Origin: Cytophagales bacterium
GTDB taxonomy: Bacteria; Bacteroidota; Bacteroidia; Cytophagales; Cyclobacteriaceae
NCBI GenBank assembly: GCA_013298505.1
Contig: JAAFHY010000016.1
Span: 1-51,648 of the forward strand
Direction of reading: 5' to 3'
DNA length: 51,648 bases
Shown here: positions 1-51,648 of the stretch, in pieces
How positions within the stretch are numbered: position 1 is the first letter of the stretch
Layout of the letters: every line of letters starts with the position of its first letter
The notes under the pieces: model-generated
What the model saw: the letters and a program-made list of their open reading frames with translations, nothing else
What the model was told of the DNA's origin: nothing
Database searches by the model: none
Translations under genes and position numbers: made by a program

Positions 1-251
1 TTGCAAAAAATTCTGGTGATCCAGTAGTAATCAGAGGTATTCAAACATTGGCTTGGTTCGTATTAGTAGGATGGGCTGTCTATCCGATTGGGTATATGTG
101 TATGCCTGGAGGATGGCTTAATACAGGATTAGGCTGGAATGCATCGAACGTAGATTTGTTCTATAACATTGCCGATGCGATTAATAAAATTGGCTTCGGT
201 CTAGTAGTGTATAATATAGCTGTGACTAGCAAATCAACTGCAAAGGCTTAG
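1..251 (+). CDS. Proteorhodopsin-type light-driven ion pump, C-terminal part (5' end outside window)
   Basis: The reading frame is open from the window edge (first full codon at base 3) to a TAG stop at 249-251, so only the last two transmembrane helices are present. The segment around residues WAVYPIGY and the last helix, with ADAINKIGFG, match the end of proteorhodopsins. The Lys in INK is the retinal Schiff-base lysine of that family. The protein is an inner-membrane, retinal-bound ion pump, most likely for protons. The helix-C motif that separates proton, sodium and chloride pumps (DTE, NDQ, NTQ) is not in the window, so the ion is not proven. A strong terminator follows, then a lycopene cyclase and blh, which supply the chromophore. 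Confidence 0.9.
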   Translation, partial: AKNSGDPVVIRGIQTLAWFVLVGWAVYPIGYMCMPGGWLNTGLGWNASNVDLFYNIADAINKIGFGLVVYNIAVTSKSTAKA

Positions 252-280
252 TACGGTGGTAGCAATACCCTAGTAAAAAT

Positions 281-312
281 GAAAAAGAGCCATGTATAGT
301 GGCTCTTTTTTT
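281..312 (+). terminator. Rho-independent terminator after the rhodopsin gene
   Basis: An 11-bp perfect stem (AAAAAGAGCCA at 282-292, TGGCTCTTTTT at 300-310) with a 7-nt loop runs into a long T tract. It lies 30 bases after the rhodopsin stop. It should end most rhodopsin transcripts and leave the following cyclase-blh pair on read-through or on its own promoter. The stem also has an A tract on the other side, so it could work in both directions. Confidence 0.88.
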
Positions 313-328
313 TTAATAATCTTCTATT

Positions 329-1537
329 TTGGATAATCAAACTTTTTACAACTTTACTATTACCGGTGCAGGTGCTTCTGGACTTTGGCTAGCAAATGCA
401 CTTTTGCAGCATGGCCTCCTCGACACCAACACCTTGTGTATTGTGGAATCAGATGCGAACAAAGCGAATGATCGAACTTGGTGCTATTGGGCAACTAAGC
501 CTCTTGCACCTACCGTGATGGTTAGCAAAGAATGGCAATCCATCTTCCAACTCAACCTATCAAGCCATTCAGTAAGTTTAGCTCCTTATAGCTATTATCA
601 TTTGCGCAGCGCTGACTTTTATTCGGAATTAAAAAGCAAGCTAGCCAAGTGCACTTCCATCTATTGGCGAAATGAAGAAGTAATCGAAGTCAATGATGTG
701 TCAACGCAGGTTGACGTAAAAACCAAATCACATAACTGGCAATCTGATCGGGTCTTTCTATCAGCACTTCCTCCTCCTTCTCCCACGCAGGATGACAATA
801 AGCTAGCCAACCAGCGCTTTTTGAAAACACAAAGCCCTTCTGCATCGCCTCTATTTTTGTGGCAGTCGTTTGTAGGTTGGAGAGTTGAAACTTCACAAAA
901 GGTTTTTGATGAATCCAGCATGTCGATGATGGATTTTAATGTTGCACAAGGGAACTATACTCAATTCATGTACGAGTTGCCATTTTCGTCCGGGGAAGCA
1001 CTTGTTGAAATGACCCGATTTGGAACGGAGAAATTATCGATTCCAGAGGCAGAAGAAGAACTCAAGCATTACATGGATCGAAAAGGATGCAGTTATAAAA
1101 TCAACGAGGTAGAAATCGGAGCCATACCCATGACACCCCAATTTGATATGCACCGAAAATATTTAACACAAAACGAACGAATTATTTATATCGGTACCTT
1201 GGGTGGAGCCATCAAACCTACCACTGGTTTTGGTTTTAAGCGTATGCAAGTGTATAGCGAAAAACTAGCCCAAGCATTAAAAGAAAATAAAGCTCTCCCC
1301 ACGATGCATCGACCGTATCGATTTCGATTGTATGATATATTACTCTTACGAATTTTAGAAAATCAACCCGATCGTGGAAAGGAAATTTTCGAGCAGTTGT
1401 TCCGAACGCAGCCCATCCAACGCATTTTACGTTTTCTAGATGAAGAGACTTCCATCTTAGAAGAGATAGCCATTTTTTCGAGACTTCCGATACGCTTATT
1501 TTTGAAGTCATTAACCGACCACCTACTAAGCCTTTGA
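329..1537 (+). CDS. crtY: Lycopene cyclase, CrtY family (retinal-pathway copy)
   Basis: This 402-residue FAD/NAD(P)-dependent cyclase closes the psi ends of lycopene into beta rings, giving the beta-carotene that Blh cleaves. The N-terminal dinucleotide-binding motif is GAGASGLWLA, followed by DRTWCYW, MSMMDF, GAIPMTP and GTLGGAIKPTTGFGF, all with counterparts in the second cyclase at 21623-22771. The start is TTG at 329: no ATG occurs before about residue 63, and the position aligns with the ATG of the paralogue (MDNQ against MDST). The stop overlaps the ATG of blh by one base (TGATG), indicating translational coupling. The two cyclases look clearly divergent by eye, so this is not a recent duplication. 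Confidence 0.87.
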   Translation: MDNQTFYNFTITGAGASGLWLANALLQHGLLDTNTLCIVESDANKANDRTWCYWATKPLAPTVMVSKEWQSIFQLNLSSHSVSLAPYSYYHLRSADFYSELKSKLAKCTSIYWRNEEVIEVNDVSTQVDVKTKSHNWQSDRVFLSALPPPSPTQDDNKLANQRFLKTQSPSASPLFLWQSFVGWRVETSQKVFDESSMSMMDFNVAQGNYTQFMYELPFSSGEALVEMTRFGTEKLSIPEAEEELKHYMDRKGCSYKINEVEIGAIPMTPQFDMHRKYLTQNERIIYIGTLGGAIKPTTGFGFKRMQVYSEKLAQALKENKALPTMHRPYRFRLYDILLLRILENQPDRGKEIFEQLFRTQPIQRILRFLDEETSILEEIAIFSRLPIRLFLKSLTDHLLSL

Positions 1538-2442
1538 TGTACACCCAATCAAAACTATTTCAAACCCAAATCGTGCTGCAATTAGTTTTGGTTGCAATTG
1601 TCTACTGGTTTTCAGTTGCTGTAAACGTTCAAGCTGTTGTTTGCGGAATTTTATTGTGTACAGTAGGAATCCCACATGGGTCAAATGATCATCTCTACCG
1701 ACCCGATAAGTCTTTTCTTGGCATGATGAAATTTTTGGGAGTCTACTTGGGCGCCATGTTTCTTTATTTGGGACTATGGTGGATGGCACCGTTATTGGCG
1801 CTCATTCTTTTCTTTGTTATTTCCTTTCACCATTTCGGTCAATCCAATTTCGAGAATGAATCGCTAACCTATTTGCCTTCGTGGCTGTGGGGAGCATGGA
1901 TATTAATTTTTCCTGTGCTTCTACATTTGAATGAAGCTGTTGGAATTTTTCGGAAAATGATTTCTTCAAACACTATTTCTGCAAGTGCAATATTTGATAG
2001 CAGTTCGCTCTCTAGGTTTGGTTGGCCATTTATGGCAATCATTGGGTTAGGGCTTTTCTATTTGATAAGCTTGTTTGTATTTGAACGCAAAGAAATATTT
2101 TATTATTTAGTTCAGTTTGTGGTGATTACTCTCTGGTATTTTGTCACACCACTTTTGTTTGGGTTTATTGTTGTTTTCTGTTTGTGGCACGCGCTACAAT
2201 CGTTGCACCATCAGTCCATTTATTATAGGCAGTCGATGGACGGGAGCTTTAAGAAATTCGTGGTTGCCATGATTCCATTTAGTCTATTGGCGTTGCTCTC
2301 GTTTGGTTTTTACGTTTATCTGAGAGGTTTTCAAATAGCAGAGGCATTTATTCTGTTATCTGTGATCACACTTCCGCATGTGGCTATCATGCATCGTTTG
2401 TATCACACTGCTAGTAAATTGCCCTTGCAAAAAAATGGCTAA
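1537..2442 (+). CDS. blh: Beta-carotene 15,15'-dioxygenase, Brp/Blh family
   Basis: This is a polytopic inner-membrane enzyme of 301 residues that splits beta-carotene into two molecules of retinal. Diagnostic His-rich family motifs are visible: GIPHGSNDHL near residue 50, FHHFGQSNFE near 90, and WHALQSLHHQ near 225, whose histidines are expected to bind the catalytic iron. About eight hydrophobic helices are apparent. The ATG at 1537 overlaps the TGA of crtY and is preferred over an in-frame TTG one codon earlier. With the rhodopsin and cyclase upstream it completes a retinal-supply module. No clear terminator separates its end from the convergent gene at 2522. Confidence 0.9.
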   Translation: MYTQSKLFQTQIVLQLVLVAIVYWFSVAVNVQAVVCGILLCTVGIPHGSNDHLYRPDKSFLGMMKFLGVYLGAMFLYLGLWWMAPLLALILFFVISFHHFGQSNFENESLTYLPSWLWGAWILIFPVLLHLNEAVGIFRKMISSNTISASAIFDSSSLSRFGWPFMAIIGLGLFYLISLFVFERKEIFYYLVQFVVITLWYFVTPLLFGFIVVFCLWHALQSLHHQSIYYRQSMDGSFKKFVVAMIPFSLLALLSFGFYVYLRGFQIAEAFILLSVITLPHVAIMHRLYHTASKLPLQKNG

Positions 2443-2521
2443 ATCAAGTTGCGCACGCGATTAAGGACTACATTTCCCCAGTTATCTGAAAAAGCCTCAA
2501 GACGCCATTCTTATGCATTTG

Positions 2522-3724
2522 CTAAAAGAATCTGGAGACGCGTAGTTGGATGAGGTTGTCCGTCCTAAAATTAGACAAGATTTCTTTAGGCGAAACCTCA
2601 TTCAACAGATTAGCCATCACGGCCACCTTCCAAGCCTCGCCCAATCTGCGCGAGCCCTCCATCCTGTAAAGTTGCGTGCCCTTGGTTCTATCAACTATAC
2701 CTCCCATCAATAGTTCTGTGCTTTTTACATCGTTCAATGCAATGCGTGCACCTATGAAAACATCGTCATCCAAGCCAGAAAAAGTTAACAGGCCTCGGCT
2801 GTCATAAAGATATTCTGAAACAACCCCCAAATCGACTCCACTCGACCGAATGTTTCCAAACGTATATTCAAAACCAGCAACGGCAGCAACAAAGCTCTGC
2901 CTTTCGGTAGTTCTGTAAATCGACTCTAATTTAAACTGCCAAGCATCTTTGGTGTATTGAAGGTTTAAACCGCTTTGATTAATAACAGGATATGATAAAT
3001 CTAAACCTGTAGCAGGATTGAAACCCAGATACAATGGGTCTCGTGACACACCATAGAAATGCGAAAGCCCCGTATCCACATTGCCAAACGACTTCGACCA
3101 ACGCACGGCAAATGATGGATGCCACTCTTTGAGGTCATTCACAAACGGAATATCTTCTCGCGCAATGGCAACGGGAAATCGGTAGCGCCCTTTATCAGAG
3201 GGAAACTGCCTACGTCTGGCCGCGGGCAAATAGTAAAATTCAAAGTCGCCAATTTTGGTTGGGTAGTTGAATTGCACCATCGGCTGACCTAGTTTCTCTT
3301 CTCCATCAAAACTCTCTACTTGGTCGGCTTGGTTGATAACATCTACCAAATGATTTGACTCCGTTACGCCCCAAAATACTTTTTTGAAACCGACACTCAC
3401 GCTCCAACTCTTTTTGTTGTATCGATAGTACGCTTCGCGCACATCGAAATGGGTTCGATTGGGGTCATTCAAACTGCTTCTAAAAAACAGCTCGACTTTA
3501 AACAAATGTTTTCCATCGGCTGACTGAAGATTATATTTTGGTTTGATAGCACCTGATAGAAAATTTTGAAGCTGATTGGCGTACGCGCCTTTGTTGCTAA
3601 AATATTGGTTTTCTACCTCAAGCTCCAACGAAAAATCAGACGACCATTTTTTTTCCTCTGCCTCTTGCGAGAAACCGCTTATTGACCTAAACGAAACAAA
3701 CAATAAAATTAAAGAAACCCTCAT
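2522..3724 (-). CDS. Outer-membrane beta-barrel protein (DUF1302-like) of the MMPL exporter operon
   Basis: The 400-residue protein has an N-terminal signal peptide (hydrophobic LILLFV core, likely cleavage after FSQ). The rest is rich in alternating aromatic strands and ends in the aromatic SRFF, as outer-membrane barrels do. It sits 15 bases after the LolA-like gene and is the last gene of the TetR-MMPL-LolA-like set. An MMPL exporter, a periplasmic LolA-like carrier and a barrel together suggest an envelope route for a hydrophobic molecule. I do not recognise a specific substrate; the family assignment comes from architecture and context. Confidence 0.7.
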   Translation of the reverse strand: MRVSLILLFVSFRSISGFSQEAEEKKWSSDFSLELEVENQYFSNKGAYANQLQNFLSGAIKPKYNLQSADGKHLFKVELFFRSSLNDPNRTHFDVREAYYRYNKKSWSVSVGFKKVFWGVTESNHLVDVINQADQVESFDGEEKLGQPMVQFNYPTKIGDFEFYYLPAARRRQFPSDKGRYRFPVAIAREDIPFVNDLKEWHPSFAVRWSKSFGNVDTGLSHFYGVSRDPLYLGFNPATGLDLSYPVINQSGLNLQYTKDAWQFKLESIYRTTERQSFVAAVAGFEYTFGNIRSSGVDLGVVSEYLYDSRGLLTFSGLDDDVFIGARIALNDVKSTELLMGGIVDRTKGTQLYRMEGSRRLGEAWKVAVMANLLNEVSPKEILSNFRTDNLIQLRVSRFF

Positions 3725-3739
3725 TATAAGTCAGTCAAT

Positions 3740-4519
3740 TTAATTTTTAAGGCTTTCTTCCGTAAGGTCTTTGTCAGACAACCCAACTTTGAATTTGTAA
3801 TTCGTGAAAACAAGGTCAGTCTTTTTGCCATTTTGATGATTCGTCATAGCGAGTTTATCGGCTCGCCAAAATTTGCTTGCATATTGTTTGTACCCTTCGT
3901 ATTCGAGTGTTTTCAACTTGGTATTCTTTCTATCGAAGTATTCAATTTTTTCAAAGCGAAAGTTTTTATCCAAGTTGAAGTAGCCCACTTTTTTGGAGTA
4001 GCCACTCTTTACATCGGTCGGGTACATCTCTACCACCGCCATTCTAGTTCCGTTTATGGTAGTCTCCTCTATAAACTTGTATGTGAATTTTTCTACTTCA
4101 AAAGACGACAAGTCTTCAAAGGCAAATTCGCTTCCCATAAACGGGCCCGATTTGTTAGTTGAAGAAATTCTTTTGACACGGGCAATCGAGGGAAGAAAAA
4201 TCCACTGGTCGTCATCACTTTTTTTGTGCGTGTAGGTAAGCGTTTTTGTGCCCTTCACATCTTTGGGGCTGTTAAACTCCACAATTGATTTGTCTCCATC
4301 GCCTTTTACTTCCAAAGTTTTATTCGATAGCAGATTGATGGATGTTTGACCTTGCTTGTTGGTCAAAATCATTTTCAAATCTGTTTGCGCACTTTCAAAT
4401 CCTTCGTCCCACTCTTTCGATTTCTTTGCTATCTCCAGACCTTTGTCCTGTGCCATGGCAAATAAAGTAAAGAGAAGGAAGACATTTAACGATAATAATT
4501 TTGCGTTAGTGATTTTCAT
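3740..4519 (-). CDS. Outer-membrane lipoprotein-sorting protein (LolA-like fold)
   Basis: This 259-residue secreted protein has a signal peptide (LLSLNVFLLFTLFAMAQ, cleavage near residue 23). It resembles the LolA-like family often encoded beside MMPL transporters: an N-terminal MILTNKQGQ strand, then DVKGTKTLTY, WIFLPSIARVKRIS and FMGSEFAFEDLS, which are characteristic of that family. It is probably a periplasmic carrier or adaptor for lipid-like cargo of the exporter encoded 11 bases upstream. It is not canonical LolA, which lacks these motifs. The substrate is unknown. Confidence 0.8.
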   Translation of the reverse strand: MKITNAKLLSLNVFLLFTLFAMAQDKGLEIAKKSKEWDEGFESAQTDLKMILTNKQGQTSINLLSNKTLEVKGDGDKSIVEFNSPKDVKGTKTLTYTHKKSDDDQWIFLPSIARVKRISSTNKSGPFMGSEFAFEDLSSFEVEKFTYKFIEETTINGTRMAVVEMYPTDVKSGYSKKVGYFNLDKNFRFEKIEYFDRKNTKLKTLEYEGYKQYASKFWRADKLAMTNHQNGKKTDLVFTNYKFKVGLSDKDLTEESLKN

Positions 4520-4530
4520 AACTTTTTATT

Positions 4531-6861
4531 TTAATTAGTTGATTTATTGAACTTGATAATAATACCCGGAAGCGCTACCAAACAGATAACTACCGATGCC
4601 ATCAGGATAATGATGGTGATGAGTGCCAACGAAGAGTTAATTAAAAAGGTAGATTGCGTCAACACAAAAAAACCGACACACAAAATAAGATTGGTGGCAA
4701 CAATGGCTCTACCCACTTTATCAAAAGAATATTCAATGGCCTGCTTCGAAGTAAGGTGTAGTTCTCGCTTAGCACGAAGATATTTTGAAATGAAGTGAAT
4801 GGTGTTGTCAACAATAATACCCAATGTCATTCCAAAAACGGCCGTCATACCCAAGTTGATACGCCCGAGAATAAAATACCAAATGCCGAAGCCGATAATC
4901 GCTGGTACAACATTCGATATGATGCTGATGAAACCATATTTCATGCTGCGGAAGGTTATCATCAACACCAGCGTGATAAGGATAGCCGACATAATCGAAC
5001 CTGAAATCAGGCTTTTTACTTGCCGCTCGCCAATGTGTGCAAACATGTGCGTAACACTCGAGCCCGTTACATGCATGTGAGCAGGGGCATTTGCTTTCAA
5101 CCAGTTTTCTAATCGCTGTGCTACATCTATCATCTTTTGCGATGAAATCTCCTTGAGTGTTATCGACAGCCTGGTTTCGGACTTATTATTATTTACTTGA
5201 TTGTTCAAGTCCAACCCGTAAGGCAGCGAAAGTTCATAGAGTAACAAATATTGCGCAGCCTCTTGTTGTGATGTTGGTATGCTGTAATATTCAGGTTTGT
5301 CGGCATGCATAGCTCGGTTTACGCGCTTACTCACTTCAGAGAAACTACTCACGTGAACAACCTCTGGTTGTTTTTCTATAAACTTTGCGAAATCGTCAAG
5401 CTTGTTTAAATATTCTGGATTGTTGATTTCTCCTTCCCCGCCAGAGGGAACAGAAAATTCCAAACTGTAAATACCTGTTAAATTTTCATTGATAAAGTCA
5501 GAGTCTTTGCGGAAGGTAATGGACTTATCAAAGTATTTGATGAATTCATCATTGAGCTCGTTCTTCATGGTGAAAAAAGAACCGATGAGCAATAGCACTA
5601 CCGTTGCTATCAGAATTGGGTTTCTTTTCTCGATGGCGAAATCTGCTACCTTATGATAAATGTTTTTATTCTCATCTACTATTTCTTTTGATTGCTTTAC
5701 GTTAAATGGAATGATACTCATGAGCGCGGGTACTGTGGTTAAAGCAAACAACAGTGCGAACGTCATACCCAAAGCCGAGATGTTTCCGAAATCTGCATAG
5801 GGAGGAACATCGCCAGTGTTGAGCGATAGGAAACCAATGATGGTGGTTACGCTGGTGATGATAACCGGAATGGTATTCTGCCGAAAACTCTCAACGATGG
5901 CATCATCTTTGGTCATTCCTGCTCTCATCAAATTTAAAATAGAAATGGTGAGGTGAATACAATCTGCAATCGCCAGAGTACATATAACGATAGGAGTGTT
6001 AGCGGAAGTAGAGGTCAACTCGATGCCAAGCAGAGCAGCAGTGCCAAGTGCGCAAGCAATCGATATGGCAATGGCAATAAATGCGCTGATGGTGCTGGCG
6101 ATAGACCTTATGGTTAAAAAAATCATAATGATAAAAATCAAAAAGACCAATGGAATCAACGTTTGGCCATCACCTTGCGCAGTCTCGCTGAACGCATTGG
6201 ATAAAAACACATTGCCGGAAATATAAATATCAAATTGAGGATGCGCCTTTCCCCATGTTGCAGTCAGGTTTCGGATATAGGAAACCATTTGCGGCAATGC
6301 ATCGGCATCAGATGGTTTACAAGAGATGTTAATGGCCGTGATTGAACCCTTTTCATTTACCAATCTATTTTTTAACAAAGGCTCGCGAATGGCAATTTCT
6401 TTGATTCGTGCCAAATCTTCGCTCGACAAAGAGTCAGTGCGCTCTACTAAATCTGATACAATCAGTCCATCTTCGTTGGCGCGGGTGTGTTGAAAATTCG
6501 TGATGGCATCAACCCTAAACGAGTACGGAGTCTTCCAAGCGGAATCTGCCAGCGCTTTGATGGCCGCCAAGTTCTCAGCGGTAAAAACGTTCCCGTTTTT
6601 GTCAGCAAGTGCAATTAATATGTTCTCGTCCTTCGAGTATACGTTTTCAATTCGCTCAAAAGCCACTAGTTGTGGATTGTCTTTGCTAAAGAAGACCTTG
6701 GTTTCAGAATTGAATTTTAATTTACTTAAACCGAAGCCACACCCAATAGTGATGGAGATAGATAATGCGAGTACCAGCCATTTGTATTTCACCACCCACT
6801 TGCCAAAGGAAGTAGTAGCCTTGTCTAGTTTTGAAAGTTCGTTTTCGTTGGGTTGCTTCAT
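4531..6861 (-). CDS. MMPL/RND-family exporter
   Basis: This 776-residue inner-membrane protein has duplicated RND topology: one N-terminal helix (WLVLALSISITIG), a periplasmic loop, five helices in the middle, a second loop and five helices at the end. GDVPPYADFGNISALGM and the repeated TAVFGMTLGIIVDNTIHF are typical of the MMPL/Patched-like branch rather than the drug-efflux AcrB branch, which is over 1000 residues. It probably uses proton motive force to move a hydrophobic compound or lipid. It is followed by LolA-like and barrel genes and preceded by a TetR repressor, so regulation by ligand-induced derepression is likely. Confidence 0.87.
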   Translation of the reverse strand: MKQPNENELSKLDKATTSFGKWVVKYKWLVLALSISITIGCGFGLSKLKFNSETKVFFSKDNPQLVAFERIENVYSKDENILIALADKNGNVFTAENLAAIKALADSAWKTPYSFRVDAITNFQHTRANEDGLIVSDLVERTDSLSSEDLARIKEIAIREPLLKNRLVNEKGSITAINISCKPSDADALPQMVSYIRNLTATWGKAHPQFDIYISGNVFLSNAFSETAQGDGQTLIPLVFLIFIIMIFLTIRSIASTISAFIAIAISIACALGTAALLGIELTSTSANTPIVICTLAIADCIHLTISILNLMRAGMTKDDAIVESFRQNTIPVIITSVTTIIGFLSLNTGDVPPYADFGNISALGMTFALLFALTTVPALMSIIPFNVKQSKEIVDENKNIYHKVADFAIEKRNPILIATVVLLLIGSFFTMKNELNDEFIKYFDKSITFRKDSDFINENLTGIYSLEFSVPSGGEGEINNPEYLNKLDDFAKFIEKQPEVVHVSSFSEVSKRVNRAMHADKPEYYSIPTSQQEAAQYLLLYELSLPYGLDLNNQVNNNKSETRLSITLKEISSQKMIDVAQRLENWLKANAPAHMHVTGSSVTHMFAHIGERQVKSLISGSIMSAILITLVLMITFRSMKYGFISIISNVVPAIIGFGIWYFILGRINLGMTAVFGMTLGIIVDNTIHFISKYLRAKRELHLTSKQAIEYSFDKVGRAIVATNLILCVGFFVLTQSTFLINSSLALITIIILMASVVICLVALPGIIIKFNKSTN

Positions 6862-6888
6862 GTGGATTGGGTTTTACAATTGAATTCT

Positions 6889-7014
6889 GGTCATTTTATG
6901 AATTAGAGTCATTGTCAGTATCCAAAAAAATGCGCTGTAGCGCACTTTTTCAATCCATTAATTTAACTATTTGCAAATACAGGTCATTTTATGACTGACG
7001 TTCATTTTTATGAC
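6889..7014. promoter_or_regulatory. Three dyad elements of the GTCAT-N3-ATGAC type, candidate TetR operators
   Basis: GTCATTTTATGAC at 6983-6995 is a perfect 5-3-5 palindrome. A near copy (GTCATTTTATGAA) lies at 6890-6902 and a looser one (GTTCATTTTTATGAC) at 7000-7014. They sit between the TetR gene and the exporter gene it probably controls, on both sides of a terminator hairpin. Binding by the neighbouring TetR protein is inferred from position only. Confidence 0.5.
6924..6950 (-). terminator. Hairpin terminator between tetR and the exporter operon
   Basis: TGCGCT-GT-AGCGCA forms a 6-bp GC-rich stem flanked by seven A on one side and CTTTTT on the other, so it can terminate in either direction. 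Read on the minus strand it ends the TetR transcript before the exporter operon. It could instead act as an attenuator if the exporter promoter lies upstream at the dyads. Confidence 0.7.
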
Positions 7015-7021
7015 AAAAAAA

Positions 7022-7642
7022 TTATTTTTTGATTCCGTTCTCCATTAATTCAATGAACGTTTTTAACAACGCTTCTTCAGATATGTTTAATTTATCTTTA
7101 ATTAATGTGCCGCGCACTTTCATGAGCTGCATTATCCCTACCGTGGCGCCATACATCGTCCACGTAAGCGACATCGGGTTGATATTAGGGTTAAGAGAAC
7201 CGTCTTTCTTTGCTTGCACAGCGATGCTCTCTACCAAGTTGGCAATGTTTTCACTGGTTTTATACATCTCCTCTGTTTCTATCAGTCGTTCGTTGACTTC
7301 GTAAAACGAAAACAAGTCGTAGTAATGGGGGTTCTTTTTATAAAAAAGGTAATTGGCCTTGATAATCGCTTTTAGTTTATCGATGGAAGAGATGTTTTTG
7401 TTTTTAATTTTCAAGAAATCATCATAAAGCATGATTCTAGCCTTCACCGTTAAAAAGCTTAAAATCTCTTCTTTGCTTTTAAAGTATAGATAAATGGTGC
7501 CTTTCGCTAACTGCGTTTCGTTGGCAATCAAATCAAGGTTTAATCCATGCAACCCTTTTTCCAGCATGATTTTTTCAGCAGCTTTTAAAATCACTTCTCT
7601 GCGATTTTCTTTTTCTAATTGCTTTCTGGTTTGGGTGCCCAT
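7022..7642 (-). CDS. TetR/AcrR-family transcriptional regulator
   Basis: This is a 206-residue DNA-binding protein. The N-terminal helix-turn-helix is typical of TetR: REVILKAAEKIMLEKGLHGLNLDLIANETQ, then LAKGTIYLYFKSKEEIL at residues about 45-62. The C-terminal ligand domain is variable, as expected. It precedes the MMPL-LolA-like-barrel operon on the same strand, and dyads of the right kind lie between. It is probably the local repressor of that exporter; the ligand is unknown. Confidence 0.88.
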   Translation of the reverse strand: MGTQTRKQLEKENRREVILKAAEKIMLEKGLHGLNLDLIANETQLAKGTIYLYFKSKEEILSFLTVKARIMLYDDFLKIKNKNISSIDKLKAIIKANYLFYKKNPHYYDLFSFYEVNERLIETEEMYKTSENIANLVESIAVQAKKDGSLNPNINPMSLTWTMYGATVGIMQLMKVRGTLIKDKLNISEEALLKTFIELMENGIKK

Positions 7643-7741
7643 TTTTTGATTAACTGATTCTAGCGGTCAAAGTTACACAAAGAATTGTGCAATGGTAACC
7701 TAGCAATCTTCAACGCATAAAGGAAAAAGATTAACTCTAGT

Positions 7742-7774
7742 AGATTACTTGCCGCAGAGTCCGAGGCAAGAGTC
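7742..7774 (-). terminator. Weak hairpin downstream of the DUF5655 gene
   Basis: CTTGCC at 7748-7753 pairs with GGCAAG at 7764-7769, with partial pairing beyond (AGATTA against AGTCT). It lies 14 bases after the stop of the minus-strand gene ending at 7788. There is no immediate T tract, so termination is only possible, not shown. Confidence 0.35.
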
Positions 7775-7787
7775 TATTATTCATGTT

Positions 7788-8198
7788 TTACTTGGAGTTA
7801 AATAAATCATGCGATTGTCTGATAAGTGAAAATAGCTTAGGATTCACTTCTTCAATAGTTGATATCCTGATATGATGTTCATATTGTTTGCCGAATAATA
7901 CAACTTTAAAAACGGGAAAAATACTTTTAGGTTCTGATAGATAGAACTTAACATTTAATTCTTTCCTCATTGGCTTAATTACCAAGAAGGTCTGCGTTTT
8001 GAAGAACACAACACAATTTTTCGTTGCACTGATTTCAACATTTTCAAATTCAAACACTTTGCTCAAAATTTTATCAAAAGCAAACATTAATTCAGTTGGC
8101 TTGCCTGCAAAAAGATTGTCTATGTCTTGATTAATGCAACAATGCCATTGGTTAGCATTCTTTAATGTTCTTTTACATTGCGGACATTTCCAACTCAT
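7788..8198 (-). CDS. DUF5655-like protein with N-terminal zinc ribbon
   Basis: This 136-residue cytoplasmic protein starts with a short metal-binding segment, WKCPQCKRTLKN then WHCC, which has four or more cysteines suited to zinc. The remaining hundred residues (LFAGKPTELMFAFDKIL, then KNCVVFFKTQTFLVIKP) resemble DUF5655, a domain of unknown function common in Bacteroidota and Actinobacteria. It is a single-gene unit between the TetR operon and the MITE. No role can be inferred from its neighbours. Confidence 0.72.
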   Translation of the reverse strand: MSWKCPQCKRTLKNANQWHCCINQDIDNLFAGKPTELMFAFDKILSKVFEFENVEISATKNCVVFFKTQTFLVIKPMRKELNVKFYLSEPKSIFPVFKVVLFGKQYEHHIRISTIEEVNPKLFSLIRQSHDLFNSK

Positions 8199-8265
8199 TT
8201 ATTTTAGAATTTGTTTGTAGTTTAAACGATGTCTACAAAATGGCATATAATTACTTATTCCTGCT

Positions 8266-8445
8266 CATTAGTGGCCAGTTAAAACCAATTTTTTAAATTT
8301 TTTTTCATAGGTAAAATTGATAAAATTTAATCGTGACGATTTGAATCTTAAAGTTGGATAAAGAAAAATTTATCATCGGATTTTGAGCTATTTAACAGTT
8401 TATTTTTAAAATATTTCAAATTCTAATTTTAACTGGCCACTAATG
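8266..8445. mobile_element. 180-bp MITE-like element with perfect 19-bp TIRs and 9-bp target duplication
   Basis: CATTAGTGGCCAGTTAAAA at 8266-8284 is the exact reverse complement of 8427-8445. The 9-mer ATTCCTGCT occurs directly outside both ends (8257-8265 and 8446-8454), as a target-site duplication would. The interior is very AT-rich and has no plausible gene, so the element must be moved by a transposase encoded elsewhere. Perfect ends and an undecayed duplication suggest a recent insertion. The transposase family cannot be named from these ends alone. It lies in the 523-base spacer 8199-8721, in which I see nothing else convincing. Confidence 0.9.
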
Positions 8446-8721
8446 ATTCCTGCTACAAAATCAACTAAAGCCAGCCGTTTTGGTTCGGCTTTAGGCCATA
8501 ATGTGGCCGATGTCTATCATTTCGAATCTTATACATTTCTCACAAAACGTCAAACGAACTCTTTGAATTTTTATGCTTCGTTCCTCGTCACTAAGGCAAA
8601 GTTAATTTTGAAGAATTCGTCTTGAGGCTCATTTCCGCACCTGCAAGCAATAATTAACAAGTAAACAAATTGACTTATCGTATGTTCATAGAATATTATG
8701 TTTTGTAATCTAATTTCCGGC

Positions 8722-9003
8722 ATGAAAACAGTTATCCTCACCCCGCAAGATATCGACCGCGTCATTGAAATGGCGTGGGAGGACCGCACACCTTTTGAGG
8801 CCATTGAACATCAATTTGGTTTGTTGGAAAAGGAAGTCATCGAACTGATGCGCAGCCAGATGAAGGCTAGCAGTTTCAAAATGTGGCGCAAACGTACGCA
8901 TGGTCGTGCTACTAAGCATAAAAAACTGAGTACTGTTGATGACAGTCGTTTTAAGTCAACGCTTCAGCGAGTTATTACGAGCAATAAAATCAGTAAACGA
9001 TGA
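8722..9003 (+). CDS. TIGR03643 / DUF2805 family protein
   Basis: This small cytoplasmic protein of 93 residues contains LTPQDIDRVIEMAWEDRTPFEAIE, then FGLLEKEVIELMRSQM, SSFKMWRKRTHGRATKH: the whole of the TIGR03643 family. The family is habitually encoded beside photolyase or cryptochrome genes in Bacteroidota and cyanobacteria, and its helical layout suggests a small DNA-binding fold, but its function is not established. ATG 8722 fits the family start; an in-frame ATG at 8698 would add eight unsupported residues. Its TGA overlaps the ATG of the photolyase-like gene (ATGA), so the two are coupled. Confidence 0.85.
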   Translation: MKTVILTPQDIDRVIEMAWEDRTPFEAIEHQFGLLEKEVIELMRSQMKASSFKMWRKRTHGRATKHKKLSTVDDSRFKSTLQRVITSNKISKR

Positions 9004-10136
9004 ATGACTTGTTTCCTAAAAGGGAAAACGAAATTTCGTTCCCTACTGATTACAGCTCCATCATGGAACGGTTGAATCGTATCAATCCCGTACAATACGG
9101 CAAGACGAGGAATTTCATTGACGGTGCAGTCACGTATCTTTCCCCTTATATTTCGCGCGGAGTTATTAGCACCAAACAGGTGCAAGAAGCCGTGCTCGCC
9201 AAAGGTCATCACCCAGCCGCAATCGAAAAATTTTTGCAAGAGCTGGCGTGGCGCGAATATTTTCAGCATGTATGGCAAGCCAAGAGCGATGAATTATTCA
9301 AGGACCTGAAGCAACCACAGCCCGATGTATTACATTTTAAAATGCTAGCGGCCATCAACAATACTACCACTGGTATTGCAGCCATTGATAGGTTGATAAA
9401 CCAGTTTTACGAAACCGGCTACCTACACAACCATGTGCGGATGTACATCGCGAGTATTGCATGTAACATGGGCAAGGCACATTGGTACGCACCAGCACAA
9501 TGGATGTACTACCATTTATTAGATGGCGATTTAGCGAGTAACACATGCAGTTGGCAATGGGTAGCGGGTGCATTCTCTTCCAAAAAATACTATTGCAGTC
9601 AAGAGAATATCAACCGGTACACCCACAGTTTTCAGCAAAATACATTTTTGGATTTGCCTACAGAAAGTTTATCAAGTTCAACGATTCCAAGTATTCTAAA
9701 ACCAACCATCGATTTACACCTAACAACACATCTACCAAATTTGGCTAAGCTAAACATTGATATCAGCAAGCCCACGCTTATCTACAATTCCTACAATCTT
9801 GACCCGATGTGGCGGTGTAATGATGATGCAAATCGGGTGTTATTACTAGAACCCTCGCATTTTCAAAAATTTCCTGTCGGTGAAAAGGTTATCGACTTTA
9901 TACTTGCTCTTTCGAAGAACATTCCTGAAATCAAAATAATAGTGAGTGAAGTTTTTGAGTTACTTGAACTATATAAAAATTCTGAGTTCACAGATAAAGC
10001 GTTGATTTCAAAAGAACATCCTGCCTTCGTCCATTATCCTGGAATAAAAGATAAGCGAGATTGGATGTACCCCGAAGTAAAAGGCTACTTTAATTCTTTC
10101 TATTCATTTTGGAAGAAGTGCGAGCGTCACCGATAG
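9000..10136 (+). CDS. Cryptochrome/photolyase-family flavoprotein with FAD domain first
   Basis: The 378-residue protein begins almost directly with the all-helical photolyase FAD-binding domain: YLSPYISRGVIS near 47, LQELAWREYFQHVW near 80, NHVRMYIAS near 148, and DGDLASNTCSWQWVAGAFSSKKYY near 178-200. The usual N-terminal alpha/beta antenna domain is missing. Instead, about 130 residues at the C-terminus (LLLEPSHFQKFPVGEKVIDFILALSK) look like a small alpha/beta segment. Family knowledge suggests blue-light sensing or DNA photorepair; which of the two is undetermined. It is the second gene of a coupled pair with TIGR03643 and precedes an SDR/DUF2867 gene, as in other light-response loci. Confidence 0.83.
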   Translation: MNDLFPKRENEISFPTDYSSIMERLNRINPVQYGKTRNFIDGAVTYLSPYISRGVISTKQVQEAVLAKGHHPAAIEKFLQELAWREYFQHVWQAKSDELFKDLKQPQPDVLHFKMLAAINNTTTGIAAIDRLINQFYETGYLHNHVRMYIASIACNMGKAHWYAPAQWMYYHLLDGDLASNTCSWQWVAGAFSSKKYYCSQENINRYTHSFQQNTFLDLPTESLSSSTIPSILKPTIDLHLTTHLPNLAKLNIDISKPTLIYNSYNLDPMWRCNDDANRVLLLEPSHFQKFPVGEKVIDFILALSKNIPEIKIIVSEVFELLELYKNSEFTDKALISKEHPAFVHYPGIKDKRDWMYPEVKGYFNSFYSFWKKCERHR

Positions 10137-10224
10137 ATTGTATTTCTACTTTGAAGTGGTATTCCGGCTTTTTCGTTGTAACATTGGTGTTGTTCTGTTG
10201 TTTTCAAATGACTGTTAACTAGAC

Positions 10225-11670
10225 ATGAAAATTCTTCTTACTGGCTCCACAGGTTATATCGGCCGAAGACTGTTGCCCGTTTTGGTGGAAGCAGGCTATC
10301 ATGTTATTTGTTTAGTGCGCGACCAACGCAGGTTCGATTGGGAGGATTTCACGAAAGAATTTCTTAAAAATGTGACGGTCATTGAATATGACTTGAATCA
10401 GCCCAAAGGCGCGTTGACGGTTCCGAAAGACATCGATGCTGCCTACTACTTGGTTCATTCGATGAGTTCCTCTAATCCAGACTTTACGAGCTTAGAAACA
10501 GAGTCCGCTGAAAACTTTGTCAACGTGGTGAACCAAACAGAAGCAAAACAAATCGTTTACCTAAGCGGTATCGTGAACGATGCAGATCTATCCGACCACT
10601 TGTTGTCTCGTAAGAATGTGGAAGATGTGTTGGCGAAAGCCAAAGCACCATTTACTGTTTTGAGAGCAGCCATTATCATCGGCTCGGGCAGTGCGTCCTT
10701 CGAAATCATTCGCGATCTGGTCGAAAAACTTCCCGTGATGATTGCCCCTAAGTGGCTAAAGACTCGCTGCCAACCGATCGGCATCCGAAACGTGATTGAG
10801 TATTTACAAGGCGTGCTGCTGAAACCAGAAACTTTTAACCAAACGTTTGATATTGGTGGAACGGAAATTCTTACCTACAACCAAATGCTATACGGCTTTG
10901 CTGATATGCGTGGGCTAAGACGTTGGATTATTACCGTCCCTGTACTAACGCCAAAGCTATCTTCTTTGTGGCTCGTATTTGTTACCTCTACAACCTACTC
11001 ACTAGCACGTAGTTTGGTCAATAGCATGAAGAACGAAGTCATTTGTAAAGACTTGCGCATCCGCGAAATTGTGCCCACCAAATTACTCAGCTATCAAGAA
11101 GCACTGCAATTGGCTTTTGATAAAATCAGTCAAAAAAATGTAGTGTCCAGTTGGAAAGACTCGATATCGCTCGGCACACTTGACAAAAATTTTTTAAATA
11201 ATACGTTTGTTCCAGAGCATGGCGTGTTCACTGACAAACGGCAAATCAATTTCACGCGAAACAAAAGTGAAGTTATTGAAAACATCTGGTTGATTGGTGG
11301 CAACCGTGGTTGGTATTTTGGCAATTGGATGTGGCGCATTCGTGGAGTGATGGATAAAATGGTGGGTGGCGTTGGCTTGCGCAGGGGCCGCAGGAGCGAC
11401 ACCGATTTAAAACCTGGCGATGCACTTGACTTTTGGCGCGTGTTGGTTGCCGACAAACCAAATGGCAGATTATTACTTTTTGCAGAAATGAAATTGCCCG
11501 GGGAAGCGTGGCTGGAGTTTAAAATAAAAGAAAGCGAAGGAGAAAAGATTCTATTTCAAACTGCCACGTTTCGCCCACTCGGTATTTGGGGCAGATTGTA
11601 TTGGTATTCGGTGCTGCCCCTTCATGGATTGATTTTTCCAAAGATGGCGAAGAATATTATTCGCTATTAA
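10225..11670 (+). CDS. SDR-family NAD(P)-binding protein with C-terminal DUF2867
   Basis: The 481-residue protein has an extended SDR Rossmann domain at the N-terminus (GSTGYIGRRLLPVL, residues 7-20; YYLVHSMSS near 76; VLRAAIIIGSGS near 146) and a C-terminal DUF2867 region starting near residue 345 (WLIGGNRGWYFGNWMWRIRG, DFWRVL, LLLFAEMKLPGEAWLEF). The reaction is not known. The family often accompanies photolyase, SRPBCC and carotenoid genes in Bacteroidota. The gene starts 88 bases after the photolyase-like gene on the same strand and probably shares its light-related regulon. Confidence 0.82.
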   Translation: MKILLTGSTGYIGRRLLPVLVEAGYHVICLVRDQRRFDWEDFTKEFLKNVTVIEYDLNQPKGALTVPKDIDAAYYLVHSMSSSNPDFTSLETESAENFVNVVNQTEAKQIVYLSGIVNDADLSDHLLSRKNVEDVLAKAKAPFTVLRAAIIIGSGSASFEIIRDLVEKLPVMIAPKWLKTRCQPIGIRNVIEYLQGVLLKPETFNQTFDIGGTEILTYNQMLYGFADMRGLRRWIITVPVLTPKLSSLWLVFVTSTTYSLARSLVNSMKNEVICKDLRIREIVPTKLLSYQEALQLAFDKISQKNVVSSWKDSISLGTLDKNFLNNTFVPEHGVFTDKRQINFTRNKSEVIENIWLIGGNRGWYFGNWMWRIRGVMDKMVGGVGLRRGRRSDTDLKPGDALDFWRVLVADKPNGRLLLFAEMKLPGEAWLEFKIKESEGEKILFQTATFRPLGIWGRLYWYSVLPLHGLIFPKMAKNIIRY

Positions 11671-11702
11671 GTCCATCAAAGTAGCTGTGTGGTTCTTGGC
11701 GT

Positions 11703-11731
11703 CCTCTGCGGTTATAAATTTACCACAGAGG
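11703..11731. repeat. Short CCTCTGCGGT/ACCACAGAGG hairpin in a convergent spacer
   Basis: Arms of ten bases with one mismatch surround a 9-base AT loop. It stands between the ends of the SDR/DUF2867 gene and the minus-strand membrane protein. Palindromes of the CTCTG...CAGAG type are frequent between Bacteroidota genes. It may serve as a bidirectional end signal, but there is no T tract. Confidence 0.5.
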
Positions 11732-11768
11732 CAGAGAGAATTAAAATACAAAGGACAGAATGAAAATC

Positions 11769-12176
11769 TTAATTCAGTCCCCGCAAAAACTCTAACAGTT
11801 TCATCTCCCTTCTTAAAATCCGAATCAGAAATAAAGCAAAGGCAGCTAAGAACCCATAGCCGCTTATCACACAATAAAGATACATACCATGTGATAGGTT
11901 GGCCTTGAAAGCTGGAAGCAGGAATGTAAAACCAATTACATATAGAATGTAAATAATGGGGATAAATAGTGTGTGGATTTTCTTTCTCCACGCATAGTAG
12001 CCTTGCATCTTTGTGCTGTACGCTGTCAGCGATTGGTCAGGATTGATTTTTTTAAATCGGCTCGCGCTCATCCATTCCAAAGCCACTCGAACCATCATTA
12101 CCACAGTCATCAATGTTAAGCCTATGGTTAGCTCATTCATCGTATGGGCATCCATCCAAATAAAGTACGCAGTCAT
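11769..12176 (-). CDS. Small hypothetical inner-membrane protein
   Basis: About 135 residues with four hydrophobic segments: IGLTLMTVVMMVRVALEW, LFIPIIYILYVIGFTFLL, MYLYCVISGYGFLAAFALFLI, plus a weaker N-terminal stretch. A basic C-terminus follows (RILRREMKLLEFLRG). I do not recognise the family. The start is uncertain: ATG at 12176 is chosen, with ATG 12140 (MNELTIG) also possible and an extension to 12203 less likely. It is the last gene on the minus strand before the convergent SDR/DUF2867 gene. The 281 bases between it and the DUF1003 gene hold nothing I can name. Confidence 0.6.
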   Translation of the reverse strand: MTAYFIWMDAHTMNELTIGLTLMTVVMMVRVALEWMSASRFKKINPDQSLTAYSTKMQGYYAWRKKIHTLFIPIIYILYVIGFTFLLPAFKANLSHGMYLYCVISGYGFLAAFALFLIRILRREMKLLEFLRGLN

Positions 12177-12457
12177 TTTGCACAGTTCGTATCTGGTACA
12201 CAATCATCGTTTAATTTTAAAAATAGGGATGCCCGATTAGCACAACTAGGATGAACTTCCTTTCGGTAATTTGACTACTAGCTTCACACGCACCAAATTT
12301 ATACGAGCTTTATAAAAACTGTCAGGCTTGGATAGTATGCCTGATTAATAATAACTAACTGTAAACAAAAAATACTGTTGAAATAAAACGGAAAAATAAT
12401 AATGCTGAAGCCTGAATAAGAAATGAGGCATTGGGATTACATTCTGTTTGCTATTTT

Positions 12458-13156
12458 CTAATTCTTCTTTATTCTAATTTCTTTCATTAAGTCTTCAAGA
12501 TAGTCAGTCTGAACTTCTTGAATTTCTAATAGTATTTTGTTTTGATGAACCAGTAGGTGGTCCATTTTTTCACTCAATAACTTTATTTCAAGTTCTGCTT
12601 TTAGATTGATTTTATAATCGTGTTCGCCCCGTTGCCGATCTTTTTGCTCTTGTCGGTTTTGACTCATCATAATAATTGGTGCTTGAATAGCAGCCAAACA
12701 GGAAAGGATGAGGTTCAATAAAATAAAAGGATACGGGTCAAATGGTTTTGTGGCAAGAAACCAACTATTAATGAGCATCCAAATCAGTATGAAAGAAAAA
12801 AATATGATTATAAAAATCCAACTACCACCAAATGCAGCTACCTTATCGGCAATTCGCTGTCCGAAAGTGAGCTCTGCTTCTATTTCTTCTTGTATATTTT
12901 CAGAAAGAATGGAGTTGTTCTTAATTGCTTCCATCACGTCCTTATCAATTACTGCCATTTCACCTTTTTCTTGCGTTATCAATGAGGTCAGATAAAGCCG
13001 TCTGTATTTGTTCAATTCAGCTATTGATATACTGTCGCCTTTGTCAAAATCGGGGAAGTCGGTCTTTATGAGATTGAAGACTCCTTCTCTGATGTCTTGA
13101 CCTACTACCTCTTCCCCCTTCAAAATTTCATGTTTGCTAATATGGCTAGTTTTCAT
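12458..13156 (-). CDS. DUF1003 membrane protein
   Basis: The 232-residue form starts at ATG 13156 (MKTSHISKHEILKGEEVVG). A GTG at 13222 would add 22 strongly basic residues that the family lacks. The C-terminal half carries the DUF1003 signature: ADKVAAFGGSWIFIIIFFSFILIWMLIN, PFDPYPFILLNLILSCLAAIQAPIIMMSQNRQ. This gives two transmembrane helices joined by a short loop, followed by a cytoplasmic coiled segment. Function is unknown in this family. It is a single-gene unit in the accessory stretch. Confidence 0.83.
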   Translation of the reverse strand: MKTSHISKHEILKGEEVVGQDIREGVFNLIKTDFPDFDKGDSISIAELNKYRRLYLTSLITQEKGEMAVIDKDVMEAIKNNSILSENIQEEIEAELTFGQRIADKVAAFGGSWIFIIIFFSFILIWMLINSWFLATKPFDPYPFILLNLILSCLAAIQAPIIMMSQNRQEQKDRQRGEHDYKINLKAELEIKLLSEKMDHLLVHQNKILLEIQEVQTDYLEDLMKEIRIKKN

Positions 13157-13321
13157 TTTGGATGTCTTTTTAAATAACCGATACCGTTTTTGAACTTGAC
13201 GAAGATGGCGATTTTTCGCCACAAATGTTGATGCGAAGAACCAAACTTTAATTAACCACAGATGTGTTTGCAGAGCACTGAATCAATAGATTTGTCAAGC
13301 CCGTTTTGCGCGCTTACTTTT

Positions 13322-14239
13322 TTAGTTAAATGAAGCTCTGAATTCCAACGGGGTTAGATTGGTTTTGGATTTAAATAACTTGTTGAATGATTGCGAATGT
13401 TCAAAACCCAATGCGTACGCAATTTCGCTTACGGATAAATTGGTAGTAGCTAATTTTACCTTAGCGGTTTCTATTAATTTAGTATGTATATGCTGTTGGG
13501 TTGTTTGTCCTGTTAAACTTTTTAGCATCGTGCTTAAATAGTCTGCTGTGAGATTCAAGCTTTGCGAAATAAATTGAACTGTAGGCAAGCCTTTATCAAA
13601 AACATTTTCACTTTTAAAATAGTCTTCCAAAAGTAATTCCAATCTATCTACTAGTTGATGATTAGAAATTTTGCGAGTCAAAAACTGTCGCTGATAAAAT
13701 CGCTCGGCATAATTAAGTAATAATTCTAATTGACTTATAATTATATGTTGACTAAACTGATCAAGGTTAGTTTGATATTCACCCCTCATATTTTGAAGTA
13801 TTTCAATGATGGTCTTCTCTTCCTTTTCGGATAAAAAAAGTGCCTCTCGAACTGAATAGTTTAAAAATAAATATTTTTTTATGCTGGTTGCCAAAGAGGC
13901 ACCAAATAGAAAATCAGGATGGACGGCCAAAATCCATCCTGACGGTTTACTATTCAAATCTTCTTCTATCAATTGAACCGAAATCACTTGCTCTGGCGAA
14001 AAAAAAGTCATTAGTCCCTCATCAAAATCATACGATTCTTGGCCATAACGATATTTACCTACTACATTTCGTTTTATAGAAATAGTATAAAATTCTTGTA
14101 CCCATTTCAATTCATTGTTAACAGGTGTTGGTTTTATTTCGCTATAATCTATCAAACTAATTAAAGGATGATTAGGTGGAGCTATGTTGTTGAAGCGATG
14201 AAGCTCGTTGATGCTCTTTAGTCTTGTTGGAATGGACAT
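13322..14239 (-). CDS. AraC-family transcriptional regulator
   Basis: The 305-residue protein has a C-terminal AraC/XylS DNA-binding domain with two helix-turn-helices. The first is around residues 235-255 (VQFISQSLNLTADYLSTMLKSLTG). The second is near 275-300 (SVSEIAYALGFEHSQSFNKLFKSKTNLTPLEFR), with the diagnostic F..S..F..LFK..TN.TP..FR pattern. The N-terminal half should be a cupin-like sensor. It lies 63 bases downstream of an SDR gene on the same strand, a pairing common in Bacteroidota in which the regulator controls the oxidoreductase. The inducer is unknown. Confidence 0.88.
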   Translation of the reverse strand: MSIPTRLKSINELHRFNNIAPPNHPLISLIDYSEIKPTPVNNELKWVQEFYTISIKRNVVGKYRYGQESYDFDEGLMTFFSPEQVISVQLIEEDLNSKPSGWILAVHPDFLFGASLATSIKKYLFLNYSVREALFLSEKEEKTIIEILQNMRGEYQTNLDQFSQHIIISQLELLLNYAERFYQRQFLTRKISNHQLVDRLELLLEDYFKSENVFDKGLPTVQFISQSLNLTADYLSTMLKSLTGQTTQQHIHTKLIETAKVKLATTNLSVSEIAYALGFEHSQSFNKLFKSKTNLTPLEFRASFN

Positions 14240-14302
14240 CTTCCCAAAGTTAGTGAAGTTACTACTGGTTATAGCTCACCCAATTTTTGTTACTCTAACA
14301 AA

Positions 14303-15169
14303 TTAGAAAGGAAAATTTACTTTTGTCGTGTCCTTAGCCCAATCCCATAGTTTGGCATTGATGGCTTGGTCCAATGCGGCTGTATCAATTTTTGCCAAAG
14401 CTGGTTTCCCTTTTTGTTCATTGTGTCCATCGGGTCCCCAATATTGGCCTCCTTTAGAATCTTCATGTAAACAAGCGGCTATTGTAGGCTGAGCACCTTC
14501 TTTGGCAGTCATAAGTTCGAGTGAAGCGAGCATATTCTTATCCATGTATTTTTGTAAATCTGTTTCGCTGAAACCTGGATGTGCAGCTAAAGATATAATT
14601 TGGTTGCCATTTTTTCTAAGTCTCTTTTCAAATTCAAGGGCGAAAATTATATCTGCCAATTTGCTTTGTCCGTATTCTCTCCAATTTTGGTATTCTTTTT
14701 CTAAACAGAAATTATCAAAATCAATTTTTGCACCTCTATGAGCAATACTGCTTAGGGTTACTACTCTTGAACCTTTTGTTGCTTCTAACAAATTAAATAA
14801 GTGGCCTGTAAGTGCAAAATGACCTACGAAGTTTACTCCAAACTGAATTTCAAAGCCATCCTCAGTTTTTGATTGTGGCGGAATCATAATCCCAGCGTTG
14901 TTAATCAACAAGTCTAGTTTTGATTCAGCTTTTATCACATTGTCAGCAAAAGTTTTTACAGAGCGCAAGCTTGCCAAATCCAGCTGTTCATAAACTAATT
15001 TGCCTGTTCCACCGTCTGCCTTCATTCTTTCGATAGCATAAAGTGCTTTTTCTTGATTACGACAAGCAACATATACTTTTGCTCCCTTTTTGTATAAGTC
15101 CAAGGCAGTTTCATATCCTATGCCTGTATTTGAGCCTGTTACAATCGCTATTTTACCTGCTAAATTCAT
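14303..15169 (-). CDS. Short-chain dehydrogenase, retinol-dehydrogenase-like subfamily
   Basis: This 288-residue classical SDR shows a TGxxxGIG cofactor motif (TGSNTGIG, residues 11-18), ACRNQEKA suggesting NADP(H) preference through the Arg, LDLLINNAGIM near 86, and the catalytic Tyr and Lys in REYGQSK. The arrangement, with VNFVGHFALTG and HPGFSETDL, is close to the RDH11-14/WWOX-like branch, whose animal members reduce retinal. Bacterial members have broad, mostly uncharacterised substrates. It stands before an AraC regulator. The retinal module in this window makes a retinoid role conceivable but unproven. Confidence 0.83.
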   Translation of the reverse strand: MNLAGKIAIVTGSNTGIGYETALDLYKKGAKVYVACRNQEKALYAIERMKADGGTGKLVYEQLDLASLRSVKTFADNVIKAESKLDLLINNAGIMIPPQSKTEDGFEIQFGVNFVGHFALTGHLFNLLEATKGSRVVTLSSIAHRGAKIDFDNFCLEKEYQNWREYGQSKLADIIFALEFEKRLRKNGNQIISLAAHPGFSETDLQKYMDKNMLASLELMTAKEGAQPTIAACLHEDSKGGQYWGPDGHNEQKGKPALAKIDTAALDQAINAKLWDWAKDTTKVNFPF

Positions 15170-15295
15170 ATTTTCTTTTTTTTATTAAATAGTGATGCAA
15201 ATTTATTGGCGATAACTACGATCAATGTATCCAAAACCTTGAAAGTTGTAGCTAAAAAAATTTAGTTGAAGTTAGAGTCGTTTGAAAATGACACA

Positions 15296-15432
15296 GACCG
15301 TTTGTGTTTGCGCAGTAGGGAGCTTCCGAAGCCGCGGCCTGTCCCCGAAACCAAACGTTGAACGAAGATAACACTTATAGCTTACACGTCACCGCGCTAT
15401 TGCAGAAGCATTTTGTTGGTGGCTGTGTGGCC
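15296..15432 (-). repeat. attC-like palindromic element A, downstream of the hydrolase module
   Basis: Read on the minus strand it starts with the module-end 18-mer GGCCACACAGCCACCAAC, which is complementary at 16 of 18 positions to the module start at 16407-16424. It then shares a core with element B: TATCTT, a TTCGG/TTTCGGGGACA stretch, and CGCGGCTTCG. It is more decayed than B: the arms pair poorly and the expected GTT at the far end reads GTC. It occupies the middle of the 336-base spacer 15170-15505. A TATCTTCG at 15363-15370 (minus strand) could serve as a -7 element for the SDR gene. Confidence 0.6.
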
Positions 15433-15505
15433 TTCTGTTCGCTTCCTTTATAAACGTGTGTTTCATCTCAAAGCTAAGAAGATATTTGCGTCTAACGATC
15501 GTCAC

Positions 15506-16324
15506 TCATTTGATTAATTCATTAACAAAGTCACCGATTGCATCGTAAAGTTCTTTCGGGTTGTCGTAAAAAACAAAATGATTACTATCAGAAATTTCTT
15601 TAATGTTCATGCCGTTCCCTAGAAGATTTGGAATGTATGAAAGTGAACTATTTTCCTGTCCATAAATAAATACTCTGGGAATTTCCATTGCTAGATATTG
15701 TTTTAGCAATTCTCCTGTCGATGAATACCCTACGGTTTGAAAACTGTAATTGTAGTATGATTTTATGTTTGTATTTAGTTGCAAATTATTGGCAATAATA
15801 TGATACCCCGTATTGCCTTTACTTTTCATATCAACAATGGTGTTCGGGAATATTTTATTCTTGAAGGTATCATAGTCATACGTAACGACTTTACTCGAAA
15901 ACATACAATCCTCAAGCATTAGGTTTCCTTCAATGTTTATGTACCCCTTTACTTTAGCAAGTCCGCCTCGTTTCAAATATAACAAAGTCGTTAGTCCACC
16001 CATGCTTGTTCCACAAAGGATAAATTTCGCAATGTTTAGGTGCTCAATAAAAAGCGAAGTGATCGATGTCAGATCATCAACGTCAAGGAGAAAGTCGTCA
16101 TAGTATGTTGAATTTCCAGTTCCTGGATTATCAAAGCAAATGAGTGTGTGGTCAGCTAATGAATCTGACTTACATGATTCCAAATAATTCTCCTTGGCAC
16201 CACCCAGTCCATGAATAAATAAAATGGTCTCCTTATGTCCTTTGCGAAAAAAGTATTCAATTTCAAATTCTTTATCTTTATACGAAAGTTCAATTTTTCT
16301 AATTTGTGGTGTTTCCTTCTTCAT
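15506..16324 (-). CDS. Alpha/beta hydrolase in a cassette-like module
   Basis: The 272-residue alpha/beta hydrolase shows the oxyanion-hole HGLGG at 38-42, the nucleophile elbow GTSMGG with Ser107, a likely acid residue after strand 7 and the catalytic His249 (SNHFVFYDNP). There is no signal peptide. The substrate is unknown; small esters or lactones would be typical. The gene is framed by GTTGGTGGC-type ends (15415-15432 and 16407-16424, reverse complements at 16 of 18 positions), with a palindromic spacer on each side and one gene inside. This is the layout of an integron cassette, and it lies in the same orientation as the neighbouring HEPN module. Confidence 0.83.
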   Translation of the reverse strand: MKKETPQIRKIELSYKDKEFEIEYFFRKGHKETILFIHGLGGAKENYLESCKSDSLADHTLICFDNPGTGNSTYYDDFLLDVDDLTSITSLFIEHLNIAKFILCGTSMGGLTTLLYLKRGGLAKVKGYINIEGNLMLEDCMFSSKVVTYDYDTFKNKIFPNTIVDMKSKGNTGYHIIANNLQLNTNIKSYYNYSFQTVGYSSTGELLKQYLAMEIPRVFIYGQENSSLSYIPNLLGNGMNIKEISDSNHFVFYDNPKELYDAIGDFVNELIK

Positions 16325-16406
16325 TTTATGTGTTGTTTTGTCCCTGCTAATTTTAATTTCTCAGGAGATATTTCGCAATTTAACCTGTTTGTTGGAAAAT
16401 TTGTCC

Positions 16407-16558
16407 GGCCACATTGCCACCAACGTGAGTATTTGCGTTCGAGCGGGGCTTTCGAAGCCGCGTGGTGTCCCCGACACCGAACGCATTAAAGATACGAAAA
16501 CGTTGGATTACGCGTCAACCCCGCTTGACGCAAATACATTGTTGCCAGCAGTGCATTT
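16407..16558 (-). repeat. attC-like palindromic element B between the two modules
   Basis: On the minus strand the order is: module-end 18-mer of the HEPN gene (16558-16541), then an arm GTATTTGCGTCAAGCGGGG. A central region follows with its own GGTGTC-GGG-GACACC hairpin, then the matching arm CCCCGCTCGAACGCAAATAC, then the module-start 18-mer of the hydrolase (16424-16407). The arms pair over about 19 bases with two differences and the AAC...GTT cores lie 117 bases apart, inside the 57-141 range usual for integron attC sites. The flanking 7-mers do not match the strict RYYYAAC/GTTRRRY consensus. Confidence 0.72.
16487..16518 (-). promoter_or_regulatory. Candidate Bacteroidota-type promoter inside element B
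   Basis: On the minus strand TTGAC is followed 19 bases later by TATCTTTA, close to the Bacteroidota -33/-7 pattern (TTTG, TAnnTTTG). It would transcribe leftwards into the hydrolase gene, whose ATG is at 16324. Transcription from within an attC-like spacer would make the module self-sufficient. This rests on sequence match alone. Confidence 0.4.
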
Positions 16559-16561
16559 AAC

Positions 16562-17914
16562 CTACTTTTTTTCGTTGCCTCGTTCATACTCTACTAAATT
16601 GAGAATAATGTCTCTTAATAATTGGTCGAGTAATATGCAGTTTTTAACTATGTCGTCTGCTTGTCCAATTTCACCTTTGTGAATGGCATTATGTCTAACT
16701 ACTCTCACAAGATTTTCAAGGTCAGGGGTCAGATCAACTTTCGCATCTTCAATCATTGAAAGGAATTTCTCCTCAGTTCTTTTTCTTCTTACGATGTTTA
16801 AGTCTCCAATCCTCCCTTTAATAGAATTTATGTGCTTTCCAAAAATGCCCTTATGCCGCTCAATAACATCAAGAATCTGTCCTTTTACAGTTTCGAATTT
16901 TTCCGGGTCGGAGGCAAAGGCTTCTTTTTCGTTAAGTGTGTCCACATACTTTGCAGCTAATCTTTCAAACGCAATGATTTGAATGAAGAATCTATCCTCG
17001 ATACCTTTAGACTGTTCTGCATTCGACAAATAGAATACGATTGAATTCAAATCCAAAGCTTTGTTCCATTCGCGGTATTTGTCAAAACTGAAAATAAAAA
17101 ATCTGTTTAAGATATTTTGTCCAATGTTGAGATGACTTCTTAAAGGTATGTAGTCGTTGTGTCGTCCGTTTACGACTCTCTTGAACGAATATGTTATGGA
17201 AATTTGGGAATCTATTTTACCTACACTGTAATAATATCCAGTGAATTCAGCTCTTACTTTAACTTCTGCTCCGTTTAGAAATGAGAGAGCTGAAACGTAA
17301 TCCCTTTTTAATTCAATAAATGTTTTGTATAAAAGAGTGTTATTTGAGTTATTAGGAAACTCAACAATAATATTGTCAGAATTACTGTCCTTGTAAAAAA
17401 CTTGATTGTAAGGAAACCTTTCAGCCACTAATAAAGCTCGTGTATGGTCGCGTTTTAAGTCTTTACCATCGCTAATTTTCTCCCCACCTCTCGCCCTTAT
17501 TTGTTCTGTAACATCAGTGAAAGTCATTTTTAGTCCCTCTAATTCCAAGTAGTGTAACTTGTGGGGTTCTTCTGTCAGTTCATCTGGAGTTGTGGGGAAG
17601 TCTGTTAACTCTGTGTGCGTTATCGAACCATAACAAATCATTGAAATCTTTGATTCGTAAGGAACTGTCATTGTAAAATGAAGAGTCGTGATTTCAATCT
17701 TATTGTTCTTATCTGTTTTGCAATGACAATTGAATGATGTTGTGTCTTGTTCATCATATCTTCTTTTTGAGAACTCTGACAGATTGAATGATTCATTTAT
17801 GTAAACATCAACAATGAACGTCCCATCGTCTTCGTATACTAGTCCGAAATCAATTGGTAGTTTAATGTCGGTCGACTCGAGAGTCCCTTTTTTGAGTCTA
17901 TAAACTTCTCTCAT
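16562..17914 (-). CDS. HEPN-domain protein, ApeA-like (candidate anti-phage protein), in a cassette-like module
   Basis: The 450-residue cytoplasmic protein has two parts. About 290 N-terminal residues are strand-rich with no catalytic motif I recognise. The helical C-terminus (FFIQIIAFERLAAKYVD near 310, then LENLVRVVRHNAIHKGEI) contains R407-HNAI-H412. This R-x4-H motif is the catalytic signature of HEPN ribonucleases, and the N-terminal-domain-plus-HEPN layout matches ApeA-type abortive-infection proteins. Assignment to ApeA is by architecture and local motif. The gene is framed by inverted 18-mers (16541-16558, 17937-17954; 17 of 18) and followed by palindrome B, as a mobile cassette would be. 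A HEPN domain of purely housekeeping RNA metabolism remains possible. Confidence 0.7.
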   Translation of the reverse strand: MREVYRLKKGTLESTDIKLPIDFGLVYEDDGTFIVDVYINESFNLSEFSKRRYDEQDTTSFNCHCKTDKNNKIEITTLHFTMTVPYESKISMICYGSITHTELTDFPTTPDELTEEPHKLHYLELEGLKMTFTDVTEQIRARGGEKISDGKDLKRDHTRALLVAERFPYNQVFYKDSNSDNIIVEFPNNSNNTLLYKTFIELKRDYVSALSFLNGAEVKVRAEFTGYYYSVGKIDSQISITYSFKRVVNGRHNDYIPLRSHLNIGQNILNRFFIFSFDKYREWNKALDLNSIVFYLSNAEQSKGIEDRFFIQIIAFERLAAKYVDTLNEKEAFASDPEKFETVKGQILDVIERHKGIFGKHINSIKGRIGDLNIVRRKRTEEKFLSMIEDAKVDLTPDLENLVRVVRHNAIHKGEIGQADDIVKNCILLDQLLRDIILNLVEYERGNEKK

Positions 17915-17936
17915 TTCTTACTAGTCCGAACTTTGA

Positions 17937-17954
17937 AAATGCATTGCTGGCAAC
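17937..17954 (-). repeat. Start boundary 18-mer of the HEPN module
   Basis: AAATGCATTGCTGGCAAC differs by one base from the reverse complement of 16541-16558 at the other end of the module. In integrons the start of a cassette is complementary to its own end, because both come from one recombination site when circular. It lies 23 bases before the start codon of the HEPN gene. Confidence 0.7.
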
Positions 17955-18027
17955 TCCCAAATATAAGCAACTCCCTGTCAAGAATTTTCCGATATCCACA
18001 AACTGTTACTGGCTTTGAGCAACTCTC
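17950..18027. repeat. Three GCAACTCYC direct repeats outside the cassette-like array
   Basis: GCAACTCCC occurs at 17950-17958 and 17967-17975 and GCAACTCTC at 18019-18027. The first overlaps the module boundary. Direct repeats beside the first cassette recall the integrase-binding repeats of attI sites, but no integrase gene is in the window. The 377-base spacer 17915-18291 otherwise holds only the GC-rich element that follows. Confidence 0.45.
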
Positions 18028-18074
18028 AAATCAGAGAAATAAAATAAGGACATTTACCATTACTAAACTGTTTC

Positions 18075-18255
18075 GGTAGGCAAGTCGGCCAGCGATACCT
18101 TCCTGCAATGTCGCTTCGGCAGGCTGGGAAGTGGAAAGCCTCCCGAGGCTCTGCTCGTACTAAACTACCGCGCACTTCAACGAGGGAGCTTGTACCGGAT
18201 AGCGCGGTGCCACTGCCTATCTGGTCGGCAAACGCCCCGCGCGGCAGGCCGCCAT
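18075..18255. other. GC-rich multi-hairpin intergenic element of unknown kind
   Basis: About 180 bases are visibly richer in G+C than the surroundings and contain several stems: GCCTC-CC-GAGGC; CTTCCTGC against GCAGG...GGAAG; TACCGCGC against GCGCGGTG. No open frame with family resemblance is seen on either strand. It could be a REP-like repeat, a structured RNA or the remnant of another cassette spacer. It lies just before the SRPBCC gene and marks the right edge of the accessory stretch. Confidence 0.45.
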
Positions 18256-18291
18256 CAATAAACTCTTTTCTGTTTTTGCTGTTTTAGTGGC

Positions 18292-18759
18292 ATGAAGATT
18301 TACAACCTTACGCGCACGCAGGTTTTGCCCATTACGCTGGCAGAAGCTTGGGATTTTTTCTCTACGCCCAAAAACCTATCGAAGATTACGCCCGAGCACA
18401 TGGGCTTTGAGATTTTATACATTTCGGGTGGCGATAAGGCCTACGCAGGGCAGATCATTCGCTACAATGTAAGTGTAATACCTGGCATTAAGTTGCATTG
18501 GGTAACGGAAATCACGCAGGTAAAAGAGCCGCTGCATTTTATTGACGAACAGCGTTTTGGGCCGTATGCGCTGTGGCACCACCAGCATCACTTTAAAGAA
18601 GTGCCGGGCGGTGTAGAAATGACTGACGAGGTGAACTATGCCATTGGCTATGGATGGATTGGACGGCTGGCGCACTGGATTTTTGTGGGCAAAGAGGTAA
18701 ATCGTATTTTTGAGCATCGGTATAAGGTGTTGGAGGAGTTTTTTAAAACTAAACGATAA
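18292..18759 (+). CDS. SRPBCC (START-like) family protein
   Basis: This 155-residue single-domain protein begins LTRTQVLPITLAEAWDFFSTPKNLSKITPEHMGF and continues with W..EI...KEP..F.DEQ, GPYALWHHQHHFKE, then the long C-terminal helix (LAHWIFVGKEVNRIFEHRYKVLEEFF). These are hallmarks of the SRPBCC ligand-binding fold in the branch found beside carotenoid and photolyase genes. It probably binds a hydrophobic ligand; a link to carotenoids is inferred from context. It is the first gene of the plus-strand carotenoid run. Confidence 0.83.
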   Translation: MKIYNLTRTQVLPITLAEAWDFFSTPKNLSKITPEHMGFEILYISGGDKAYAGQIIRYNVSVIPGIKLHWVTEITQVKEPLHFIDEQRFGPYALWHHQHHFKEVPGGVEMTDEVNYAIGYGWIGRLAHWIFVGKEVNRIFEHRYKVLEEFFKTKR

Positions 18760-18850
18760 ATTCTCTGCGAACCTCTGCGATCTGTACGGTTCAAAACTTA
18801 ACCGCTACGTTCGCTAAATAGTACGTGCAGAGTTACGCTAAGACAAAGGC

Positions 18851-19345
18851 ATGAATTGGTTTACGATTATAATTTGTTCAGTAATCACTATCGGCACGTT
18901 CCTTTTCATGGAAGCGGTGGCTTGGTTTACGCACAAGTATGTGATGCATGGATTTTTATGGACGTGGCATCGCTCGCACCACCGTGTGCACAACCATGCG
19001 CTAGAGCGTAATGATCTGTTTGCTGTTGTATTTAGTATTCCTTCGATTGTTCTTTTTGTTATTTCTACATCTGTCTATCCAAGTCCGTATTTATTTTCGA
19101 TTGGGATTGGAATTTTGTGCTATGGCATTTTCTATTTGGTGTTTCATGATATTATCGTACACCAGCGGGTGAAATGGATACCTAAAAAAAGAAGTACGTA
19201 TTTGCAACGGATGATGCACGCGCACTACATCCACCATGCCAAACACACCAAAGAAAACTGCGAAGCATTCGGATTTCTGTATGCGCCCAAGAAATTTGAG
19301 CCGAAGAAATTTGTGTTGAAGAAAGACAGGCAAGAGACACAGTAA
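18851..19345 (+). CDS. crtZ: Beta-carotene 3-hydroxylase, CrtZ family
   Basis: This 164-residue membrane di-iron hydroxylase shows four histidine clusters of the fatty-acid-hydroxylase superfamily in the expected order: HKYVMHG, HRSHHRVHNHALERND, HDIIVHQR and HYIHHAKHTKENCEAFGFL. It has four hydrophobic segments. CrtZ adds the 3-hydroxyl group to beta rings of carotenoids. Here it would act on the single beta ring of a monocyclic carotenoid made by the downstream cyclase. The upstream spacer holds fragments of CTCTGCGA-type repeats, and 183 bases separate it from the desaturase. Confidence 0.92.
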   Translation: MNWFTIIICSVITIGTFLFMEAVAWFTHKYVMHGFLWTWHRSHHRVHNHALERNDLFAVVFSIPSIVLFVISTSVYPSPYLFSIGIGILCYGIFYLVFHDIIVHQRVKWIPKKRSTYLQRMMHAHYIHHAKHTKENCEAFGFLYAPKKFEPKKFVLKKDRQETQ

Positions 19346-19528
19346 ATGATTTTACCACCGGGGCATAGAAGCATTTAGAAAAATTCTTTTAAAGGCGAGG
19401 CAGTAAAACTTAGTGTCTTGATACCCTGGTGGTATCTATGAATAAAGCAATTGGTGGTGTCATTCAAAAACAGTTTCTTTTCTGAACGTTAAAAAATTGA
19501 AGTTCTATAGTCTCGTTGTTTTAGTTTA

Positions 19529-20995
19529 ATGAAGAAGGCAATTGTTATCGGTTCGGGCATTGCGGGCATCGCCAGTGCCCTTCGGCTTAAACACATAGGT
19601 TACGAGGTTACTGTTTTTGAAGCCAACGCATACGCGGGTGGTAAACTTCACGCCATCAGCCAGCAAGGCTTTCGATTTGATTTAGGCCCCTCGCTATTTA
19701 CCATGCCGCATTTGGTAGATGAATTATTTCTTCTGCATGGTATTGACCCGCGCAAACACTTTAACTATTCTAAAAAGGAAGTTGTCTGCAATTACTTTTG
19801 GAATGATGGGACTGTGTTTTCTGTATCGGCCGATAAAGAAAAATTTGTTAAACAGGCTTCTCAAAAGTTCGATACTCCTGCTCCTGCTATTCATCAATAC
19901 CTAACTAGAAACAAAGAGAAGTATGATCTTACCGCTGATATCTTTTTAAATAAGTCGCTGCACAAGTGGAGTACTTATTTGTCTTTTGAGACGATCCAGT
20001 CTTTAGTGCAAGCGGGAAAACTTCATATTAACAAAACACTTAACGAAGTAAATGAGCATTACTTCCCGCATCCTAAATTAGTGCAGCTTTTCAACCGGTA
20101 TGCTACCTACAATGGTTCTTCACCCTATTCAACACCCGGTATCATGTCGATGATTCCGCACTTAGAAATGCACTATGGCACATTCCATCCAAAGGGAGGC
20201 ATGCATGAAATTTCGCAAAGTCTTTTTAAACTAGCTCAGCGAGTTGGTGTAAACTTTCAGTTTAATGAAGCAGTTACTGCAATCCATTATGAACAGGAAT
20301 CGGTTACCGGTGTAACCACTTCAAAAAACACCTATGCTGCCGATGTAGTTGTTTCTAACATGGATGTATTTTCTACCTACAAACATTTATTAAAAACAGC
20401 CCGACAGCCCACCAAAATATTGAAGCAAGAACGATCGAGTTCGGCACTCATATTTTATTGGGGAATCAACAAAGCCTTTCATGAGCTTGACCTACACAAC
20501 ATTCTATTCTCTGCACAATACCAGGAAGAGTTTGCGGAAATTTTTAAAAACAAAAAACTTCACGCTGACCCTACCATCTATATCAACATTACCAGCAAAG
20601 AAGAAGCTACCGATGCACCCGCAGGTTGTGAAAATTGGTTTGTGATGATCAACGCCCCTGGTAATGTTGGACAAGATTGGTCTGAACTGATTAAAAAAGC
20701 AAGAGCAAATATTGTTGCCAAAATTAACAAAGTGCTTGACACCAATATTGAAAAACTAATTTTAACCGAACATATTTTAGATCCAATCAATATCGAGGCG
20801 CAAACAAAATCGCACCAAGGATCGCTGTATGGAACTTCGAGTAACTCTAAGTTTGCCGCATTCTTAAGGCATCCCAACTTTTCGAGTCAATTCAGAAATC
20901 TGTACTTCTGCGGTGGCTCTGTTCACCCTGGTGGCGGAATTCCCCTCTGTCTCTTATCGGCTAAAATCGCAACCGAACAAATTGAGAAGGCATGA
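19529..20995 (+). CDS. crtD: Carotenoid 3,4-desaturase, CrtD-like (phytoene-desaturase superfamily)
   Basis: This 488-residue FAD-dependent enzyme has an N-terminal GSGIAGIASALRL, then EANAYAGGKL, FDLGPSLFTMP, and a C-terminal FAD motif YFCGGSVHPGGGIPLCLLSAKIA. The stretch FNRYATYNGSSPYSTPGIMSMIPHLEM with FHPKGGMHEIS fits the CrtD branch (hydroxycarotenoid 3,4-desaturase) better than phytoene desaturase CrtI. CrtD introduces the 3',4' double bond after CruF hydrates the end group. The adjacent gene is cruF, whose ATG overlaps this stop (ATGA). The CrtI alternative cannot be excluded by eye. Confidence 0.8.
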   Translation: MKKAIVIGSGIAGIASALRLKHIGYEVTVFEANAYAGGKLHAISQQGFRFDLGPSLFTMPHLVDELFLLHGIDPRKHFNYSKKEVVCNYFWNDGTVFSVSADKEKFVKQASQKFDTPAPAIHQYLTRNKEKYDLTADIFLNKSLHKWSTYLSFETIQSLVQAGKLHINKTLNEVNEHYFPHPKLVQLFNRYATYNGSSPYSTPGIMSMIPHLEMHYGTFHPKGGMHEISQSLFKLAQRVGVNFQFNEAVTAIHYEQESVTGVTTSKNTYAADVVVSNMDVFSTYKHLLKTARQPTKILKQERSSSALIFYWGINKAFHELDLHNILFSAQYQEEFAEIFKNKKLHADPTIYINITSKEEATDAPAGCENWFVMINAPGNVGQDWSELIKKARANIVAKINKVLDTNIEKLILTEHILDPINIEAQTKSHQGSLYGTSSNSKFAAFLRHPNFSSQFRNLYFCGGSVHPGGGIPLCLLSAKIATEQIEKA

Positions 20996-21642
20996 TCGTA
21001 GCATTTAAAAAAATTGATGTTAAGTCGATTTCGATTTTCACTATTTGGTTATTTCAGATATCGGCCATTATCGGTATTTCAATTGGTCATTACGATTGGT
21101 TTATTACTAAGACTCCGCTCAATCTTATTATTACATCGCTATTGCTGGTTATTCATTTCCCGATTGACTCTTTCAAAAAAATAGCAGTTGTTCTCTTAGT
21201 TTTTTTATTCAGTTTGCTGATCGAATGGATTGGTGTGCATTATGGTTTCTTATTCGGGGTTTACGAGTACGGAAAAAATCTTGGCGTAAAACTAGATGGA
21301 GTACCTCTGCTGATTGGTGTTAACTGGGCCATCTTGATTCTTGCCACTGCCACCCTTGCTGATAAATGGATCAATTCATTTTATGCCAAAATTTTAGTGG
21401 GCGCAGCGCTGATGGTGTTCATGGATTTTTTCATTGAAGTATCCGCGCCTCCCTTCGATTTTTGGATTTGGGCTTCGGGTGCAGCTCCGTTCCGCAATTA
21501 CGTTGCGTGGTTTACGGTCTCTCTATTTTTGCATTTCGTCTATCACCGAACTAAAATCAAAGGTGATTTCACTTTTTCTCTTCATCTTTACGCAGCCCAA
21601 CTTCTATTCTTTATCTATTTTTATGGATTCCACCAGTTATGA
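20992..21642 (+). CDS. cruF: Carotenoid 1,2-hydratase, CruF family
   Basis: This 216-residue protein has about seven transmembrane helices. Charged and aromatic motifs between them, EWIGVHYGFLFGVYEYG, LDGVPLLIGVNWA, and MDFFIEVSAPPFDFWIW, identify the CruF / DUF422 family. CruF adds water across the 1',2' bond of a psi end, giving the tertiary 1'-hydroxyl of myxol- and saproxanthin-type pigments. It is translationally coupled to crtD upstream, and its last 20 bases overlap the start of the second lycopene cyclase, so the three act as one operon. Confidence 0.88.
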   Translation: MIVAFKKIDVKSISIFTIWLFQISAIIGISIGHYDWFITKTPLNLIITSLLLVIHFPIDSFKKIAVVLLVFLFSLLIEWIGVHYGFLFGVYEYGKNLGVKLDGVPLLIGVNWAILILATATLADKWINSFYAKILVGAALMVFMDFFIEVSAPPFDFWIWASGAAPFRNYVAWFTVSLFLHFVYHRTKIKGDFTFSLHLYAAQLLFFIYFYGFHQL

Positions 21643-22771
21643 TTATGCCGTAGTTGGAACAGGCGCGGCCGGTTTGCATTTAGCAATGGCCATGGCTACG
21701 GATAAATTCTTCGACTCTAAAAAAATTCTACTTCTTGAAAAATCACAAAAAGATGTAAACGACAAAACGTGGTGTTTTTGGGAAAAAGGAGTTGGCAAAT
21801 GGGATGGTATCGCCACAAAAATTTGGGATCAGGCGCAATTCATGGCTACCGATCAACAGATTAACCTCAACATGGGTGCGTATCGGTATAAGATGTTGGC
21901 CTCGTTTGATTTTTACACTTACACGAAAAATGAATTACGAAAGAAATCCAATTTTGCATGGGTAAATGTTGAAGTCGGAAATATATTATGCGATAAAATC
22001 ACCACAATAGAAACTAATGGACAGGCGTACCTAGCAAAGCATGTATTTGACAGTCGCATCACTCCCAACTTTTATAATTCAACAGATAACTACACTCGAT
22101 TACTTCAGCATTTCAAAGGTTGGATAATCGAAACGGATGAAGATGTTTTTGACGATACGTCTTTTGTGATGATGGATTTTAGAATCACAGTGCCTAATAC
22201 GACTTGCTTTACTTACGTGCTCCCTATCAACCCAAAAATGGCATTGATTGAATTTACTTTTTTTTCTCCATCGTTGGTTGAAGATGAAATTTATGAAAAC
22301 TTACTGAGTAGGTATGTGAAAGAGATATTAAAACTTGAAAAGTATAAAATCGTAAACAGGGAAAAAGGAGTAATCCCAATGAGCGATTATCCCTTCCACA
22401 AGGATAATAATCAACACCTAACAAAAATTGGAACTGCCGGTGGCTGGGTAAAACCTGCTTCGGGTTATTCATTTAAAAATGCAGAACGGTACAGTCAACG
22501 CATTGTAGATAATATCAAGAATAACCGATTGCCAAGCTATAAATTGGTTAATACCTTATTTCGGAAATACGATACACTCTTTATCGATGTGCTGTATCAT
22601 CACAACCAATTGGGCGTAGGCTTGTTTGAAACCATGTACCGTAAAAATGAGGCGCACAAAATACTAGCCTTCCTCGATGAAGAGACTACACGTGTTGAAG
22701 AATTTATAATCATGAACTCTTTTTCACGTTGGCCTTTTATGCGTGCGCTCTTCAAAAAAATATTTTCGTAA
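21623..22771 (+). CDS. crtY: Lycopene cyclase, CrtY family (xanthophyll-pathway copy)
   Basis: This 382-residue FAD-dependent cyclase carries GTGAAGLHLAMAM at the N-terminus, NDKTWCFWEKG, FVMMDFR, GVIPMSDYPF and GTAGGWVKPASGYSFKNAERY, each paired with the copy at 329-1537. ATG 21623 is chosen because it gives MDSTSYDYAVVGTG, the family start; the frame is open further upstream but would run across cruF. It overlaps the cruF end by 20 bases. Next to CrtZ, CruF and CrtD it should make gamma-carotene-type monocyclic carotenoids, so it may act on one end only. Confidence 0.88.
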   Translation: MDSTSYDYAVVGTGAAGLHLAMAMATDKFFDSKKILLLEKSQKDVNDKTWCFWEKGVGKWDGIATKIWDQAQFMATDQQINLNMGAYRYKMLASFDFYTYTKNELRKKSNFAWVNVEVGNILCDKITTIETNGQAYLAKHVFDSRITPNFYNSTDNYTRLLQHFKGWIIETDEDVFDDTSFVMMDFRITVPNTTCFTYVLPINPKMALIEFTFFSPSLVEDEIYENLLSRYVKEILKLEKYKIVNREKGVIPMSDYPFHKDNNQHLTKIGTAGGWVKPASGYSFKNAERYSQRIVDNIKNNRLPSYKLVNTLFRKYDTLFIDVLYHHNQLGVGLFETMYRKNEAHKILAFLDEETTRVEEFIIMNSFSRWPFMRALFKKIFS

Positions 22772-22846
22772 TTACAAGATCGTGAGGATTCAAAAAATTT
22801 ACTTTCTGCAGGCAGGTCTTCAAGAGCCAAACGCGTCAACTGAAAT

Positions 22847-23551
22847 TTAAGAAAGTTGGGGAAGTGGATTTTTCCCAGCCCAGGCTCCAACTGATTTATA
22901 GGGTTTGAATCGCGCGAAGAGTTCTTCTTTGTACCAATTCAATTGTCTTGTTTTGTGGATTGCTTCCCGGTGCTCTTTACTGCCATACGCAAAATTGTTC
23001 AGCGAATCCATGTCTTTCCAAATACTGAGCGTAGCCATTTGAACGATGGGAAATTCTCCAACTCCTTTTGTATAAATCAGTCCACTATCATTTTTTAATG
23101 GTTGATGCGAAGTTGGCACGTATCGCCAAAACGGAATGATCTTATTCCATCTTATGGTCGCCCGCGTGAGCACACAAATCAATTCTGTTGTTGGCAATGG
23201 TTCTCCAACCTGAAAAGGATTGCTCCCACTCCATTGACCATGCGAAGAACTATTTTTCAAATAGATTGTCCACACTTCGATTGCCCGCTTGCGATAAGCC
23301 CTCATTACTTTTGAGCTATCTAAAAAATCTTGAGCAGCTGTTTCATCTTGCCACGCCTGTAAAAGCACGTACGTAGACCAATCGGGGAATGCGTTGAAGC
23401 CCAAGCCGCGACCGCTACCCATCAGTTTATAAAACGTTTGGCCTTGCACTTTCTTCAATTCAGGATGGGCCAATTGCATCATAGACAAACTCCATAATTT
23501 TGCTGAGAAAGTATTGAACTTAAAGAATGTGATGGTGGTAGTCTGCGACAT
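22847..23551 (-). CDS. CrtA-like carotenoid oxygenase, possible 2-hydroxylase
   Basis: This 234-residue protein belongs to the spheroidene-monooxygenase (CrtA) family: GSGRGLGFNAFPDWSTYVLLQAWQDE near 47-72, LTRATIRWNKIIPFWRYVP near 126-145, GLIYTKGVGEFPIVQMATLSIWKD and FAYGSKEHREAIHKTRQLNWYKEELFARFKP. There is no signal peptide. A CrtA-related enzyme from a marine flavobacterium was reported as the 2-hydroxylase of myxol synthesis. With crtZ, crtD, cruF and crtY convergent next door, the same role fits better than ketolation. Oxidation of another lipid is possible. Confidence 0.8.
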   Translation of the reverse strand: MSQTTTITFFKFNTFSAKLWSLSMMQLAHPELKKVQGQTFYKLMGSGRGLGFNAFPDWSTYVLLQAWQDETAAQDFLDSSKVMRAYRKRAIEVWTIYLKNSSSHGQWSGSNPFQVGEPLPTTELICVLTRATIRWNKIIPFWRYVPTSHQPLKNDSGLIYTKGVGEFPIVQMATLSIWKDMDSLNNFAYGSKEHREAIHKTRQLNWYKEELFARFKPYKSVGAWAGKNPLPQLS

Positions 23552-23614
23552 GATTGATTAACAACAGCCCTTCAATTGTGTTTTCTAAAATATAAATCGC
23601 GAGTAAGTGACCAT

Positions 23615-23650
23615 AAAAAAAGCGTTAGAGGTTCCTCCAACGCTTTTAAC
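23615..23650 (-). terminator. Strong hairpin after the Lys-rich small gene
   Basis: AAAAGCGTT at 23617-23625 pairs with AACGCTTTT at 23639-23647 and the stem extends inwards through GAGG/CTCC around a bulge. A and T tracts flank it, so it can end transcription in both directions. It separates the Lys-rich gene from the crtA-like gene on the same strand. Confidence 0.8.
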
Positions 23651-23668
23651 AAAAATTAATTAAGAGTA

Positions 23669-23908
23669 TTAGGCTATCGCCACTTTTTGCTTTTTCGTAT
23701 CAGACTTCTTTATGGCCTTAGAAATTTTCTTCTTCTCTTTCTTTAATTGTTTAGCGACAACGCCTGCTAATTTCTTGGCACTGCGCTTCACTACTTTGTC
23801 CGTTTTTTTTGATGATTTTGAAACCCCTATCGCCTGAATCGTTTGGTGCATCGAATCTTTAAGCAGGTTTTTTACTTCTTTTTTTCCTTTTAATATGAGC
23901 TTTTCCAT
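23669..23908 (-). CDS. Small lysine-rich hypothetical protein
   Basis: It has 79 residues from ATG 23908 (MEKLILKGKKEVKNLLK), of which roughly a third are lysine; an in-frame ATG at 23932 would add eight residues. No hydrophobic segment or known motif is seen. The composition, with KKLAGVVAKQLKKEKKKISKAIKK repeats, resembles small basic nucleic-acid-binding proteins such as histone-H1-like tails. A terminator directly after the stop supports a real transcript. Function is unknown. Confidence 0.6.
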   Translation of the reverse strand: MEKLILKGKKEVKNLLKDSMHQTIQAIGVSKSSKKTDKVVKRSAKKLAGVVAKQLKKEKKKISKAIKKSDTKKQKVAIA

Positions 23909-23985
23909 AAATTTTAATGTGTTATGGTGCAAAAGTAGAGTGTTACCTTAAGATTACCAAGAAGCTAAAAAAACTTAACATTGGG

Positions 23986-26900
23986 CTACTTTTTATTCTC
24001 TAATTGCTTGATTTCTGGGCTTTTACGAATTAACTCAAATTGACTCTGCACCTCTTCCAATCGCTTTATAATAAGTTCAGATACTTCCTTCTGCTGGTCG
24101 GTAGGCGGAGCATCGGCACTGAACACCTGACTTTCCTTGCCGAGGGCGAGCAGCCGCTCCAATACTTGCGCACCACTTCTAAAAATATCCCAGCGCGCAC
24201 CGGTTTGGTTAATGTCAAAAATCACTGCCTCTAGTTGATAGATTTTTTCTTCGAGCGCAGCTGCTTTTTTATCGGCTTTCTTGGAGAGTAATGTAGCCCT
24301 CATTTTTTCCATATCATCAATCAATTGCAAAGCTGTTTTGGTAGAGGTGTACAATTTCACGCCAAGTGTGTATTGCTTGGCCATGCTCTCGCTATTCGTT
24401 TTTGTGTTGGGGTCTTTAAGTAGTGATACGTTTTGTTTGAATTCTTTTCCATGCGCCTTCAAAACGATGGTGTAACTTCCTACGGGTACCATGGGTGGTG
24501 TGAGGCCTGGGCCAATGTCCAAATCAGGAATGAATAAGTTACGTTCGCCCTTCTCATCTAACTCTACCCACTCTTTACCCTTTGGTCGTGTGCGCAGTTT
24601 GGGCATCGTGTGTTCTTGCAAGCGCAAGTTCCACCACACGCGTTGAAGGCCGGGCTGATTTTTTGTTTTTAGTTTTTGTATCAACTCGTTTTGTGAATTG
24701 TACACCAGCAGTTCTACACTGTCTTTCGATTTTTCTTTCAGGTAATAAGAAATGGCCGCTCCATCTGGCGGATTTTGTCCATTCACAAAACTGTTCTCTG
24801 TTTTAATTCCGTTCACATCTTGAAATCGGTAGGTATTGCGCAACGAAAACAAATGCGCTTCTTGGTTTTGAACTTGTTCGCTAAACTCGCGAATAGGTGT
24901 GATGTCGTCTAAAATATAAATCCCTCTTCCATATGTACCGACTACCAAGTCTCTAAAGTTTTTTTGGATTTCAATTCCGTAAATCGGAACAGGCGGTAAA
25001 TTATTTTTTAGGTGAATCCAGTTCTTGCCATCATCTGGAGAAAAGTACAACGACTTATCAGTGCCTAACCACAGTAAACCTTGCTTGGCAGGATCTTCTT
25101 TTACTTGATTCACGAAATTGGAGTTCGAAGCGGGCAATTCGATTTTCAACCGAGTCCACGTTTTTCCAAAATCATTAGTTTTAAAAACATACGAACCAAA
25201 ATCATTCACGTGATGAGCATCCACCGAAAGGTAACAAGTACCCGCATCGAAATTAGATGCATCGATGTTTCGAATAGTTCCCCACTTAGGTAAACCCGGA
25301 ATATTCACAGAAACATTCGTCCATGTTTTGCCACCGTCTTGGGTTACGTTCACCTGACCATCGTTACTGCCTGTCCACAATACGCCTTCCTTGACGGGAG
25401 ATTCGGACATCGAATACAGTGTGCAGCCGTCCCACGTCATCAAATTATCATTGGCAATGCCGCCCGAGTTTTGTTGATGCGTTTTGTCGTTGGTCGTTAA
25501 GTCGGGGCTAATCACATTCCAACTTTGACCCACGTTGTTGGTTTCATGCACAAACTGGCTGCCCACCCATACGCGGCCTTTCACATGCTTGCTAAGCACC
25601 ATGGGAAAATTCCAATGCCAGCGATATTTGGCATCTGCTGGTTTCGAGCCGATTTGTGTTTGCGGCCACACACGCACATCGCGAGGGTGCATGGTTTTCA
25701 AATCAAATACATCCAAACCTCCATCATAGCAGCCGCTCCACACGATTGTATTGTCAAAGGGATCTGGCTGTGCGAAACCACTCTCGCAACCACCCACGCC
25801 ATGCCATGCACCTAGCGGAATGTTCCATCCGCCCAAGTACCGACTCGGTCCACGGTAACTCCAACCGTCTTGCCTGTTGGAATAAACATAATAGGGTACT
25901 TGATTGTCAACTGCCACATGGTACATCTGCGCGATGGGCAAGTTAATGTTGCTCCATGTTTTGCCTTCGTTGAATGTCATGTTCAAACAACCATCGTGTG
26001 CACACAAAATGCGCTTGCCATCTTTTGGATCGAACCACATATCGTGATTATCGCCACCGGGTGCCCACTGGTTAAATTTTTTATCAAATGTTTTTCCACC
26101 ATCCGTTGTTTTCATAATCCCGACCGAAATGGTATAAACAGTATTCTCATCTGCCGTAGAAACTCGCAGCCGAGTATAATAACCAGCACGCTGACCCATG
26201 CCGTGATGTTTATGCATCAGCTTCCAACTGTCGCCCCCATCTTCAGAGCGATAGAGTCTCGGTTCTTTATCTTCCACCAATGCATACACAACTTTTGGAT
26301 TGGAGTATGCGACATCCACAGAAGTTTTTCCGACCGGATGCGTAGGCCCACTTTCAATTCCGTTGCGAAGCGGCTCCCATGTTTTTCCGCCATCTTTGGT
26401 TCGATAGATTCCGCTGCCCACTCCCCCACTATTCAACTTCCAAGTTTTAATTTCCACCTCCCACATAGCCGCATATAGCACATTTGGATTTTTCGGGTCG
26501 ATAGCCAAATCAGCACAGCCCGTATTTTCATTCACAAAAAATACACGCTCCCACGTTTTTCCACCATCGGTTGTTTTGTAAATGCCACGCTCTTGCTGCG
26601 ACCCATGCGTATGACCAAGCGATGCTACGTACACTGTATTAGTATCAGTAGGATGTACAATTACACGACTAATACGAAATGTCTTTTCAAGCCCAAGATG
26701 TTTCCACGTTTTTCCCGCATCGCTAGATTTATAAACACCATTGCCCACTGCATGCGCGGGCCGAATTAGAAACGTTTCTCCTGTGCCGGCCCATACTTGT
26801 TTGTGATTGGAAGGCGCGATGGCCAACGCACCAATGGAAGAATCTTCGGTATCATCAAAAATAGATTTCCAAGTTGTACCCATGTCTTCCGTTTTCCAAA

Positions 26901-27090
26901 TGCCGCCACTGGCTGCGCCTGCATAAGACACCATCGGGTTGCCCGGCTCGCCCACAATCGAAATCATGCGGTTGCCATCTGGCCCAATGAATCGAAATTT
27001 TAAATTAGAAAATGTTTTGGGTTCGATTGACTGACCCAACAGTAGTTGTGATGCCAACAATACCGTCAATAACAGATAGTACTTTCTCAT
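23986..27090 (-). CDS. Large secreted BNR/VPS10-like beta-propeller protein
   Basis: The 1034-residue protein has a signal peptide (LLLTVLLASQLLLGQ). Its first 750 residues consist of many Asp-box/BNR repeats of the S-x-D-x-G-x-T-W kind (WKTEDMGTTW, YKSSDAGKTW, YKTTDGGKTW, YRTKDGGKTW, YRSEDGGDSW, VTQDGGKTW, KTNDFGKTW). These form one or two beta propellers like those of sortilin-type VPS10 proteins and sialidase-like glycosyl hydrolases. A helical C-terminal part follows (about 900-1034). No sialidase active-site arginine triad or type IX sorting domain was recognised. It probably acts in the periplasm or on the cell surface. The 366-base spacer upstream holds a palindrome. Confidence 0.82.
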   Translation of the reverse strand: MRKYYLLLTVLLASQLLLGQSIEPKTFSNLKFRFIGPDGNRMISIVGEPGNPMVSYAGAASGGIWKTEDMGTTWKSIFDDTEDSSIGALAIAPSNHKQVWAGTGETFLIRPAHAVGNGVYKSSDAGKTWKHLGLEKTFRISRVIVHPTDTNTVYVASLGHTHGSQQERGIYKTTDGGKTWERVFFVNENTGCADLAIDPKNPNVLYAAMWEVEIKTWKLNSGGVGSGIYRTKDGGKTWEPLRNGIESGPTHPVGKTSVDVAYSNPKVVYALVEDKEPRLYRSEDGGDSWKLMHKHHGMGQRAGYYTRLRVSTADENTVYTISVGIMKTTDGGKTFDKKFNQWAPGGDNHDMWFDPKDGKRILCAHDGCLNMTFNEGKTWSNINLPIAQMYHVAVDNQVPYYVYSNRQDGWSYRGPSRYLGGWNIPLGAWHGVGGCESGFAQPDPFDNTIVWSGCYDGGLDVFDLKTMHPRDVRVWPQTQIGSKPADAKYRWHWNFPMVLSKHVKGRVWVGSQFVHETNNVGQSWNVISPDLTTNDKTHQQNSGGIANDNLMTWDGCTLYSMSESPVKEGVLWTGSNDGQVNVTQDGGKTWTNVSVNIPGLPKWGTIRNIDASNFDAGTCYLSVDAHHVNDFGSYVFKTNDFGKTWTRLKIELPASNSNFVNQVKEDPAKQGLLWLGTDKSLYFSPDDGKNWIHLKNNLPPVPIYGIEIQKNFRDLVVGTYGRGIYILDDITPIREFSEQVQNQEAHLFSLRNTYRFQDVNGIKTENSFVNGQNPPDGAAISYYLKEKSKDSVELLVYNSQNELIQKLKTKNQPGLQRVWWNLRLQEHTMPKLRTRPKGKEWVELDEKGERNLFIPDLDIGPGLTPPMVPVGSYTIVLKAHGKEFKQNVSLLKDPNTKTNSESMAKQYTLGVKLYTSTKTALQLIDDMEKMRATLLSKKADKKAAALEEKIYQLEAVIFDINQTGARWDIFRSGAQVLERLLALGKESQVFSADAPPTDQQKEVSELIIKRLEEVQSQFELIRKSPEIKQLENKK

Positions 27091-27188
27091 AGGTTATGTT
27101 TTGAAAGAGAAAAGTAATCAGAGAAAATTGAAATACCGCTATTGCAGGTTACTTAAAGAGGCTAGATTTTGATGAGTGGTGTTGGACT

Positions 27189-27286
27189 TTAATTTTCTCC
27201 TCGGTGTCCCCACAAACCCGACTCTCTACTTTTACTGTAATGGTGGAAAATGATCTGTGAGAGCGCACACCAAGGAGGAGAATTAA
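27189..27286. repeat. Imperfect ~98-bp palindromic intergenic element
   Basis: TTAATTTTCTCCTCGGTGT at 27189-27207 pairs with ACACCAAGGAGGAGAATTAA at 27267-27286 with two mismatches and a one-base gap. The interior has weaker pairing (CTCTC against GAGAG). It lies upstream of the BNR protein gene in a spacer with no gene. Elements with such CTCCT/AGGAG ends are probably dispersed repeats in this genome. Confidence 0.55.
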
Positions 27287-27456
27287 GATATTAAGTTCAA
27301 TTAAATTTTCTGTTTAAAGAGTACTTATTAGTTGCACAGATCACTCTAACCCATCAAACTGTGTTCCTACAGACCCGAAATTAATTACTCAGCTCGAGTA
27401 GCGAAAAATAGCATAGAAGGCTTTTATCTAATTTATTTAATTGCTAGCACCTCATA

Positions 27457-27876
27457 TCATTCTTCAATATGTGGCCATTTTAATGAATAACGGATAATTA
27501 AACAAAGAAGAACAATCTCTACCGCTGCCGCAAAATACATGTGTATCCAAGCCTCTCCTGCTAAATTGAACAACATATAAGGAATAAATACCGTAGCCAC
27601 GATTATGTTTGTCCAGCGGTTAGCTTTGGCTGGCAAAACAACAGAAAGGAAAATCATAAGCGTTGGGATGGCTACAAAGAACATCGCTATCAGTAGAAAG
27701 AAATAAGAAATATCAAACACATATACTTTCCCTGCCAAAATATCTTTTATGGAGCCTGGCATATATAAATGGAAATAATCAACGTAAATATAGAGAAACA
27801 TAAAACTCGCCCACAGCGTAGCAAGCTTCAGTTTTACACTGACTCTGATATCTTCCAATATATTTTGTGTATTCAT
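27457..27876 (-). CDS. DUF6326-like membrane protein
   Basis: It has 139 residues from ATG 27876 (MNTQNILEDIRVSVKLKLATLWASFMF). The ATG at 27903 would overlap the upstream lipoprotein gene and is less likely. Four hydrophobic helices are visible, with the conserved-looking YVDYFHLYMPGSIKDILAG loop after the first helix. The pattern fits the DUF6326 family of Bacteroidota; function is unknown. It follows the lipoprotein gene by 10 bases, so the two are probably co-transcribed. Confidence 0.72.
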   Translation of the reverse strand: MNTQNILEDIRVSVKLKLATLWASFMFLYIYVDYFHLYMPGSIKDILAGKVYVFDISYFFLLIAMFFVAIPTLMIFLSVVLPAKANRWTNIIVATVFIPYMLFNLAGEAWIHMYFAAAVEIVLLCLIIRYSLKWPHIEE

Positions 27877-27886
27877 TTCTGTGAAC

Positions 27887-28258
27887 TTACCTTGTAAATT
27901 CAACTACTTGCGCACTCACGGTAATCGTTCTTCTGACATAGAAAGGAGCAAAGCCACTAACCTGCTCCTCCGTCATCACATTGATAATCGCTTTGGATCC
28001 ATTCAGCAAGTTGGCTTTCTTCATCATCGCTGAATACGCATTTTCATACAATTGTATCTTATTCATGCCTCCAATCGCCAGTATATAAGACGTCTCTGAA
28101 CTTGCACTCACCTGATCTATTACTTTGAAGTTGTTCTCACTTAAGTGCACCTCGGTGGCGTTTTGGTTATGGTTGGTAACAAAGGCCGTGTTGATGCCAC
28201 AGGAATTAAGGAATGCCGCGAGCAATAAGAACAAGGAATAAATGCCAATTTTCTTCAT
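27887..28258 (-). CDS. Small lipoprotein (DUF6567-like)
   Basis: The 123-residue protein has a lipoprotein signal (LFLLLAAFLNSCGIN) with the lipobox Cys at residue 20. The mature part (VTNHNQNATEVHLSENNFKVIDQVSASSETSYILAIGG) resembles the DUF6567 family of short Bacteroidota lipoproteins. It should be anchored in the envelope. It lies between an outer-membrane-like gene and a membrane-protein gene, suggesting a small envelope operon. No function is established. Confidence 0.73.
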   Translation of the reverse strand: MKKIGIYSLFLLLAAFLNSCGINTAFVTNHNQNATEVHLSENNFKVIDQVSASSETSYILAIGGMNKIQLYENAYSAMMKKANLLNGSKAIINVMTEEQVSGFAPFYVRRTITVSAQVVEFTR

Positions 28259-28287
28259 GGTAGTAATTATTTATTATTAAATATGTA

Positions 28288-28905
28288 TCAAAAGTTAAAT
28301 CCAAAATCAAACCCAGGTTGAATAAAGTAGTTAGGCCATTTGCCTTCCACTGCTTTAAAAGATTCTGGCACATTCGTTCTTACTGGCCAGTAGGATACCC
28401 CAATAGATGGTTCAAAAAAGAACCTGTTTTTAAAAAACTTAAACTGGTAACCCAAATAGAAGTCCAGATATAATGTGTATCCATTTCCAATCTCTCGTTT
28501 ACTCTGATCGAAATATTTTTCAAAGGCATTCAATGCATAAACAGATGAATAAAGTCCTTTCCGCCAAAACCGCTGGTATCCTAATGTAGGTGCAAGTATG
28601 CGTCCATGGCCAGGATAGTTTTCGCCCGGTTTATCAAATGATGGTCCAAAAGGAAGACCTATGGGAAATGAATAAATAGATCTTTTAAATCTAAAGGAAA
28701 TAACATCTTTAGGTGTTATCCTATATCCAACATTTAATTGCACATACTCAGGATTATTTACTTGATCAAGATTTCCCAACATCCAGAGTGAACTCCCAAC
28801 AAACCACTTTTTATAAGTATTTTCTTTTTTTCCCTCTTGTGCCTTTACCTGTAAGCTGCCTGCCAGCATTAAGGCAAGTCCAAAATTTAAAACCATATTT
28901 TGCAT
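28288..28905 (-). CDS. Hypothetical outer-membrane beta-barrel protein
   Basis: The 205-residue secreted protein has a short signal peptide (LNFGLALMLAGSLQVKAQ). The mature part has alternating aromatic strands (YVQLNVGYRITPKDVISFRFKRSIY, YTLYLDFYLGYQFKFFKNRFFFEPSIGVSYWP) and ends in FDFGFNF, as small outer-membrane barrels do. It is 84 bases from the Crp/Fnr gene and 29 from the lipoprotein gene on the same strand. The substrate or partner is unknown. Confidence 0.68.
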   Translation of the reverse strand: MQNMVLNFGLALMLAGSLQVKAQEGKKENTYKKWFVGSSLWMLGNLDQVNNPEYVQLNVGYRITPKDVISFRFKRSIYSFPIGLPFGPSFDKPGENYPGHGRILAPTLGYQRFWRKGLYSSVYALNAFEKYFDQSKREIGNGYTLYLDFYLGYQFKFFKNRFFFEPSIGVSYWPVRTNVPESFKAVEGKWPNYFIQPGFDFGFNF

Positions 28906-28989
28906 ATTTGTCTTTTGTTATTAAAACGATAATGCAAAAGTAGATGGGCGCGATGCTACATCTTGTTCACTTAAGTTAAGAAAGACGAC

Positions 28990-29568
28990 CTAGCTCTTTT
29001 TTTCCAGAATCCTTGCTCGTAGCCTACTTAATGATTGTGGCTGAATGCCCAAATAACTCGCTAACTGGTGCTGAGGAACGCGCTGAATAAGATCTGGGCG
29101 CGATTGCAATAAATTTAAATAGCGCTGCTCTGGGGAAGAAGTTTTAAACTCATCAAAGTCCATTCGTTCTTTAGCCAACAACTCCTCCGATAATTTTCTA
29201 CACATGATTTCAAACTTTGGAAACTTACTGTTAACCTCTGCCTCCATATCCGAATTGGAAACCAAAAGGATACAGTCTTCAATGCAGCTTATGTAATATT
29301 CAGACGGAGTTTTGCTGATGACGCTAGGAGGTGTTAACGCTTCCATTTCGGTGTAGAAGGCAGTTGTTTTTTCTTCACTATCGATTAGATAATAAGTGCG
29401 AATGCAGCCCTTCAGAACAAAGTAGCTTTCTCTTGACTTTTGGCCCTCCTGAAGTAGAATCGTTCCCTTCTTAACCGAGCGGAACAGATTTAACGAAACG
29501 ATCGCGTTCTTTTCTTCTTCGGACAGCGAAACGTATTTAGATATAAAGTCAAATAATAAGTCTTGCAT
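28990..29568 (-). CDS. Crp/Fnr-family transcriptional regulator
   Basis: This 192-residue protein has an N-terminal cyclic-nucleotide-binding-like beta barrel (GTILLQEGQKSRESYFVLKGCIRTYYL, residues 35-61) and a C-terminal helix-turn-helix (VPQHQLASYLGIQPQSLSRLRARI, near 165-188). The lack of conserved cAMP-contact residues is typical of the Bacteroidota branch, where the effector is often unknown. It is the first gene of the minus-strand run into the outer-membrane protein, lipoprotein and membrane protein genes and may regulate them. Confidence 0.87.
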   Translation of the reverse strand: MQDLLFDFISKYVSLSEEEKNAIVSLNLFRSVKKGTILLQEGQKSRESYFVLKGCIRTYYLIDSEEKTTAFYTEMEALTPPSVISKTPSEYYISCIEDCILLVSNSDMEAEVNSKFPKFEIMCRKLSEELLAKERMDFDEFKTSSPEQRYLNLLQSRPDLIQRVPQHQLASYLGIQPQSLSRLRARILEKKS

Positions 29569-29732
29569 TATATTACAGGTTGCTAGTGTTGTTTGTTTTC
29601 AGTTACACCTTACCCACAAATATAAACAACACTTCAATGACAGAATGAATATATTGATCCCTCGGCCATCTGGTGTAAACTATCAAAATGAAAATTGAAT
29701 CAGTTACATGATACTGAATAACCTAATTATCA

Positions 29733-32153
29733 CTATTCACTTCGCAGCGAATCAACTGGCTTTATCAGCGCGGCCTTGAAGGCTTGGTAGCCCACCGTGA
29801 TCCATGCAATGAACAAGGCGGCTAATGAGCTAATGATAAAGATGGCAAAAGTAATTTCAACTCGGTAGGCAAATTGGCCTAGCCAATAATCTAACATATA
29901 GTAAGCCGGCACAACTGCCACCGCAATTGAAACAACTACCAACAAGGTAAACTCTTTAGACAACAACGTGGTAATGCTTGAAACACTTGCACCCATTGCT
30001 TTGCGTATGCCTATCTCTTTGGTTCGTTGCTCTGCTGTAAAGGCTGCCAAGGCAAACAATCCCAGAGTAGCAATAAAAATAGCGAGTACGGTAAATACAG
30101 TAAAGAGTGAACCTAAGCGCTGCTCTTCACGAAAGAGTTCATCAAAATTTTGATCTAAGAATGCATACTCAAAAGGATCTGCTGAAGCATATTCTTTCCA
30201 TAATTTTGTCGCATCAGCAACCACAACATCTGCTTTGGCAGAATATCTCACCAATAAATTTGTTGATTTGTCTGTAATGCGAATGACCATGGGCCGTACT
30301 TTCATTTTGTACGATTCAAAATTAAAATCCTTTACCACGCCAATCACATTCATTGGGATTTCTGTGATGATGCCCTTGCTTTGATCTCCACCAAACGTAA
30401 TCAACTTCTCTTGCAGGGGTTTATCCCATCCTAGTTCGCGAGCGGCCGCCTCGTTGATTACTACAGCTGAGGAATCGGATGGAAAGTCGCGCGAAAAGTA
30501 ACGGCCCTGCACCAATTCAAATTTCAACACATCGGCATGGTCGTAATCGGCAAAGTAAGTTCCCATAATGTGATCTTTGCGCGTAACGGAATTTCTAAAA
30601 GCCGTGGTGTTGTTGACTCCCGGAAAAACATTATTCGTAAAACTGACTTTTTCGATACCTGCCTTAGATTGAATGGCATTTTTAAAAGCAAGTTGATTAG
30701 TGCCCAACCGACCCGCGTTATTAATAATCAGCACATTGTGTTTATCGAGCCCTGCATTTCTTTCTCGCAAAAAAGCAATCTGCTGATAAACCGTAGTGGT
30801 ACAGATAATAAGGATGATCGAGAGTGCAAATTGAAACACCACCAACCCACTGCGAATGCCTTTGCTTTTTAAGCCCGCACGCACCTTCCCTTTAAGCACC
30901 TCTACGGCACTAAAACTGGTTAGGTAAAAAGCTGGATAACTTCCAGCCACAAGGCCAATGAGAATAGTAAGAACAATTGTACTGAGCAGAACAATCGGAT
31001 TAAAAATAGTAAGCCATGGCAATTGCTTACCCGATAGCAAATTAAACTGAGGTAATAATAAAACCGTGAGCACGAATGCGATGATCGTTGCAAAGAACGC
31101 ATACATAACAGACTCCGTTAAGAATTGCCCAACCATTTGAGCACGGACTGAACCCAACGTTTTGCGAAGACCTACTTCCTTGGCTCTACCTGCCGAGCGA
31201 GCGGTGGACAAATTCATAAAATTGATACATGCTATTAGCAAAATGAAAACACCCACACCGCCAAACACATACACATAGGTAACGTTGCCTTGTGGTTGAA
31301 TATCATCGTTCCATGTCATCCGCAATCGTGAATCGAGTAACGGTTTAGGAAAATAGCCATACTCATTTCCGGCCTCTCTGAATTTTTCAATTGAAATCCC
31401 CATGAACTGCTCTACCTCTGGCGCAATGTGCTTATCGGTAACTTCATTGAGCTTAGAAGCAATATCTCCAATATGCGTAGCTTCATTTTTCTTAAAGTAA
31501 GTATAGAGGCCATTGTTAAGCCAAATGGGTGCGTTGTAATAGTCCTTGTCTGAACTGGTAGAAAGCAGCGCAGCAAACGAAAAGTGAGAATTATGCGGAG
31601 GCTCTGCAACAATACCTGTAACCTTAAAGGATTGATTTTGATTACCTACTGTGATAAGCTTGCCTACTGCAGACTCTTTAAAATATTTAGCTGCCAAAGT
31701 AGGTGTTAGCACGATGCTATTCGGGGCTTTCAATGCCGTTGTTGGATCGCCCTCTAACAATTTGAAAGAAAAGAATTGAAAAAAATTAGAATCGGCATAC
31801 AGTATTTTATCTTCTGTAAAGGAGAGATCGCCATTTTTAAAAACCATATTGTCTCTTCGGTTGATTCGAGTGGCTGACTCAACACCGGGAATATCAGCCA
31901 CCATGGTTGAAGCTAGCGGTGGACAAGAACTAGCCGTTTCAATTTCCTGTCCGGCAATTTTGCCGTGCAGACCAATGCGATAAATGGAAGAAGCATCTTT
32001 ATGGAATCGGTCGTAGCTGAGCTCATCAACAATATAAATCAATATGAATAATGCTGAGGCCAGGCCGGTGGCTAACCCAAAAATATTGATAGCCGAATAG
32101 AAAGAGTGTTTTCTACTATTTCTAAGCGCAACGATTAAGTAGTTTTTTATCAT
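29733..32153 (-). CDS. FtsX/MacB-like ABC transporter permease 1
   Basis: The 806-residue protein has the double-repeat layout of the Bacteroidota ABC permease family: N-terminal helix after MIKNYL, a MacB-like periplasmic core, three FtsX helices (FGGVGVFILLIACINFMNL, then GLRKTLGS), a second periplasmic domain, and a C-terminal FtsX half (FTVLAIFIATLGLFALAAFTAEQRTKEIGIRKAMGAS). It probably takes its ATPase from the gene at 37500 or elsewhere. The family exports or signals about envelope compounds in a mechanotransmission manner; the substrate is unknown. A 286-base gap with a palindromic element separates it from permease 2, so it may be transcribed separately. Confidence 0.87.
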   Translation of the reverse strand: MIKNYLIVALRNSRKHSFYSAINIFGLATGLASALFILIYIVDELSYDRFHKDASSIYRIGLHGKIAGQEIETASSCPPLASTMVADIPGVESATRINRRDNMVFKNGDLSFTEDKILYADSNFFQFFSFKLLEGDPTTALKAPNSIVLTPTLAAKYFKESAVGKLITVGNQNQSFKVTGIVAEPPHNSHFSFAALLSTSSDKDYYNAPIWLNNGLYTYFKKNEATHIGDIASKLNEVTDKHIAPEVEQFMGISIEKFREAGNEYGYFPKPLLDSRLRMTWNDDIQPQGNVTYVYVFGGVGVFILLIACINFMNLSTARSAGRAKEVGLRKTLGSVRAQMVGQFLTESVMYAFFATIIAFVLTVLLLPQFNLLSGKQLPWLTIFNPIVLLSTIVLTILIGLVAGSYPAFYLTSFSAVEVLKGKVRAGLKSKGIRSGLVVFQFALSIILIICTTTVYQQIAFLRERNAGLDKHNVLIINNAGRLGTNQLAFKNAIQSKAGIEKVSFTNNVFPGVNNTTAFRNSVTRKDHIMGTYFADYDHADVLKFELVQGRYFSRDFPSDSSAVVINEAAARELGWDKPLQEKLITFGGDQSKGIITEIPMNVIGVVKDFNFESYKMKVRPMVIRITDKSTNLLVRYSAKADVVVADATKLWKEYASADPFEYAFLDQNFDELFREEQRLGSLFTVFTVLAIFIATLGLFALAAFTAEQRTKEIGIRKAMGASVSSITTLLSKEFTLLVVVSIAVAVVPAYYMLDYWLGQFAYRVEITFAIFIISSLAALFIAWITVGYQAFKAALIKPVDSLRSE

Positions 32154-32279
32154 ATAGAAAAAATTAAGTCACTAGATTTCAATGCATGCCTTCAAAGACA
32201 ATTACGAGAGATTCCCACTAAATAGGTTTGGCTGTTAGACGCTAATTGAAATGACGATGTTACGTTAATCGTAAAAAAA

Positions 32280-32430
32280 TTAAGGGCATCTTTAAAAATA
32301 GACCCGTCTTTGCGAGCCCCGATAACTATCGGGGCGAAGCAATCCAGAATTTCGTAGCCTAAACTGGAGATTGCTTCGGTCGTTCCTCCCTCGCAAAGAC
32401 GTAAAGCTAGGTTTTTAGAGATGCTCTTAA
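32280..32430. repeat. ~151-bp complex palindromic element between permease genes
   Basis: Left end TTAAGGGCATCTTTAAAAA matches the reverse complement of the right end (TTTTTAGAGATGCTCTTAA at 32412-32430) with two mismatches. A second arm, CGTCTTTGCGAG, pairs exactly with CTCGCAAAGACG at 32390-32401. Inside are two more stems: GCCCCGATA/TATCGGGGC and GAAGCAATC/GATTGCTTC. This nested design resembles MITE or REP-like units reported widely in Bacteroidota. I see no target duplication. It sits in the spacer between permeases 1 and 2. Confidence 0.75.
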
Positions 32431-32439
32431 GTTAAAAAT

Positions 32440-34845
32440 TTACTCATCTCGTAGCGTCTTAGTTGGGTTTAGCATCGCTGTACTGATGGTTTTGTAGCCC
32501 ACCGCCATAATCGCGATCAGCACCATCGAAGAAATGGATACAAACAAGGTTGCAAAGTTTAGCTTTAAGTAATACTTCCAAATAGATCCCATCAATGCAT
32601 CTGCAGCAAAATATCCTAATGCTCCTCCGATCACTGTGGCAATACCCAAATTAACTATAAACTCAAAGTTGATTACGCCTGCAATGTTGCCTACCGATGC
32701 ACCTAAAACTTTGCGCACACCTATTTGTTTCATTTTCTTCTCAATGTTAAGTGACACCAAGGTGTATAACCCAATGCCTGTCATAAGCGCTGCAAAAAAA
32801 CCTAAGAAAGAAAACATGATAGATGCATTGGTATTAATCTCATTTGATTCTTGCATATTTTGGTCAATCATTCGCCCAGAATAAATCGTATTGGGAAATA
32901 CCTCCTTCCATTTTTTCTCCATAAACTCATTCACTAATACTACTTTTTTGGGTTCAGCTTTCACAATTAACTGCTGGTACTTATCTTTTGCAGCATAGCG
33001 CACCATGAGTGGCTGAATGGGCGCCCACAATGCGCGTGGGTATACATTTTTAATGACACCTATTACGTAAAGTTGAATACTATCCATCCACACAATTCTT
33101 TTCCCGATGGGATTATCTTTCCACTCAAAATTTTTCACAAATTCTTCTGATACCAGCACCGATTCTTTTCTATCTGTTTCTGAATCTTTCAAAAATTTAC
33201 GACCTGCTAACAAAGTCATATCCATTACCTCTACATAATCATCGCCTACATCCATGATATCTACTTCGCGCTCTATTGATTCGTATTTTACTGGGTCATT
33301 GTACCAACCGTTCATCACATGATGGCGTGTGCCAGCAATCAACTGAATGTCTTTGTTAGACGAGAGCACATCGCGATAGGTATTGTAACCCGCTTCATTA
33401 TTTACCCATGCAGATATCACCCCTGATTTTGCAAACCCTAAATCATAATTCTTTTGAAACTCACCATTGTTATAAAAGGCTACTCCCATAATGATGGCTA
33501 AAAGAGAAATCACAAATTGGCCTCCTAATAGTATTCGAGTAAACCAATTGGTTCCTCCAAATTTTGCTTTGCCTTTCAAAATACTTACCGGCTCGAAAGA
33601 TGTAATATAGAAAGCAGGATAAGAGCCAGCGATGAGAGCTGTAACTACTAGTAATAGCACTAAGAACAGTAGAAACCCTGCATTTTCGGTGTAGCTAAGT
33701 TTTAGCTCTATAAAATTCCACAGATTGTCATACGTGGGAACCAGCCACTCTGCCATGAGTAGCCCTGCCAGCAATCCAAAGAAACACAAGATCAAATTTT
33801 CGCCTAAAAATTGAAGGATCAACTGCATGCGCATTCCACCCATTACTTTTCTGATACCAATCTCTTTCAAACGCTTACCCGCTATGGCAATGGATGTATT
33901 GGTAAAATTAAAACAGGCCAGTAACAAAAGTAGTACTGCCATGATGGAGGGAGCAGTAATTGCCTCTGACGGAATGCCTCCACCCAAATAGTCACTATCG
34001 AGTCGTGGATTATCTCGGTTTCGTTTCATCAAGCCCACAAAGTTTTCTAAGTAGTAGCTACCTACTTTAAAATCTTCTCGTGCTTTATTTTGTGGTTCAA
34101 CATATTGTTGTAATTGTTGAGCAACTAAATCTACTTTCTTAGGATCGTCAATTTTTAGAAATAAAACGTGCGCCCATTTCTTCCAACTCGTTTCAGATAA
34201 ATCAGTATCTAGGTTAATCTCCCAAAAATTATCGAAGAGGGTGATCACCTCAAAATCAAAACTTGAGTTTTGTGATGGCTTTTTAAAGACTCCTCCTATC
34301 TCAAATTCCTTTGGTCTTCTGACGCCATCTTTGCCTAATACAATTTGTGTGAGCGGCTTGCCCACCACATCTTCTTTGTTGAAATATTTTTTGGCTATCT
34401 TATCACTAATAAAAACTTTTCCTTTGTCATGAAAATCGGAAAACGAGCCATACTTTAGTTCGAACGTAAACAGATCGAAGAAAGAAGAATCGGCAAATAC
34501 CATCTGATCGCCAAACACTTCTTCGCCAATTCGCATATCACAATATGAAGACATGTAACGAACGGTCTTGTTCACCTCCTTTATATTTTGTTTTATGTAA
34601 CCAGCCAATGGCATGGGAATAATTCCGTATCGCTCTCGCTTACCTTGAAACTCGCGCCAAAATTGTACTCGATAAATTTTATCTGCTTGCGTGTGGCCAA
34701 TATCCCAATCTGCACTGTAGCGCCAATTCAAATAAGCCGTGATGCACACCGCAATGGCGAGCCCCATGCCAAAAACATTGATGATGATAAACAACTTGTT
34801 TTTCATCAAGTTGCGGAAGGTAATCAGTAAATAATTTTTAATCAT
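32440..34845 (-). CDS. FtsX/MacB-like ABC transporter permease 2
   Basis: The 801-residue permease has the same layout as its neighbours: IIINVFGMGLAIAVCITAYLNW at the N-terminus, a periplasmic core, FTNTSIAIAGKRLKEIGIRKVMGG before the first FtsX half, SYPAFYITSFEPVSILKGKAKFGGT in the middle, and FLGFFAALMTGIGLYTLVSLNIEKKMKQIGVRKVLGAS at the end. It is more like permease 3 than permease 1. It starts 40 bases after permease 3 ends, so the two form an operon. The ATPase is probably the LolD-like protein at 37500-38189. Confidence 0.87.
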   Translation of the reverse strand: MIKNYLLITFRNLMKNKLFIIINVFGMGLAIAVCITAYLNWRYSADWDIGHTQADKIYRVQFWREFQGKRERYGIIPMPLAGYIKQNIKEVNKTVRYMSSYCDMRIGEEVFGDQMVFADSSFFDLFTFELKYGSFSDFHDKGKVFISDKIAKKYFNKEDVVGKPLTQIVLGKDGVRRPKEFEIGGVFKKPSQNSSFDFEVITLFDNFWEINLDTDLSETSWKKWAHVLFLKIDDPKKVDLVAQQLQQYVEPQNKAREDFKVGSYYLENFVGLMKRNRDNPRLDSDYLGGGIPSEAITAPSIMAVLLLLLACFNFTNTSIAIAGKRLKEIGIRKVMGGMRMQLILQFLGENLILCFFGLLAGLLMAEWLVPTYDNLWNFIELKLSYTENAGFLLFLVLLLVVTALIAGSYPAFYITSFEPVSILKGKAKFGGTNWFTRILLGGQFVISLLAIIMGVAFYNNGEFQKNYDLGFAKSGVISAWVNNEAGYNTYRDVLSSNKDIQLIAGTRHHVMNGWYNDPVKYESIEREVDIMDVGDDYVEVMDMTLLAGRKFLKDSETDRKESVLVSEEFVKNFEWKDNPIGKRIVWMDSIQLYVIGVIKNVYPRALWAPIQPLMVRYAAKDKYQQLIVKAEPKKVVLVNEFMEKKWKEVFPNTIYSGRMIDQNMQESNEINTNASIMFSFLGFFAALMTGIGLYTLVSLNIEKKMKQIGVRKVLGASVGNIAGVINFEFIVNLGIATVIGGALGYFAADALMGSIWKYYLKLNFATLFVSISSMVLIAIMAVGYKTISTAMLNPTKTLRDE

Positions 34846-34885
34846 GTTGAAAAGTTAGCTAGTTGGGGTTGACTCAATCTATAAA

Positions 34886-37267
34886 TTACTCATCCCTCAA
34901 AACGTTAGAAGGATTTAAACGGGTTGTCTTATAAAGTTTATAGCCTATTGAAAGGATAGACGCTACAATAAGAATCGTGGCGGCAATAATCATAGAAGCA
35001 AAACTGACTTTTTGATAATAATCCCAAATGCTTTCCATGAAGACTGAAGAAAGCGAGTATCCCAAAAATCCACCAGCCACACTAGCAATTAATAGAATGA
35101 TTGCAAACTCCCTATTTACTACGGCCGTAATATTCCATGTAGAAGCCCCTAGCACTTTACGCACACCAATCTCCTTCATCTTCTTAATGATATTCAACGA
35201 GACCAACGTAAACAATCCAGTAACGGAAAGCATGAGTGCCACCAGCCCTAAGAAGCTAAACATCTTAACCAAATTCTTATTGACCGTATCAGCTTCAATC
35301 ATTTGGTCATCCATGTAGTTGCCATCGTATATCTTCTCAGGAAAGAGAGCTTTCCATTTCGTTTCCATAAATTTATTGATATCAATTAGTTTATCGGCAT
35401 TTGCCTTCACTAAAATATGGTTTACTTTATCTTTGGGAGCATAACGAAACATAACGGGGTCTGTTTTTTCCCACAATCCGTTGGTATAGATTTCCTGCAC
35501 TACGCCCACCACATAATACTTAACAGTATCGAGCCAAATAATTTCCTTACCGATCGGCTCGGTAAGCCCAAATTGTTTTGCTAATCCTTCAGTGATAATG
35601 ACAGATTCTTTCCGGTCAGTTTCAGAATCAGGCTCGAAGTCTCTTCCTTTAAGCAATCGTATACCAATCGTTGAAATGTAATCGGCACTAACATCCAAAA
35701 TATCAACTTCAATTTCTTTGTCTTCGTGCTTTATAGGATCGTTAAAACCAGAGGCGTATAGGTGAGTTTGCGATCCGGTAATGGAAATAATATCTGGATT
35801 TTCAGCAAGTGCGTTTCGGTACGTTTCATATTCCGATAGCCCGTTTACGCTGGTAAACACCACTCCTTTACGATCAAAACCCATATCGAAGTTTCGCTGA
35901 AACTCGGCATTGTCTGTAAAGGCAAAACTGCATACAATGCCTGCGAGGGAAATAGAAAACTGAAGGCAAAGCAACACGCGTGTAAACATATTGGTACCGC
36001 CAAATTTTAAGGTGCCTTTTAAAATACTGGCGGGTTCAAATTTGCTGATGTAAAAAGCGGGATAGCTTCCGGCCAGAAGGCTCGTGATGATCAACGTGCC
36101 AATCATGAAAATCAAAAAATTAGGCCTACCGAAATAATCAGTGGCCATATCAAAATCGGGCCAAAGCTTGTTGAATGCTGGCAGCAAAAAAAATTCGCCA
36201 ATGATGATTCCAAGAATTAATGCGAGAAAACAAATCAATGTGGTCTCCCCTATAAATTGGGCAATCAAGTCTCTCCGGGTGCTTCCCATCACTTTGCGCA
36301 AGCCAATTTCCTTTAACCTACGCGATGAAATGGCTACCGCTGTATTAGTGAGATTGAAAATGGCGATCAGCAATACAAACAAACCCATTAACCCGATGCC
36401 GATAACCGCAGCGAGTGGAGATCCATCGCGCGTCCACGTTCCATTCTTATCTGCATAACTATCGCGCACGGCCATCCCTACAAACGGCTCTACCAAAAAA
36501 TACTTGATGATGAAATCTTCTCTGATTTTGTTATTGTTTTCTGTGTATTGTTTTAGTTGCTTTTGAATAGAGGTCACGCGAGTTGGGTCGCTGATTTGTA
36601 CGAATAAGTTATTTCTGTACTTCCAGCTGTTTTCTGTAAAGTCGCCTTTTGCAAACTCAAACGCATTATCATAAAGCGAATAGGCTTGCCCGCCAAAACT
36701 TGAATTGCTCGCTTGCTTTTTAAAAACCCCTGCCACCACATACTCCTTTTTCTTTCCGCTATCTAGTAGTTGAGTAATGGGTTTACCGAGCGCAGCCTCC
36801 GCACCGAAATACTTACTAGCTAGCTCATCGCTAATGCAAATCTCATTACGGTTTTTTAAGTCTCCATTACCTTCTATAAATTCAAAAGTAAAAAGCGAAA
36901 AAAATCCAACATCTACGTATGTAAGATTGCTGTTGAATATCTCGCTATTGATTCTAAAGTTACCTCCATCGGGCGAAAAGCGTACTACTTTATTTACCTC
37001 GGGAATGTTTCGTTTAATTGCATTGCCCAATGCGATGGGTGCATGGCCAAATTCAGTTAGCTCATTTTGAAATTCGCGTACCGACCCCACCCGATAAATG
37101 GTAGCAGCATTTTTGTGCATCTGATCAAATCCAGCGTTGTGATCGTAGTTAAAAAAACCGATGATGCAGCAAGCAATAGAAATAGCCATGCCGAAGATAT
37201 TGATAAACAAATACAACTTGTTCTTCATCATACTCCGAAACATAATCAATAGGAAATTTTTAATCAT
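34886..37267 (-). CDS. FtsX/MacB-like ABC transporter permease 3
   Basis: The 793-residue permease has an N-terminal helix (LFINIFGMAISIACCIIGF), a periplasmic MacB-like domain and paired FtsX halves with AISSRRLKEIGLRKVMGST and LNIIKKMKEIGVRKVLGAS. SYPAFYISKFEPASILKGTLKFGGT nearly repeats the same stretch of permease 2, pointing to duplication. It is the first gene after a terminator and has its own candidate sigma-54 promoter at 37330-37345, so permeases 3 and 2 can be induced together, separately from the ATPase and adaptor genes. Confidence 0.87.
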   Translation of the reverse strand: MIKNFLLIMFRSMMKNKLYLFINIFGMAISIACCIIGFFNYDHNAGFDQMHKNAATIYRVGSVREFQNELTEFGHAPIALGNAIKRNIPEVNKVVRFSPDGGNFRINSEIFNSNLTYVDVGFFSLFTFEFIEGNGDLKNRNEICISDELASKYFGAEAALGKPITQLLDSGKKKEYVVAGVFKKQASNSSFGGQAYSLYDNAFEFAKGDFTENSWKYRNNLFVQISDPTRVTSIQKQLKQYTENNNKIREDFIIKYFLVEPFVGMAVRDSYADKNGTWTRDGSPLAAVIGIGLMGLFVLLIAIFNLTNTAVAISSRRLKEIGLRKVMGSTRRDLIAQFIGETTLICFLALILGIIIGEFFLLPAFNKLWPDFDMATDYFGRPNFLIFMIGTLIITSLLAGSYPAFYISKFEPASILKGTLKFGGTNMFTRVLLCLQFSISLAGIVCSFAFTDNAEFQRNFDMGFDRKGVVFTSVNGLSEYETYRNALAENPDIISITGSQTHLYASGFNDPIKHEDKEIEVDILDVSADYISTIGIRLLKGRDFEPDSETDRKESVIITEGLAKQFGLTEPIGKEIIWLDTVKYYVVGVVQEIYTNGLWEKTDPVMFRYAPKDKVNHILVKANADKLIDINKFMETKWKALFPEKIYDGNYMDDQMIEADTVNKNLVKMFSFLGLVALMLSVTGLFTLVSLNIIKKMKEIGVRKVLGASTWNITAVVNREFAIILLIASVAGGFLGYSLSSVFMESIWDYYQKVSFASMIIAATILIVASILSIGYKLYKTTRLNPSNVLRDE

Positions 37268-37329
37268 AGCGAGTTGGGGTTGCAGACTTTTGAATGACGA
37301 AGTTTTATTACTAAAGGTTGCATTGCACT

Positions 37330-37345
37330 TTCAATATATATGCCA
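37330..37345 (-). promoter_or_regulatory. Candidate sigma-54 promoter of permease 3
   Basis: On the minus strand TGGCATATATATTGAA fits the -24 element (TGGCA) and, at the required ten-base gap, a -12 element TTGA in place of TTGC. The predicted start of transcription is about 55 bases before the ATG. The mismatch in the -12 GC lowers confidence. The dyad at 37419-37432 lies roughly 80 bases upstream, where NtrC-type activators bind. Confidence 0.45.
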
Positions 37346-37418
37346 GCAGGAAAAACCAATAGCCAAATCGAATTTCACTTTTATTGATTAACAATTGTAC
37401 AAACTTGAACAGTCGCCT

Positions 37419-37432
37419 GTACACAAGTGTAC
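37419..37432. promoter_or_regulatory. Perfect 14-bp palindrome, candidate activator site
   Basis: GTACACAAGTGTAC is a perfect inverted repeat. A looser dyad (TGTACAAACTTGAACA) lies beside it at 37396-37411. Both are upstream of the candidate sigma-54 promoter of permease 3 at enhancer distance. The binding protein is inferred to be the NtrC-type regulator at 39877; this is untested. Confidence 0.4.
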
Positions 37433-37433
37433 C

Positions 37434-37474
37434 AAAAAACAAAACCCACTTCAACTATACATCGAAGCGGGTTT
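37434..37474 (-). terminator. Terminator of the adaptor-ATPase transcript
   Basis: On the minus strand an 11-bp stem (AAACCCGCTTC against GAAGTGGGTTT, one G-T pair) is followed by TGTTTTTT. It lies 26 bases after the ATPase stop at 37500 and so separates the adaptor-ATPase unit from the permease operon. Confidence 0.85.
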
Positions 37475-37499
37475 GCTTTACTTAACCTAAACCTGATAA

Positions 37500-38189
37500 C
37501 TATATATGAAATTGCTCTTTGATATTCTCTGTTACCACCTTACCATCAAACAAGTTGATGATGCGGTGTGCATAGTTAGCATCGTACGGAGAGTGCGTTA
37601 CCATCAAAATGGTTGTACCTTCTTCGTTCAATTGCGAAAGCAACTTCATTACTTCTTCGCCATTGGCTGAATCCAAATTACCGGTTGGCTCATCGGCCAA
37701 TATTACTTTAGGTTTTGCTACGATGGCACGAGAAATAGCTACACGCTGCTGCTGACCACCCGATAGTTGCTGAGGGAAGTGGTTTCTGCGGTGCATGATG
37801 TTCATCCGCTCTAACACTTCTTCAACTCTCTTTTTTCTTTCGTCCGATGGCACTTTCATGTAAAGCAATGGAAGCTCTACGTTTTCAAATACCGTCAATT
37901 CATCAATCAAATTAAAACTTTGGAACACAAAGCCGATAGAGCCTTTGCGAAGCTGGGCACGTTGGCGCTCAGAATACTTGGCCACTTCGTGCTCGCCAAA
38001 ATAATACTCACCACCCGATGGATTATCTAACAAGCCAAGGATATTCAACAAGGTTGATTTACCGCAACCAGATGGCCCCATGATGGCAACAAACTCGCCA
38101 TCTTTGATTTCCATGTTGATGCTGTTGAGTGCAGTAGTTTCCACTTCTTCGGTGGTATACACTTTTTCGAGGTTCTTTAATTTAATCAT
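37500..38189 (-). CDS. ABC transporter ATPase, LolD/MacB-like
   Basis: The 229-residue cytoplasmic ATPase has Walker A GPSGCGKST at 38-46, Q-loop VFQSFNLIDELTVFENV, signature LSGGQQQRVAISRA near 141, Walker B VILADEPTGNLD and the switch His in MVTHSPYDANYAHRI. The short length and sequence fit the LolD/FtsE/MacB-type ATPases that energise FtsX-type permeases. It lies downstream of an HlyD-type adaptor and upstream of three such permeases, so it probably serves those. It may also act with other permeases in the genome. Confidence 0.93.
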   Translation of the reverse strand: MIKLKNLEKVYTTEEVETTALNSINMEIKDGEFVAIMGPSGCGKSTLLNILGLLDNPSGGEYYFGEHEVAKYSERQRAQLRKGSIGFVFQSFNLIDELTVFENVELPLLYMKVPSDERKKRVEEVLERMNIMHRRNHFPQQLSGGQQQRVAISRAIVAKPKVILADEPTGNLDSANGEEVMKLLSQLNEEGTTILMVTHSPYDANYAHRIINLFDGKVVTENIKEQFHI

Positions 38190-38300
38190 AGATAGCTGAT
38201 TTACGGTTGGATGATTCTAGTTATAGTTTAGTTTTATTGTGTACTTCAAATTCATGAATTAGTTTCAGTCGTTAGACGCTTATTTTTTTAATTGGTTGCA

Positions 38301-39551
38301 CTATTCCAGCAATAATACCTCGTTGTTGCCAAAATTTTCGTACGATGAGGTAATCACTCTGTCGCCTGGCTTCAAGCCTTCCAATACTTCAAAATACTCT
38401 GAGCCCATCTTTCTGCCCAGCTTAATTTCCTTCTTCACCGCCTTGTTGTCGCCATCGAGTATAAACACCCAGTTGCCACCTGTATCTTTATAAAATCCTC
38501 CGATCGGCAACAATAGTTCCTCAGAAGGTTGGCCAAGTTCTACACGCATTCTTAACGATTGCCCTCTTCGAATCCCTTGTGGGGTTTCGCCTTCAAAATT
38601 CATGTCTACTTCAAACCGTCCGTTTTGAATGGTTGGATAAATATAGGTAATAGATAGTTGATATGTTTTGCCAGCAAAGTCGGTAGTTGCCGGAAGCCCT
38701 GCTGAAATTTTAGGAAGGTATAATTCATCGATTGGCACTCGCACTTTAAAACTGCCAATGATATCTACCTGCCCCAATCGCTGGCCTTGGGTAACGCCCT
38801 GGCCAATTTCCCAATGGGGCGTAGAAAGCTGGCCATCGATCGGAGACTTGATAACTAAGTTATCAAGAATTTTTCCAACACCTCGCAAACTTTGTAATAA
38901 CTTCTTTTCTGATTCATCCAGTTGCTTGATCTGCTGAACGCTGCTAATGGAGTCTATTCTAAATGCCTGATAGGTAATTTCTCTGCGCTTCAGGTTAGCT
39001 TGGAAATCGGCCTCAGTTTGCTCGAACTCTTGCTTGGAAATAAGCTTCTTTTCAAAAAGTTTCTTTTGTCTTTCATACCTAGGTTTCAATGTGGCGAGTG
39101 CATTGTCGATCGTAATCAAACTCTCTTGCTGGCGCAACGCATTTTGCGTAAGCAACAAACGTGTATCTCTCGATCGGTTGAGTGTTTGCGTTAAGTTAGA
39201 TTCTTGATCGAGTACGCTAATCTCTCTGTTCAAATTGGTTAACTCTAAAATCACATCGCCCTTTTTCAAGATGGCTCCGCTCTCGCGCACAATGTGTCGA
39301 ATGTTTCCGCCTTCAATGGCATCTAAGAAAACCGTGCGACTTGGCTCCACCGTGCCCGTTTGTGGTATGTATTCTTTGAACTGACCTTTCTTAACTTCTG
39401 AAATAGTGATTTTATCTTTTTCGATTTTAAGTTTCGATCTCCTATCGGCAAAAATAAACTGGTAGGCAATGAATAAGATCAGCGCAGCCCCGCCTCCAAA
39501 AGTTGCCACGCGCTTTAGTGTCCAATATTTCTTTTTGATTTGCTTATCCAT
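38301..39551 (-). CDS. HlyD/MacA-type periplasmic adaptor of an efflux system
   Basis: The 416-residue protein has a single N-terminal membrane anchor (VATFGGGAALILFIAYQFIFA, residues 13-33). A split biotinyl-lipoyl-like domain follows (TGTVEPSRTVFLDAIEGGNIRHIVRESGAILKKGDVILEL and IKSPIDGQLSTPHWEIGQGV), with a long alpha-helical hairpin between (residues about 115-225), then beta-barrel and C-terminal domains (GYRVITSSYE-like end). It links an inner-membrane permease to an outer-membrane exit duct. It is the first gene of a unit with the ATPase and has a good sigma-54 promoter 28 bases before its ATG. Confidence 0.9.
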   Translation of the reverse strand: MDKQIKKKYWTLKRVATFGGGAALILFIAYQFIFADRRSKLKIEKDKITISEVKKGQFKEYIPQTGTVEPSRTVFLDAIEGGNIRHIVRESGAILKKGDVILELTNLNREISVLDQESNLTQTLNRSRDTRLLLTQNALRQQESLITIDNALATLKPRYERQKKLFEKKLISKQEFEQTEADFQANLKRREITYQAFRIDSISSVQQIKQLDESEKKLLQSLRGVGKILDNLVIKSPIDGQLSTPHWEIGQGVTQGQRLGQVDIIGSFKVRVPIDELYLPKISAGLPATTDFAGKTYQLSITYIYPTIQNGRFEVDMNFEGETPQGIRRGQSLRMRVELGQPSEELLLPIGGFYKDTGGNWVFILDGDNKAVKKEIKLGRKMGSEYFEVLEGLKPGDRVITSSYENFGNNEVLLLE

Positions 39552-39578
39552 TGTGCTAATTCAAGTGTGTACACCCAT

Positions 39579-39596
39579 TGCCAACAAACGTGCCAA
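39579..39596 (-). promoter_or_regulatory. Sigma-54 promoter of the adaptor-ATPase unit
   Basis: On the minus strand TTGGCACGTTTGTTGGCA matches the consensus TTGGCACG-N4-TTGC except for GG instead of GC at -12. The -24 and -12 elements have the required spacing. It ends 28 bases before the adaptor start codon, which leaves room for a short leader. A divergently encoded NtrC-family activator starts at 39877, so this is its most likely target. Confidence 0.65.
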
Positions 39597-39649
39597 CGAT
39601 CAATTACCGAAAACAGATGCAGAATCGGGGCTATTTTCAAACAATTCAC

Positions 39650-39663
39650 GTTCATATATGAAC
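39650..39663. promoter_or_regulatory. Perfect 14-bp palindrome upstream of the sigma-54 promoter
   Basis: GTTCATATATGAAC is a perfect dyad about 55 bases upstream of the -24 element, a position suited to activator binding. The 325-base divergent spacer 39552-39876 also contains GCTACAAGCC twice (39788-39797 and 39803-39812), part of a repetitive CAAGC-rich stretch close to the regulator gene. Confidence 0.4.
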
Positions 39664-39876
39664 TTATCTGTTCGATTGCGGACAATAATTGATACTTTTG
39701 GTTTACACAATTGGCGATTTGAAGCTATTAGCAGGGATTGCCGTTTCGGTATCAATATTGTGCATGAAGCGCCAAGCAAAGGCTTCAAGCTACAAGCCTC
39801 ATGCTACAAGCCACTTAGATGAAACTCAATCAGCTTGTTGCATGAAGCATATGGCCTAATTTTAAAATGAAAAACC

Positions 39877-41262
39877 ATGTCAGAAACCAAGCACGGAAAA
39901 ATTTTAATCGTAGACGATAACGAAGATCTTCTGAAAGCCGCCAAAATGTATCTGAAGCGGCACTTCGCCCAAGTAGACATTGAAAAAAATCCGGAAGCAC
40001 TACCCGGCCTGATGAACCAAGAAGATTACGATGTGATTTTGTTGGACATGAATTTTACCAAAGACGTAAGCAGTGGAAGCGAAGGCTACTATTGGCTAGA
40101 GAAAATTTTGAGCATAGACCCTTCGGCAGTAGTGGTGTTGATTACCGCCTATGGCGATGTACAAATGGCAGTGAAAGCGATTAAGGCTGGAGCCACCGAT
40201 TTTGTGTTGAAGCCCTGGGAGAACGAAAAATTACTGGCAACTCTTTATTCTTCCATGCGCTTGCGCGAGTCGCGTGATCAGATAGAAACATTGAAGATCA
40301 AAAATCAAGAAATCAATCACGCCATCAACGAAAAATTCAGTGACATCATCGGCCAGAGCCAGGCTATGCAACGAATTTTTCAAACCATAGAGCGCGTTGC
40401 GTTGACCGATGCAAACGTTTTGATACTGGGTGAAAATGGCACCGGAAAAGAATTGATTGCCCGAGCCATTCATCGTAACTCGCAACGCAAAGCCGAAACG
40501 TTTGCTGGTGTAGATTTAGGTTCGATCACCGAAACACTTTTTGAAAGCGAATTGTTTGGGCATAAAAAAGGATCCTTTACCGATGCCAAAGAAGACCGGC
40601 CCGGTCGATTTGAAATGGCTAATAATGGAACTTTGTTTCTTGACGAGATCGGCAATTTATCGATGCCGCTGCAAGCCAAATTGCTTACGGTGCTTCAAAA
40701 TAGAAGGGTGAGCAGAGTAGGCTCTAACAAAGATACCAACATCGACATCCGGTTGATCTGTGCCACCAACATGCCACTCTACGACATGGTGAAGGAAAAC
40801 CGTTTTCGTCAAGATTTGCTCTATCGAATCAACACGATCGAAATACAAATTCCATCGCTGAGAGATCGCTTAGAAGACATCCCGTTATTGGCCAATCATT
40901 TTCTGAAGCACTACTCAGCCAAATACGGCAAGGCGGTAACAAAAATAAGCGATGCCGCCATGACCCGTATGAATAAACACCCGTGGCCGGGAAACATTCG
41001 TGAGCTGCAACATGCACTAGAGCGAGCCATCATCTTAAGCAACTCTACTGTACTGCAGCCAGAAGACTTTAACTTTAATGTTTCAACTGCCAAAGAATCT
41101 GACGGAGCCGTTAACCTCGATCAGTATAATCTTGATGAAGTAGAAAAACTACTGATTAGAAAAGTGTTGAAAAAATACAATGGCAACATTACCCAAGCAG
41201 CCTCTGAATTAGGATTAACACGCTCATCGCTTTATAGGAGATTGGAAAAACATGGACTATAA
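39877..41262 (+). CDS. NtrC-family sigma-54-dependent response regulator
   Basis: This 461-residue protein has a receiver domain (acidic DDNED at 13-17, phosphoacceptor Asp57, TAYG, LKPW), an AAA+ domain from about 155 (Walker A GENGTGKE at 185-192, Walker B GTLFLDEIGN, arginine finger region FRQDLLYRIN) and a C-terminal Fis-type helix-turn-helix (GNITQAASELGLTRSSLYRRLEKHG). The sigma-54 contact loop reads GSFTDA at 232-237 instead of GAFTGA. It is followed by its kinase and faces the adaptor gene with a sigma-54 promoter, so it probably activates the efflux genes under envelope stress. Confidence 0.94.
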   Translation: MSETKHGKILIVDDNEDLLKAAKMYLKRHFAQVDIEKNPEALPGLMNQEDYDVILLDMNFTKDVSSGSEGYYWLEKILSIDPSAVVVLITAYGDVQMAVKAIKAGATDFVLKPWENEKLLATLYSSMRLRESRDQIETLKIKNQEINHAINEKFSDIIGQSQAMQRIFQTIERVALTDANVLILGENGTGKELIARAIHRNSQRKAETFAGVDLGSITETLFESELFGHKKGSFTDAKEDRPGRFEMANNGTLFLDEIGNLSMPLQAKLLTVLQNRRVSRVGSNKDTNIDIRLICATNMPLYDMVKENRFRQDLLYRINTIEIQIPSLRDRLEDIPLLANHFLKHYSAKYGKAVTKISDAAMTRMNKHPWPGNIRELQHALERAIILSNSTVLQPEDFNFNVSTAKESDGAVNLDQYNLDEVEKLLIRKVLKKYNGNITQAASELGLTRSSLYRRLEKHGL

Positions 41263-41336
41263 TCGTTGTTAGTTGTTGGGCTTTCTTTATTCGAAGACGA
41301 AATCCAACAACAATTAACGAGTAACTAACAACGATT
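41261..41336. repeat. Palindromic spacer between regulator and kinase genes
   Basis: AATCGTTGTTAGTT at 41261-41274 is the exact reverse complement of AACTAACAACGATT at 41323-41336, and GTTGTTGG/CCAACAAC pair inside it. The hairpin fills nearly the whole spacer and touches the stop codon of the regulator gene. It could lower kinase expression relative to the regulator, or be a dispersed repeat; no T tract is present. Confidence 0.65.
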
Positions 41337-41341
41337 AAAAT

Positions 41342-42688
41342 ATGATTTTTAACGACTTCCGTTTTCGCATTGCATTCCGTACCGTTCTTCTGGGCTTCAC
41401 CGTTTCGCTGGTGGTTTTCATGTTCAACCGGCCCAATATGTTTTTTGCAGCGGGGCTTACTTTATTAATTATCATTTTTCAAGTAGTCGAGCTCTATCGG
41501 TTCGCCTCGCAAACCAATCGCAAGCTCACGCGATTTCTAGAGTCGGTAAAGTATTCAGATTTTATTTCAGGATTTGCTAACGATAATAAGCTTGGCAAAA
41601 GTTTTCGAGAATTAAATACGGCATTTAATGAAGTACTCGAAGCTTTTAGAAAAGCCCGATCTGAAAAAGAAGAAAGCTGGCAATACCTGAATACAGTAGT
41701 ACAGCAGGTACGCACAGGTATTTTATCTTTTGACAGCGAAGGCGATGTACAATTAATGAACGCGAATGCTAAAAAATTTATCGGATTACCTCAACTAAAA
41801 AATTTAGAAGAACTGATAAAAGCCAACCCAAAGCTTTACGAAGCATTGAAACATGCTGAGCCCGGTAAAAGTACTTTGTATAAATCTGGTAACGAATTTC
41901 AACTAACGATACAAGCCACCGAACTGAGAATTAGGGGTAATACCGTAAAATTGGTAACGCTGCAAAACATTCAAACCGAACTTCAAAAGCAAGAGTTGGA
42001 AGCATGGCAAAATCTAACACGCGTGTTGCGCCATGAAATCATGAATTCGATCACGCCCATTTCTTCACTCACCTCAACGCTGCGCGAAATCCTAGATCAA
42101 GACATGGTGAAGAAAGAAGAAAACTACGAACTCAAAACAGAAGGCGCAGAAGATTTGCGCGAAGGCCTAAGCACTATCGAAAACCGGAGCAAAGGCCTCA
42201 TACAATTTATAGACGCTTATCGCGAATACACCTCTTTGCCACAACCCAAATTAAAAACGATCAAACTAAAAGAGTTGATCGATAAAGTGGCGAGCCTGAT
42301 GAGGCCTGAAATCAAAAAGACAACCATCGCATTTGCAACCACATGCCACTCTGAATACCTAACACTGGAAATTGACGAGGAAATGATTGAACAAGTGCTT
42401 ATTAACCTGATCAAAAACGCGATCGAGGCATTACATCAAACCGAAAACGGAAAAATAGAAGTGATTGGAAACTATACTGGCAACGCCATTACCATTGAAG
42501 TGATCGACAATGGTCCCGGCATTATCCCCGAAGCAATCAATCGGATATTTGTACCCTTCTTCACCACCAAAAAAACCGGCTCGGGTATTGGGCTGGCACT
42601 ATCACGCCAAATCATGCAAATGCACAATGGCACGTTGAGCGTAGAGTCTGAATTAGACCTGCGGACAGTATTTACGCTAAGGTTCTAA
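41342..42688 (+). CDS. Sensor histidine kinase (NtrY-like)
   Basis: The 448-residue kinase has two N-terminal transmembrane helices (FRTVLLGFTVSLVVFMF and FFAAGLTLLIIIFQVVELY), a short loop between them, and a PAS-like domain (VVQQVRTGILSFDSEGDVQLMNANAKKFIGL). The HisKA domain has His231 in VLRHEIMNSITPISSL, and the ATPase domain shows LINLIKNAIEAL, VIDNGPGI and FFTTKKTGSGIGLALSRQI. The minimal periplasmic loop suggests sensing in the membrane or cytosol. It should phosphorylate the NtrC-type regulator encoded 79 bases upstream. Confidence 0.93.
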   Translation: MIFNDFRFRIAFRTVLLGFTVSLVVFMFNRPNMFFAAGLTLLIIIFQVVELYRFASQTNRKLTRFLESVKYSDFISGFANDNKLGKSFRELNTAFNEVLEAFRKARSEKEESWQYLNTVVQQVRTGILSFDSEGDVQLMNANAKKFIGLPQLKNLEELIKANPKLYEALKHAEPGKSTLYKSGNEFQLTIQATELRIRGNTVKLVTLQNIQTELQKQELEAWQNLTRVLRHEIMNSITPISSLTSTLREILDQDMVKKEENYELKTEGAEDLREGLSTIENRSKGLIQFIDAYREYTSLPQPKLKTIKLKELIDKVASLMRPEIKKTTIAFATTCHSEYLTLEIDEEMIEQVLINLIKNAIEALHQTENGKIEVIGNYTGNAITIEVIDNGPGIIPEAINRIFVPFFTTKKTGSGIGLALSRQIMQMHNGTLSVESELDLRTVFTLRF

Positions 42689-43194
42689 GCCGAAGCCTTC
42701 GCTTCTAAAAACTCATCCCACTCGTTGTGGCTAAAGCCTGTAACATCTCGCAAGAACAACGCATAGCTAGGTTTGTACGGCTTGCGCTTCAGTACCATGT
42801 CAGCTTCTTCTGGAGTGCGATCTCCTTTTCTGGCATTACACTTTTTACAGGCCGTTACCAAGTTAGTCCAAGTGTGCAGGCCTCCTCGCGAGCTTGGGAT
42901 AACATGGTCGAGCGTTAAGTCGCGCCTGGCGTTACAATATTGGCACTCTGAATTATCGCGTTTAAAAATATTTTGACGCGTTAAGTTTACGCCTTTATAA
43001 GGTGCGTTTACATATCGGTTAAGCCTAATTACCGAAGGCATGGCAAAACTACGAGTAACCGAATTGAGCCGATGCCCGTTTGCGGGGCGAACCATCTCGC
43101 TTTTATTGAGGTATACCAAAATAAAAGCACGCTCAACAGAACAAACCATTAAGGGGCTGTAGTCTTGATTCAATACTAATACTCTGCTGTTCAC
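42685..43194 (-). CDS. HNH endonuclease
   Basis: This 169-residue protein has an HNH nuclease domain at about 80-135: CQYC zinc pair, LTLDHVIPSSRGGLHTWTNLVTACKKCNARKG with the catalytic His in DHVIP and the second CxxC pair. The N-terminal part (RVLVLNQDYSPLMVCSVERAFILVYLNKSEMV) is common to a widespread bacterial HNH family of unknown role. There is no phage or restriction context. Its stop overlaps the end of the kinase gene by four bases, leaving no room for a terminator. Confidence 0.88.
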   Translation of the reverse strand: MNSRVLVLNQDYSPLMVCSVERAFILVYLNKSEMVRPANGHRLNSVTRSFAMPSVIRLNRYVNAPYKGVNLTRQNIFKRDNSECQYCNARRDLTLDHVIPSSRGGLHTWTNLVTACKKCNARKGDRTPEEADMVLKRKPYKPSYALFLRDVTGFSHNEWDEFLEAKASA

Positions 43195-43257
43195 AATAAA
43201 ATACTATTTGGCGGGTAAAAGATAAAACCATTTAGCGATTATTGCAATGGCACCGCA

Positions 43258-44046
43258 TTATTCGTTCAGTATTCGCTTAATGCTATGCAGTTGGTGGGTA
43301 AAGATTTTTGTCTCCAAATCTAAATTGCCGTCTTCGAACAACTGGTCTATTTTCGATCGGCCATCTACATGGATTACTTTATTGTCATCAAGCAACAAGC
43401 CAGAGGAGAGTGCTTTGTCTTTTCGCGATTTAAAAATCACCAAATCGCCCGCTTTCGCGGAAGTAAGATCTTTTACAGGCTTACCGCAGCGGCTTTGATC
43501 TTCGGACGAAAAAGGAAGTGAATAGCCGCCAATCTTAAAAACCATTTGAACAAGTCCACTAGCAGAAATGCTAAACGGAGTTTTGCCACCTGCTTGTTCC
43601 GGTGCGTTAAGGTATTTTAATGCGATTGCTTTTATGTACTCGAATTCTCGCTTCTGGCCTACTGCTTTTGATTCGCCATTAAAAGCAAACTGTTCTTCCA
43701 TTTTGAATAATTCAGATTGCGAAATCGGAACAATGCTACCAATCACAATAGAAAGTGTTGCCTTTTTATATAAAATAGTTGAGCACACATCGGTAGTAAT
43801 TTTAAACTCAGCAGAATTAATCTGGTCGAAGTATTCAGGTGTGATGGCGTGATGATGCTTGGCATCAATCCAGCCCTCTACCCGATCGAAGTGTATTTGA
43901 ATTCGCACCCAGTTTGCATCTTGGCTTGCGCCTATCACTTGGTAATGATCGCCAAACAGTAATTGCGCCCACTGCGGTGCATGCGTATGAGGCTCGCTCT
44001 TTACCGAGACTATTGATAATCTACAAACTCCAAAACTTCCTTCCAT
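43258..44046 (-). CDS. NlpC/P60 (C40)-like protein lacking catalytic Cys and His
   Basis: The 262-residue protein has an N-terminal SH3-like domain (residues about 5-65, WAQLLFGDHYQVIG...VRIQIHFDRVEGWID) and a C-terminal C40 peptidase domain (SGLVQMVFKIGGYSLPFSSEDQ, AKAGDLVIFKS, KVIHVDGRSKIDQL). In active members the motif is DCSG and a His precedes G[IL]. Here the Cys position is Ala162 (SASG) and the His position is Ser214 (LSSGLL); only the third residue, His226, remains. No signal peptide is seen. It therefore looks like a binding protein or pseudoenzyme for cell-wall peptides. It lies directly after smpB. Confidence 0.83.
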   Translation of the reverse strand: MEGSFGVCRLSIVSVKSEPHTHAPQWAQLLFGDHYQVIGASQDANWVRIQIHFDRVEGWIDAKHHHAITPEYFDQINSAEFKITTDVCSTILYKKATLSIVIGSIVPISQSELFKMEEQFAFNGESKAVGQKREFEYIKAIALKYLNAPEQAGGKTPFSISASGLVQMVFKIGGYSLPFSSEDQSRCGKPVKDLTSAKAGDLVIFKSRKDKALSSGLLLDDNKVIHVDGRSKIDQLFEDGNLDLETKIFTHQLHSIKRILNE

Positions 44047-44047
44047 T

Positions 44048-44509
44048 CTATTTTATTTTCAATCTGCTAAGTTCTCGCTTCACATCGCGCTCTTTAATGC
44101 TGTTTCTTTTATCGTGATTTTTTTTTCCTCGCGCTAAGGCAATCTCTAGTTTAATAAAACCTCGTTCAGTAATAAATAGCCTTGTGGGTATTAATGTCAG
44201 ACCTTTCTCTTCTACCTTCGATTCGAGCCGAAGGATCTCCGATTTTTTTAACAACAATTTCCGTTCTCTCGCTGCTTCGTGGTTGTAGTGTGTGCCTTGC
44301 GAATACGGAGTAATATTTATTCCCTTGCTAAAAATCTCTCCATTGTTAAAATAACAAAATCCATCTTGCAAGTTTACTTTTCCCTCACGGATAGATTTTA
44401 TTTCGGTACCCATCAAGGCAATGCCCGCTACAAACTTCTCGATCAGCTCAAATTGAAAAGCCGCTTGCTTATTCTTGATGTTAATATCGTTTGTGAACCG
44501 ATTCTTCAT
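44048..44509 (-). CDS. smpB: SsrA-binding protein SmpB
   Basis: This 153-residue RNA-binding protein has the family motifs KNRFTNDINIKNKQAAFQFEL, GIALMGTEIKSIREGKVNLQDGFC, LTLIPTRLFITERGFIKLEIALARGKKNHDKR and a basic C-terminal tail. It binds tmRNA and brings it to stalled ribosomes in trans-translation. The tmRNA gene itself is not in this window. Its ATG overlaps the stop of the upstream hotdog gene (ATGA) and its stop is one base from the next gene, so it belongs to a tight operon. Confidence 0.95.
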   Translation of the reverse strand: MKNRFTNDINIKNKQAAFQFELIEKFVAGIALMGTEIKSIREGKVNLQDGFCYFNNGEIFSKGINITPYSQGTHYNHEAARERKLLLKKSEILRLESKVEEKGLTLIPTRLFITERGFIKLEIALARGKKNHDKRNSIKERDVKRELSRLKIK

Positions 44510-44898
44510 GTTGGCTTTGTAAACACTTGTTTCAACTTATCCTTTTTAAGCATTTTCTGTCCGGTCGTTCCGGTTGCAATCAATCGCTTGCCCACCGTTG
44601 CTTCAATCTGGCAAATCAGTTCGTTCTTTTCTTGCTTCACAATGGTAGCTGTAAAGATAATTTCTTCACCAACAAATGCAGGGCTTTTATGATCGATACT
44701 TAAAAAAGTACCTACCCCCTCCTCGTCATCGTCTTTCATTTCAATAAAAAAAAGTCGAGATGACCATTCAAAGTCTCGTGCCAACGAAAACGTAGAACAA
44801 ACCTCGTGCAACACCACACCATGAAAGGCGGCTATATCGGCCTCGCCAACCACTTTGGTGAATATTTTTTTATCGCCAGGTTTAAAAATCGCTTTCAT
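44506..44898 (-). CDS. Hotdog-fold thioesterase-like protein
   Basis: The 130-residue protein resembles MaoC/FlK-like hotdog proteins: KIFTKVVGEADIAAFHGVVLHEVCSTFSLARDFEWSSR, then GVGTFLSIDHKSPAFVGEEIIFTATI and CQIEATVGKRLIATGTTGQKML, which follows the strand pattern of acyl-CoA thioesterases. The role may be removal of an acyl-CoA or metabolite repair; the substrate is unknown. It sits in one operon with TsaD upstream (2-base gap) and SmpB downstream (overlapping). Confidence 0.75.
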   Translation of the reverse strand: MKAIFKPGDKKIFTKVVGEADIAAFHGVVLHEVCSTFSLARDFEWSSRLFFIEMKDDDEEGVGTFLSIDHKSPAFVGEEIIFTATIVKQEKNELICQIEATVGKRLIATGTTGQKMLKKDKLKQVFTKPT

Positions 44899-44900
44899 TT

Positions 44901-45917
44901 CTACCTATTATCTTCAATGGCAAGGTTGGCAATCGGGGCAACATCTAACGAACTGAATTTGCCGTTCAAATATTTATAGTGTGCCGCCATTGCGATCATG
45001 GCTGCATTGTCGGTACAGTATTGAAACGCAGGAATAAATACCTGCCAACCCAATTTTTCGGTTAATGCAACTAACCCCTTCCGCAAGCCAGAGTTAGCAG
45101 AAACACCACCCGCAATGGCTATTTGTTTAATGCCCGTTTGTTTAGCTGCTGCTTGCAATTTTTTTAGCAGCATTTGCACGAGTGCCGCTTGAAGGCTGGC
45201 ACAAATATCTGGCAGATTCTTATCCACAAATGACGGATCTAGTTTTGTTTGATCACGTAAAAAGTAAAGGAAAGAAGTCTTTATTCCGCTAAAAGAAAAA
45301 TCCAATGCTGGCATCACTGTTTCCGAAAAGGTAAACGCCTTTGGGTTTCCAACTTGTGCATACTTGTCAATTAATGGCCCACCCGGATAGGGCAACCCCA
45401 TCATTTTGGCTGCCTTGTCAAACGCCTCGCCTACTGCATCGTCTTTCGTTTCGCCAATCACCTTCATTTTCAAAAAGTCTTCCACTAAAATAATTTGCGT
45501 ATGGCCACCACTGACTGTCAAACATAAAAAGGGAAACGAGGGATGCGGCTGATCAATAAAATTGGCAACCACATGCGCTTCCATGTGGTTCACCTCTATC
45601 AGCGGCAAGCCCAATGCCCACCCCATGCTTTTGGCAAACGAAACACCTACCAGCAATGAACCCATTAAACCGGGTCCTCGCGTAAAAGCAATCGCATTTA
45701 ATTGCGATTTAAGTATACCTGAACTTGCTAGGCATTCGTTAACGACATGAAGAATATTTTGTTGATGCGCTCTCGATGCCAACTCGGGAACAACCCCACC
45801 GTATTTTTGGTGTACGCTTTGCGAGGCAATAACATTATTAAGTACCTTGCCATGTTGAATAATGGAAGCGGATGTCTCATCGCAAGAAGACTCGATGGCT
45901 AAGATCGTTGGCAACAT
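44901..45917 (-). CDS. tsaD: tRNA N6-adenosine threonylcarbamoyltransferase TsaD
   Basis: This 338-residue protein has ASKHA-fold motifs: AIESSCDETSASI at the start, VPELASRAHQQNI, metal-binding HMEAH near 111-115, CLTVSGGHTQIILVED, and GGVSANSGLRKGL. It transfers the threonylcarbamoyl group from TC-AMP to A37 of ANN-decoding tRNAs together with TsaB and TsaE, and is essential in most bacteria. Its length is usual. It faces the TamB-like gene with only 10 bases between the start codons, an arrangement typical of Bacteroidota, so their promoters overlap the neighbouring coding regions. Confidence 0.97.
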   Translation of the reverse strand: MLPTILAIESSCDETSASIIQHGKVLNNVIASQSVHQKYGGVVPELASRAHQQNILHVVNECLASSGILKSQLNAIAFTRGPGLMGSLLVGVSFAKSMGWALGLPLIEVNHMEAHVVANFIDQPHPSFPFLCLTVSGGHTQIILVEDFLKMKVIGETKDDAVGEAFDKAAKMMGLPYPGGPLIDKYAQVGNPKAFTFSETVMPALDFSFSGIKTSFLYFLRDQTKLDPSFVDKNLPDICASLQAALVQMLLKKLQAAAKQTGIKQIAIAGGVSANSGLRKGLVALTEKLGWQVFIPAFQYCTDNAAMIAMAAHYKYLNGKFSSLDVAPIANLAIEDNR

Positions 45918-45927
45918 TTTTTAGAGA

Positions 45928-48900
45928 ATGAACCTGCAAGTTATTAAAATTCGCGTGTTTGAGTGGCTCAAGAAAATTGTGCTATATGGCGGCTATCTCT
46001 TGCTTACGTTTTTAGTGGTTTCGTTTTTCCTACTTCAACTGCCAGCTGTTCAAGAAAGCTTACTTGGCCGCTACACGCGTCAGTTCTCTGAGGTAAGCGG
46101 CTTCTCAATCAAATTCGATAAATTTTATTTGCGATGGTACGATCGCTTGCAAATAGAAGGAGTAGAGATAAAAGACCCTGAAAATAATTTGATGATTGGT
46201 GCGCAGCAGATCAGCATCAATTTTAGGTTAAGTACGTTGCTGCAAAACAACGATATAAATATAGATGCAGTAACCATAAAAGAAGCTTCTGTCAATCTGA
46301 AGACTATTGAAGAAACTATCGGAAAAAAAAACTTAAACATTAATGTTTTTATTAATCGGCTTGGCGGAAATTCTACAAGTAGTGGCGGTCAACCGCCTAA
46401 AATAAATGTGGGCGAAATTGACCTAGAAGAATCGCATTTTAGCCTCAACGAAACCGAAAAAGATTCTATTGCAAACGGATTTGATTACCACCATTTCAAG
46501 GTAGATGTTGAGGCTGAGTTAGAAGCATTTAGGGTAATTGGCGACACTATTGATTTTCAACTAAGCTCCTTGCAAGCAAAAGAAAAAGAAACAGGACTTG
46601 AGGTAAAAAACTTACGTACCTATTTTTTGATCTCGCAAACTTCAATGGAATTTCTCGGGTTGAGTTTAAAGACAACCGATAGTTACTTAGCCGACACAAT
46701 TATATTTTCTTATAAAAGCCAAGCTGACTTAAGCGACTTTAATAGAAAAGTAAACGTGAAAGCCCGATTTAACGATTCTCATATCTCGCCAAAAGACTTA
46801 GCACTTTTTACAAATGGCAGGTCGCCATTACCCGATGTATTGTTTCTAAATGGCGCTATAAACGGCAAGGTTTCTAGGTTTCAATATAAAAACATGGATC
46901 TAACCTTGGGCAAAACGAAAATAGAAGGCAAACTACAAATGGACGGCTTGCCCGTGATTAACGAAACCTTCATTGAATTTGACGTAACGAAAGGTAAAGT
47001 AGAAATCAAAGATTTGCGATTTCTTTTTCCTGAAAATGTATACGAACTGCTTAAACCGCTCGATCAGTTTAAATTAACTGGAAAATTTACAGGCTACCTG
47101 ACTGATTTTGTTGCTGATGGAGATTTTTCAGGTAGCCTTGGGCGAATGCAATCTGATATTAACTTAAAAATCAATCAAGCCGAAATCGCCAAGTCAACGT
47201 ATAGTGGAAACCTATCACTTACCAATTTTGATTTGGGTAAGTATTTTAACGACACCACCACGTTTCAAAAAGTAACGCTAAATGGACAAATAAAAGGAAA
47301 AGGCCTGACTGAAAAATCTGCTGACTTTTTGCTGCGTGGCAACATTCAATCACTAGGCATACACAACTACAACTACACTAACATTTCGACCAATGCCCGA
47401 TTCGCCAGTGAGCTTTTTAATGGTGAAATGATTATTGATGACCCCAATCTTCAATTTAAAGTAGCTGGCTCTGTCGATTTAAGAAATGGGGCAGATGTAG
47501 TAAAATTAAAAGCCAATTTAGATACAGCCAACTTTCAGCAATTGGGCTTCATCAAAGACAAACTATTTCTATCTACTTACTTAGATATCGATACACGTGG
47601 CTTAACGTTAGATAGTCTTTTTGGAGATGCCGTTTTCAGAAATACCTATGTTCAATACCGCGACAAGCAATTGGCACTCGATTCGCTTCATGTTATTTCC
47701 AATCATCAGAATAATAAAAGGCAGCTTCATGTAAGAAGTTCGCTGGCCGATGTTGAACTAGAAGGTTCATACTATTACTCTACTTTATTCAACGACTTTT
47801 CGAAACTCTTTAAAGAATTCATGCTTAACGTAAGGAACAATAAAGAAGATATCCAAAACTACTATGCAAACAAAGATAAAAGCGTGCAAGTATACGATGC
47901 TACTTTTAAAGTCACCTTAAACAACATCAATCCCGTCATCGAACTAGCAGGATTCGATGCATCGCTTTCTAAGAACACAAAGATTGATGGTAAATTCACT
48001 AATGGCATCACCTCTCAGCTTCAAGTTTACACCTCTGTAGATTCCATTGCTGTTGGCGATAAAATATTCGTTAAAAACGATATCGAATTTTCCGGATCGA
48101 AGATCCGCGATAGCGTTAATGTATTAACCATGCTCACCATTAACTCGCGAAATCAAAAAATCACAAACTCATTCCGCACCAAAAACTTATTTTCAGAACT
48201 TATTTGGGATAAAGGTCATGCTAATTTCACATTGAATACAGACCAAGAAGGAACCACCAATACATTGCGCCTACATTCTGAAATCGACTTTCAAGAGGAC
48301 AGCACTAAAATAAAAATACTCCCCAGTCGAATTAACGCTCTCAACAAAGAATGGATCATCAATCAACAAAACTACATTCTCAATAAAGGGTCAGAATGGA
48401 GCATCCACCAATTAGAAATTCTGAATGGCATAGAATCCATATCATTAAATGGGTTTATATCGCAACAACGCGATCCTACTCTAACACTCGTTGTTAAAAA
48501 CTTTAACCTCGATATTTTAAATACCGTAAGCATCGAAAAAATTAACGGTATCATGAATGGAGAAGTGATCGCTCGCGATTTATTTCATAGTCCCTATTTT
48601 CAAAACAATTTTACCGTAAAAGATTTTACTGTAAATAAATTCTTAATTGGCGATTTAAAAGGCACCAATATTTGGAATCAACAATCAAAGCAATTTGATA
48701 TCGACTTTGTTGTAAATCGGCTAAACAACCGAACAGTTTCTATTGTAGGCTATTACAATCCTAACGAAACAAGTCCGTTGCACCTCGATGCTAAACTCGA
48801 AAAGACAAAACTTAAAGTGATTGAACCCATCGTGCGAGGGTTATTCTCTCAAATTGATGGTACTCTTTCGGGAGCATATAAAATAACAGGCGACTTTAAC

Positions 48901-50490
48901 CGACCTCTTGTAAACGGGGTTGGTGTAATCGAAAATGGGCAATTGCAAGTAGATTATCTTAAAACTACTTATCAGTTCAACGGCACCCTTGGCATGGCTT
49001 CCAACCAACTATCAAACAAAATTATTTTTGATGACATCCTGCTAACAGACGTATTCAATAATAAGGGGCAATTAGAAGGATATCTTACCAATAAGAATTA
49101 TAAATCGTTTAGAATTAATCTCAATGCCAAGTTTAAAAATTTTCAGTTGCTCAATACTACCTTAAAAGACAATAAATCATTTTACGGACAAGCGTACGGC
49201 ACAGGTATTTTAAACATGCTGGGGCCATTTGAAAACATGAAAATATCAGCAACGGCAAGATCTGAAAAAAATACGCGGATATCTATCCCAATGGGTAGTA
49301 CCGAAAAAATTGAGAAAAAGGATTTCATCTCCTTCGTTAACCTAAGCGATTCAGCGCAAGCAAGAAAAAAACAATTAACGATAAAACCCAAGGCAGAACC
49401 TACTGGTATAACCATGGATATGAACCTTGACATTACGCCCGATGCATACTGCGAAATAATTTTTGATATCAAATCGGGTGATATCATTCGAGGAAACGGA
49501 AAAGGTGACATTAAACTACAATTAGATACCAAGGGAGAGTTTACCATGTTTGGAGGCTACGAATTTGAAAAAGGCTTTTACAACTTCACCCTCTATGATG
49601 TAATTAACAAAGAGTTTAGTATCAACAAAGGAAGTAGGATTAGTTGGTATGGAGATCCGTATGCTGGGCAATTGGCGCTAGTCGCTAGCTATAAGCAACT
49701 CACTTCTTTTGCTCCAATCATTACCGATCAAACGGCAGCAACCTCTCAACAAATGAGAAGAAAATACCCCGTTGACGTGCTGCTAAAGTTAGATGGGGCA
49801 ATGCTGTCACCTCAAATAAACTTCGATATTGTTGCTGAAGAACTTCCTAACGTTGTTCCACTAGATGGCGGTAAATCAGTTACACTTGCCAGCGATTTTA
49901 AAGCATTTAAAGCCAAGCTAGACGAGCAAGAATTACAAAGGCAAGTTTTTAGTTTAATCATCTTACGTAGATTCTCCTCACAAGATGCTTTTTCGACTGG
50001 TGGCGCACTTTCTAGCAGTGTCAGTGAGTTACTTTCTAATCAACTTAGTTATTGGCTTACACAAGTAGACCAGAACCTGGAAATAGATTTTGACTTAGGT
50101 AATTTTGAGCAAGAAGCTTTTAATACCTTTCAACTACGATTGTCTTATTCCTTTTTAGGAGGGAGGCTTCGAGTAACCCGTGATGGCACCATCAATAACC
50201 AATATGCACGAAGCGATATAGCTAATACACTTGGCGATTGGACGGTAGACTATTTGCTTACGCCCGATGGCAAATTCAAAGTGAAAATGTTTAACCGTAC
50301 TAACATCAACCAACTAACCAATTCTATCGGCACACAAGCCACCATTACCACCGGTTTAAGCCTCACACATACCCAAAACTTTAATAGCTGGCGAGAGTTG
50401 CTTACCTCAGCCCGCGAGCGAAGAAGACGAGAACTTGAAGAGCAGCAAGCAAAAGAAAAAGAAGAGAAAGAAAAGGAAGGATCAAATTGA
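45928..50490 (+). CDS. TamB-like translocation and assembly module protein (DUF490)
   Basis: The 1520-residue protein has an N-terminal membrane anchor (VLYGGYLLLTFLVVSFFLLQ, residues 19-38), then a long periplasmic stretch of beta-rich repeats of the AsmA/TamB type. The C-terminal DUF490 domain (about residues 1130-1480) shows ITMDMNLDITPDAYCEIIFDIKSGDIIRGNGKGDIKL, DVINKEFSINKGSRISWYGDPYAG and LRLSYSFLGGRLRVTRDG. TamB-family proteins bridge inner and outer membrane as hydrophobic grooves, thought to carry phospholipid or assist barrel assembly. The highly charged tail after about 1495 (RRRRELEEQQ...) is unstructured. It is divergent from tsaD. Confidence 0.9.
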   Translation: MNLQVIKIRVFEWLKKIVLYGGYLLLTFLVVSFFLLQLPAVQESLLGRYTRQFSEVSGFSIKFDKFYLRWYDRLQIEGVEIKDPENNLMIGAQQISINFRLSTLLQNNDINIDAVTIKEASVNLKTIEETIGKKNLNINVFINRLGGNSTSSGGQPPKINVGEIDLEESHFSLNETEKDSIANGFDYHHFKVDVEAELEAFRVIGDTIDFQLSSLQAKEKETGLEVKNLRTYFLISQTSMEFLGLSLKTTDSYLADTIIFSYKSQADLSDFNRKVNVKARFNDSHISPKDLALFTNGRSPLPDVLFLNGAINGKVSRFQYKNMDLTLGKTKIEGKLQMDGLPVINETFIEFDVTKGKVEIKDLRFLFPENVYELLKPLDQFKLTGKFTGYLTDFVADGDFSGSLGRMQSDINLKINQAEIAKSTYSGNLSLTNFDLGKYFNDTTTFQKVTLNGQIKGKGLTEKSADFLLRGNIQSLGIHNYNYTNISTNARFASELFNGEMIIDDPNLQFKVAGSVDLRNGADVVKLKANLDTANFQQLGFIKDKLFLSTYLDIDTRGLTLDSLFGDAVFRNTYVQYRDKQLALDSLHVISNHQNNKRQLHVRSSLADVELEGSYYYSTLFNDFSKLFKEFMLNVRNNKEDIQNYYANKDKSVQVYDATFKVTLNNINPVIELAGFDASLSKNTKIDGKFTNGITSQLQVYTSVDSIAVGDKIFVKNDIEFSGSKIRDSVNVLTMLTINSRNQKITNSFRTKNLFSELIWDKGHANFTLNTDQEGTTNTLRLHSEIDFQEDSTKIKILPSRINALNKEWIINQQNYILNKGSEWSIHQLEILNGIESISLNGFISQQRDPTLTLVVKNFNLDILNTVSIEKINGIMNGEVIARDLFHSPYFQNNFTVKDFTVNKFLIGDLKGTNIWNQQSKQFDIDFVVNRLNNRTVSIVGYYNPNETSPLHLDAKLEKTKLKVIEPIVRGLFSQIDGTLSGAYKITGDFNRPLVNGVGVIENGQLQVDYLKTTYQFNGTLGMASNQLSNKIIFDDILLTDVFNNKGQLEGYLTNKNYKSFRINLNAKFKNFQLLNTTLKDNKSFYGQAYGTGILNMLGPFENMKISATARSEKNTRISIPMGSTEKIEKKDFISFVNLSDSAQARKKQLTIKPKAEPTGITMDMNLDITPDAYCEIIFDIKSGDIIRGNGKGDIKLQLDTKGEFTMFGGYEFEKGFYNFTLYDVINKEFSINKGSRISWYGDPYAGQLALVASYKQLTSFAPIITDQTAATSQQMRRKYPVDVLLKLDGAMLSPQINFDIVAEELPNVVPLDGGKSVTLASDFKAFKAKLDEQELQRQVFSLIILRRFSSQDAFSTGGALSSSVSELLSNQLSYWLTQVDQNLEIDFDLGNFEQEAFNTFQLRLSYSFLGGRLRVTRDGTINNQYARSDIANTLGDWTVDYLLTPDGKFKVKMFNRTNINQLTNSIGTQATITTGLSLTHTQNFNSWRELLTSARERRRRELEEQQAKEKEEKEKEGSN

Positions 50491-50542
50491 TTAGCAGTTT
50501 TGAATGTGCTTAGTTATATTCGACCTCAAAACATAATAAGCT

Positions 50543-50941
50543 ATGGATTTATCTGCCATCATGAAAAAATATGCCGACCAGATTGGTGGACAATTTACGC
50601 AATACGATCAGAGTCAATCCATTATTATCATTCCCGTTTCAGGAGGGCGTTTTCAAACCGTGCTTGGCACCATCAAGAAAAACGAATTATACAATCGCGA
50701 GTTACTGACGCTAAATTCTAAAGTTTGCGCACCCAATACTATTATTGACTATAAAATGTTGCTAGAGCAAACCGCATTTTTTAACTATTGTCGGTTTGTG
50801 ATTAACCAAAACTATCTTCAAATAGAAGCGGTTGCCTCGCTCGATAATTTATCGGAAAATACCATCAAAGAGATGCTTCAAGAAGTAGCTAACCTAGCAG
50901 ATCAATACGAAATGAAATTGACAGGCTCGGATGTGCATTAA
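50543..50941 (+). CDS. Conserved hypothetical small protein (YbjN-like fold possible)
   Basis: The 132-residue protein has no signal peptide or membrane segment. Its alternating strands and helices (ITVPVSGGRFQTVLGTIKKNELYNRELLTLNSKVCAP, then YKMLLEQTAFFNYCRFVINQNYLQIEA and ENTIKEMLQEVANLADQYEMKL) resemble the secretion-chaperone-like/YbjN fold, but this is by appearance only. It follows the TamB-like gene by 52 bases and precedes the RNase P RNA gene by 35. Function is unknown. Confidence 0.65.
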   Translation: MDLSAIMKKYADQIGGQFTQYDQSQSIIIIPVSGGRFQTVLGTIKKNELYNRELLTLNSKVCAPNTIIDYKMLLEQTAFFNYCRFVINQNYLQIEAVASLDNLSENTIKEMLQEVANLADQYEMKLTGSDVH

Positions 50942-50975
50942 GATTAATACCTAAAATCCCTCTACATTTGCAGTT

Positions 50976-51383
50976 AATGCAAGCCGTCTTATCGCTGCTG
51001 CCTTGTGCAGGAGAGGAAAGTCCGGGCAACAAAGAGTGCCGTACTTCCTAACGGGAAGGTCTGACCCTGATAACTATCGGGAGCGGAACAGAAAGTGCCA
51101 CAGAAAAAAAACTACCCGTTACCACTTGTTGGTGATAGGAAAAGGTGAAAAGGTGAGGTAAGAGCTTACCGGCACGCCAGTGATGGCGTGCGCTTGGCAA
51201 ACCTTACGGGTTGAAAGGCCAAATAGGTCATGCTCACGGAAGTGGCCAGCTACTCGCTGGTAGTGCAAACTAGTATGATTGGGTAGGCTGATGGATCCTG
51301 ATGGCAACGTCAGGGCTAGATAAATGATAAGACTTGTCTGCCGAAAGGCCGACTTGACAGAACCCGGCTTACAGGCTTGCATT
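50976..51383 (+). ncRNA. rnpB: RNase P RNA, bacterial type A
   Basis: The ribozyme that trims tRNA 5' leaders. Ends are set by helix P1: AATGCAAGCC at 50976-50985 pairs with GGCTTGCATT at 51374-51383. The universal core is present: GAGGAAAGTCCGGGC near 51012 (CR-I), the ACAGAAA box near 51101, and GACTTGACAGAACCCGGCTTACAGG (CR-V) near 51351-51375. The length of about 408 nt is normal. A T-rich run directly after P1 (51384-51391) probably ends the transcript. Confidence 0.95.
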
Positions 51384-51475
51384 ATTTTTTTTAAAGATTT
51401 TAGATTTGCTTTTTCATTATTTAAAACATCACACATTAAATTTTAAATCTCACATCTTAAATCTTAAATTGATTT

Positions 51476-51648
51476 ATGCCCAAAGTACTACTTATCGAAG
51501 ACGAAGCAAGCATCCGCTCGGTGCTGAAAGATATTTTGAAAGATCAAAAGGAATTAAACATCCAGATTGAAGAAGCCAAAGACGGAGCAGAGGGGCTGGC
51601 AAAATTAGAAAACGATCACTTTGACTTAGCCCTTTGCGATATCAAAAT
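51476..51648 (+). CDS. Response regulator, N-terminal receiver part (3' end outside window)
   Basis: The first 57 residues of a receiver domain are present: KVLLIEDEASIRSVLKDIL with the acidic pair, then EAKDGAEGLAKLE and LALCDIK with the phosphoacceptor Asp. The sequence resembles NtrC-type regulators, but only the receiver is seen, so the output domain is unknown. The ATG at 51476 is preceded by an AT-rich leader with repeated AAATCTTAAAT-like units (51445-51470). It is in the same direction as rnpB, which has its own terminator. Confidence 0.83.
   Translation, partial: MPKVLLIEDEASIRSVLKDILKDQKELNIQIEEAKDGAEGLAKLENDHFDLALCDIK

Follow-up and report, generated by a model that had tools for sequence, protein, structure and literature searches.

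No gene-capture platform is better known than the integron, whose integrase gene is usually divergent from the cassettes. In the pdif/XerCD systems, gene modules are moved by Xer-type recombinases, and the sites carry a six-nucleotide variable block. In known attC sites, conservation is described as limited to AAC and GTT and pairing as extended to 9-11 consecutive nucleotides (parts of PMC2727003). For Bacteroidetes proper, a RefSeq survey gives only In0 elements at an earlier stage and a single complete integron later on, that of Salinibacter (excerpts of PMC9024848), and the usual test for IntI is an IntI-specific domain profile (excerpts of PMC9668308). In the open-licence PMC literature we found no recognisable prior description of the system reported here; one may be in print elsewhere.

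The window, the whole 51,648-nt stretch of Cytophagales DNA that was analysed, carries two neighbouring minus-strand modules. The original prediction that each gene is framed by its own inverted 18-mer was borne out by a repeat search, which recovered both pairs exactly: 16541-16558 against 17937-17954 (17/18 complementary, 94%) around the ORF at 16562-17914 (-), and 15415-15432 against 16407-16424 (16/18, 89%) around the ORF at 15506-16324 (-). Cassette 1 (16424-17953, -) runs from the TT of its start GTT up to the G preceding the next TT, boundaries that were set by analogy with a duplicate cassette of an array and by element alignment. Its ORF encodes a 450-aa protein with no assigned function; the label HEPN that it had been given finds no support in Pfam (no match at E <= 0.05) or PADLOC (none at E <= 0.01), and the legibly named ones among its 65 homologues are each a 'hypothetical protein'. 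The start arm (17937-17954, -; GTT GCCAGC A A TGCATTT) has an unpaired A at position 11 and is complemented by the own end arm at 16541-16558 (-). The attC-like site of this cassette, element B (16422-16543, -; AAC ... GTT, 122 nt; R1 score 114 bits), has 10/10 inner-arm positions paired and a strong predicted fold (-34 to -35 kcal/mol with DNA parameters).

Cassette 2 (15299-16423, -) carries the gene of a 272-aa alpha/beta hydrolase (15506-16324; Abhydrolase_1, 2e-12) between its start arm (16407-16424, -; GTT GGTGGC A A TGTGGCC) and own end arm (15415-15432, -). Its terminal attC-like site, element A (15299-15417, -; R1 score 144 bits), is related to element B (82% over 39 nt) and is predicted to fold weakly (-21, with only 7/10 inner pairs formed), a weakness that probably reflects the origin of its halves in two subtypes. 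At the outer junction (15296-15298, -) the sequence is GTC, where other elements have the TT of the next cassette start; taken with TGGGAG at 17954-17959, this points to a site outside an array as the inferred insertion target. An Rfam scan of the window returned RNase P as its sole match.

The surroundings were compared among relatives. The right-hand neighbour gene of the module pair was found in 32/58 genomes (own included), and the left-hand dehydrogenase occurred within the 1.5-kb flanks in 0/29 compared loci of that neighbour. Neither an empty allele of this locus nor a strain lacking precisely one module turned up in the comparison. Across the 193 other genomes searched in the order, neither cassette gene had a relative (E <= 1e-10 and 1e-15), and hence conservation of gene order was not observed. 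The statement that no integrase accompanies the modules holds for the window, in which no ORF of at least 80 codons matches the recombinase described below at E <= 1e-3, but it fails for the genome, which encodes a 346-aa tyrosine recombinase on contig C134 (174-1214), just upstream of an attI-like site. The window pair may represent a two-cassette integrase-less fragment, inserted away from attI or left behind.

Searching the genome and its relatives, we found further copies of the elements flanking unrelated genes in one-way arrays, as had been anticipated. The genome itself holds about 20 such elements, including an array on contig C170 of 10 elements (12 counting two weak ones) in a single direction. 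With nhmmer, 340 elements were detected in 80/82 loci, and all loci with at least two elements (64/64) were unidirectional; three duplicates (L059, L060 and L064) had been removed from the array-direction count and from the similar-cassette clusters considered below. In one genome (G247), 31 elements, all on the recombinase strand, lie inside the 77 kb that come after the recombinase. Among cassettes having an ORF of at least 60 aa, the longest ORF is on the array strand in 208/219, and 33/252 cassettes have no ORF of this size. As to sampling, 34 of the 61 stretches found by pattern come from one Cytophagales MAG, the A2 set (134 rows) includes two matches, both of L029 elements, that fall on the opposite strand (E 0.029 and 0.045), and candidate scoring with at most 10 per genome gave at least 65/296.

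Each cassette ends in an attC-like site of about 120-170 nt, and predicted folds of these sites show attC-type features: AAC/GTT ends, R and L stems, and an unpaired central spacer. After exclusion of rows lacking AAC near the expected place (8) or GTT (9), 96 cassettes were left from the genome and its relatives, and their starts matched their own ends at 11.96 of 18 positions on average, versus 5.91 (sd 2.03) in 9,120 non-own pairs. Among the 94 distinct cassettes, the own-end match was 10.3 of 12 positions versus 4.8 in 10,000 permutations (maximum 5.5), which places the proposed start-to-own-end complementarity, differing between neighbours, beyond chance. Inside this covarying helix, position 11 of the start arm is an unpaired A in 96/96, and position 11 of the inner arm is paired in 0 of the 106 rows (out of 113) that pass the filter of at least 8/10 paired positions. 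Both the L stem and the R stem have this unpaired position 11, at which A mostly faces C, a mismatch and not a single protruding base. The own joined junction was predicted to fold better than the array junction in 78/85 comparisons.

These cassettes appear to be mobile, with boundaries at G^TT, as judged from sequence comparison. One cassette occurs twice in an array, and the identity between its copies stops exactly at CGTT; the duplicated unit consists of the gene and its downstream element and ends at GTT. Similar cassettes occur in different contexts, since the known neighbours differ in 7/9 clusters; in the L084/L095 cluster the flanks are identical too, with no sign of movement. One of the nine clusters cannot be judged.

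A tyrosine recombinase stands at the heads of arrays, upstream of and co-directional with them in five loci. The expectation of such an enzyme was correct, but the integron-specific patch expected with it is absent in 59/59 recombinases compared, for a minority of which the presence of an array was checked one by one. A cassette-start pattern, met by 86/96 known starts, follows within 300 nt of the recombinase in 34/55 loci versus 4.6 expected from shuffles that preserve single-base content only; it was seen on the other strand in 3/55 and upstream in 2/54, and it is missing within 300 nt in the other 21/55 (four of the 59 loci, with less than 100 nt after the stop, were left out of this count). 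In five loci, a cassette start with its own end lies ~95-150 nt past the protein match. An attI-like insertion point would thus adjoin the recombinase gene, as far as sequence can tell. A chain detector that used only arm complementarity and the A11 rule, applied to 20 fetched recombinase loci, found cassette chains on the recombinase strand in 7/20 and on the other strand in 0/20, with 39 versus 8 candidate arm pairs. Chains were present in 3/3 loci from the same family, 4/15 from other orders and 0/2 of the others; of the 13/20 loci with no chain behind the recombinase, eight have unchained same-strand candidate pairs and five have none. In 21/59 recombinase loci the contig ends no more than 600 nt away on the 3' side, and in 1/59 it does so on the 5' side. 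Genomes with at least five elements have the recombinase in 17/20 cases (Fisher p = 7e-4), while 15/41 element-bearing genomes, some of them fragmented, have none at E <= 1e-50. The recombinase family reaches 158/296 class genomes at the same threshold, and this presence need not mean that each member serves cassettes. Many members may serve sites other than cassettes; behind two of them (L165 and L168), an apparent ordinary gene comes next.

We consider it probable (about 0.86) that the window modules are cassettes of a Bacteroidia capture system that resembles integrons and is driven by a recombinase other than IntI. This agrees with the original prediction that they belong to an atypical integron branch or to some related cassette system in Bacteroidota, a prediction that most tests support. 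As in integrons, a tyrosine recombinase gene lies beside the insertion point, the array runs one way, and a cassette comprises an ORF and a downstream palindromic site; the AAC/GTT outer ends, unpaired central spacer, unpaired stem positions and boundaries at GTT are likewise shared (compare the parts of PMC2727003 on these features). The differences begin with the sites. The strict GTTRRRY core, already noted as lacking in the window, is exact in only 7/96 cassettes, although GTTR is present in 96/96, the outer arm extends over about 17 nt with a fixed mismatch, and the extra-helical bases of known attC sites are in the L stem, whereas position 11 is unpaired in both arms here. The recombinase is co-directional with the cassettes, with its 3' end towards the array. 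It also differs from IntI in sequence: the ~41-residue insertion of 20/20 IntI compared is absent in 59/59 recombinases, the distance from KDR to HxLRHS is 67-68 residues in 59/59 versus 109 in 20/20 IntI, and residues 184-243 of the solved structure 2a3v were left unaligned with the recombinase. With TIGR02249, 5/5 recombinases scored 166-226 bits, below the curated 265-bit cut-off. In the tree, IntI form one clade (100/96) and the cassette recombinases stand apart, as a single group at 70/90 only; the tree, in which the outgroup branches are long, gives them no firm position relative to Xer.

The modules could instead be a classical CALIN, with canonical IntI-driven cassettes persisting after the genome had lost IntI. 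The attC-like anatomy, with its AAC/GTT ends, its inverted inner repeat and a spacer that stays unpaired, and the integrase-less clusters often found with known integrons (excerpts of PMC9024848) would allow this. Such an origin is unlikely: IntI exceeded the curated cut-off in 0/58 relatives (own genome included), and the same search found it in 85/296 phylum genomes, of which 84 lie outside the class, whose share of the 296 is unstated; moreover, the recombinase at the array heads belongs to another group than IntI. No extended-arm cassette chain occurred near eight canonical IntI genes (16 loci), a weak control in which IntI were taken regardless of arrays; R1 gave two weak matches in these loci, both in L299.

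Still less probable are Xer/pdif-type modules, in which XerCD mobilises genes by acting on dif-like sites that have a 6-nt spacer. The recombinase does have XerC/XerD/XerA as relatives, and an exchangeable six-nucleotide block is reminiscent of the Xer overlap region. However, the half-sites here are cassette-specific self-complementary arms, with 48 different N6 blocks in 94 cassettes, in place of conserved dif-like sequence, the elements are foldable over about 120-170 nt, and the array-head recombinase is a separate enzyme, differing from the genome's two Xer-like genes (C177 and C122). For five recombinases, the best or second-best NCBIfam match (186-217 bits) was NF040815, an XerA-type model called 'site-specific tyrosine recombinase/integron integrase', a name borne by some annotated relatives; 5/5 tested fall below its 220-bit cut-off, and the name derives from the model, not from demonstrated cassette function. 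Least plausible as a source are ordinary small transposons and MITE-like units bounded by terminal inverted repeats, or else REP-like repeats disseminated by a RAYT-type enzyme. These would account for the inverted repeats on each module and the copies scattered over several contigs, but the repeats are not common to copies (own-end match 10.3/12, other-end 4.8; 48 different N6 blocks among 94 cassettes), the units are chained head to tail in a single direction, and the duplicated unit is a gene with its downstream element ending at GTT.

For an integron-like system run by its own recombinase, the following course can be proposed. Within the single-stranded circle of an excised cassette, the end and start arms (GTT N6 N A N6) would base-pair with each other. 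Together with the inner inverted repeat, they would give a hairpin in which two similar half-sites flank an unpaired spacer of mostly 4/5 nt; in each half-site position 11 would be unpaired, usually with A facing C. The dedicated C134 recombinase would act on these sites by reading the hairpin shape, and would link the cassette through G^TT either to attI or to a different site. Recombination itself is deduced here from sequence patterns, and folding as single strands in the cell, strand choice and catalysis would follow from the same reasoning.

The six bases after GTT (N6) may be exchangeable. Four N6 blocks (GTAGGC in four, GGGTGC in three, GCATGC in one and GTGCAC in one) occur among nine cassettes that share one ~410-nt body (79-93% alike). 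The block is identical at both ends in 9/9, while the outer arms are nearly constant. Among 15 cassettes with an AGGCGC outer arm, N6 agrees at both ends in 14, and the fifteenth, whose two N6 differ, resembles an intermediate. This pattern suggests a two-step process: N6 is replaced at one end through recombination, and repair templated by the hairpin then carries the new block to the other end. That Bacteroidia hold a platform separate from IntI integrons, in which these six bases are an exchangeable block, is a tentative idea, with the odds somewhat against it. If the capture system is real, many Bacteroidia would have an integron equivalent whose recombinase the usual IntI test should reject, the use of folded single-stranded sites without the IntI insertion could be tested directly, and a pool of cassette genes without known function would open up.

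The comparison also covered plasmids. A relaxed detector, which found no candidate in two of three plasmid regions, called a pair of chained cassette-like units plus one further candidate behind the recombinase on the closed plasmid NZ_CP041688.1 of Chryseobacterium sp. SNU WT5, and a search of plasmids gave one 57-nt match to element-like DNA.

On the minus strand, the window modules run 5' to 3' as start arm 1, the open reading frame (ORF) of cassette 1 (16562-17914, 450 aa), end arm 1, palindromic element B (16422-16543, 3' of this ORF), start arm 2, the hydrolase ORF of cassette 2 (15506-16324, 272 aa), end arm 2 and palindromic element A (15299-15417, 3' of the hydrolase ORF), both elements on the same strand. 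A repeat search of the window recovered the inverted 18-mers that the original prediction had placed around each gene, complementary at 17/18 positions for the 450-aa ORF and 16/18 for the 272-aa ORF. In the window the pair is preceded by TGGGAG and followed by GTC, which suggests that it was inserted at a site outside an array; an empty allele of this locus, proposed as a check, was searched for and not found. Neither window gene has a relative among 193 other genomes of the order, as would be expected of cassette cargo, and 65 homologues of the 450-aa protein are nevertheless present in the protein collection. Among window ORFs of at least 80 codons, none matches the candidate cassette enzyme of this genome, a recombinase encoded on contig C134. 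Element A is mosaic-like, its left half resembling the subtype of most elements on contig C170 and its right half another subtype, and 3 of its 10 inner pairs are broken. In genome G010, a 33-nt stretch (L240, 2665-2697) that is 91% like part of element B lies near a gene related to the right-hand neighbour of the window pair. Window positions 50976-51387 correspond to bacterial RNase P class A RNA (Rfam RF00010, 260 bits).

The elements recur within the genome: searches of the 3.96-Mb assembly (E <= 0.01) placed A at 16 places and B at 12, and a covariance model built from 18 elements (R1) found 20. Ten strong elements lie on a single strand of C170 from 9.7 to 19.0 kb, and the genes between them are mostly on the elements' strand. 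There are two weak extra elements, one at the contig end and one at 18196-18338 that divides an end-mismatched stretch into two cassettes with matching ends. The C170 cargo includes a MarR regulator, an Rce1-like protease and a DJ-1/PfpI protein, together with a HEPN_Cthe2314 match below the cut-off. This main array of the genome (L029, 9.7-19.6 kb) has lost its upstream side at the contig end.

Arm covariation was assessed in 96 cassettes out of 134 element rows by matching each start arm against its own end arm, read as the reverse complement. Positions 1-3 were GTT in 96/96, a search requirement, and at positions 4-9 own pairs agreed in 93-95% versus 31-62% in non-own pairs. Own-pair agreement was 49% at position 10, none at position 11, where the start strand carries A in 96/96 cassettes, and 60-89% at positions 12-17, fading out by position 19. 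After duplicate removal (94 cassettes), own pairs matched at a mean of 10.33 of 12 positions, far above permuted pairs (10,000 permutations; mean 4.76, maximum 5.51) and the two flanks of one same element (mean 4.79, n=71), so complementarity belongs to the cassette and not to the array site. This is as expected if the helix is important in an excised circle. In DNA folding, the joined own junction was more stable than the array junction by a mean of 9-10 kcal/mol, and was the better of the two in 78/85 cases on the top strand. Within the elements, the inner arm has 10 paired positions (79-100%), position 11 is paired in 0/106 (A opposite C in 88) and pairing resumes beyond; spacer lengths of 4 and 5 nt occur in 84/113, and 13/25 pairs of the consensus fold have at least one pair-keeping change on both sides.

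Among 252 cassettes, clustering of similar members (80-100% identity across 85% or more of their length) gave 9 clusters, in 7 of which known same-side neighbours differ; one has no comparable side, and the L084/L095 cluster is uninformative on mobility because its flanks are identical too. In G008 (contig C11), one cassette is present twice within an array, with identity that begins at CGTT, extends across the ORF (100% in the cassette comparison) and stops exactly at the next CGTT; the duplicate includes its own downstream element, with one difference in the part shown. Across nine same-body cassettes, the six bases after GTT (N6) vary among members and are equal at both ends in 9/9. One cassette (L097, 2730-3303) has unlike N6 at start and end, and could be an intermediate of arm exchange.

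The top TIGR02249 match of the genome is the C134 enzyme, a 346-aa tyrosine recombinase whose gene lies 173 nt from the contig end. Its relatives are upstream of and co-directional with arrays at loci L138, L147, L117, L129 and L135. A cassette-start pattern lies within 300 nt behind the recombinase in 34/55 loci, versus 4.6 expected from shuffles, 3/55 on the other strand and 2/54 upstream, and the start behind the C134 gene equals that of a cassette from a related genome (G035) across the 30 bases shown. Contig ends fall within 600 nt of the recombinase on the 3' side in 21/59 loci and on the 5' side in 1/59, an excess indicating that assemblies break behind the recombinase. Klebsiella and Aeromonas plasmids encode a recombinase with ~53% identity to the query across 72% of its length (hits H4-H8).

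R1 identified elements in 41/58 genomes (own and relatives) and, with stricter filters, in 65/296 class genomes; the recombinase family (E <= 1e-50) occurs in 158/296. A named-genome pattern scan gave 61 stretches, 34 from a single Cytophagales MAG and most of the remainder from Cyclobacteriaceae and Flammeovirgaceae. We also applied a chain detector that uses only arm complementarity and the unpaired A at position 11 (chain, at least two cassettes) to 20 loci behind recombinases (15 in genomes of other orders, 3 in the own family, 1 in the own genus and 1 in a different family within the order). Recombinase-strand chains were found in 7/20 (4/15 in other orders, 3/3 in the same family) versus 0/20 on the opposite strand, with 39 versus 8 candidate pairs. 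G247 has 31 elements after its recombinase, on its strand and within 77 kb, some non-adjacent. With a relaxed detector, the recombinase on a closed Chryseobacterium sp. SNU WT5 plasmid is directly followed by a chain of two units and by a third candidate; two further plasmid regions gave no cassette candidates.

Judged by anatomy, the system would work in an integron-like way, and by definition it is no integron. The integron-specific insertion, for which the original prediction had advised searching, is absent from 59/59 recombinases, whereas it is present in 20/20 canonical integrases (IntI) compared, from other classes of the phylum. The candidate cassette recombinases also miss the curated IntI cut-off and stand apart from the IntI clade, and their gene, unlike in the usual divergent layout of integrons, is co-directional with the array. 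Both element stems contain an unpaired position. The GTTRRRY core is rare (7/96 cassettes). The literature consulted describes attC features (PMC2727003) and integrons in Bacteroidetes (PMC9024848), uses an IntI-specific domain as an integron test (PMC9668308) and places Bacteroidota among integron-bearing phyla (PMC8618304); PMC8946536 also belongs to it. No chain was found in 8 canonical IntI neighbourhoods, a weak control as IntI were sampled irrespective of confirmed arrays. Adjoining a canonical IntI of another class, L299 holds weak R1 matches at 12831-12972 and 15372-15514 (33 and 30 bits).
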